In this document: piece by piece, positions 1 through 37,202 of the stretch
Position numbering within the stretch: the stretch's first letter is position 1
Layout: each line of letters begins with the position of its first letter
From: Bacillota bacterium
GTDB lineage: Bacteria; Chloroflexota; Dormibacteria; Dormibacterales; Dormibacteraceae
DNA: 37,202 nt
Assembly: GCA_021323605.1 (NCBI GenBank)
Contig: JAJPKS010000317.1
Span: 1 to 37,202, forward strand
Direction: 5' to 3'
Translations under genes and position numbers: made by a program
The notes under the pieces: generated by a model
Seen by the model: the letters and a program-made list of their open reading frames with translations, nothing else
Database searches by the model: none
Told to the model about the DNA's origin: nothing

Positions 1-2727
1 CTGGACCTGAAGAGCACCATCAACGTGATGGTGGACCAGCTGAACGCCTTCGCCTCCGAGGTGACCCGGGTGGCGAGGGAGGTGGGGACCGAGGGCAAGC
101 TCGGGGGCCAGGCCCAGGTGCCGGGGGTGTCGGGGATCTGGAAGGACCTGACCGACAACGTCAACCAGCTGGCCGCCACCCTGACCAACCAGATCCGGGC
201 CATCACCAACGTGGCCACGGCGGTGACCCAGGGCGATCTCACCCGGTCCATCGGCGTGGCCGCCTCCGGGGAGGTCGCCGTCCTCAAGGACAAGATCAAC
301 GAGATGATCCGCAACCTGCGCGAGACCACGCAGCGGAACGCGGAGCAGGACTGGCTGAAGACCAACCTGGCCCGCTTCACCCGCATGCTGCAGGGCCAGC
401 GCGACCTGACCACCGCCTGCGAGCTGGTGCTGTCCGAGCTGGTGCCGCTGGTCGGGGCGCAGCAGGGCGCCTTCTACACGCTCGACGGTGCGGCCCGGGA
501 TCGCTCGCTGCTGAGGCTGCAGGCGACGTACGCGGGCCACGAGACCCGGCCGCGCACCTTCCGCGTGGGCGAGGGGCTGGTCGGCCAGTGCGCGGCCAGC
601 GGGGAGCGGATCCTCATCACGGAGCTGCCTCCGGGCTACGTCACCATCTCCTCCGGGCTCGGCCAGGCGCCGCCGCTCGCCCTCATCGTGTTGCCGATCG
701 CCTTCGAGGACCAGATCCTGGGCGTCCTGGAGCTCGCCTCCCTCCAGCGCTTCAGCCCCATCCACCTCGACTTCCTCGAGCAGCTCACGGAGTCGATCGG
801 CATCGTGCTCCACACCATCGAGGTCAACATGCGCACCCAGGCGCTCCTGGAGCAATCCCAGTCGCTGGCCTACGAGCTCCAGGTGCAGCAGGAGGAGCTG
901 CGCCAGACCAACGAGGAGCTGCAGGAGAAGGCGCGATTGCTGGCCGAGCGCAACACCGAGGTGGAGCGCAAGAACCGCGAGGTGGAGCAGGCCCGGCGCT
1001 CGCTGGAGGAGAAGGCGGAGCAGCTCGCCCTTGCCTCCCAGTACAAGAGCCAGTTCCTGGCCAACATGTCCCACGAGCTGCGGACGCCGCTCAACAGCCT
1101 GCTGATCCTGGCCCAGCAGCTGGTCGAGAATCCGGAGGGCAACCTGAACCCGAAGCAGGTGGAGTTCGCCCGGATCATCCACGCCAGCGGCCAGGACCTG
1201 CTCAACCTGATCACCGACATCCTCGACCTCTCCAAGATCGAGTCCGGCACCGTGGTCCTGGACGTCGGCGAGGAGCGCTTCGACCGCCTGGCCCGGCACC
1301 TGGAACGGAGCTTCCGCCACCTCGCCGACTCCCGGCAGGTGGCCTTCGAGGTCTCGGTCGATCCCGACCTGCCGCCGACGTTCCGGACCGACTCCAAGCG
1401 ACTGCAGCAGGTGCTGAGAAACCTGCTCTCCAACGCCTTCAAGTTCACCGAGCGGGGCCGGGTGGAGCTGCGGATCCGTCTGGCCGGGAGCGGCTGGGAC
1501 GAGGCGGCCGGCAGCCTGGGGCGGGCTCGGCGGGTGGTGGCCTTCGACGTCGTCGACACCGGGATCGGCATCCCCGCGGAGAAGCAGCAGACCATCTTCG
1601 AGGCCTTCCAGCAGGCCGACGGCACCACCAGCCGGAAGTACGGTGGGACCGGCCTCGGCCTCTCGATCAGCCGTGAGCTGGTGCACGTCCTCGGCGGCCA
1701 GATCGAGGTGCGCAGCGCGGTGGGCGTGGGGAGCACCTTCACCGTCTACCTCCCGCTGGAGGACGTTTCCGGGACCGAGCCGGCCGGCCAGGGCCATGCT
1801 CCCGAGACAGCCCTCCCGGCCGACGGTGAGGAGGGCGGGGGGACGGCCCTCGGCCGCGCCGCCGTCCCCGACGATCGCGACCGGCTCGCCCCCGGCGATG
1901 CCGTGGTCCTGGTCGTCGACGACGATCCCGGCTCCTGCTGCCTCCTGCTCGACCTGGTCCACGAGAACGGGCTCAAGGGCGTGGTGGCGACCAGGGGCCA
2001 GGACGTGCTGCCGCTCGCCCGCGCCTATCGTCCGGCGGCGGTGACGCTCGAGGTCGAGCTCCGGGACGGGAGCGGGTGGGAGGTCCTGGACGCGTTGCGC
2101 TCGGACCCTCTCCTGGAGCCGGTTCCGGTCGCGGTGGTGACGGGGCTGGATCGGGCATGGGAACGCGTCCGCGATCGGGAGGCGATCCGTTTCGTGGCCA
2201 AGCCGGTCACCAGGGAGGCGCTCCAGCCGCTGTTCGCCGAGCTGCGGCGGGGTGAGGACGGGCCGTGGCCGGATGCCCCGGCGCCCTCCTCCGGTCCCAC
2301 CGAGGACGCCGCCTGGACCGAGGTGCAGACGCATCCGGACCCGGCCCTGACCGGCCGGACGGTGCTGGTGGCGGACGACGACGTGCGCAACGTGTTCGCC
2401 CTGACCGCCATGCTGGAGCGGTACGGCCTGCGGGTGATCCCGGCCGAGGGGGGACAGCAGGCGGTGGCGGCGCTCGAGGCGGCGGAACAGGTCGACCTGG
2501 CGCTGCTCGACGTCATGATGCCCGACGTCGACGGGTACGAGACCATCCGCCGGATCCGGCGCGATCCCCGCTTCGCCCACCTGCCCATCGTCGCCCTCAC
2601 CGCCAAGGCCATGAAGGGCGACCGCGAGCGCTGCCTCGAGGCGGGGGCGTCCGACTACGTGGCCAAGCCGGTCGAGCCGTCGGCGCTCCTGGCCATCCTG
2701 CGCTCCCGGCTGCAGCCCACGCCGTGA
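1..2727 (+). CDS. Hybrid sensor histidine kinase, 5'-truncated (HAMP repeats - GAF - HisKA/HATPase - two REC domains)
   Basis: Frame open from base 1 (LDLKSTINVMVDQLNAFASEVTRVAREVGTEGKLGGQA, HAMP-array signature); GAF region; H-box SQFLANMSHELRTPLN; G-boxes DTGIGIP and GGTGLGLSIS; C-terminal REC 'VLVADDD...LALLDVMMPDVDG...AKPV'. Ends TGA at 2727. Confidence 0.95.
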   Translation: MDLKSTINVMVDQLNAFASEVTRVAREVGTEGKLGGQAQVPGVSGIWKDLTDNVNQLAATLTNQIRAITNVATAVTQGDLTRSIGVAASGEVAVLKDKINEMIRNLRETTQRNAEQDWLKTNLARFTRMLQGQRDLTTACELVLSELVPLVGAQQGAFYTLDGAARDRSLLRLQATYAGHETRPRTFRVGEGLVGQCAASGERILITELPPGYVTISSGLGQAPPLALIVLPIAFEDQILGVLELASLQRFSPIHLDFLEQLTESIGIVLHTIEVNMRTQALLEQSQSLAYELQVQQEELRQTNEELQEKARLLAERNTEVERKNREVEQARRSLEEKAEQLALASQYKSQFLANMSHELRTPLNSLLILAQQLVENPEGNLNPKQVEFARIIHASGQDLLNLITDILDLSKIESGTVVLDVGEERFDRLARHLERSFRHLADSRQVAFEVSVDPDLPPTFRTDSKRLQQVLRNLLSNAFKFTERGRVELRIRLAGSGWDEAAGSLGRARRVVAFDVVDTGIGIPAEKQQTIFEAFQQADGTTSRKYGGTGLGLSISRELVHVLGGQIEVRSAVGVGSTFTVYLPLEDVSGTEPAGQGHAPETALPADGEEGGGTALGRAAVPDDRDRLAPGDAVVLVVDDDPGSCCLLLDLVHENGLKGVVATRGQDVLPLARAYRPAAVTLEVELRDGSGWEVLDALRSDPLLEPVPVAVVTGLDRAWERVRDREAIRFVAKPVTREALQPLFAELRRGEDGPWPDAPAPSSGPTEDAAWTEVQTHPDPALTGRTVLVADDDVRNVFALTAMLERYGLRVIPAEGGQQAVAALEAAEQVDLALLDVMMPDVDGYETIRRIRRDPRFAHLPIVALTAKAMKGDRERCLEAGASDYVAKPVEPSALLAILRSRLQPTP

Positions 2728-3905
2728 ACGAGCGCCAGCGGCCGGTCAGCATCCTGCTCGTCGACGACGAGCCCGCCAACCTGGCCGCGCTGGAGGTGGT
2801 GCTGGCGCCGCTCGGGCAGCGGCTGGTGACGGCCGGCTCCGGACGCGAGGCGCTGCGCCACCTGCTCCGCGAGGACTTCGCGGTGATCGTGCTGGACGTT
2901 CGCATGCCGGACATGGACGGCTTCGAGACGGCCGAGCTGATCCGCTCCCGGCCGGCCTCGCGGATCACGCCGATCATCTTCGTCACCGCCTTCCCCGAGG
3001 CCGAGCACGACCTGGAGCGGGCCTACCGGATCGGGGCGGTGGACGTCCTCTTCAAGCCCTTCGTGCCCGAGTCCCTGCGCTCCAAGGTCAGCGTGCTGGT
3101 CGACCTGCACCAGAAGCAGCGCTCGATCGCCGAGCTGCTGGCCAAGGCCCAGGAGTCCAACCGGGCCAAGTCCGAGTTCCTCAACCTGGCCGCGCACGAG
3201 CTGCGCACGCCCCTGGCGGTGATCGTCGGCTACCTCTCGATGCTGGCCGACGGCACCTTCGGCGAGGTCTCGCCCGAGCTGCGGCAGGCGTTCGAGATCC
3301 TGACCGAGAAGAGCGAGGAGCTGAACCGGATCGTCGACGACCTGCTCACCGCCTCCCGGTTGGAGAGCGGGGTGCTGCCCCGGCGTCTGGTCGAGTGCGA
3401 CCTCCGCGAGATCGCCCGGCGGGCGGTGCGGACCGCGCGCCCGCAGGCCGAGCTGCTCTCGGCCGAGCTCCATCTGGACGTGCCCGAGCAGCCGGTGATG
3501 GTCAGGGCCGACCCCACCTACCTGGCCCGGATCGTCGACAACCTGGTCACCAACGCGCTGGCCTACTCCCAGGGCCAGCCCTGGGTGCGGATCACGGTGC
3601 GTGGCGGTGAGGAGGCGGTGCTGACCGTCGAGGACCACGGCATCGGCATCCCCAGGGAGATGCGCGAGCAGGTGTTCGAGCGCTTCGTCCGCCTGCCCTC
3701 GGCCGAACTCTCGCCGCAGCCGGGCACCGGGCTCGGCCTGTACATCAGCCGGGAGCTGGCCCGCCGGCAGGGCGGTGACCTCCAGGTGGTGGACTCGGAG
3801 CCGGGCCGGGGCTCGACCCTGGCGCTGCGCCTGCCCGCGGCCGCCGATCCCGCGAACGGTCGCCAGCACCGCCGGCCGCCCTGGTTCGCCGGCGGGCGCG
3901 GCTGA
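2724..3905 (+). CDS. Response regulator-histidine kinase (REC - HisKA - HATPase)
   Basis: GTG at 2724 overlaps the previous stop (GTGA). REC 'ILLVDDEPANLAALE...VIVLDVRMPDMDGFE'; H-box 'LNLAAHELRTPLAVIVGYL'; 'GTGLGLYISRELARRQGG'. Confidence 0.93.
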   Translation: MNERQRPVSILLVDDEPANLAALEVVLAPLGQRLVTAGSGREALRHLLREDFAVIVLDVRMPDMDGFETAELIRSRPASRITPIIFVTAFPEAEHDLERAYRIGAVDVLFKPFVPESLRSKVSVLVDLHQKQRSIAELLAKAQESNRAKSEFLNLAAHELRTPLAVIVGYLSMLADGTFGEVSPELRQAFEILTEKSEELNRIVDDLLTASRLESGVLPRRLVECDLREIARRAVRTARPQAELLSAELHLDVPEQPVMVRADPTYLARIVDNLVTNALAYSQGQPWVRITVRGGEEAVLTVEDHGIGIPREMREQVFERFVRLPSAELSPQPGTGLGLYISRELARRQGGDLQVVDSEPGRGSTLALRLPAAADPANGRQHRRPPWFAGGRG

Positions 3906-3954
3906 CCCGGCCCCACCGTCCGGGCCGGGGCCGCGGACCGGCGCCCGGCCGGTC
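3906..3954. terminator. Two tandem hairpins in a convergent gap, possible bidirectional terminator without a T-tract
   Basis: CCCGGCCC(3906-3913)-8 nt-GGGCCGGG(3922-3929), then GACCGG(3936-3941)-7 nt-CCGGTC(3949-3954), between the convergent stops at 3905 and 3953. Confidence 0.45.
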
Positions 3955-4834
3955 AGGACGCCGGCCGCCAGAGCTCGTCGCGCGCCGCCCCTTCGCTGCC
4001 CAACTCGACCGCCTCGCGCAGGGCGTCGGCGAGCCAGGTCCGGTCGACCGGCAGCGCCGAGCGGACCTGCACCTGGCAGAGCAGCCGACCCTCCTCTCCC
4101 GCCGTCAGGTGCTTGGGGGTGATGGTGAGCTGCCGTTGCTCGCCCAGACGTTGCTGCAGCGCCTGGTGGATGGGGCGGAGCGGCGTCCCCCGGGGCAGCT
4201 CCAGCTCCACCTCGGCCTGGAGGGGGGCCTCACCCGTGACCACGGCAGAGGTCACGACGGTGCTGTTGGGAAGCCTCAGGGTCTCGCCGCTGGCCGTCAC
4301 CAGGGTGGTGTAGAGGGCGCCCAGGTCGACCACCGTGCCCTCGTACTCGACGTTGCCCAGGGCGGCGCCGCGCAGCCGCAGGGGCGAGCCCACGCGGTAG
4401 GGACGGCCCACCATCAACACCAGCCCGGCGAAGAAGTTGCCCAGGGAGGCCTGGGAGGCGGTGGCCACCACCACGCCCACCACCGCCCCCCCGAGCAGGA
4501 GCCCGGAGAGGTTCACCCCGACCGTGGACGCGATCCACAGGACGAGCAGGATGGAGAGGATCCAGGTGCTGAGGTTGCGCAGCACGACCCCGGCCTGCCG
4601 GTCCAGGCCGCGCGTGATCGCGGTCACGCTCTCCCTGACGGCCTGGGCGCCCACCAGCGCCGCCGCCCCGACGATGCCGAGGCGCAGTGCCTCCTGGTAT
4701 CGCGCCGGCACCAGCGCCACCAGGTCGTGCTGGAGGGCGAGGAGGACGAGCAGGACCAGGACGGCCAGGCCGGCCCGAAGGAGGTGATGGCCTCGCCTGC
4801 TCGCCCCGCCGTCCACGGGCGGGAACGACGTCAT
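3953..4834 (-). CDS. MscS-family mechanosensitive ion channel
   Basis: MTSFPPVDGG... start at 4834; several TM helices, then 'GGAVVGVVVATASQASLGNFFAGLVLMVGRPYRVGSPLRL...GNVEYEGTVVDLGALYTTL' matching the MscS pore/beta-domain pattern. Confidence 0.88.
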   Translation of the reverse strand: MTSFPPVDGGASRRGHHLLRAGLAVLVLLVLLALQHDLVALVPARYQEALRLGIVGAAALVGAQAVRESVTAITRGLDRQAGVVLRNLSTWILSILLVLWIASTVGVNLSGLLLGGAVVGVVVATASQASLGNFFAGLVLMVGRPYRVGSPLRLRGAALGNVEYEGTVVDLGALYTTLVTASGETLRLPNSTVVTSAVVTGEAPLQAEVELELPRGTPLRPIHQALQQRLGEQRQLTITPKHLTAGEEGRLLCQVQVRSALPVDRTWLADALREAVELGSEGAARDELWRPAS

Positions 4835-4973
4835 CCCGATCCTGCGATCCGGCGCCTCGACCTCGGCGCCGCCCGCGAGATCGCGTCGGGCACGGGATCG
4901 TGGTCCTGCCGCACGGCCCCTTACTCTAGCCGACCCCGACCCCGTCCCGTCCCGGCGCGGGCCATGCCAGGCT

Positions 4974-5708
4974 ATGGAGGTCATGGCGGGCGAGTCGGGC
5001 CCAGGGTGGTGGCCGGTGTCCGTCTCGGCGCTGATCGAGCTGCAACGGGAGCTGGCGGCGGCCCCCGGCGTGCCCTGGCGGCCGGAAGGCCGGCCGCCGG
5101 CGGTGGCGGGGGTGTTCGTCGTCGGCCCGCGGGGCGTGGGCGGGACCGGCCGTGCCGGGGACCCCGGCTGGGCCGCGGCCGCCGTCCTGGCCGGCCCGCG
5201 CCTGCTGGCCACGGTCGCGGTGCGCGGCCGCCTCGGCGCCCCCTATGCACCCGGGTTGCTCGCCCTGCGGGAAGGGCCGTTGCTGGAGCGGGCACTGCGC
5301 GCTCTGCCCCGGGCCCCGGAGGTGGTACTGGTGGACGCGACCGGCCGTGACCATCCCCGGAGGGCCGGGCTGGCCCTCCACCTGGGGGCGGCGGTGGGGC
5401 TGCCCTCGGTCGGGGTGACCGATCGGCCGCTGGTGGCCACCGCCCCCGATCCCGGCCCGGAGGCCGGGGCCGCGACCGAGCTGCGCCTGGACGGGGAGCT
5501 GGTCGGCTACCGGCTTCGTGCCCGTGCCGGAGCCCGACCGATCGTGGTGCACGCGGGCTGGCGGGTCTCGCCCCAGGTCGCGCTGGAGGTGGTGCGCGAC
5601 CTGGTCCGGGGCGCGCGCACCCCGGAGCCGCTGCGGCAGGCCCGGCACCTGGCCCGCACCCTCCGGGCGCGAGAGGGCGGCGGAGACGGCGATGGTCCGG
5701 GGCCGTGA
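4974..5708 (+). CDS. Endonuclease V-like protein with substituted catalytic residues
   Basis: IELQREL, VAGVFVVG, PYAPGLLALREGP, VVLVDATGRDHPRRAGLALHLGAAVGLPSVGVTDRPLV match the endonuclease V family layout. Confidence 0.82.
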   Translation: MEVMAGESGPGWWPVSVSALIELQRELAAAPGVPWRPEGRPPAVAGVFVVGPRGVGGTGRAGDPGWAAAAVLAGPRLLATVAVRGRLGAPYAPGLLALREGPLLERALRALPRAPEVVLVDATGRDHPRRAGLALHLGAAVGLPSVGVTDRPLVATAPDPGPEAGAATELRLDGELVGYRLRARAGARPIVVHAGWRVSPQVALEVVRDLVRGARTPEPLRQARHLARTLRAREGGGDGDGPGP

Positions 5709-5863
5709 CCGTCGTCTCGTTGACAGCCACCACCGGGAGGCTGGAACATCCCCACCGCGGCGGCGATCGCCCGGTCCGACCATCGGGCGGCGCCGGGAAG
5801 GGGGAAGGGGTGGAGCGAACGGACGAGGGGCCCGTGGGCCCGAGTGACGACGGGGAGGATGCC

Positions 5864-6619
5864 ATGGCAGATCGGAGCGAACGCCGGGTCGCGCTGGTCA
5901 CGGGAGGGGGGACCGGGTTGGGCCGGGCGATCTCCCTGTGCCTGGCCGAGGCGGGCATGGACGTGGCCGTGAACTACTCCCGCTCGGCCGCGGAGGCCGC
6001 CGAGACCGTCGAGGCGGCGTGCGCCCTGGGAGCGCGGGCGGAGGCCTACCGGGCGGACGTGGCCAGGGAGGATCAGGTGGCGGCGATGATCGAGGGGGTG
6101 GTGGGGGCGTTCGGCCGCCTCGACGTCCTGGTCTCCAACGCCGGGGCGACCACCTTCTGTCCCTTCGAAGACCTGGAGGCGGTCTCGGAGGCCGACTGGG
6201 ACGCGATCCTGGGGGTGAACGTGAAGGGGACCTGGTTCTGCGCTCGCCATGCCGCGCCCCATCTGCGGGCCCGAGGCGCCGGACACCTGATCACGATCTC
6301 GTCCACGGCGGGCCTGATCACGTTCGGCTCGAGCATCCCCTACTGCGTCTCCAAGGCCGCGCTCATCCACCTCACCCGGTGCCTGGCCCGGGCCCTGGCG
6401 CCGGAGGTCCAGGTCAACTCCGTGGCCCCCGGCTACCTGGACACGCGCTGGGGTCGCCGGTTCGGGGAGGAGGGGATGCGCGGTTTCGTCGCCCGCAGCG
6501 CGCTGAGGCGCGTCCCGACCGTGGAGGACGTGGCCCGGCAGGTCCTCACCCTGGTCACTGGGACCTCCTCGACCGGACAGGTGTACGTCGTCGACGCGGG
6601 CCTCACCCTCGCCCTCTGA
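5864..6619 (+). CDS. SDR-family oxidoreductase (FabG-like)
   Basis: MADRSERRVALVTGGGTGLGRAISL (TGxxxGxG), SNAG motif, Ser..Tyr-Lys ('STAGLITFGSSIPYCVSKAAL'); GGGGAGG upstream of the ATG. Confidence 0.92.
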   Translation: MADRSERRVALVTGGGTGLGRAISLCLAEAGMDVAVNYSRSAAEAAETVEAACALGARAEAYRADVAREDQVAAMIEGVVGAFGRLDVLVSNAGATTFCPFEDLEAVSEADWDAILGVNVKGTWFCARHAAPHLRARGAGHLITISSTAGLITFGSSIPYCVSKAALIHLTRCLARALAPEVQVNSVAPGYLDTRWGRRFGEEGMRGFVARSALRRVPTVEDVARQVLTLVTGTSSTGQVYVVDAGLTLAL

Positions 6620-6628
6620 GGGAGGCGG

Positions 6629-7081
6629 TCAGTCGAGACTCTCGATCTCCTGCCAGCGCGTGATCGCGAGCAGGAAGGTCAGGACCACGGCCACGTGCGC
6701 GGCCGTGCACCAGGCGCAGAGCGCCCCGAGCTGGACGATCTCGACGTAGACGAGGTAGAGGACCGTGGCCAGGCCCGCCAGCCCCCAGCCCAGGTGGGCC
6801 CGGGCCAGCGGCCGCGAGGAGGGCCGACGGAGCTGGGCCAGGGCCAGGGCGGTGCTGACGGCGAACCACAGGATCCCGGCCGCCGAGGTCGGCACCGGGC
6901 TCCCCAAGATGACGGCGTAAGAGCTGGTCAGCACGCGCTCGCAGTTCACCAGGCCGCTGGCGCTGCAGACCAGGGCCGCCGCCGACGCGTGCACGAACGT
7001 GAGGTACACGGCGATGCCGCCCCCCACCACGCCCAGCGCGGCCAGCAAGCCCGGCTGGAGGCGATCCCGTCGGCTCAGCAC
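6629..7081 (-). CDS. Vitamin K epoxide reductase (VKOR) family membrane protein
   Basis: TM protein with paired cysteines 'CSASGLVNCERVLTSSYAVILGSPVP' and 'LGALCAWCTAAHV'. Confidence 0.92.
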   Translation of the reverse strand: MLSRRDRLQPGLLAALGVVGGGIAVYLTFVHASAAALVCSASGLVNCERVLTSSYAVILGSPVPTSAAGILWFAVSTALALAQLRRPSSRPLARAHLGWGLAGLATVLYLVYVEIVQLGALCAWCTAAHVAVVLTFLLAITRWQEIESLD

Positions 7082-7088
7082 GGCGGCG

Positions 7089-8015
7089 TCATTGACCTCC
7101 CAGCTTCGCCTCGAGGGAGCTGATGGCGGGCGAGGAGCACACGCTGGCCGGCTGCTGGCCGCTCGCTTTGCAGATGGCGGCCGTCAGCAGGTTGGCGGAG
7201 CCGAGGATGGCCTTCGCCTGTCTCGAATTCGGATCCTGCAACGACTGGGCGATCTCCGACCAGCTCATGCCGTGGATGACGTCCGGCTGGTAGGTGGCGC
7301 CGGACATCACGTAGCGGTTCCCGAAGTCGATGAAGGGGATGCTGCCGCTGCTGCTGGTGTAGGGCGGCCCGTCGTACTGGTTGACCAGCGCCTGCTCGGC
7401 GGGGGTGAGGGGGTCGAGGGGCTGGTACTGGCCGTCCGATCCCTTCACGTTGGTCGTGGTCTCCACGGCCACGAAGTCGACGTACTGGCTCTGGTACGTC
7501 GCTCCGTGGAAGGTGAAGGTGGGCGTGCTCGGGTAGACGTCGTCGGCGGCCGAGGTCATGCTCCGGATGCCGCTGAAGGAGCCGAAGCGGGAGAGGGCGA
7601 TGATCATGGCCCAGCGCTCGGCCGCGCAGTACGGGCAGTACTCGGCGCCGACGTAGAGGACCTCGGGCTTCCCGGTGGGACCGACCAGGGGCTGGGGGTT
7701 GCCGACCACCGGCTGGATGGTGCTGCTCGCCGTCCCCGCCCCCACCTGGTCCAGCTGCGAGGCCGGGATGCCGGTGATGCTCTCGACCACCTGCTGAGTG
7801 GCGGCCGGGCCGGGCAGCGTCGGCGCCTGGGCCGGCGTGGTGGCCGAGCGGACCAGGAAGAAGACCCCCACCGCCACCGCGATCACGACCACGGTGGCCA
7901 CGACCGGCAGCCAGGGACTCCTGCGGCCCGTCCGCGGTCGCGCCCGCGCACCCGCCATCGTCCGCGCCGCGCCGGCCGCCCCGGCCCTGGGCTCAGGCCT
8001 CCGCTTGGTAGCCAT
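7089..8015 (-). CDS. Membrane-anchored thioredoxin-like / DUF929-like protein with CPYC motif
   Basis: N-terminal TM '[21 protein letters not shown]', then '[32 protein letters not shown]' and '[19 protein letters not shown]'. Confidence 0.85.
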
Positions 8016-8850
8016 CGCGTACCTCCATGGGGTTGGGCGTGTCGGTCGGAAGCTGCGGCCGGCGGCCCGACCGCAGCCAGTACCAGGTGACCGGCACCAG
8101 GGCGATCGCCAGCGCGATCGACGAGAGCTGGGCCTGCTTCAGGCCCAGGGCCGTGATCGAGTTGTCGCGCAGGAAGAAGATGCCGAACTGGGAGACGGCG
8201 TACAGGGCCAGGTAGATGAGGAGCAGCGCGCCCGCCCGCGGGCGAAGACGCCGGCGAACGACGAGCAGGATGCCGAGGATGCAGAGACCGATCAGCAGCT
8301 CGTAGAGGGCCGCCGGCTGGTAGGCCACCCCCAGCTGGGGGGCCATGGAGTTCGGGTTCGTGTACGCGAAGGCCCAGGGGAGGTTCGAGGGGGGGCCCAG
8401 GATCTCGCCGTTGAAGATGTTCCCGATCCGCCCGATGGGCTGCCCGGCGGCGGCGAAGAACGCGGCCGCGTCGGCCACGACCCAGAAGTCCATGCCCTTC
8501 CAGCGTGTGTAGAGGAAGATGAAGATGGGGACCGTCCAGATGGCCCCGAAGTAGGCCATGCCGCCCTCCCAGGTGGCGAGCAGGTGCTGGGGGTGGGTCA
8601 GATAGTAGCCGGCCCCGCTCTGGAAGTCGTAGTAGAGCCGGGCGGAGATCAGGCCCAGCACGATGCACCAGAAGGCCAGGTTGGCGTAATCCTGCTCGCG
8701 GAGGCCACGAGCCCGGAGGTGGCGCCCCGCCAGCCACAGGCCGACCAGGAAGGCCACCGCGTAGCAGACGCCATACCAGCGGATGGTGAGCGGCCCCAGC
8801 CGGACGAGGATGGGGCTGAAGGGGAAGGTGATCACCAGGAAGGGAGGCAT
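7993..8850 (-). CDS. lgt: Prolipoprotein diacylglyceryl transferase
   Basis: [37 protein letters not shown]...; signature '[26 protein letters not shown]'. Overlaps the downstream CPYC gene by 23 nt. Confidence 0.95.
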
Positions 8851-9071
8851 CGTCGTCCTCGTGGGGGAGATGGGCGGCCTGTGGGGTCCGCGCCGACGAG
8901 GGGGAGGTTCGCCCCTCGAGGCCCGCCGGCGGCCACGAGGGCCCCGGCAGCGCCCCGCGTGCGGTCCGACGCCCGGGCCCGGGCGGATCGCGGCCGGCTG
9001 CGCATGCCAGAGGCATGCTACCGCGGCGCGCCCACGCCGGGTGGCGCGCCGGCGTGCCCCCCGACGCCAGG

Positions 9072-9722
9072 TCACGCTCGGCGGTCGCCGCTCCCCAGCA
9101 GCCGCTCCGCCAGCCGGGCCACCTCCTCCATCAGCCGGTCCCGTCCCGCCCCCTCGGGCTGCGCCTGGAGGTGCCGGTCCAGGACCCCGTGCACCCCGTG
9201 CACCAGAAAGGCGGCCGCCGACCCGGGCTCCGGCAGGTCCGGGACCCCGGCCGCCCGCGCCTCCCGGATCGAGCGCTCGACCAGCTCCTCGAGCCTGCCC
9301 AGGGCGGCGACGGGTCGACCGGAGCGTGCCGGGGGGTGGAGCAGGCCGACGTGCAGGCCCGGCTGGCCCAGGACGAGATCCGCCACCAGCTCCACCAGCG
9401 CCCGGACCCGGGCCGGCCAGTCCTCGGGCTCCGGCCCCCCGCTCGCCGCCGACAGGAGCTCGTCCATCCAGCGCTCGCGCACGGACTCCAGCAGCTGGGC
9501 GCGCGAGCTGAAGTACAGGTAGAACGTCCCCTTGGCCACCCCCGCCCGGCCGGTGATCGCCTCCACACTTGTCCCCTCGGGGCCGCGTTCCGCCAACAGC
9601 TCGCGGGTGGCCTCGAGCAGCCTGAGCCGTCGCTCCTCCGGGGCCCTGGTCCGCGACGGGCGTCGTGCCCCTGCGGTCACGGGACGTCCCGGCCGGCGAG
9701 GACGGCGCACGACATGCATCAA
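9072..9722 (-). CDS. TetR/AcrR-family transcriptional regulator
   Basis: N-terminal HTH 'LLEATRELLAERGPEGTSVEAITGRAGVAKGTFYLYFSSRAQLLESV'. Confidence 0.93.
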   Translation of the reverse strand: MMHVVRRPRRPGRPVTAGARRPSRTRAPEERRLRLLEATRELLAERGPEGTSVEAITGRAGVAKGTFYLYFSSRAQLLESVRERWMDELLSAASGGPEPEDWPARVRALVELVADLVLGQPGLHVGLLHPPARSGRPVAALGRLEELVERSIREARAAGVPDLPEPGSAAAFLVHGVHGVLDRHLQAQPEGAGRDRLMEEVARLAERLLGSGDRRA

Positions 9723-9764
9723 TTATCCGGGCGGCCGCCGGCCGCCCCGGTCGCGCTGGCAGAG

Positions 9765-10316
9765 GTGGAGGTCGAACGGTTGAGGCGGTTGCTGTTCGTG
9801 ATCCTGGCCGGCTCCCTTGTCGCCTGCGGATCGGCGCCCCGAGCGGCCGAACCGACCGGGGTCTCACCGGCCCCGCTCGCGGTCCGGCCGAGCCCGGCTC
9901 CGGCCGACCCCGCTCGGGTGGCGGCGCTCCAGGCCCTGGTGGCCCGCGTCGCCCGCCCCGACGGGGGCGGGTACGTCATCCTGGACGACGTCACCGACGA
10001 GCGCCGGGACGGGCGCATCCGGCAGCTCCAGCTGAGCCTGGACGCCGACGCGGTGGTGCCCTGCGACAGCGTCTTCCTCCCCTGCTCGGTGGTCCAGCCC
10101 CGGCTGGTGCCGCTGGGGTTCCGGCCCGACGTCGTCTACCCCAACCAGGCGCTGGTCCGTGACGTTCGCGGTATGTCCGCCCCGGCCCTGGCCCAGCTCT
10201 GCGAGCAGGTCTTCCTGGTCGGGCTCGGAGCCTCGCCCGGGTATCGGCTGGAGTGGACGGGGGCGATCCAGCGGAGCCCGGCCCCGCTGACGACTCCGCG
10301 AGGCGGGCAGGGGTGA
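9765..10316 (+). CDS. Putative lipoprotein of unknown function (start uncertain; ATG at 9714 possible)
   Basis: VEVERLRRLLFVILAGSLVACGSAP: signal peptide with lipobox-like L-V-A-C; no recognised domain downstream. Confidence 0.65.
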   Translation: MEVERLRRLLFVILAGSLVACGSAPRAAEPTGVSPAPLAVRPSPAPADPARVAALQALVARVARPDGGGYVILDDVTDERRDGRIRQLQLSLDADAVVPCDSVFLPCSVVQPRLVPLGFRPDVVYPNQALVRDVRGMSAPALAQLCEQVFLVGLGASPGYRLEWTGAIQRSPAPLTTPRGGQG

Positions 10317-10340
10317 GGCGGATCGACCGCGGCCTCCGGC

Positions 10341-11648
10341 TCAGGGCCGGCCCCAGATCGGGTTGGTGAGCGCGATCGGCGGCCAGCGCCGTCCCGGTTC
10401 CCAGAGCTCCCCCCGCACGAAGCCGTGCTCGGCCAGGTCGAGCTCGGCGTCGGGCTCCACCTCGCCCAGGGCGGTCACCAGCCTCGTCCCCGCCGGGCAG
10501 CGCACGCGGACCCTCCCTCCCGGCGGCACCGTGTCGCCGATCTCCCAGCGGCGTCCGTCGCGCTCCGCCACCAGGTGCGGGGGAGGGACGCCCGGAGCCA
10601 CGATCACCACCCGGCCCATCCTCAACCCCTCCACGATCCCTTCGACGGTCAGGGAGTCGGCCAGGACCCAGACGGTGGGCGAGGCCAGCGGGCGTCCCGG
10701 CCGGCCGCAGTGGTGGTCACTGCCGCCCAGCCCCACCACCCGACGGCCGGCGCGCAGCAGCCCCTGCCAGGCGGCGAGCGTCTCCAGGTTGCGCTCGCCG
10801 GAGGGGCCGTGCCACACCTCCAGGGCGTCCAGGGGCAGGTCGTAGCCCGGGGTCCACGACATCCCGGGGCTGACCGGATGGCTGGCGGAGAGGACGCAGC
10901 CCCGGGTCCGGGCCTCGTCGATCACGGCCCGCAGCTCGGCGTCGGTCTGCCAGCGGAAGTCCACCAGCCGGTCCAGGCCCCAGGCGTTCATGTGCCCCCG
11001 GGTGGTCGTCACCTCCTCGCCGGGCACGAGCAGGACCCGATCCGAGCAGGCGCGCAGGTGGGGCAGGTGGCTGGTGGTGTTGTGGTCGGTGACGGCGAGG
11101 AAGTCCAGGCCCGCCCGGGCCGCCTCCGCCGCCAGCTCGGCGAGGCTGCCGGGTGCGTCGGAGTGGTGGGTGTGGGCGTGCAGGTCGCCGACGTACCAGC
11201 CCCGGCCCCGGTCCGGTGGTCCCGGCCGCGGAGGGCCGGGCAGGGGGTGCGGCGGTTCGCCGGCCTCCTCCAGCGCGTCCACCTGGACCTCCACCTCGAC
11301 CCCCTTCGGGGGCACCCGGCTGAGGCCCAGCAGCACCTGCCAGGTGCCGGGGGCGAGCGGCCCGGGCAGATAGCCGGGCGTGGCCCCCCGGGTCGTGATC
11401 ACGGCCCGGGTGCGAGCGCTGCCACTCCATCCCCTGAAGCCGGGGAAGCGGGGGAAGGCGCTGCCCCGGGGGTCGATCAGGCCGAGGTCGATGACGCTGG
11501 CCGCGCCCGGCCGTCCCTGGCCCTCGTAGCCGTAGCCGAGCTCGATCCGCGAGGTGCCGGGCGGCACCTCGAAGGGGACGGTCACGAAGGCCGAGCGCTC
11601 GCGGTCGGCGGGGGTCAGGAGAATGCGCCGGCGCAGGCTGGCCCGCAC
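10341..11648 (-). CDS. PHP-domain metal-dependent hydrolase (CehA/McbA-like)
   Basis: 'GWYVGDLHAHTHHSDAPGSLAELAAEAARAGLDFLAVTDHNTTSH', 'GLGGSDHHCGRPGRPL'; N-terminal beta-rich region. Start assigned to GTG 11648 by judgement. Confidence 0.85.
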   Translation of the reverse strand: MRASLRRRILLTPADRERSAFVTVPFEVPPGTSRIELGYGYEGQGRPGAASVIDLGLIDPRGSAFPRFPGFRGWSGSARTRAVITTRGATPGYLPGPLAPGTWQVLLGLSRVPPKGVEVEVQVDALEEAGEPPHPLPGPPRPGPPDRGRGWYVGDLHAHTHHSDAPGSLAELAAEAARAGLDFLAVTDHNTTSHLPHLRACSDRVLLVPGEEVTTTRGHMNAWGLDRLVDFRWQTDAELRAVIDEARTRGCVLSASHPVSPGMSWTPGYDLPLDALEVWHGPSGERNLETLAAWQGLLRAGRRVVGLGGSDHHCGRPGRPLASPTVWVLADSLTVEGIVEGLRMGRVVIVAPGVPPPHLVAERDGRRWEIGDTVPPGGRVRVRCPAGTRLVTALGEVEPDAELDLAEHGFVRGELWEPGRRWPPIALTNPIWGRP

Positions 11649-11859
11649 GACCCTGGCTTCTCGTGCTCGATGGTCACGAATACAGCGTCGGCCATCCTGG
11701 CGCGGTCCGGCAAGTGGTGGCACCGCGGCCGGATGGACGCGGCCGGCCGCCCCGATCGGGGGCCCGGCTTGAGGGATGATCGAGGAGGGCCGGGCGATGT
11801 CCGGCCGCGGAACCAGCGGCCGTTGCCGCCGAGATCCGGCCCACGCAGGAGGACAACCG

Positions 11860-13233
11860 ATGGCGATCGTTTCCATCAATCCGGCGACGGAAGAGGTGCT
11901 CGCCCGTTTCGAGGAGCACACCTGGGAGGACGTGGACCGCGCCCTCGATCGGGCCTGGGCGGCACGCGCTACCTGGCGGGAGACGCCGGTGTCGGCCCGG
12001 GCCGCGCGCCTGGCCGAGGTCGCCGCCTATCTGCGGCGGGAGCGGGAGAGGCTGGCGTCGATGCTCACCGCGGAGATGGGCAAGCCCATCGTGGAGGCCG
12101 AGGCGGAGGTCGAGAAGTGCGCCTGGACGGCGGAGTGGTTCGCCGAGCACGCCGAGGCCCTGCTGCGGGCCCGGCCGGTGAGCAGCAACGCCACCGAGAG
12201 CTACGTTCGCCTTCAGCCCCTGGGGGTGGTGCTGGCGGTCATGCCCTGGAACTTCCCGCTCTGGCAGGTCATGCGGGCGGCGCTGCCGGCGCTGGTCGGG
12301 GGCAACGTCATGGTCCTCAAGCACGCCTCCAACGTCCCCCAGGCGGCCCTGGCCGCCGAGGAGGTCTTCCGCCGGGCCGGCGTTCCCGAGGGGGTCTTCC
12401 AGACCCTGCTGGTGGGCAGCGCGATGGTGGAGCGCATCATCCGCGACCGCCGCGTCGCCGGGGTGACGCTGACCGGGAGCGACCTGGCCGGCTCCCGGGT
12501 GGCGGCCGTGGCCGGCCAGGCGCTGAAGAAGACGGTCCTGGAGCTGGGCGGCTCGGATCCCTTCATCGTGCTCGAGGACGCGGACGTGGCCGCCGCCGCC
12601 CAGGTGGCCTGTCGGGCCCGTAACCAGAACAACGGGCAGAGCTGCATCGCGGCCAAGCGCTTCATCGTGGCGGAGGCGGTTGCCGACGAGTTCGAGCGCC
12701 GCTTCACCGAGCTGGTCGGGGCGCTCAAGGTGGGCGACCCGATGGAGCGGGACACCAACATCGGCCCGCTGGCCCGCGGGGACCTGGTCACGGAGCTGGA
12801 CCGCCAGGTGCGGGAGTCGCTGAGGCTGGGGGCGCGGGTGGCGGTCGGTGGGGAGGCCATCCCGGGTCGGGGCTACTACTACCGCCCCACCGTCCTCACC
12901 GCGGTCAGCCCTGAGATGCCCGTCTTCCGCGAGGAGACGTTCGGCCCGGTGGCGGCGCTGATCCGGGTGAAGGACGAGGAGGAAGCGGTCGCCGTGGCCA
13001 ACGACAGCGATTTCGGCCTCGGTTCCGCCGTCTGGACGGGGGACGTCGAGCGGGGCAAGCGGCTGGCCGAGCGCATCGAGGCGGGCATGGTCTTCGTCAA
13101 CGGGATGGTTGCGTCCGACGCCCGCCTTCCCTTCGGGGGGGTGAAGCGGTCAGGTTACGGGCGCGAGCTCTCCGACTACGGCATCCTCGAGTTCCAGAAC
13201 GTGCAGACGGTCTGGGTGGGGCCGGCGCGCTGA
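11860..13233 (+). CDS. NAD(P)-dependent aldehyde dehydrogenase (succinate-semialdehyde dehydrogenase-like)
   Basis: MAIVSINPATEEVLARFEEHTW; 'VMPWNFPLWQVMRAALPALVGGNVMVLKHA', 'LELGGSDPFIVLEDAD', 'NNGQSCIAAKRF' (Cys), 'EETFGPVAAL'. Confidence 0.95.
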   Translation: MAIVSINPATEEVLARFEEHTWEDVDRALDRAWAARATWRETPVSARAARLAEVAAYLRRERERLASMLTAEMGKPIVEAEAEVEKCAWTAEWFAEHAEALLRARPVSSNATESYVRLQPLGVVLAVMPWNFPLWQVMRAALPALVGGNVMVLKHASNVPQAALAAEEVFRRAGVPEGVFQTLLVGSAMVERIIRDRRVAGVTLTGSDLAGSRVAAVAGQALKKTVLELGGSDPFIVLEDADVAAAAQVACRARNQNNGQSCIAAKRFIVAEAVADEFERRFTELVGALKVGDPMERDTNIGPLARGDLVTELDRQVRESLRLGARVAVGGEAIPGRGYYYRPTVLTAVSPEMPVFREETFGPVAALIRVKDEEEAVAVANDSDFGLGSAVWTGDVERGKRLAERIEAGMVFVNGMVASDARLPFGGVKRSGYGRELSDYGILEFQNVQTVWVGPAR

Positions 13234-13250
13234 CCGCCCACGGCGCCGGA

Positions 13251-14039
13251 TCAACCCGGCAGCCGGCCGTCGAGCCAGCGCGGGTCGCAGTCGAGGTGCC
13301 GGACCAGCCGCACCACGCCCTCCAGGGCCAGCGCCCCGGCGTAGCCCGGCCCCGCGTCGACGGGGTGGAAGGACCAGCCGGCCGGCTCCTGGTCGCCTCC
13401 GCTTGCAGGGGGCCAGGCCGGCCGGCGCCGGTCCCCGGCCGACGGCACCCGACCCCGGGCCCGCTGGTAGGCGCCCCGGCGGGCCCGGTCTTCGAGCACC
13501 GTCCTGGTACCGGGGTCCGGCGGGGGACGCCGTGGGCCGGCACGGCTCGCCTCGAGCCCGAGGGTGCTCTCGGGGATGGGTTCGACGCCCACCCCGACCT
13601 CCCGGCCCTCCGCGACCGCCATCAGCGCCACCGGCCCGGCCAGGGCCACGTTGAACCGGACGTCGATCGCCGGTTCGGCCAGCGCCGGTTTGCCGTTGGC
13701 CTGGACCACGAACCGGAGCCCGCCGGGCGGCGCCCCCAGGTAGCGTCCCAGGAGCAGCCGCAGCCAGCCTCTGGTGGCGACGAACCGATCCCGGTCCCAC
13801 TGGAAGCGGAGGGTGAGGGCCAGGGCGCGCTCCTCGGCCGGGAGCACCTCCCGAAGCCGGGCCAGGCAGGGCTGGCCCAGGTCCAGGGGCGCCCGCCAGA
13901 GGTGAACCTCCTCGCGGACCAGGCACGGCCAGGTCCGAACCATCCTCCCGGCGACGTCCGCCTGCGCGTCGGGCATCCCGATGACCCCACCGCCTCCCAT
14001 CGGATGGCACAAGGCTACCGCGATCCAGGGCCTGCTCAC
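13251..14039 (-). CDS. 4'-phosphopantetheinyl transferase (Sfp) family-like protein, degenerate active site
   Basis: 'VHLWRAPLDLGQPCLARLREVLPAEERALALTLRFQWDRDRFVATRGWLRLLLGRYLG', 'FNVALAGPVALMAVAEGREVGVGVEPIPE', 'WSFHPVDAGPGYAGALALEG' follow the Sfp-type architecture. Exact start uncertain. Confidence 0.7.
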   Translation of the reverse strand: MSRPWIAVALCHPMGGGGVIGMPDAQADVAGRMVRTWPCLVREEVHLWRAPLDLGQPCLARLREVLPAEERALALTLRFQWDRDRFVATRGWLRLLLGRYLGAPPGGLRFVVQANGKPALAEPAIDVRFNVALAGPVALMAVAEGREVGVGVEPIPESTLGLEASRAGPRRPPPDPGTRTVLEDRARRGAYQRARGRVPSAGDRRRPAWPPASGGDQEPAGWSFHPVDAGPGYAGALALEGVVRLVRHLDCDPRWLDGRLPG

Positions 14040-14112
14040 CGCGTCCCGTGACGGCCCGGCAGACCCGCCGGGCGATCGGTTGGGAGGGGGCTCCCGGGGC
14101 CGGCGTGCGGGC

Positions 14113-16533
14113 TCAGCCTTCCGCCGTCCCGTCGATGCCGAGCACGATGGCGGTGGCCTGGGCGCGTGAACGCGCCCGCAGCTTCTTGAGGATGCTGGCC
14201 ACGTGCTTGTTGACGGTGTTGGGGCTGATGGTGAGCCGCAGCGCGATGGCCCGGTTCGAGAGGCCGGTCATCAGCAGCCCCAGCACCTCCCATTCGCGCG
14301 GGGAGAGCCCGGCGGCCCGGGAGCGCTCCGAGGCCCAGGCCGGGGGCGCCGGCGCCTCCCCCGTCCCTGACGGCCGGGACCCGGAGCCGTCGAGCGCGTA
14401 GTCGATCGCCCCCTCGACGCTCAGCTCGCGGCCGCGGGCCTCGGCTGCCTCGGCCGCCGGGCCGGGCAACGCCCGGCGGCAGCGAGCCAGGATCTCCTCG
14501 ATCCGGTACCACTCGGGGTCGGGGCGGGCGCCCATGCGGGCCCGGAGGCGCCCGGCGGCAGCGCCCAGGACCAGAGCGCGCTCCGGCTCCGAGCGCGCCG
14601 CCGCCAGTCGCGCGAACCCGCCCAGCCGCCGGGCGACGGCGCCCGGGTCCAGGTGGCGCAGGATCCCGATGCTCACCCCCAGGCAGGAGCCAGCCGTCTC
14701 GAGATCCCCGGTCGCGATCGCCAGGTCGGCGATGAGGCCGACGGCGGCGGCCAGACCGTGCTGGTCGTCCAGCTCGCGGGCCAGCTCCACGCTCTCCTCG
14801 AGCCGGGCGCGGGCGGTGGCGTGGTCCCCCGTCATCAGCGCCGCCAGCCCCAGGCCGCACAGGGCACGCTGGATCCCCGGGCCGTCGCCCAGCTCGCGGT
14901 GGAGGGCGAGGCCGGCCTCGATCCGTGACCTCCCTCCGGCGCGATCGCCCATCCGGAGGAGCACCGTGCCCAGGCCGCACAGGGCACGGCCCTCCGCCCG
15001 GCGATCCCCCAGCCGTCGGGCTGCGTCCCGGGCCTGGCCCAGGAACGACCAGGCCGCCGCCAGGTCGCCCTGCCGGGCGGCGATGCGGCCGGCGCCGTAC
15101 CAGGCCCGGCCCCGAGCCCCGAGGTCGGCGACCTCGGAGGCCGCCAGCGCCCGCTCCAGCCAGTGGCGGCCCTCGACCAGCGTCCCGGTCGCCTGCCAGA
15201 ACCAGGCCAGTGCCCCGGCCGTCCGCAGGGCCAGCTCGGGGCGGGAGCGAAGGCCCCAGGCCAGCGCCGCGCGAAGGTTGGGCCGCTCCAGGGTCAGACG
15301 TCGGATCCATTCCGACCGGGCGGGGTGGTCCCGGCCCTCGTCGCCGGCCTCGGCCAGGAGGGCGTAGTGGGCGGCGTGGCGAGCCCGGATGCGCTCCCCC
15401 TCCCCGAGCGCGGCCAGCTTCTGGGCCGCGTAGCAGCGGATGGTCTCGGCCAGGCCGTAGCGCAGCTCGCCGGCGATGGTCTCGGCCTGGATCAGGGACT
15501 TCTCGACGAGGCGAGCCAGGACGTCGATGATCCGGCCGGCCGACCCCGGGTTGCCGCAGACGGCGTGGACGGCGGCCAGGTCGGGTGGAGCGGCGAAGAC
15601 CGAGAGCCGGTTGAGCAGCTCCCGCTCGCGCGGCGTGAGCGGGTCGTAGCTCCAGTCGATCGACGCGCGCAGGGTCCGCTGGCGCGGCGGCAGGTGGCGG
15701 GACCCGGTCGCGAGCAGGTCCGGCATCTCGTGGATGCGCGCCGCCAGCTGCTCCGGGGCGAGGGTGGTCAGGCGGGCGGCCGCCAGCTCGATGGCGAGCG
15801 GGTTCCCCCCCACCGCCTCGCAGATGGTGGCCACGGCCGCGGCGTTGGTCGCGTCGAGCTGGAACGACGGTCGATGGGCACGGGCCCGGTCGGTGAAGAG
15901 GTGGACGGCGTCGTAGTCGCGCAGCTGCTTCGGGTCGGTGGCCGCCGCCGGCGTCGGCGTGGGGAGCGGCCCCAGCCTCCAGACCACCTCCCCGGGAACG
16001 CCGAGCGGCTCGCGGCTGCTGACCAGCAGCCGGACGCCGGGGAAGGAGCGGAGGATGGAGAGGGCCGACCGGCCGCAGATCCAGAGCACGCGTTCGCAGC
16101 CGTCCAGCACCATCAGCAGGCTCGTTCCCTCCGCCGGCTGGATCCCGGGGTGGACTCGGAGGAGGTTGGACACGCCCAGGGCGGCGCTCAGCATCCGCAG
16201 CGCTCGCCACGGGTCCGTGACCTCGCCCAGCTCGACCAGGCGGACTCCGTCATCGCGGCGCCGGTGGACCGAGCGCCGGGCCACGGCCAGCGCCAGGCGC
16301 GTCTTGCCGCAGCCGGGCGGCCCGCAGATCGTGACCAACCGGTGCGCTCGCAGCGCGCGCGACACGTCCGCCAGTTCCTCTCGGCGACCGATGAAGCTCG
16401 TGAGTTGACCGGGAAGGCACCTCCCGACGCGGACGGCCGGGTCCAGCACCCCGATCCTCGAGGTCGCTCCTTCGTCCGCCGTCGGCGCGTTCTCCGAGAT
16501 GGGTTCCCCTCGTCGCACGCCCCGTCCGGGCAC
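14113..16533 (-). CDS. LuxR-family regulator with N-terminal ATPase and TPR-like region (LAL/AfsR-like)
   Basis: Walker A 'VTICGPPGCGKTRLALAVARR'; repeated helical middle; C-terminal HTH 'GLSPREWEVLGLLMTGLSNRAIALRLTISPNTVNKHVASILKKLRARSRAQATAIV'. Confidence 0.93.
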   Translation of the reverse strand: MPGRGVRRGEPISENAPTADEGATSRIGVLDPAVRVGRCLPGQLTSFIGRREELADVSRALRAHRLVTICGPPGCGKTRLALAVARRSVHRRRDDGVRLVELGEVTDPWRALRMLSAALGVSNLLRVHPGIQPAEGTSLLMVLDGCERVLWICGRSALSILRSFPGVRLLVSSREPLGVPGEVVWRLGPLPTPTPAAATDPKQLRDYDAVHLFTDRARAHRPSFQLDATNAAAVATICEAVGGNPLAIELAAARLTTLAPEQLAARIHEMPDLLATGSRHLPPRQRTLRASIDWSYDPLTPRERELLNRLSVFAAPPDLAAVHAVCGNPGSAGRIIDVLARLVEKSLIQAETIAGELRYGLAETIRCYAAQKLAALGEGERIRARHAAHYALLAEAGDEGRDHPARSEWIRRLTLERPNLRAALAWGLRSRPELALRTAGALAWFWQATGTLVEGRHWLERALAASEVADLGARGRAWYGAGRIAARQGDLAAAWSFLGQARDAARRLGDRRAEGRALCGLGTVLLRMGDRAGGRSRIEAGLALHRELGDGPGIQRALCGLGLAALMTGDHATARARLEESVELARELDDQHGLAAAVGLIADLAIATGDLETAGSCLGVSIGILRHLDPGAVARRLGGFARLAAARSEPERALVLGAAAGRLRARMGARPDPEWYRIEEILARCRRALPGPAAEAAEARGRELSVEGAIDYALDGSGSRPSGTGEAPAPPAWASERSRAAGLSPREWEVLGLLMTGLSNRAIALRLTISPNTVNKHVASILKKLRARSRAQATAIVLGIDGTAEG

Positions 16534-16644
16534 GTGAAATCGTCGAACCGTCGAGGCTTCCCATGGTAGGTTGGCCGTGCGTCATCGCCAAACCCGGAAC
16601 TGTCCTCGCGACTCCCCGGCCGCCCGGGCTAGGGAGTGATGGGG

Positions 16645-16681
16645 GCAGGGGGGCCGGGCTTTTCGGCCCCCCCGCCCCTGC
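16645..16681 (-). terminator. Strong GC hairpin downstream of the 16735-18000 gene
   Basis: GCAGGGGGGCCG-GGCTTTT-CGGCCCCCCCGCCCCTGC, about 54 nt after the stop at 16735; no T-tract. Confidence 0.5.
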
Positions 16682-16734
16682 GGCGTGTCCGCTCCGCCGC
16701 GTCATGGGGGCCGCCGGCGCCCGGCCCGGCGGGG

Positions 16735-18000
16735 TCACCCGGCGGGGGTGGTGGACGGCTCCGCCCGAGGCTGACGTGCCGCACCCGGCGGGCCGTGTGT
16801 CATCGACGCCGGAGAGGGATGGTCCGAGGTCGGACCCGGCCCATCGTCCACGACCTCGAGGGCGCTCCAGGGGTCCTGGAGCACGGTTCGGAGCCCCTCC
16901 GGGGCCTCGTCTTCGTCCGCGGCCCCATCCGCGCCCACGGGCAGCTCGAACGGTTCCAGCACCTCGACCTCGCCGTCCACCCCGGGATCCCTCGCCGGGG
17001 CTCCCTCCCGGCCCGGGAGCGGCTCCGTCGGGGGGGCGTGGTCGTTGGGGGTGGCCGCCGACGGGGTGGACGGCGGCGCCGGGCTCCCGTCCGCCTCGCC
17101 GCCGGCGGTGGGTGCCTGGCCCGCCTCCACCGTGGCCCCGCTCTCCCGGCAGCGACCCAGCCGCTGGTCCAGCCGCCGGAGCAACTCCGGCAGCGTCGAC
17201 CCGTCCTCGGGGAAGCCCGCCACGGACATGCGCACCGGACGTCCGAGCCGGGCGCCGGCGATCTGGCACAGGTGCTCGGCTGCGGCCGCCACCCGCTCGC
17301 TCGGCTCCTCGGGCATGACGATCAGCCGTTCTCCAGGGCGGTAGGCGCAGATCACGTCGAAGGCGGTGAGGGTGTCGCACAGCAGCCGGTCCAGGGCGGC
17401 GATCGATGCCGACGCCGGCTCCCGGGCCTCTCCTTCGGGGTCGGGACCGATGAGGCCCAGGGTCAGGCGTCGCCGGTAGGTGGCGGCTCGGGTCAGCTCC
17501 CATTCCGCCTTCAACAGCCCCGCCTCGTGCCCATCGAGGCGGGAGGCGGGGGCGGGCTCCGGCTCCGAGGCGGACGCCGACCCGCTCCCGGCGAGGCGGG
17601 CCGTGGCCACCGAGACCACGTCGGCCAGGAGCGAAGAGACCATGAGGACGACGATGGCGACGATCGTGCCCGCCCACGTCTCCTCCTCCCGGGAGATCGG
17701 CCGGGCGAGCAGGCCCGGCAAATCCAGGTGTCCCGGCCGCGGGTCCACGGAGGCAACGTTCATGGCCAGGTGCACGGCGGTGAAGAGGACCGCGCCGAAC
17801 GCCGCCGTGGTCAGCCCGAAGGTGATCGTCGCCCTCAGCGTGACCACGATCACGAAACCGACCAGGAAGGTGAAGAGGGCGGCGGTCCGGGCGGGGTACA
17901 GGCTGCTGCCCAGGGCGGCGCTGGCGCTCACCCAGGTGACCAACGCCATTACCTCGGCACGGCTGGCGTGGCGCCGGGGCGAGGGCTGGGCGCGGCTCAT
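16735..18000 (-). CDS. Membrane protein with degenerate GGDEF-like domain and Pro/acidic-rich tail
   Basis: MSRAQPSPRRHASRAEVMAL; four or more hydrophobic segments; 'LLCDTLTAFDVICAYRPGERLIVMPEEPSERVAAAAEHLCQIAG...VRMSVAGFPEDGSTLPELLRRLDQRL' resembles GGDEF spacing; low-complexity C-terminus. Confidence 0.7.
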   Translation of the reverse strand: MSRAQPSPRRHASRAEVMALVTWVSASAALGSSLYPARTAALFTFLVGFVIVVTLRATITFGLTTAAFGAVLFTAVHLAMNVASVDPRPGHLDLPGLLARPISREEETWAGTIVAIVVLMVSSLLADVVSVATARLAGSGSASASEPEPAPASRLDGHEAGLLKAEWELTRAATYRRRLTLGLIGPDPEGEAREPASASIAALDRLLCDTLTAFDVICAYRPGERLIVMPEEPSERVAAAAEHLCQIAGARLGRPVRMSVAGFPEDGSTLPELLRRLDQRLGRCRESGATVEAGQAPTAGGEADGSPAPPSTPSAATPNDHAPPTEPLPGREGAPARDPGVDGEVEVLEPFELPVGADGAADEDEAPEGLRTVLQDPWSALEVVDDGPGPTSDHPSPASMTHGPPGAARQPRAEPSTTPAG

Positions 18001-18442
18001 GGTCGCGGGCCGGGCATGGCCCCCACCGTCTCGGCCGGCTCGCCGGCCGGACTCGGCTCGTCTCCGGCGGGCCGACGACGAACCCCTGGCTTGCACACCG
18101 GCGCCGGCCGCGCCAACGCCGCTCTCATCCCGATCGCCATGCTCTCCTCCCGGACGAGGGACCGGGTTGCGGCCTCCCGGACCCCCCACTGTGGATCACC
18201 AATCGTGATCCCCTTCGACCCGGGATGTCAACGGGTTGGGCCGGCGCCGTCCGGCGGCCGCCGACCGCCGGGGTGGGCCGGGATGACGCACCGGGGCCGG
18301 GCGCCGGAGGTACCATGTGCCGCGAAACCGCATCGAGGGCCAGGGGGATCCCGTACCGCGCGTCCGAATCGTCAGCGGGTCGTCGGGGTACCTTAACAGC
18401 GGCGTCCGGGTTCCTTTCCTGGCCTCGGGTAATAACGGCTGC

Positions 18443-19159
18443 ATGGCGGGGGTGACCACCGAACTGGCTCGCGTCCTCATCGTCGATGACAAGGCCGACA
18501 TCCGCAACCTGCTGGCCACGAGGCTGCGGCTCGAGCCCGCCTTCGATGTGGTCGGCGAGGCGGCCAACGGGGCGGAGGCCATTGCCCGGGTCGGCGAGCT
18601 CAAGCCCCACCTCATGGTCCTCGACCTCCAGATGCCGGTCATGTCGGGCGAGGAGGTCATCCCCATCGTCCGCTCCCTGGCCCCGCGGCTGCAGGTCGTG
18701 GTCTTCTCCGCCTATGCCGGCACCGGGGGGCGTCTGGGCGGCACCGAGCGGCCGGACGCCGAGGTCCGCAAGGGGTCGGGCCTCCAGCCGCTGGTGGCGG
18801 AGCTACGCCGGCTGCTGGTGGAGCCGCCGCGCGACCTGATCGAGCTCGACATCGGCCCCCTCGACCTCGAGGCGGGAATGCGCGCCGGTCATGCCTGGAC
18901 CAGGTGCAATCCCCAGGTGCGGCAGGTGGCGGCCGACCAGGGCTGGACGGGCGAGTTCCTGGCCCTGGTCGGGGTCTTCCTGACCCTGGGGCAGGCGCTG
19001 CGGGACGCCGCCACGACCGGCCGCAGCCCCTGCCACCTCCGGTTGGGGACGCGCCTGAACGTGGGCCGGGCGGCCCGGCGTGCGCTCACCGCTCTGGGCG
19101 GCGAGATGGGTCAGTCACTGGAGCCCCTGCGCAGCCTCCTGCTGCGGGCGCTGCCCTGA
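18443..19159 (+). CDS. Response regulator receiver protein with uncharacterised C-terminal domain
   Basis: MAGVTTELARVLIVDDKADIRNLL...LMVLDLQMPVMSGEEV...VVFSAYAG...EVRKGSG; about 120 further residues with no recognised output motif. Confidence 0.88.
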   Translation: MAGVTTELARVLIVDDKADIRNLLATRLRLEPAFDVVGEAANGAEAIARVGELKPHLMVLDLQMPVMSGEEVIPIVRSLAPRLQVVVFSAYAGTGGRLGGTERPDAEVRKGSGLQPLVAELRRLLVEPPRDLIELDIGPLDLEAGMRAGHAWTRCNPQVRQVAADQGWTGEFLALVGVFLTLGQALRDAATTGRSPCHLRLGTRLNVGRAARRALTALGGEMGQSLEPLRSLLLRALP

Positions 19160-19412
19160 GCCGGGTTGCGTGCCGGCGACGTGACCGGCCCGCCCCCGGC
19201 GCGGCTCACGGTCTGAGGCGAGGGGCCGGATCGCGGAGGCGCAGGCTCAGCCGGCGAAGCGCCAGCCGGGGACGGCACGGACCTGCGATATCGAGGGGGA
19301 CGAGGAGGAGGCGGACCAGGTTCAGGGCGATCCTCGCCAGCATGCCTGCTCAACGGGCCGCCGAGCCCGGCGGTTACGAATCCCGGTCGGCCGTGAGGGT
19401 TAACGTGTACCC

Positions 19413-22400
19413 GTGAGCCGGGCGCTCGACCTCTTCTCGCCGCCCACCCGGGCCTGGTTCGCCTCCACCTTCGAGGCGCCCACCGAGGTCCAGGAGCGGG
19501 GCTGGCTCGCGGTCGCGTCCGGGCGGCACACGTTGATGAGCGCCCCCACCGGCAGCGGGAAGACGCTGGCCGCCTTCCTCTGGTGTCTGGACCGGCTCCT
19601 GGTCGAGCCGCCGGCCTCCCCCTCGCGACGCTGCCGGGTGCTCTACGTCTCCCCCCTGAAGGCGCTGGCCGTGGACGTCGAGCGCAACCTGCGGGCTCCG
19701 CTGGTGGGACTCCGCCTCCAGGCCGGACGCCTGGGCCTCCCCGTGCCCGAGCTCGCGGTCGCCATCCGCAGCGGCGACACCCCCGGCGGGGAGCGGCGGG
19801 CCATGGAGCGGCATCCGCCCGACGTGCTCATCACCACCCCGGAGTCGCTCTACCTCCTGCTGACCAGCGCCGCCCGGCGGATCCTGACCGGCGTGCGCTG
19901 GGTGATCGTGGACGAGATCCACGCCGTGGCCGCGAACAAGCGCGGCGCCCATCTCGCCGTCAGCCTGGAGCGGCTGTGCGCCCTGACGGCCGCCGACCCG
20001 CAGCGCATCGGGCTCTCGGCGACGCAGCGACCCCTGGAGGAGGTGGCCCGCTTCCTGGGCGGCGTCGACCGGCCGGTCGAGATCGTGGAGGCGGTGCGCA
20101 CGCCCCGGACCCTGGAGCTGCGAGTCGAGGTCCCGGTGGAGGACATGGCCGACCTGGAGCGGGGAGCCCCGGAGCCCCCCTCGGGACCGGCCGCGGCCTG
20201 GGCCGGGGAGCTGCCCGCCCCACGCCGCTCGATCTGGCCGGCGATCTATCCGCGCCTCCTCCAGCTGATCGAGGAGCACCGCTCCACCATCGTCTTCGTC
20301 AACTCGCGCCGGCTGGCGGAACGGCTGGCGGCCCGGCTCAACGAGCTGGCCGGCGAGGAGGTGGCGCTCGCCCACCACGGCTCGATCGCCCGGGAGCAGC
20401 GGCTGGCGATCGAGGACCGGCTCAAGTCGGGAGGGTTGCGCGCCCTGGTCGCCACCTCCTCGCTGGAACTGGGCATCGACATGGGCGCGGTCGACCTGGT
20501 GGTCCAGGTCGAGGCGCCGCCCAGCGTGGCCGCCGGCATCCAGCGCGTGGGGCGCGCCGGGCACTCGGTGTTCGACGCCTCCCGGGGCGTGATCCTGCCC
20601 AAGTTCCGAGGGGACCTGCTGGAGAGCGCGGCCGTGGTGGAGCGGATGCTGGCCGGCGAGATCGAGCGCACCGAGGTGCCGTCGAACCCGCTGGACGTCC
20701 TGGCCCAGCAGATCGTGGCCATGGTCGCTCTCGAGGCGTGGAGCGTCGAGGACCTGAGCCGGGTGCTCCGCCGCGCCTATCCCTATCGGGAGCTGGGCCG
20801 GCGCTCGCTGGAGGCGGTCCTGGACATGCTCGCCGGGCGCTACCCGTCCGAGGAGTTCAGCGAGCTCCGGCCCCGACTGGTGTGGGATCGTGCCCGGGGC
20901 ACCGTCCGGGGCCGGGCCGGTGCCCAGCGGCTGGCGGTGACCAACCCCGGCACCATCCCCGACCGCGGGCTCTACACGGTGAACATCTTCGAGGACGGCC
21001 GTCCCGGCCGGCGGGTGGGGGAGCTGGACGAGGAGATGGTCTTCGAGACCCGGCCCGGGGAGACGTTCGTGCTCGGCGCCTCCACCTGGAAGGTGGTGGA
21101 CATCACCCACTCCCAGGTGCTGGTGACGCCGGCCCCGGGGGAGCCGGGCAAGATCGCGTTCTGGCACGGGGACACCCTCTCCCGCCCGGTCGAGCTGGGG
21201 CGGGCGCTGGGTCGGCTGACCCGCGAGCTGAGGACCCTGTCCCGCCCCGAGGCGGAGCGTCGCCTCAGGGAGCGGGCCGGCTTCGACGAGCGCGCTGCGC
21301 GCAACCTCCTGGCCTACCTGGATGACCAGGCGGCGGCGACGGGGGCGGTGCCCGACGACCGCACGATCGTGGTCGAGCGATTTCGGGACGAGGTCGGGGA
21401 CTGGCGGGTGTGCATCCTGACGCCACTGGGGGGGAGGGTCCACGCCCCTTGGGCGCTGGCCCTTCAGGCCCGGCTGGCCGAGCGCCTGGGGCTGGAGGTC
21501 CAGACCATGTTCACCGACGACGGCCTGGCCCTGCGCCTGCTGGACAGTGACCGCCCCCTGGAGGTGGCCGAACTGTTGCCCGAGCCCGAGGAGGTGGAGG
21601 AGCTGGTCCGGGCCCAGCTGCCTGCCTCGGCCCTGTTCGCGGCCCGGTTCCGGGAGAACGCCGCCCGGTCCCTGCTGCTGCCCCGACGCCGGCCCGGGCA
21701 GCGAACGCCGCTCTGGCAGCAGCGTCAGCGGTCGGCCGGTCTGCTCCAGGTGGCGGCCGGCTACCCGGACTTCCCCATCCTGGCCGAGACCCTCCGTGAG
21801 TGCCTGACCGACGTGTTCGACCTGGACGCCCTGCGCCAGCTGCTGGCGGACGTGCGCGCCCGCCGCGTCCGGGTGGTGGCCGCGGACACCGAGCGCGCCT
21901 CCCCGTTCGCGGCCTCGCTGCTCTTCGATTACGTGGGGCAGTACATCTACGAGGGCGACGCCCCGCTGGCGGAGCGCCGCGCCCAGGCGTTGACCCTCGA
22001 CCGCGAGCTGCTGGCCGAGCTGCTGGGCACCGAGGAGCTGCGCGAGCTGCTCGATCCCGAGGTGGTGGCCGAGGTCGAGCTGGAGCTCCAGGGTCTCAGG
22101 CCGGAGACGTTTCCCCGCGACGCCGACGAGGCCCACGACCTCCTGGCACGGCTCGGGGACCTGGAGGAGGGGGAGCTGTCGGCTCGGGGGGTCGGCCCGG
22201 GGTGGCTCGCCGGCCTGGAGGCGGAGCGTCGCGCCTGCCGCCTGCGCCTGGCCGGCGCCGAGCGCTGGATCGCGGCCGAGGACGCGGGTCGCTACCGCGA
22301 CGGGCTGGGCGCCACGCCCCCGCCGGGGCTGCCGGCGGCCTTCCTGGAGCCGGTGGAGGGGGCGCTCGACGGCCTGCTCCGACGCTGGGCGCGCACCCAC

Positions 22401-23825
22401 GTCCCCTTCGTGGCCACGGAGGTGGCGGCGCGGTGGGGGCTTTCGGCGGCGGCGGTGGAGGCGGCGCTCGGCCGTCTGGTCGCGCGCGGCGACCTGGTGG
22501 CGGGCACCTTCCGGCGGGGCGGCGGGGAGGGGAGGGAGTACGGGCATCCGGAGGTGCTGCGCATCCTGCGCCGGCGCTCGCTGGCCGCGCTCCGGCGGGA
22601 GGCGGAGCCGGTGGCGCCCGAGACCCTGGCCCGGTTCCTCCCCGCCTGGCACGGGATCGAGGTCCCGCCCGCCTCCGAGGCGCCCCGGCCGGCCACCTCG
22701 GATCGGGTCCTGGAATGCGTGGCCGCCCTGCAGGGGCTGCCCCTCCCGGTCTCGGCGGTGGAGCGCGACGTGCTCCGGGCGCGGGTCCCCGGCTACCGCC
22801 CGGCCCTGCTCGACGAGCTGGTGGCCAGGGGCGAGGTGGTGTGGGTCGGCCGTGGGCCCCTGGGGCCCGGGGACGGGAGGATCTCCCTGCACCTGCGGGC
22901 GGAGGCGGGGCGGCTGGTGCCCGAGCCCCGGGAAGCGGCGGCGGGCGAGCTCCAGGCCAGGATCCGCGACCACCTGGCCCGTCGGGGGGCCTCGTTCTTC
23001 CCCGATCTGTGCGTGGCCGTCGGGGGCGGCGATCCCGACGCGGTCTTAGAGGCGCTCTGGGACATGGTCTGGGCCGGCGAGGTGACCAACGACACCTTCG
23101 CCCCGCTCCGGTTGGTGGGCGCGTCCGCGCGCCGGGCCGCCTCCTCCCGCCGCCCCCTCCTGCAGCGGGTCCCGCCCCGGGCGGCCGGACGCTGGTCGCT
23201 GGTCCGGGACCTGCTCGATCCCCGGACGACCTCCACCGAGCGCCTCTACGCCCAGGCCGGGGTGCTGCTGCAGCGGCACGGCGTCCTCACCCGGGAGGCG
23301 GTTGTGGCCGAGGGGTGGCCGGGCGGCTTCGCCGCCCTCTACCCGGTGCTCCGGGCCATGGAGGAGGCCGGCCGGGCCCGGCGGGGCTACTTCGTGGCCG
23401 GGCTGGGGGGATCTCAGTTCGCGCTGCCGGGGGCGGTGGATCGCCTGCGCTCCTGCCGGGAGCCCGACGGCCGGGTGCTGGCCCTGGCCGCCACCGACCC
23501 CGCCAATCCCTACGGGGCGACGCTCCCCTGGCCGGAGCACGAGGCCGGGGCCAGGCCGGCCCGGGCGGCCGGCGCCTACGTGGTGACCGAGTCGGGGGAG
23601 CTGCGCCTCTACCTGGAGCGGGGCGGTCGCTCGCTCTGGACCTGGGGTGAGGTGGGGGCCGAGCACCTGCGCGCCCTGGTCGCGCTCGCCTCGGCGAGCG
23701 GACGGCTCGAGGTCCAGCGCGTCGACGGCGTCGCCGTCCGCGCCTCTCCGCTGGCCTCGGCGCTGGCCGAGTCCGGGTTCGGCAGCTCGCCCCGGGGGAT
23801 GGTGGCGTGGCCGCGGACGGCCTGA
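19413..23825 (+). CDS. lhr: Lhr-type large ATP-dependent helicase
   Basis: GTG start; 'MSAPTGSGKTLAAFLWCLDRLL', 'VIVDEIHAVAANKRGAHLAVSLERL', 'IGLSATQRPLEEVARFLGG', 'QRVGRAGHSV'; 1470 aa with the long Lhr C-terminal region. Confidence 0.96.
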   Translation: MSRALDLFSPPTRAWFASTFEAPTEVQERGWLAVASGRHTLMSAPTGSGKTLAAFLWCLDRLLVEPPASPSRRCRVLYVSPLKALAVDVERNLRAPLVGLRLQAGRLGLPVPELAVAIRSGDTPGGERRAMERHPPDVLITTPESLYLLLTSAARRILTGVRWVIVDEIHAVAANKRGAHLAVSLERLCALTAADPQRIGLSATQRPLEEVARFLGGVDRPVEIVEAVRTPRTLELRVEVPVEDMADLERGAPEPPSGPAAAWAGELPAPRRSIWPAIYPRLLQLIEEHRSTIVFVNSRRLAERLAARLNELAGEEVALAHHGSIAREQRLAIEDRLKSGGLRALVATSSLELGIDMGAVDLVVQVEAPPSVAAGIQRVGRAGHSVFDASRGVILPKFRGDLLESAAVVERMLAGEIERTEVPSNPLDVLAQQIVAMVALEAWSVEDLSRVLRRAYPYRELGRRSLEAVLDMLAGRYPSEEFSELRPRLVWDRARGTVRGRAGAQRLAVTNPGTIPDRGLYTVNIFEDGRPGRRVGELDEEMVFETRPGETFVLGASTWKVVDITHSQVLVTPAPGEPGKIAFWHGDTLSRPVELGRALGRLTRELRTLSRPEAERRLRERAGFDERAARNLLAYLDDQAAATGAVPDDRTIVVERFRDEVGDWRVCILTPLGGRVHAPWALALQARLAERLGLEVQTMFTDDGLALRLLDSDRPLEVAELLPEPEEVEELVRAQLPASALFAARFRENAARSLLLPRRRPGQRTPLWQQRQRSAGLLQVAAGYPDFPILAETLRECLTDVFDLDALRQLLADVRARRVRVVAADTERASPFAASLLFDYVGQYIYEGDAPLAERRAQALTLDRELLAELLGTEELRELLDPEVVAEVELELQGLRPETFPRDADEAHDLLARLGDLEEGELSARGVGPGWLAGLEAERRACRLRLAGAERWIAAEDAGRYRDGLGATPPPGLPAAFLEPVEGALDGLLRRWARTHVPFVATEVAARWGLSAAAVEAALGRLVARGDLVAGTFRRGGGEGREYGHPEVLRILRRRSLAALRREAEPVAPETLARFLPAWHGIEVPPASEAPRPATSDRVLECVAALQGLPLPVSAVERDVLRARVPGYRPALLDELVARGEVVWVGRGPLGPGDGRISLHLRAEAGRLVPEPREAAAGELQARIRDHLARRGASFFPDLCVAVGGGDPDAVLEALWDMVWAGEVTNDTFAPLRLVGASARRAASSRRPLLQRVPPRAAGRWSLVRDLLDPRTTSTERLYAQAGVLLQRHGVLTREAVVAEGWPGGFAALYPVLRAMEEAGRARRGYFVAGLGGSQFALPGAVDRLRSCREPDGRVLALAATDPANPYGATLPWPEHEAGARPARAAGAYVVTESGELRLYLERGGRSLWTWGEVGAEHLRALVALASASGRLEVQRVDGVAVRASPLASALAESGFGSSPRGMVAWPRTA

Positions 23826-23868
23826 GCCGGCCGGCGGTCGCGGCGGACGTCCACCGGCGGTCGCGCTG

Positions 23869-24621
23869 ATGCCCGAGGGCGACACCGTCTGGCGCACCGC
23901 CGCCGCCCTGCGGGAGCGGGTCGGCGGCCGGACGGTGCTGGCCGCCCGTCCGCCCGATCTGGCCCGCCTTCGGGGCCGGGCCCTGGAGGATGCCGAGGCG
24001 GCCGGGAAGCACCTTCTCCTGCGCTTCACGGGCGGGCTCGTCCTCCACTCCCACCTGCGGATGCGGGGCGCCTGGCACCTCTACCGCCCCGGCGAGGGCT
24101 GGCGGCGGCCGGACTGGCAGGTCCGGGCGGTGCTCGACTTCGGTCCCTGGGTGGCGGTCTGCTTCGCCGCACCGGTGATGGAGCTGGTGCGTGACGTCCG
24201 GGCTCGCGTCGGCCACCTCGGCCCCGACGTCTGCGCCCCCGACTTCCAGCTCGACCTGGTGCTGGCCCGGGCCCGGGCGCTGGGGCCGAGGCCGGTGGGG
24301 GAGCTGGTGGTCGATCAGCGGATCTGCGCCGGCATCGGCAACGTGTACCGGTGCGAGGCCCTCTGGGAGCTGCGCCTCGACCCCTGGCGCTCCAGCGACG
24401 AGCTGAGTGACGAGCAGCTGGGCGAGGTCTTCGCCCTCGTCCGAAGCTGGATGCTGGCCAACCTCCGGGGCGGGGCCGCGCCCCGCCGCTTCTCCGGCCG
24501 GCCGGCGGCGGTCCACGGCCGGGGCGGACGGCCCTGCCCGCGCTGTGGCGCCCGGGTGCGGGTCCGGCCCCTGGGCGAGCACGCCCGCCTCGTCTACCAC
24601 TGTCCGACCTGCCAGCGGTGA
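23869..24621 (+). CDS. nei: Fpg/Nei-family DNA glycosylase (endonuclease VIII-like)
   Basis: MPEGDTVWRTAAALRERVGG; 'HSHLRMRGAWHLY'; 'QRICAGIGNVYRCEALW'; zinc finger 'CPRCGARVRVRPLGEHARLVYHCPTC'. Confidence 0.95.
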   Translation: MPEGDTVWRTAAALRERVGGRTVLAARPPDLARLRGRALEDAEAAGKHLLLRFTGGLVLHSHLRMRGAWHLYRPGEGWRRPDWQVRAVLDFGPWVAVCFAAPVMELVRDVRARVGHLGPDVCAPDFQLDLVLARARALGPRPVGELVVDQRICAGIGNVYRCEALWELRLDPWRSSDELSDEQLGEVFALVRSWMLANLRGGAAPRRFSGRPAAVHGRGGRPCPRCGARVRVRPLGEHARLVYHCPTCQR

Positions 24622-24665
24622 GCGGGCAGGGACCGCCGGCGGGACGGCCCGGCCGCGCCGCCGTC

Positions 24666-25643
24666 CTACCTGGCGGCCGTGCGCCGGGCGGCCTCCACCA
24701 CGCGTTCCAGCGTGGGCAGATACCAGGCCTCCAGCGGACCGGTGGGATAGGGGGAGTCCCAGGCCGCCACCCTGGCCACGGGCGCGTCCAGGGAGTAAAA
24801 GCACTCCTCCTGGAGCGTGGCCGCGATCTCGGCTCCGAACCCGGCCGAGAGGGGGGCCTCGTGCACCACCACCGCCCGGCCGGTGCGTGCCACCTCCGCC
24901 ACCAGGCCGGCGACGTCCAGGGGCACCAGCGTCCGCAGATCGAGCACCGCGGCCGAGATGCCGTCCTCCTCCAGGCGCTCGGCGGCCCGGAGGCACAGCT
25001 CGACGGCGGCGCTCCAGGCGATCAGGGTCAGGTCGGAGCCGGGGCGGGCGATCCTCAGCCGTCCGAAGGGCACGGTGGCGTCGCCCTCCGGCACCTCCTC
25101 GCGGCCGCGCCGGTAGAGCCGCTGGGGCTCGATGAACAGCACCGGGTCCGGGTCCCGGATGGCGGACAGGAGCAGCCCCCGGGCGTCGGCCGGGGTGGCC
25201 GGACAGACCACCTTGATGCCCGGGGTCTGGACGAACTGGGCCTCGATGGCGTCGGGGTGGAACTCGGGCGTCCTCACCCCTCCCCCGAAGGGAGCCCGGA
25301 TCGTCACCTGGCAGTGGTAGCGGCCGCGGCTGCGGAAGCGGTAGCGGGCCAGCTGGGGGCCGATCTGGTGGAAGGCCTGGTGGGTGAAGCCCAGGAACTG
25401 GATCTCGGGGACCGGCACCAGGCCGCTCAGGGCCAGGCCCAGCGAGCTGCCGATGATGGCGCCCTCGGCCAGCGGCATGTCGACCACCCGCTCCGGGCCG
25501 AACCGCTCCAGGAGGCCGTGGGTGGCCCGGAACACGCCGCCCAGCCGGCCCACGTCGAGCCCCAGCACCATCACCCGTTCGTCCCGTTCCATCTCGTGGA
25601 CGAGGGCGTCCCGGATGGCCTCGATCATGGTCAGCGGCGCCAT
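24666..25643 (-). CDS. 2-oxoacid dehydrogenase E1 component, beta subunit (branched-chain type likely)
   Basis: MAPLTMIEAIRDALVHEMERDERVMVLGLDVGRLGGVFRATHGLLERFGPERVVDMPLAEGAIIGSSLGLALSG...; 'APFGGGVRTPEFHPDAIEAQFVQTPGIKVVCPATPADARGLL'. Confidence 0.94.
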   Translation of the reverse strand: MAPLTMIEAIRDALVHEMERDERVMVLGLDVGRLGGVFRATHGLLERFGPERVVDMPLAEGAIIGSSLGLALSGLVPVPEIQFLGFTHQAFHQIGPQLARYRFRSRGRYHCQVTIRAPFGGGVRTPEFHPDAIEAQFVQTPGIKVVCPATPADARGLLLSAIRDPDPVLFIEPQRLYRRGREEVPEGDATVPFGRLRIARPGSDLTLIAWSAAVELCLRAAERLEEDGISAAVLDLRTLVPLDVAGLVAEVARTGRAVVVHEAPLSAGFGAEIAATLQEECFYSLDAPVARVAAWDSPYPTGPLEAWYLPTLERVVEAARRTAAR

Positions 25644-25657
25644 CGCCTGCCTCCTCC

Positions 25658-26704
25658 TCAGTCCCCGGCCCGGCCCAGCAGCTCCTCCCGTTGCCGGCGC
25701 AGCCGCTCGGGAGGGTCGGCGTAGACGTCGTCGAACAGGTCCTCCGGGCGGGCCGCGGGCATGGCCAGCGCCGTCTCCAGGGCGCCCTCGATCTGCTCGG
25801 CGATCTCCGCCTCCACCGCGGCCCGGACGCCGTCGTCCCACACGCCCTGGGCGGCCAGGTAGGCCTCCAGTCGGCGGATGGGGTCCTCGCGCTCGGCCTG
25901 CTCCAGCCAGCCCTCGGGCAGGTACAGGCGCGGGTTGTCGGTGGTGTTGTGGAAGCTCTGACGGTGGGTGAGGCACTCGATCAGGGTCGGGCCCTCACCG
26001 GCCCGGGCCCGCTCCACCGCCTCCGTCGCCACCTCGTACACGGCCAGCAGGTCGTTCCCGTCCACCTGAACGCCCGGGAAGCCGTAGCCTTCGGCCCGCC
26101 GGTACAGCTCGCCCGCACTCTGGACCGAGCGCGGGGTGGAGATCGCCCACTGGTTGTTGATGAGCACGAAGACCACCGGCGCCCGCTTGACCCCGGCCAG
26201 GTTGCAGGCCTCGTGGAAGTCGCCCTCGCTGGAGGCGCCTTCGCCGCAGTAGGCCATCACCACCCCCGGCTTCCGCTGCAGGGCGAGCCCCCAGGCGAGG
26301 CCCACGGCGTGCTGGAGCTGGGTGGCGAGCGCCACCTGGTTGGGCAGGAGGCGGACCTCGTCCGGGATGCGCGCCGCCTTGCCCCTGCCCAGGTAGCCGG
26401 CGAAGACCCGTTCCAGGGGCATCCCGTGCCGGACCAGGGCGGGCAGCTCCCGGTAGGAGGGGGCGATCCAGTCCACGGTGGGGTCCAGCGCCATCGAGCT
26501 GCCGACCACGCTCGCCTCCTGGCCGCGGACGGGGCTGTAGGTGCCGAACCTGCCCTGGCGGTGCATCGCCGTGGCCCGGGCGTCGAAGGCGCGGCTCAGC
26601 AGCATCCACCGCAGCCCCTCCACCGCCCCCTCCGGACCGAGCCGGGGTCGAGCGCCGTCGAGCAGGTTGCCGTCAGGATCGAGGATGCGATACCCCGTCA
26701 TCAC
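25658..26704 (-). CDS. 2-oxoacid dehydrogenase E1 component, alpha subunit (branched-chain type likely)
   Basis: 'MLLSRAFDARATAMHRQGRFGTYSPVRGQEASVVG', TPP motif 'VMAYCGEGASSEGDFHEACNLAGVKRAPVVFVLINNQWAIST'. Confidence 0.94.
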   Translation of the reverse strand: MMTGYRILDPDGNLLDGARPRLGPEGAVEGLRWMLLSRAFDARATAMHRQGRFGTYSPVRGQEASVVGSSMALDPTVDWIAPSYRELPALVRHGMPLERVFAGYLGRGKAARIPDEVRLLPNQVALATQLQHAVGLAWGLALQRKPGVVMAYCGEGASSEGDFHEACNLAGVKRAPVVFVLINNQWAISTPRSVQSAGELYRRAEGYGFPGVQVDGNDLLAVYEVATEAVERARAGEGPTLIECLTHRQSFHNTTDNPRLYLPEGWLEQAEREDPIRRLEAYLAAQGVWDDGVRAAVEAEIAEQIEGALETALAMPAARPEDLFDDVYADPPERLRRQREELLGRAGD

Positions 26705-26841
26705 CGCTCATTCTGCGGGCGCGATCGGCAGTTCGCAGCTTGCCTTTGCCGGTGCCGGACTCTATCCTTGACGTCCGGCGCCCGGGGAGCCGGCGTCGCG
26801 CTCAACGTCTGGACTACGTCGTGGCAACTGCGGGGAGGTGC

Positions 26842-28323
26842 ATGGATCGTTCCGATGGCTCGGCTCGTGCCCTGGCGTGCGCGCTGGTCGCCGTGGTCGC
26901 GATCGGGGCGCCGGTGGAGGGCCACGGGCCGGCCCGGGGCGCCGTCCCTCGCCCGCCCTTCTCCCTGCCGCTCCCCGGGCACGCCCTCGACCGGCCGCCG
27001 AGCACGGCGACCTGCCGGCGGCTCTTCCGCCTCGCCTGCTACGGGCCGGACCAGGTGCGGCGTGCCTACGGTCTGCCGGCACTCCTGGCCCGGGGGCTGG
27101 ACGGCCGTGGGCGCACGATCGCGGTCATCGACCCCTACGGATCCCCCACCATCGAGCAGGACCTGTCCCGCTTCGATCGCTCGCTGTCGCTGCCCGACCC
27201 GCCGTGGATCCGGGTGATCGCGCCCTCGGGTCTTCCCCCCTTCGACGACGCCGACCCCGGCCTGGTGGCCTGGGCGGAGGAGACCTCGCTCGACGTGGAG
27301 TGGGCGCACGTGATGGCTCCCGGGGCCGCCCTCCTGGTGGTCGCCGTCCCGCTCTCCGACGCGGACGGGCTCCAGGGGTTCTCGGACATCGAGCGGGCCG
27401 AGGAGTGGGTGATCCGTCACGACCTCGCCGACGTGATCGTGGAGAGCTTCGGCGAGGCCGAGACCGCCCTCCCCACCCCGGCTGCGATGCCCTCCCTGCG
27501 CGAGGGCCTGGAGCTGGCCCGAGCGCGGCGCGTGACCGTGGTGGCGGCCGCGGGCGACACCGGCTCCACGCAGACGCTCCCGGACGGGAGCTGCTGTTAC
27601 CGGCATCCCGTGGTCTCCTGGCCGGCCTCGGACCCGCTGGTCACCTCGGTCGGCGGCACCCGACTGCAGCTCGACGACGCCGGCGTTCGCGAGGCGCCGG
27701 ACGCGGTCTGGAACGACCCCGGCTCCGTGCTGGGCGGCGACCCCCGGGCCACGGCCGGGGCCGGCGGGGGTGGGCTCTCGCGTCTCTTCCCCCGGCCGGC
27801 CTTCCAGGACGGCGTGGCCGGAACGGTGGGAGACCACCGGGGCGTGCCCGACGTCAGCCTGAGCGCGGCCCTGGACGGGTCGGTGGTCGTGTACTGGAGC
27901 TTCGCCGGCGGGTGGACGGAGCCCGGCTACCACCTCCTGGGGGGGACCAGCGAGGCGGCGCCGCTCTTCGCCGGGCTGGTCGCGATCGCGGACCAGCTCG
28001 CCGGAACCCGGCTCGGCTGGTTGAACGGCCGGCTGTACACCCTGGCCGCCCGCGGCCCCGGGAGCGGGATCGTGGACGTCACCGTCGGCGACAACCACCA
28101 GTCGTTCCCGGACGCGGAGGGACGATGGGTCACGGTGCCCGGCTTCCGCGCCCGGCCCGGCTACGATCTCGCCAGCGGTCTGGGAACGGTCGACGCCGCC
28201 CGGCTCTGCCTCGCCCTGGCCCGGCGACCAGGACGGATGGAGGCGGGTGAGGCCGCGGCCGGCGCGCCGCGTCCTCCTCACTCCGAGGCGATGGCCTCGT
28301 CCAGTGAACGCTTCAGGGTGTGA
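26842..28323 (+). CDS. Secreted S53 (sedolisin)-family serine protease
   Basis: Signal peptide 'MDRSDGSARALACALVAVVAIGAPVEG'; 'EETSLDVEWAHVMAPGA' (E/D), 'AAGDTGS' (oxyanion Asp), 'LGGTSEAAPLFAGLVA' (Ser), 'GYDLASGLGTVDAARL'. GGGGAGG before the ATG. Confidence 0.88.
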   Translation: MDRSDGSARALACALVAVVAIGAPVEGHGPARGAVPRPPFSLPLPGHALDRPPSTATCRRLFRLACYGPDQVRRAYGLPALLARGLDGRGRTIAVIDPYGSPTIEQDLSRFDRSLSLPDPPWIRVIAPSGLPPFDDADPGLVAWAEETSLDVEWAHVMAPGAALLVVAVPLSDADGLQGFSDIERAEEWVIRHDLADVIVESFGEAETALPTPAAMPSLREGLELARARRVTVVAAAGDTGSTQTLPDGSCCYRHPVVSWPASDPLVTSVGGTRLQLDDAGVREAPDAVWNDPGSVLGGDPRATAGAGGGGLSRLFPRPAFQDGVAGTVGDHRGVPDVSLSAALDGSVVVYWSFAGGWTEPGYHLLGGTSEAAPLFAGLVAIADQLAGTRLGWLNGRLYTLAARGPGSGIVDVTVGDNHQSFPDAEGRWVTVPGFRARPGYDLASGLGTVDAARLCLALARRPGRMEAGEAAAGAPRPPHSEAMASSSERFRV

Positions 28324-28619
28324 ATGGAGTCGACGGGGACCGGCGCCTCCTCGATCCAGTGGAAGATGGTGTCGACGACCCGCCGCCAGGCGGACACCTG
28401 GCGCTCCATCGCCGAGCCCCAGTACGATCTCGAGGCCCCGGCCGCGGCCAGCGATCCGGCGATGACGCAGCAGAGCACGCCCGTGACCAGCTCCATCCAG
28501 TTCAACCAGTTGAGCGGGTGGAGCAGGACCAGCATCAGGATGCCCAGCCCCAGGTTCACGCCCGTGCAGACGGGCAACACGACTCGATAGAAGATGATGC
28601 TGCGTCCCTTTCGATCCAT
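28278..28619 (-). CDS. Small two-TM membrane protein, unknown function
   Basis: MDRKGRSIIFYRVVLPVCTGVNLGLGILMLVLLHPLNWLNWMELVTGVLCCVIAGSLAAAG...; convergent, overlapping the protease 3' end by 46 bp. Confidence 0.6.
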   Translation of the reverse strand: MDRKGRSIIFYRVVLPVCTGVNLGLGILMLVLLHPLNWLNWMELVTGVLCCVIAGSLAAAGASRSYWGSAMERQVSAWRRVVDTIFHWIEEAPVPVDSIHTLKRSLDEAIASE

Positions 28620-28876
28620 CTTCCCTATCCCCGATGTTCCCTGTCCCCAGGTCCAGGTACGAGGTCCGCGTCCCCCCGGATCACGCGATATCGACCTCGT
28701 GATTTTCCCCAAGGATGACCTCTGGGGTGAGGAATGCCAATGGGACCTCTGTCCCGGCCCCGGGGGACTTGCCCGTGGGCGCGCCGGGAAGGGGTGCGGC
28801 CCGGCGGCCCCGAAATACGGGGCGGGGCCGGTCCAGCGCGTCCAGCCCCGGCGGACCTGGGACAGGAGGGATCCGG

Positions 28877-28896
28877 AATGGTCAGTTCTGACCATT
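28877..28896. promoter_or_regulatory. Perfect palindrome (9-bp arms, 2-bp spacer), candidate operator
   Basis: AATGGTCAG-TT-CTGACCATT, about 116 bp upstream of the two-component ATG (29012). Confidence 0.65.
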
Positions 28897-28924
28897 GACT
28901 TCAGTGTTTCCGACAGGGTTTAGT
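28895..28924 (+). promoter_or_regulatory. Candidate sigma70-like promoter TTGACT-N18-TTTAGT
   Basis: -35 TTGACT 28895-28900 and -10 TTTAGT 28919-28924; the -35 shares two bases with the palindrome. Confidence 0.4.
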
Positions 28925-29011
28925 TCAGTTGACTCACCAGCGGTGGGTCGGCAGTGGAAGAGGGGTTCCGGGGCGCGGACCGCCGACCTGTTTCGAGGCT
29001 ACGGAGGTCCC

Positions 29012-29770
29012 ATGCGAGAGGAGGGTTCACGAAGGGTGTGGCGGCAGGCGGGGTGCGAGGAGGACCGAGGGCCCGGGGAGACCCGGGACGAGGCCCTGGC
29101 GCGCCTCGGGCCGGATGAGCTCGACCAGCTCACGCGCCGCGCGGAGAGCGAGGTGAAGCGACGGCTGGCGAGAGAGCTGCACGACTCGGTCGCGCAGATC
29201 CTGACCCAGATGGTCGTCGACATGGAGAGCTTCAAGCTCGACCAGTCCGGCCAGCGTCAGGTGGTGGAGCGGGTCGACCATCTCCAGGAGTCGACCCGTG
29301 AGGTGCTGACCAACCTCCGCCAGCTCCTGTACGAGCTGAGAGAAGAGCCCTCCATCGACAGCAGTTTCGTCCAGAGCGTCCGCCAGTTGCTGGGCCGCTT
29401 CGAGCGCAGCACGGGCATTCGCTCCAAGCTCAGGGTCTCCACCCGGTGGCCCTCCTGCATCTCCGCCGCCGTCGCCCACAACCTCTACCGCATCGTCGAG
29501 GAGGCGCTGAACAACGTGCGCCTGCACAGCGGGGCGGCTCGAGTGGACGTCCTCTTGCAGGCCGTGGGGGACGGGGTGGCCCTCACCGTCCGTGACGACG
29601 GCCGGGGCCTGCAGCGGCTGGGGGAGGAGGGGCAAGGCGGCATGGGGCTCTTGGGCATGCGGGAGCGGGCGGCGCTGCTCGGAGGTGAGGTCAACATCAT
29701 CAGCCGCGGCGGCCGGGGAACGACCGTGCGAGCCGTCGTGCCGAGGATTGCCAAGGAGATGTCCAGGTGA
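29012..29770 (+). CDS. NarL/LiaS-type sensor histidine kinase (HisKA_3), no TM sensor
   Basis: 'VKRRLARELHDSVAQILTQMVVDMESF' (H-box), 'NLYRIVEEALNNVRLHSGAARV', 'VRDDGRGL', 'GGMGLLGMRERAALLGGEVNI'. Confidence 0.94.
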   Translation: MREEGSRRVWRQAGCEEDRGPGETRDEALARLGPDELDQLTRRAESEVKRRLARELHDSVAQILTQMVVDMESFKLDQSGQRQVVERVDHLQESTREVLTNLRQLLYELREEPSIDSSFVQSVRQLLGRFERSTGIRSKLRVSTRWPSCISAAVAHNLYRIVEEALNNVRLHSGAARVDVLLQAVGDGVALTVRDDGRGLQRLGEEGQGGMGLLGMRERAALLGGEVNIISRGGRGTTVRAVVPRIAKEMSR

Positions 29771-30423
29771 CCCAAACCGCTACCAAGGTCCGGGTGCTGG
29801 TCGCCGACGACCAGACGCTCTTTCGCGCCGGGCTGGTCCGGCTGCTCGAGGAGGATCCTCGGGTGGAGGTCGTGGGGCAGGCCGGGGACGGTGCCGAGGC
29901 GGTCGAGATGGCCGGCCGGCTGCGGCCGGACGTCGTCCTCATGGACCTGCGGATGCCGAACCTCGACGGCATCGAGGCCACCCGCCGGATCGTCGCCGAG
30001 TTCCCCGAGGTCCGCGTTCTCCTCTTGACCGTCCTCGACGCGGACAACAACGTCATCCAGGCCCTCAAGGCGGGCGCCAGTGGCTACATCCTGAAGGACT
30101 CGAAGCCGGACTCCATCGTCTCGAGCCTGCTCGCGGTCATGGCCGGCGAGCGGGTCATGGCCAGCGCGGTGGCCAACCGGGTCCTGGAGATGCTGACCGG
30201 GACCACGACCCCGAAGGAGTTCTACGACGGGCTCACCAGCCGGGAGATCGAGATCCTGAAGCTCCTGGCCGGCGGGATGGCCAACAAGCAGATCGCCTAC
30301 CGGCTCAAGATCAGCGAAAAGACCGTCCGCAACCACGTCAGCAACATGTACGAGAAGCTCGGGATCTACGATCGCTCCCAGGCCGTGCTGTACGCGGTGC
30401 GCAAGGGCCTGGTCGAGGTCTGA
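29767..30423 (+). CDS. NarL/FixJ-family response regulator
   Basis: GTG at 29767 overlaps the kinase stop; '[22 protein letters not shown]...[18 protein letters not shown]'; HTH '[56 protein letters not shown]'. Confidence 0.96.
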
Positions 30424-30601
30424 GGGTCGGTTCGGGCTGCGGGGACCAGGGCCGGGCGGCGGGCTCCCGTCCGCTCGGGCCCGGGCTGTGAGCGGCGCGG
30501 GGGGCCGCTCGTCACCTGGGTTCCCACGCCCTATGCTGCGCTCGGAGCCGGCCGAGGCCAGGTCGGCGCTGGACGGTGCGGGAGGTCCCGGGAGGTGCTG
30601 G

Positions 30602-32035
30602 ATGGATGAGCTGGCGTTCGTCGATGCCACCGCCCAGGCGGAGCTGGTGAGGCGGCGTGAGATCGCGCCTCGTGAGCTGGTCGAAGCCGCCGTGGCCCGG
30701 ATCGAACGGCTCAACCCGGCCCTCAACGCCGTCATCACCCCGCTCTTCGACCAGGCCCTGGAGCGGGCGCGCGGCCCGTTGCCGGAGGGTCCCTTCACGG
30801 GCGTGCCCTTCGTGCTGAAGGACCTGATCGCGGAGCTGGCGGGGGCCCCCCACCGGGAGGGCTCCGCCTTCCTGGAGGGCTACGTCAGCCAGCACGACCA
30901 GGAGCTGGTCGTGCGCCATCGCCGGGCGGGGCTGATCGTGGTCGGCAAGACCAACGTCCCCGAGTTCGGCATCCTGCCCACCACCGAGCCCCGGCGTTTT
31001 GGGCCCACCCGGAACCCGTGGGATCCGGGGCGGTCGCCGGGCGGGTCCAGCGGCGGGACGGCCGCGGCCGTGGCCGCCGGCATGGTGCCCATGGGCCATG
31101 GCAGCGACGGCGGGGGCTCGATCCGCATTCCCGCTTCCTGCTGCGGTCTCTTCGGGCTCAAGCCCACCCGTGGTCGGGTCACCCTGGGGCCCGCGTTCGG
31201 GGACGTGATGAGCGGGCTGGTGTGCGAGCACGCCATCACCCGCAGCGTCCGGGACAGCGCCGCTCTCCTGGACGCGACGGCCGGGCCGGCCCCGGGCGAT
31301 CCCTACCTGGCGCCGGAGCCGGCCCGGCCCTTCGCCGAGGAGGTGAAGCTGGATCCGGGATGCCTGCGCGTGGCCGTGGTGACCGAGTCCCCGACCGGGC
31401 TGCCGGTGGACGCGGAATGCGTCGCCGCCGTGACCGACGCCGCTCGCCTCTGTGCGTCGCTGGGCCACGAGATCGTGGAGCACTCCTTCTCGGACCTGGA
31501 CCCGGGGGCCATCACCGACGCCTTCCTCGTGCTCTGGTCGGCGGGCCAGGCGGCGCTGGTGGACTGGTGGGCACGGCGGCTGGGCCGGGAGCCCGCCCCG
31601 GAGCAGCTGGAGCCCCTGACCCGGGCCTTGAGTCAAATGGGACGGCAGCGCACCGCCGGCGAGTACCTGCTCGCGGTCGGGCTCCTGCAGCAGGTGAGCC
31701 GCCGGATCGCGGAGGCCTTCGCCGGCTTCGACGTGCTCCTCTCCCCGACCATGGCCGAGCTTCCGGCACCGCTCGGTTCCTTCGAGGCGCCCGACGACGA
31801 TCCCCTCTTCCCGCTGTTGCGGGCGACCCCGTTCGCCTCCTTCACCGTGCTCGCCAACGTGACCGGCCAGCCGGCGATGTCGGTCCCCCTGTACTGGACG
31901 GCGGCCGGGCTGCCGATCGGGGTGATGTTCACCGGCCGTTTCGGCGACGAGGCCACGCTCTTTCGGCTGGCGGCCCAGCTGGAGGCGGCGCGCCCCTGGG
32001 CGGGGCGACGGCCGCCGCTCGGGACGGGCGCCTGA
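30602..32035 (+). CDS. Amidase signature-family protein
   Basis: '[13 protein letters not shown]' (Lys), '[51 protein letters not shown]' (Ser/Ser). Confidence 0.94.
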
Positions 32036-32267
32036 TCGGCGCCTGACGCCCGCTCCGATTCCAGATCGGGACGGGACAAGACGGGGGTCTTCGTGCCATC
32101 GTGGAAGGGCATGGAGGTTGCGGGGTCGGCCCCGTCGTGTGGCTGGGCCCGTGGGCCGGGGTCGTGGAGGAGACGATGCCCGGGCGGGCCGCCGGGGCGG
32201 GCGCCGCGGTCGCGACCGCCACGGGCTCCGGCCTGGCCGGTGGGGGAGGGAAGGGACGTGGTCTGGG

Positions 32268-33953
32268 ATGTGGACGCTGGGGATCAACGGGGGCTCGCAC
32301 GACGCCTCGGTCTGTCTGCTCCGCGACGACGAGGTGGTCTTCGCCACCGCTGAGGAACGGCTCAGCCGGGTGGAACACGACGGCGGCTTCCCCGTCCGCG
32401 CCCTGCGGGCCGCCATCGCGTACGCCTCGATCGACCCGGACGAGATCGCCGCCATCGGCGTCTCCCGGCCCCCACCCCTGGTCGCGGTCGGGCACGATCT
32501 CCTCGCCCTCCTGCGCGGGAGCGTGCGGCCGAGCCGATGGTGGCTGATGGACGCGGCCGCGCGGCTCGTCCGCTCCCGTCGCGATTCCGCCTCCGGCCCC
32601 GACACGATGGCGGCGGTCGGCCTCTCCTCGCCGCGCCCCGTGCTCCGGCTCGGGCACCACTACTGCCATGCGCTCGGCGCGGCGGCGATGAGCGAGGCCC
32701 CCGAGCTGGCCGTGCTGGTGGCGGACGGACGCGGCTCGCGAACCGCCACCTCGCTCTGGGTGAGGCGGCACGGCCACCTCCAGCTCCTGGAGCGCAGGCT
32801 CTTCCCGGATTCCCTGGGGCTGTTCTACGCTCGCGTCACCCAGTACCTGGGCTTCACGCCTTTCTCAGAGGAGTGGAGGGTCATGGACCTCGCCGCGCAG
32901 GGTGAGCGCGGGTGCTCGATGGAGCCCTTCCTCCTGGTCGGAGAAGACGATTACCTGGTCGACGGCGCCCGCCTTTTGGGTCGCCATCCCCACGACCTGT
33001 CCGGTCTGGAGCGGGCCTTCGGCCCGGCCCGGCGGCCCGGAGCCCCGATCGAGGATCTCCACCGGGACGTGGCCTTCGCCGCCCAGGAGGCGGTCGAGTC
33101 GGCGCTGCTCGCCCTGGCCCGGCGCGCCGTCGCCGTCAGCGGCTGCCGGACGCTGGCCCTGGCCGGCGGGCTGGCGCTGAACGGCAAGGCCTGCGGCCGG
33201 ATCGCGGAGAGCCACGTGGTCGACCGGATCGTGGTGCCGCCGGCCGCCGCCGACGAGGGGACGGCCCTGGGCGCGGCCCTGGCCGCTCAGCTCGCGATGG
33301 GGGGGCGGGGGAGGATCGGCTCCGTCGACCGGGTGGACTGGGGCCGGGAGGAGAGCGAAGCGGCCGTCGAGGCCACCCTCGCCGGCTGCCGACTCGCCTA
33401 CCGGCGGGTGGACGACCCCGCCGCCGCCGCCGCACACCGTCTCGCCCGGGGCTGGAGCGTGGGCTGGTTCCAGGGCCGGTCGGAGTTCGGCCCGCGCGCT
33501 CTGGGCCAGCGCTCCATCCTCCTCGACCCCCGGGACCCGGCGGGAGGGAATCGCGTGGACGGGGCCCTCCGGGAGCGGGGGCCCTGGCCTCCTTTCCTGC
33601 CCTCGGTACTGCGGGAGCGCGCGGCCGAGTTCTTCGAGGGCTGCGAGGAGGCTCCCTTCGGGACCACGGCCTACCGCGTTCGCCAGGAGGCGGCGGTGCG
33701 GATCCCGGGCGTGATCCAGGCCGACGGCACGACCACGGTCCAGACCGTGGACCGGGCTCGCTCCCCGCTCTACTGGCGCCTGATCGACTGCTTCGGCCGG
33801 ATCACCGGGGTGCCGGTGGTCCTCAACGCTCCCTTCGGCCTCAAGGGGGAGCCGGTCGCCGACAGCGGCCGTGACGCGCTCCGGACCTTCTTCACCTCGG
33901 GTCTGGACTCGCTCGTCATCGGCCCGTTCTGCGTCGACAAGCGGGGCGCCTGA
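32268..33953 (+). CDS. Carbamoyltransferase (NodU/CmcH family)
   Basis: 'MWTLGINGGSHDASVCLLRDDEVVFATAEERLSRVEHDGGFP', 'LGHHYCHALGAAAMS', 'ALAGGLALNGKACGRI', 'GWFQGRSEFGPRALGQRSILLDPRDP', 'VVLNAPFGLKGEPVA'. Confidence 0.92.
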   Translation: MWTLGINGGSHDASVCLLRDDEVVFATAEERLSRVEHDGGFPVRALRAAIAYASIDPDEIAAIGVSRPPPLVAVGHDLLALLRGSVRPSRWWLMDAAARLVRSRRDSASGPDTMAAVGLSSPRPVLRLGHHYCHALGAAAMSEAPELAVLVADGRGSRTATSLWVRRHGHLQLLERRLFPDSLGLFYARVTQYLGFTPFSEEWRVMDLAAQGERGCSMEPFLLVGEDDYLVDGARLLGRHPHDLSGLERAFGPARRPGAPIEDLHRDVAFAAQEAVESALLALARRAVAVSGCRTLALAGGLALNGKACGRIAESHVVDRIVVPPAAADEGTALGAALAAQLAMGGRGRIGSVDRVDWGREESEAAVEATLAGCRLAYRRVDDPAAAAAHRLARGWSVGWFQGRSEFGPRALGQRSILLDPRDPAGGNRVDGALRERGPWPPFLPSVLRERAAEFFEGCEEAPFGTTAYRVRQEAAVRIPGVIQADGTTTVQTVDRARSPLYWRLIDCFGRITGVPVVLNAPFGLKGEPVADSGRDALRTFFTSGLDSLVIGPFCVDKRGA

Positions 33954-34079
33954 GCGCCGCCCGGCGGCCGTGGACGTATCCCTTCACGTGGAAGGCCGCG
34001 CCGGCAACTCCATCCCGGGGGCCGCCGTCACCTCCGGCGGGACGATCGGGGGCGCCCGGCGCCCGCAGGGAGGTCCGCG

Positions 34080-35012
34080 GTGACGCGGATCAGCGTGATG
34101 GTGCCCAGCCGTGGGCGGCCTGGCCACCTCGAGACCTGCCTGCGAGGGCTGTCGATGCAGACCCGCAGGCCGGACCAGGTGGTGGTCGCGGTCCCGGCGT
34201 CGGACGTGGCCACCCGATCCGTGGCCGAGCGCTGGCGGAGCCGTACCCCCTTCCCGATCGCGGTTTGCCCGATGCCGGGAGCCGGTGTGACGGACGCCGT
34301 GCGGGCGGCGGTGGACGCGGCCGTGGGCGACGTGGTGGCGCTGACCGACGACGACGCCGTGCCCCGGCCCGACTGGCTGGAGCGGCTCGGGTCGCACTAT
34401 CGCCGGCCCGGGGTCGGGGGGGCCGGAGGCCGCGACGTGCTCCACTGCCTCGACGGCACGGCAGGGGGGGCGGCCCGAGCCGTGGGCCGGATGACGTGGT
34501 ACGGACGGATGGCCGGGCCCCGGGAGCTGGGTCGAGGGGCCGTGCACCTCGTCGACCTCCTGAAGGGCGTGAACCTCAGCCTGCGGCGGGAGCTCTGGGT
34601 CCTCGACCCGGGGCTGCGGGGCTGCGGCGACGATCAGCCGATGTGGGAGCTGGCCGTCTGTCTCCGTGCTCGGAGCCAGGGCTGGAAGCTGGTCTACGAT
34701 CCGGCGGCGGTGGTCGACCGTTATCCGGCCCCGCGCGCCGGAGATCGTCACCCGGGCTCGGCCGCCGTGCGCGGCGCGGTCGCCTACAACGAAACCCTGT
34801 CCGCCCTGCGCTGGTGTCGATGGGGGCAGAAGGCGTCCTTCCTGGCCTACGCCCTCTTGGTCGGCAGCCGGGGCCGGCCGGGGCTCCTGGCCGGGCTGGC
34901 GCAGCTGGGGTCGGGCGAGCCGGCGGCGGCCGCGGCCGTGACCTGCTGCCTGCGCGCGAGGCTGGCCGCGGTGGGTGCCTGGATGGGCGGTGGGACCGCT
35001 CGCCGGGGGTGA
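34080..35012 (+). CDS. Family 2-type glycosyltransferase
   Basis: GTG start; 'ISVMVPSRGRPGHLETCLRGLSMQTRRPDQVVVAV', 'VVALTDDDAVPRPDWLERL', later 'LRRELWVLDPGLRGCGDDQPMWELAVCLRARSQGWKLVYDPAAVVDRYP'. Confidence 0.88.
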   Translation: MTRISVMVPSRGRPGHLETCLRGLSMQTRRPDQVVVAVPASDVATRSVAERWRSRTPFPIAVCPMPGAGVTDAVRAAVDAAVGDVVALTDDDAVPRPDWLERLGSHYRRPGVGGAGGRDVLHCLDGTAGGAARAVGRMTWYGRMAGPRELGRGAVHLVDLLKGVNLSLRRELWVLDPGLRGCGDDQPMWELAVCLRARSQGWKLVYDPAAVVDRYPAPRAGDRHPGSAAVRGAVAYNETLSALRWCRWGQKASFLAYALLVGSRGRPGLLAGLAQLGSGEPAAAAAVTCCLRARLAAVGAWMGGGTARRG

Positions 35013-35082
35013 TTCAGCCGGATCACCCGGCTCTCCGCCCCCGCCAGCCTCGGGACCGGGATCTGAGCTACCCTGCTGGGCG

Positions 35083-35745
35083 GTGAGGGGAGTGATCGAC
35101 CGCTCGGCCGGGCGGTCGCGACTTCGCGTCTCGGAAGCCCTGGCCCTGCTGGCGCCGGTGATCGGGGCCCTGGTGGCCAGGCTGGTTCCCGCCTATCCCG
35201 AGCCGCGCGCCTTCTGGTCGGGCCTGGTCGTCCAGCTGGCCCTCCTCGCCGCTCCCCTGGCCATGCTGCGGGCCCGCCAGGCGCCGGCCACGATCGGCCT
35301 CGGGCGACGGGGCTGGCGGCGCTCGCTGTTGCTGGGCGGGGCGTACTGTCTGGTCTACCTGGCCCTGCTCGTGGTCGCGGCCCGGTACGGCCTCACCACC
35401 TCGCACTTCGACGCCGCCCGACGCCGGCTGGGACTCGCGGTCGTGCTCGCCCTCTACCTGCCCTTCTGGGGCCTCGCCGAGGCCACGTGGATGGCGTACC
35501 TCCTGGCCCTGGTCCAGCGCGCGCTGATCGGTCCGGGACCGCTCACCTGGCGGGCGGTCGGGATCGCCGGGCTGTGGTTCGGGGTCCTCCACGCGGTCGT
35601 CCAGATCGTGCTCTACCGCCAGTCGCCGGCGGCGGCGGCCGGGTACGTGCTGGTGGGCCTGCTCCTGGTCGCCGCCGGGTCGATCCCCCGCCTCACCGGG
35701 AACGCCTGGGGGATGGTGCTCTTCTGGATCGTCTCCAACTTCTGA
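35083..35745 (+). CDS. Multi-TM protein, CPBP-like (degenerate)
   Basis: Several TM helices; 'FWGLAEATWMAYLLALVQR' and 'LWFGVLHAVVQIVLY' resemble CPBP motifs 1 and 2. Confidence 0.55.
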   Translation: MRGVIDRSAGRSRLRVSEALALLAPVIGALVARLVPAYPEPRAFWSGLVVQLALLAAPLAMLRARQAPATIGLGRRGWRRSLLLGGAYCLVYLALLVVAARYGLTTSHFDAARRRLGLAVVLALYLPFWGLAEATWMAYLLALVQRALIGPGPLTWRAVGIAGLWFGVLHAVVQIVLYRQSPAAAAGYVLVGLLLVAAGSIPRLTGNAWGMVLFWIVSNF

Positions 35746-35787
35746 GCCGGAAGGAGGGACGATCCGCCCCGCCGGCCACGCCATCCG

Positions 35788-35815
35788 TTGCCCCGGCGGG
35801 CGGGATCGTGATAAT
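35788..35815 (+). promoter_or_regulatory. Candidate promoter TTGCCC-N16-GATAAT for the FmdB-type gene
   Basis: -35 35788-35793 and -10 35810-35815; ATG at 35832, implying a 5' UTR of roughly 10 nt. Confidence 0.35.
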
Positions 35816-35831
35816 CATCATCGGCAATCGG

Positions 35832-36062
35832 ATGCCGCTGTACGAGTACGTCTGCGAGTCCTGCGGGAAGCGTTCCTCGGCCTTGCTGCCACGGTTCGAT
35901 GCCCCCGATCCGGCCTGCCCTCACTGCGGCGGCGAGCTGCGCCGCCTGATCTCCACCTTCGCCACCACCCGGAGCCGCGAGGGCGGCGCCGAGTCCGAGG
36001 AGGGCTCGGAGGGCGGCGAGGACGGGTTCGGCGCCGACGACCTGGGCGACGACGACTGGTAG
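35832..36062 (+). CDS. FmdB-family zinc-ribbon protein
   Basis: MPLYEYVCESCGKRSSALLPRFDAPDPACPHCGGELRRLISTFA: CxxC..CxxC ribbon, then a Glu/Gly/Asp-rich tail. Confidence 0.9.
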   Translation: MPLYEYVCESCGKRSSALLPRFDAPDPACPHCGGELRRLISTFATTRSREGGAESEEGSEGGEDGFGADDLGDDDW

Positions 36063-36075
36063 CCGCGACCGGGGT

Positions 36076-36092
36076 TCCGTAGTGGCTACGGA
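36076..36092. repeat. Perfect inverted repeat TCCGTAG-TGG-CTACGGA
   Basis: 7-bp arms, 3-nt loop, 14 nt after the FmdB stop and about 185 bp before the methyltransferase ATG. Confidence 0.5.
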
Positions 36093-36276
36093 GGTCGTCG
36101 GCCCGGTCCGCCCTTAGCATCACCGCGGAGCCGCCCCGGGGGCCGTTCCAGGGGATGGGCGCCCAGGGCCGCACCCGGCTCCGCCGGGAGCGGCGGGCGT
36201 CCGCGTCCCAGCCCGCCGATCCGGCCGGAAGCCGGCGACCGGGATGGGCGATGGCCAGGTGACAGGAGGATCGGGC

Positions 36277-37202
36277 ATGGATACTCGCACGCAAGGGGTG
36301 GATGAAGGGCGGCTGGAGCGGGTCCTGGGTCAGGTCGTCACCGACATGGGGGCGGCCATGAACGGCGTCCTGATGCTGGTGGGCGGGGAGCTGGGGCTCT
36401 GGCGGGCCATGGCCGGTGCGGGGCCGCTGACGGCGGCCGATCTGGCCCGGCGCAGCGGGGTGCGCGAGCGCTACGTGCAGGAATGGCTCGCCGGCCAGGC
36501 CGCCAGCGGCTACGTCCAGTACGACCCGGCGGCGGAAACCTTCACCTTGCTCCCCGAGGAGGCGATGGCCTTCGCCGACGAGGACAGCCCGGTCTACGTG
36601 CTGGGTGGGTACCACGTGGTGAGCGCCGCCTATAAGGATTGGTCCAAGCTCGCCGAGCGGCTGCGGGGCGGGGAGGGGCTGGGCTGGCACGAGCACGACC
36701 CGGAACTGTTCGAGGGGACGGAGCGGTTCTTCCGACCCGGCTACCGCGCCCATCTGGTCGCCGAGTGGATCCCGGCTCTGGAGGAGGTCGAGGGGAAGCT
36801 GCACCGAGGGGCGCTGGTGGCCGACGTCGGCTGCGGCCACGGCGTCTCGACCGTCCTCATGGCCCGGGCCTTCCCGGGCTCGACCATCCGTGGCTTCGAC
36901 TACCATCCGGAGTCGATCGCCCGCGCCACCGAGCTGGCCCGGGCCGAGGGGGTGGACGCCAACGCCGCCTTCGCCGTGGCCTCGGCCAAGGACTTCCCCG
37001 GCCGGGGCTACGACCTGGTGTGCTTCTTCGATTGCCTGCACGACATGGGCGACCCGGTCGGGGCCCTGCGCCACGTGCGCGAGGCGCTGGCCGAGGACGG
37101 CACGGTCATGCTGGTCGAGCCCTTCGCCGCCGACTCCCTGTCCGCGAACCTGAACCCGGTGGGACGGATCTACTACGCCGCCTCCACGGTCATCTGTCTG
37201 CC
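36277..37202 (+). CDS. Class I SAM-dependent methyltransferase (3'-truncated by window end)
   Basis: Own translation: MDTRTQGVDEGRLERVLGQVVTDMGAAMNGVLMLVGGELGLWRAM...; SAM motif 'GALVADVGCGHGVSTVLMARAFPGSTIRGFDYHPESIARA'; 'DGTVMLVEPFAADS'. Open to window end, so not complete in the ORF track. Confidence 0.92.
   Translation, partial: MDTRTQGVDEGRLERVLGQVVTDMGAAMNGVLMLVGGELGLWRAMAGAGPLTAADLARRSGVRERYVQEWLAGQAASGYVQYDPAAETFTLLPEEAMAFADEDSPVYVLGGYHVVSAAYKDWSKLAERLRGGEGLGWHEHDPELFEGTERFFRPGYRAHLVAEWIPALEEVEGKLHRGALVADVGCGHGVSTVLMARAFPGSTIRGFDYHPESIARATELARAEGVDANAAFAVASAKDFPGRGYDLVCFFDCLHDMGDPVGALRHVREALAEDGTVMLVEPFAADSLSANLNPVGRIYYAASTVICL

Follow-up and report, generated by a model that had tools for sequence, protein, structure and literature searches.

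A phosphopantetheinyl transferase homolog with an eroded catalytic lobe, probably retained as a pseudoenzyme

The window, a stretch of 37,202 nucleotides that spans an entire contig of a draft genome (4.35 Mb, 494 contigs, 89% complete), encodes on its minus strand a protein that, on sequence comparison and modelling, is a homolog of the HetI/Sfp-type (group II) phosphopantetheinyl transferases (PPTases) over both lobes. Its catalytic lobe lacks the equivalents of Sfp His90, Asp107, Trp147 and Glu151. Its only close relative is an ortholog at the syntenic position in G001, the only further genome of the genus. The gene probably encodes a lineage-specific pseudoenzyme, which is derived from a HetI/Sfp-type PPTase and retained in a non-catalytic role. 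The initial annotation had left the choice between a pseudoenzyme and an early pseudogene; the comparisons below favour the former over neutral decay, because the frames of both orthologs are unbroken beside a wrecked LuxR-type gene and the erosion is limited to the catalytic lobe. The gene and its diagnostic positions are as follows.

13251..13943, minus strand: putative pseudo-PPTase gene, ATG start, 230 aa (evidence: HetI model and AlphaFold model)
13653..13910, minus strand: retained N-terminal lobe, residues 12-97 (EVHLW...VRF), from identity and conserved columns
13638..13646, minus strand: SHS position (Sfp 89-91), reading ALA; the His90 equivalent is Leu101
13587..13589, minus strand: equivalent of Sfp Asp107 (essential Mg ligand), Gly119
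13581..13583, minus strand: equivalent of Sfp Glu109 (dispensable Mg ligand), Glu121, kept
13485..13487, minus strand: equivalent of Sfp Trp147, Arg153 (CGG); also Arg (CGG) in the G001 ortholog
13473..13475, minus strand: equivalent of Sfp Glu151 (essential Mg ligand), Gly157 (GGC); Ala (GCC) in the G001 ortholog
13461..13463, minus strand: equivalent of Sfp Lys155, Arg161; Lys in the G001 ortholog

The translation of the minus-strand ORF 13251-14039 contains FNVALAG, VGVGVE (with the Gly codon at 13587-13589) and RARRGAYQRARG, exactly as first quoted. The ORF is present and open as described, but it probably does not begin at GTG 14039: PPTase homology opens at 'EVHLWRAPLD', near ATG 13943, which therefore is probably the likelier start (230 aa). 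The G001 ortholog can be aligned, in its start region, to the fragment MVRTWPCLVRE. The intactness of the ORF had been part of the original argument; the frame is indeed open, but this means little by itself, because the DNA is GC-rich and the antisense frame is open for 251 aa as well. That antisense frame (13296-14051, plus strand, within the span 13251-14051) has a counterpart in G001, and both are probably by-products of GC-rich codons.

The HetI PPTase model (NCBIfam NF042922) matches residues 8-123 with an E-value of 2.2e-21 and ends there, covering the N-lobe part. In Pfam, the best match of the window protein is AASDHPPT_N, below cutoff, and the ACPS domain is absent, whereas the intact homologs match ACPS clearly. 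AlphaFold2 (AF2) predicted a two-lobe fold with a mean pLDDT of 87 and a pTM of 0.84 from a 21-sequence alignment, and the G001 ortholog was modelled with a mean pLDDT of 90; intact enzymes make up most of the input alignment, which may therefore force the fold on the models. Residues 131-140 and 171-182 of the window protein are poorly alignable and of low confidence in the model. A Foldseek search with the window model gave Sfp in complex with CoA and a carrier protein (PDB 4MRT) as the best match, with an E-value of 7.5e-11 and a TM score of 0.68. The Sfp-like fold proposed initially is thus borne out by both the family model and the structural match, and both the window protein and its G001 ortholog are predicted to have kept the two lobes.

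Compared to the HetI-like Sfp-type PPTases (NF042922; Sfp, PDB 1QR0 and 4MRT), the window protein shares the two-lobe fold, the N-lobe sequence, the GKP motif, the core strand with its Gly and the second Mg-site Glu, and the order of elements; the retained portion comprises the N-lobe and the core strands. However, besides the four catalytic residues, it lacks the FF(S/A)xxE segment together with the following helix-loop, its NCBIfam match ends at residue 123, and Pfam finds no ACPS domain.

PPTases are regarded as enzymes that depend on Mg and whose ligands do not vary. When the window protein is aligned to 20 homologs, FNVALAG, VGVGVE and RARRGAYQRARG fall at SHS90, D107 and WxxKE151 of Sfp, respectively. 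The metal triad Asp-Glu-Glu reads Gly-Glu-Gly in the window protein and Asp-Glu-Ala in the G001 ortholog. The former thus has Gly119 and Gly157 in place of the Asp-Xxx-Glu ligands (Sfp D107 and E151), and reads RARRGAYQR where group II PPTases have the P3 motif (F/W)(S/T/A)xKE(S/A)xxK (PMC9769936). The ortholog lacks His90, Trp147 and Glu151, and keeps Asp107 (D121), Glu109 (E123) and Lys155 (K166). According to Wang et al., activity requires the first and third Mg ligands but not the second: SchPPT and Hppt were inactive when either of these two was changed to Ala, at the third ligand by SchPPT E151A and Hppt E155A (PMC4103896). Since the Ala mutants at the equivalent Asp and Glu sites are inactive, both orthologs are predicted from their sequences to be catalytically dead. 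The group II PPTases with two Mg residues (human AASDHPPT type, Asp-Xxx-Glu), to which the best, subthreshold Pfam match points, dispense with the second ligand only, whereas the window protein misses the first and third, and the G001 ortholog the third.

The motifs GxDx(E/Q) and Wxx-E(A/S)xxK are kept in all 51 other homologous loci that were counted, 47 of which are long enough for column analysis. The loss of the SHS His, on which the original reading had relied in part, is real in that Leu occupies the His90 position, but this His is variable among otherwise intact homologs: 3 of the 51 loci, all PPTases of the same class, have Gln (L037), Ser (L041) or Tyr (L042) instead, so its loss alone is not diagnostic. 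All 24 conserved N-lobe columns are kept in the window protein and 22 in the G001 ortholog. By contrast, 15 of the 33 conserved columns of the catalytic region are lost in the window protein (p = 5e-5 against 0/24 in the N-lobe). Seven of the 33 are lost in both orthologs (Sfp H90, I118, F123, F143, W147, E151 and I154), eight in the window protein alone, D107 among them, and one in G001 alone; in G001 by itself, the catalytic region has not lost significantly more columns than the N-lobe (p = 0.17). Identity to the intact homologs follows the same division. In the N-lobe, it is 0.41 for the window protein and 0.37 for the G001 ortholog, compared to 0.40 among the intact enzymes; in the catalytic region, the values are 0.25 and 0.335, compared to 0.45. 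The loss of key catalytic sites noted at the outset was thus confirmed, and the only close ortholog has some of the same losses.

Overall identity between the window protein and the G001 ortholog is about 42%, with 56% for the N-lobe but 23% for the catalytic region. The two form a clade (support 99/94) beside intact enzymes of the same class. No third degenerate member was found among the loci examined, which came from all 110 genomes of the class, 400 genomes of the phylum and a GTDB contig scan. More distant homologs (27-42% identity) keep the catalytic motifs and G001 shares part of the losses, so that the loss of motifs is specific to the genus rather than to one genome. The window protein shares seven of the eight losses that G001 shows at conserved catalytic columns (hypergeometric p = 0.009), and Trp147 was replaced by Arg through the same codon, CGG, in both. 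This overlap suggests that activity, together with Trp147, Glu151 and His90, was already gone in the common ancestor of the two species; part of the overlap could also come from two separate losses under a shared tolerance to change.

The gene order of G001 is as in the window, with a PHP-like gene (minus strand), an aldehyde dehydrogenase gene (plus), the PPTase homolog (minus) and a LuxR-type gene (minus). The window genes concerned are listed here.

10341..11921, minus strand: PHP-like gene, 61% identical to its syntenic G001 counterpart, which marks the conserved block
11776..13233, plus strand: convergent aldehyde dehydrogenase gene, about 71% identical to its syntenic G001 counterpart; constraint control
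14113..16533, minus strand: LuxR/GerE regulator gene with ATPase and TPR regions (Pfam), intact in the window, upstream of the PPTase homolog on the same strand

Over about 400 aligned codons, the G001 ortholog of the LuxR-type gene (L014:4650-6160, minus strand) carries seven frameshifts and three stops, and most of its DNA-binding domain is gone; it served as a decay control for the PPTase homolog. The truncated HTH start of this pseudogene now runs in frame into the PPTase homolog. A conserved pairing of LuxR and PPTase genes was rejected, as the LuxR-type matches of the sister genomes lie on contigs other than those of the intact PPTase homologs.

The PPTase homologs of the window and G001 have no frameshift and no stop in about 215 codons of a frameshift-aware alignment. 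At the decay rate of the LuxR gene, the probability of such an undisturbed frame is about 0.005, a figure that depends on the relative ages of the two losses. Between the window and G001, the differences at codon positions 1/2/3 amount to 0.39/0.18/0.49 in the N-lobe, compared to 0.38/0.42/0.59 in the broken LuxR gene and 0.22/0.16/0.42 in the aldehyde dehydrogenase gene; the contrast of position 2 with position 3 in the N-lobe has p = 1e-6. Under a codon model, omega of the N-lobe differs significantly from 1 (p about 1e-16), with synonymous sites saturated and the omega value itself unusable. Near this saturation, the dN/dS estimates (NG86 about 0.37; GY94 0.012) are unreliable, and dN/dS as a number was discarded. 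The signs of selection after the loss, an unbroken frame and a constrained N-lobe, come from two orthologs with saturated dS, and some of the constraint between the two species may be older than inactivations that happened separately. A search for compensating frameshifts that mask an intact C-lobe, in which three intact homologs and G001 were aligned to the window DNA in a frameshift-aware manner, found none.

As the best explanation, the shared ancestor would have lost Trp147, Glu151 and His90, and with them activity, before the two species separated, and selection would then have kept the protein. Its role may be exerted through binding, without transfer chemistry, most likely via the N-lobe to a partner protein or a CoA-type ligand, a proposal that is speculative. 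In Sfp, the FF segment faces the carrier protein. That this segment is lost along with the Mg site and His90 speaks against a simple decoy for carrier proteins that uses the known interface. The Pfam-annotated genes of the window include no carrier protein, PKS or NRPS, so a function drawn from the neighbours was rejected and no binding partner was identified among them.

The main competitor, a decaying pseudogene, is possible but distinctly less probable. It supposes that an accessory PPTase lost its role and drifts, with few stops arising in GC-rich DNA and too little time for indels. The catalytic region of the window gene is scrambled, with small in-frame length changes relative to G001 and a local GC2 that reaches 0.78 against a usual value of about 0.5, and the poorly alignable, low-confidence residues 131-140 and 171-182 are what decay predicts. 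In addition, the death of the adjacent LuxR gene in G001 implies that the block is not essential, and other PPTases in the window genome would make an accessory one dispensable. However, neither PPTase frame is disrupted, the N-lobe is clearly short of position-2 changes, and the erosion is uneven between the lobes, with no conserved N-lobe column lost in the window protein. Frameshifts, stops and uniform relaxation, as looked for in a pseudogene, were not found; a lobe contrast of this kind, strong in the window and not significant in G001 alone, is not expected from neutral drift of the whole gene. Pseudoenzymes in general keep the fold while the catalytic residues are gone, and the window gene resembles them in this and in its conserved frame.

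A more specific form of retention, in which the genus keeps the protein as a dedicated non-catalytic regulator or decoy and carrier-protein activation is controlled through its binding to carrier proteins, CoA or the genome's active PPTases, appears improbable. Still more doubtful is an active, unusual PPTase with a rearranged metal site, an idea that applies to G001 especially: its ortholog keeps D121, E123 and K166 in a confident predicted fold, and a search of that genome found no PptT- or Sfp-type enzyme besides this predicted-dead ortholog. Against it, the Ala at the third Mg ligand is the very substitution that inactivates SchPPT and Hppt, Asp-Xxx-Glu was present in all 556 aligned group II PPTases then known (PMC4103896), Trp147 and His90 are gone too, and the window protein has also lost the first ligand. 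An assembly or sequencing artefact that scrambled the C-lobe of an intact gene might be suspected in a very GC-rich region of a 494-contig draft, but it is highly unlikely, as the independent genome G001 has overlapping losses at the same locus, which excludes a single-genome sequencing error, and intact homologs align to the window DNA without any frameshift.

The PPTase family is known, and the open-access literature yielded no account of a member that is inactive yet apparently retained: searches there for inactive or pseudoenzyme PPTases gave nothing useful, and no open-access paper was found with both 'phosphopantetheinyl transferase' and 'pseudoenzyme'. If confirmed, the window protein would offer a natural test of what the PPTase fold does once its chemistry is gone, and would caution against automatic PPTase annotation, which would be in error here; if the gene is decaying instead, it would be a clean case of lobe-by-lobe loss beside a neighbouring pseudogene.

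A check of the same genome for a second PPTase, as initially proposed, was positive. Two further PPTases with catalytic motifs are encoded, a PptT/EntD-type enzyme (L001), whose short contig may be a contaminant from binning, and an AcpS (L002). The window genome also encodes carrier-protein domains, two of them in very long open frames; G001 has an AcpS and two carrier-protein domains. In the window genome, AcpS is fused with an ADP-dependent NAD(P)H-hydrate dehydratase in one 415-aa ORF (L002:1471-2718, G000:C46), and AcpS matches inside long open frames occur in G001 and several relatives as well.
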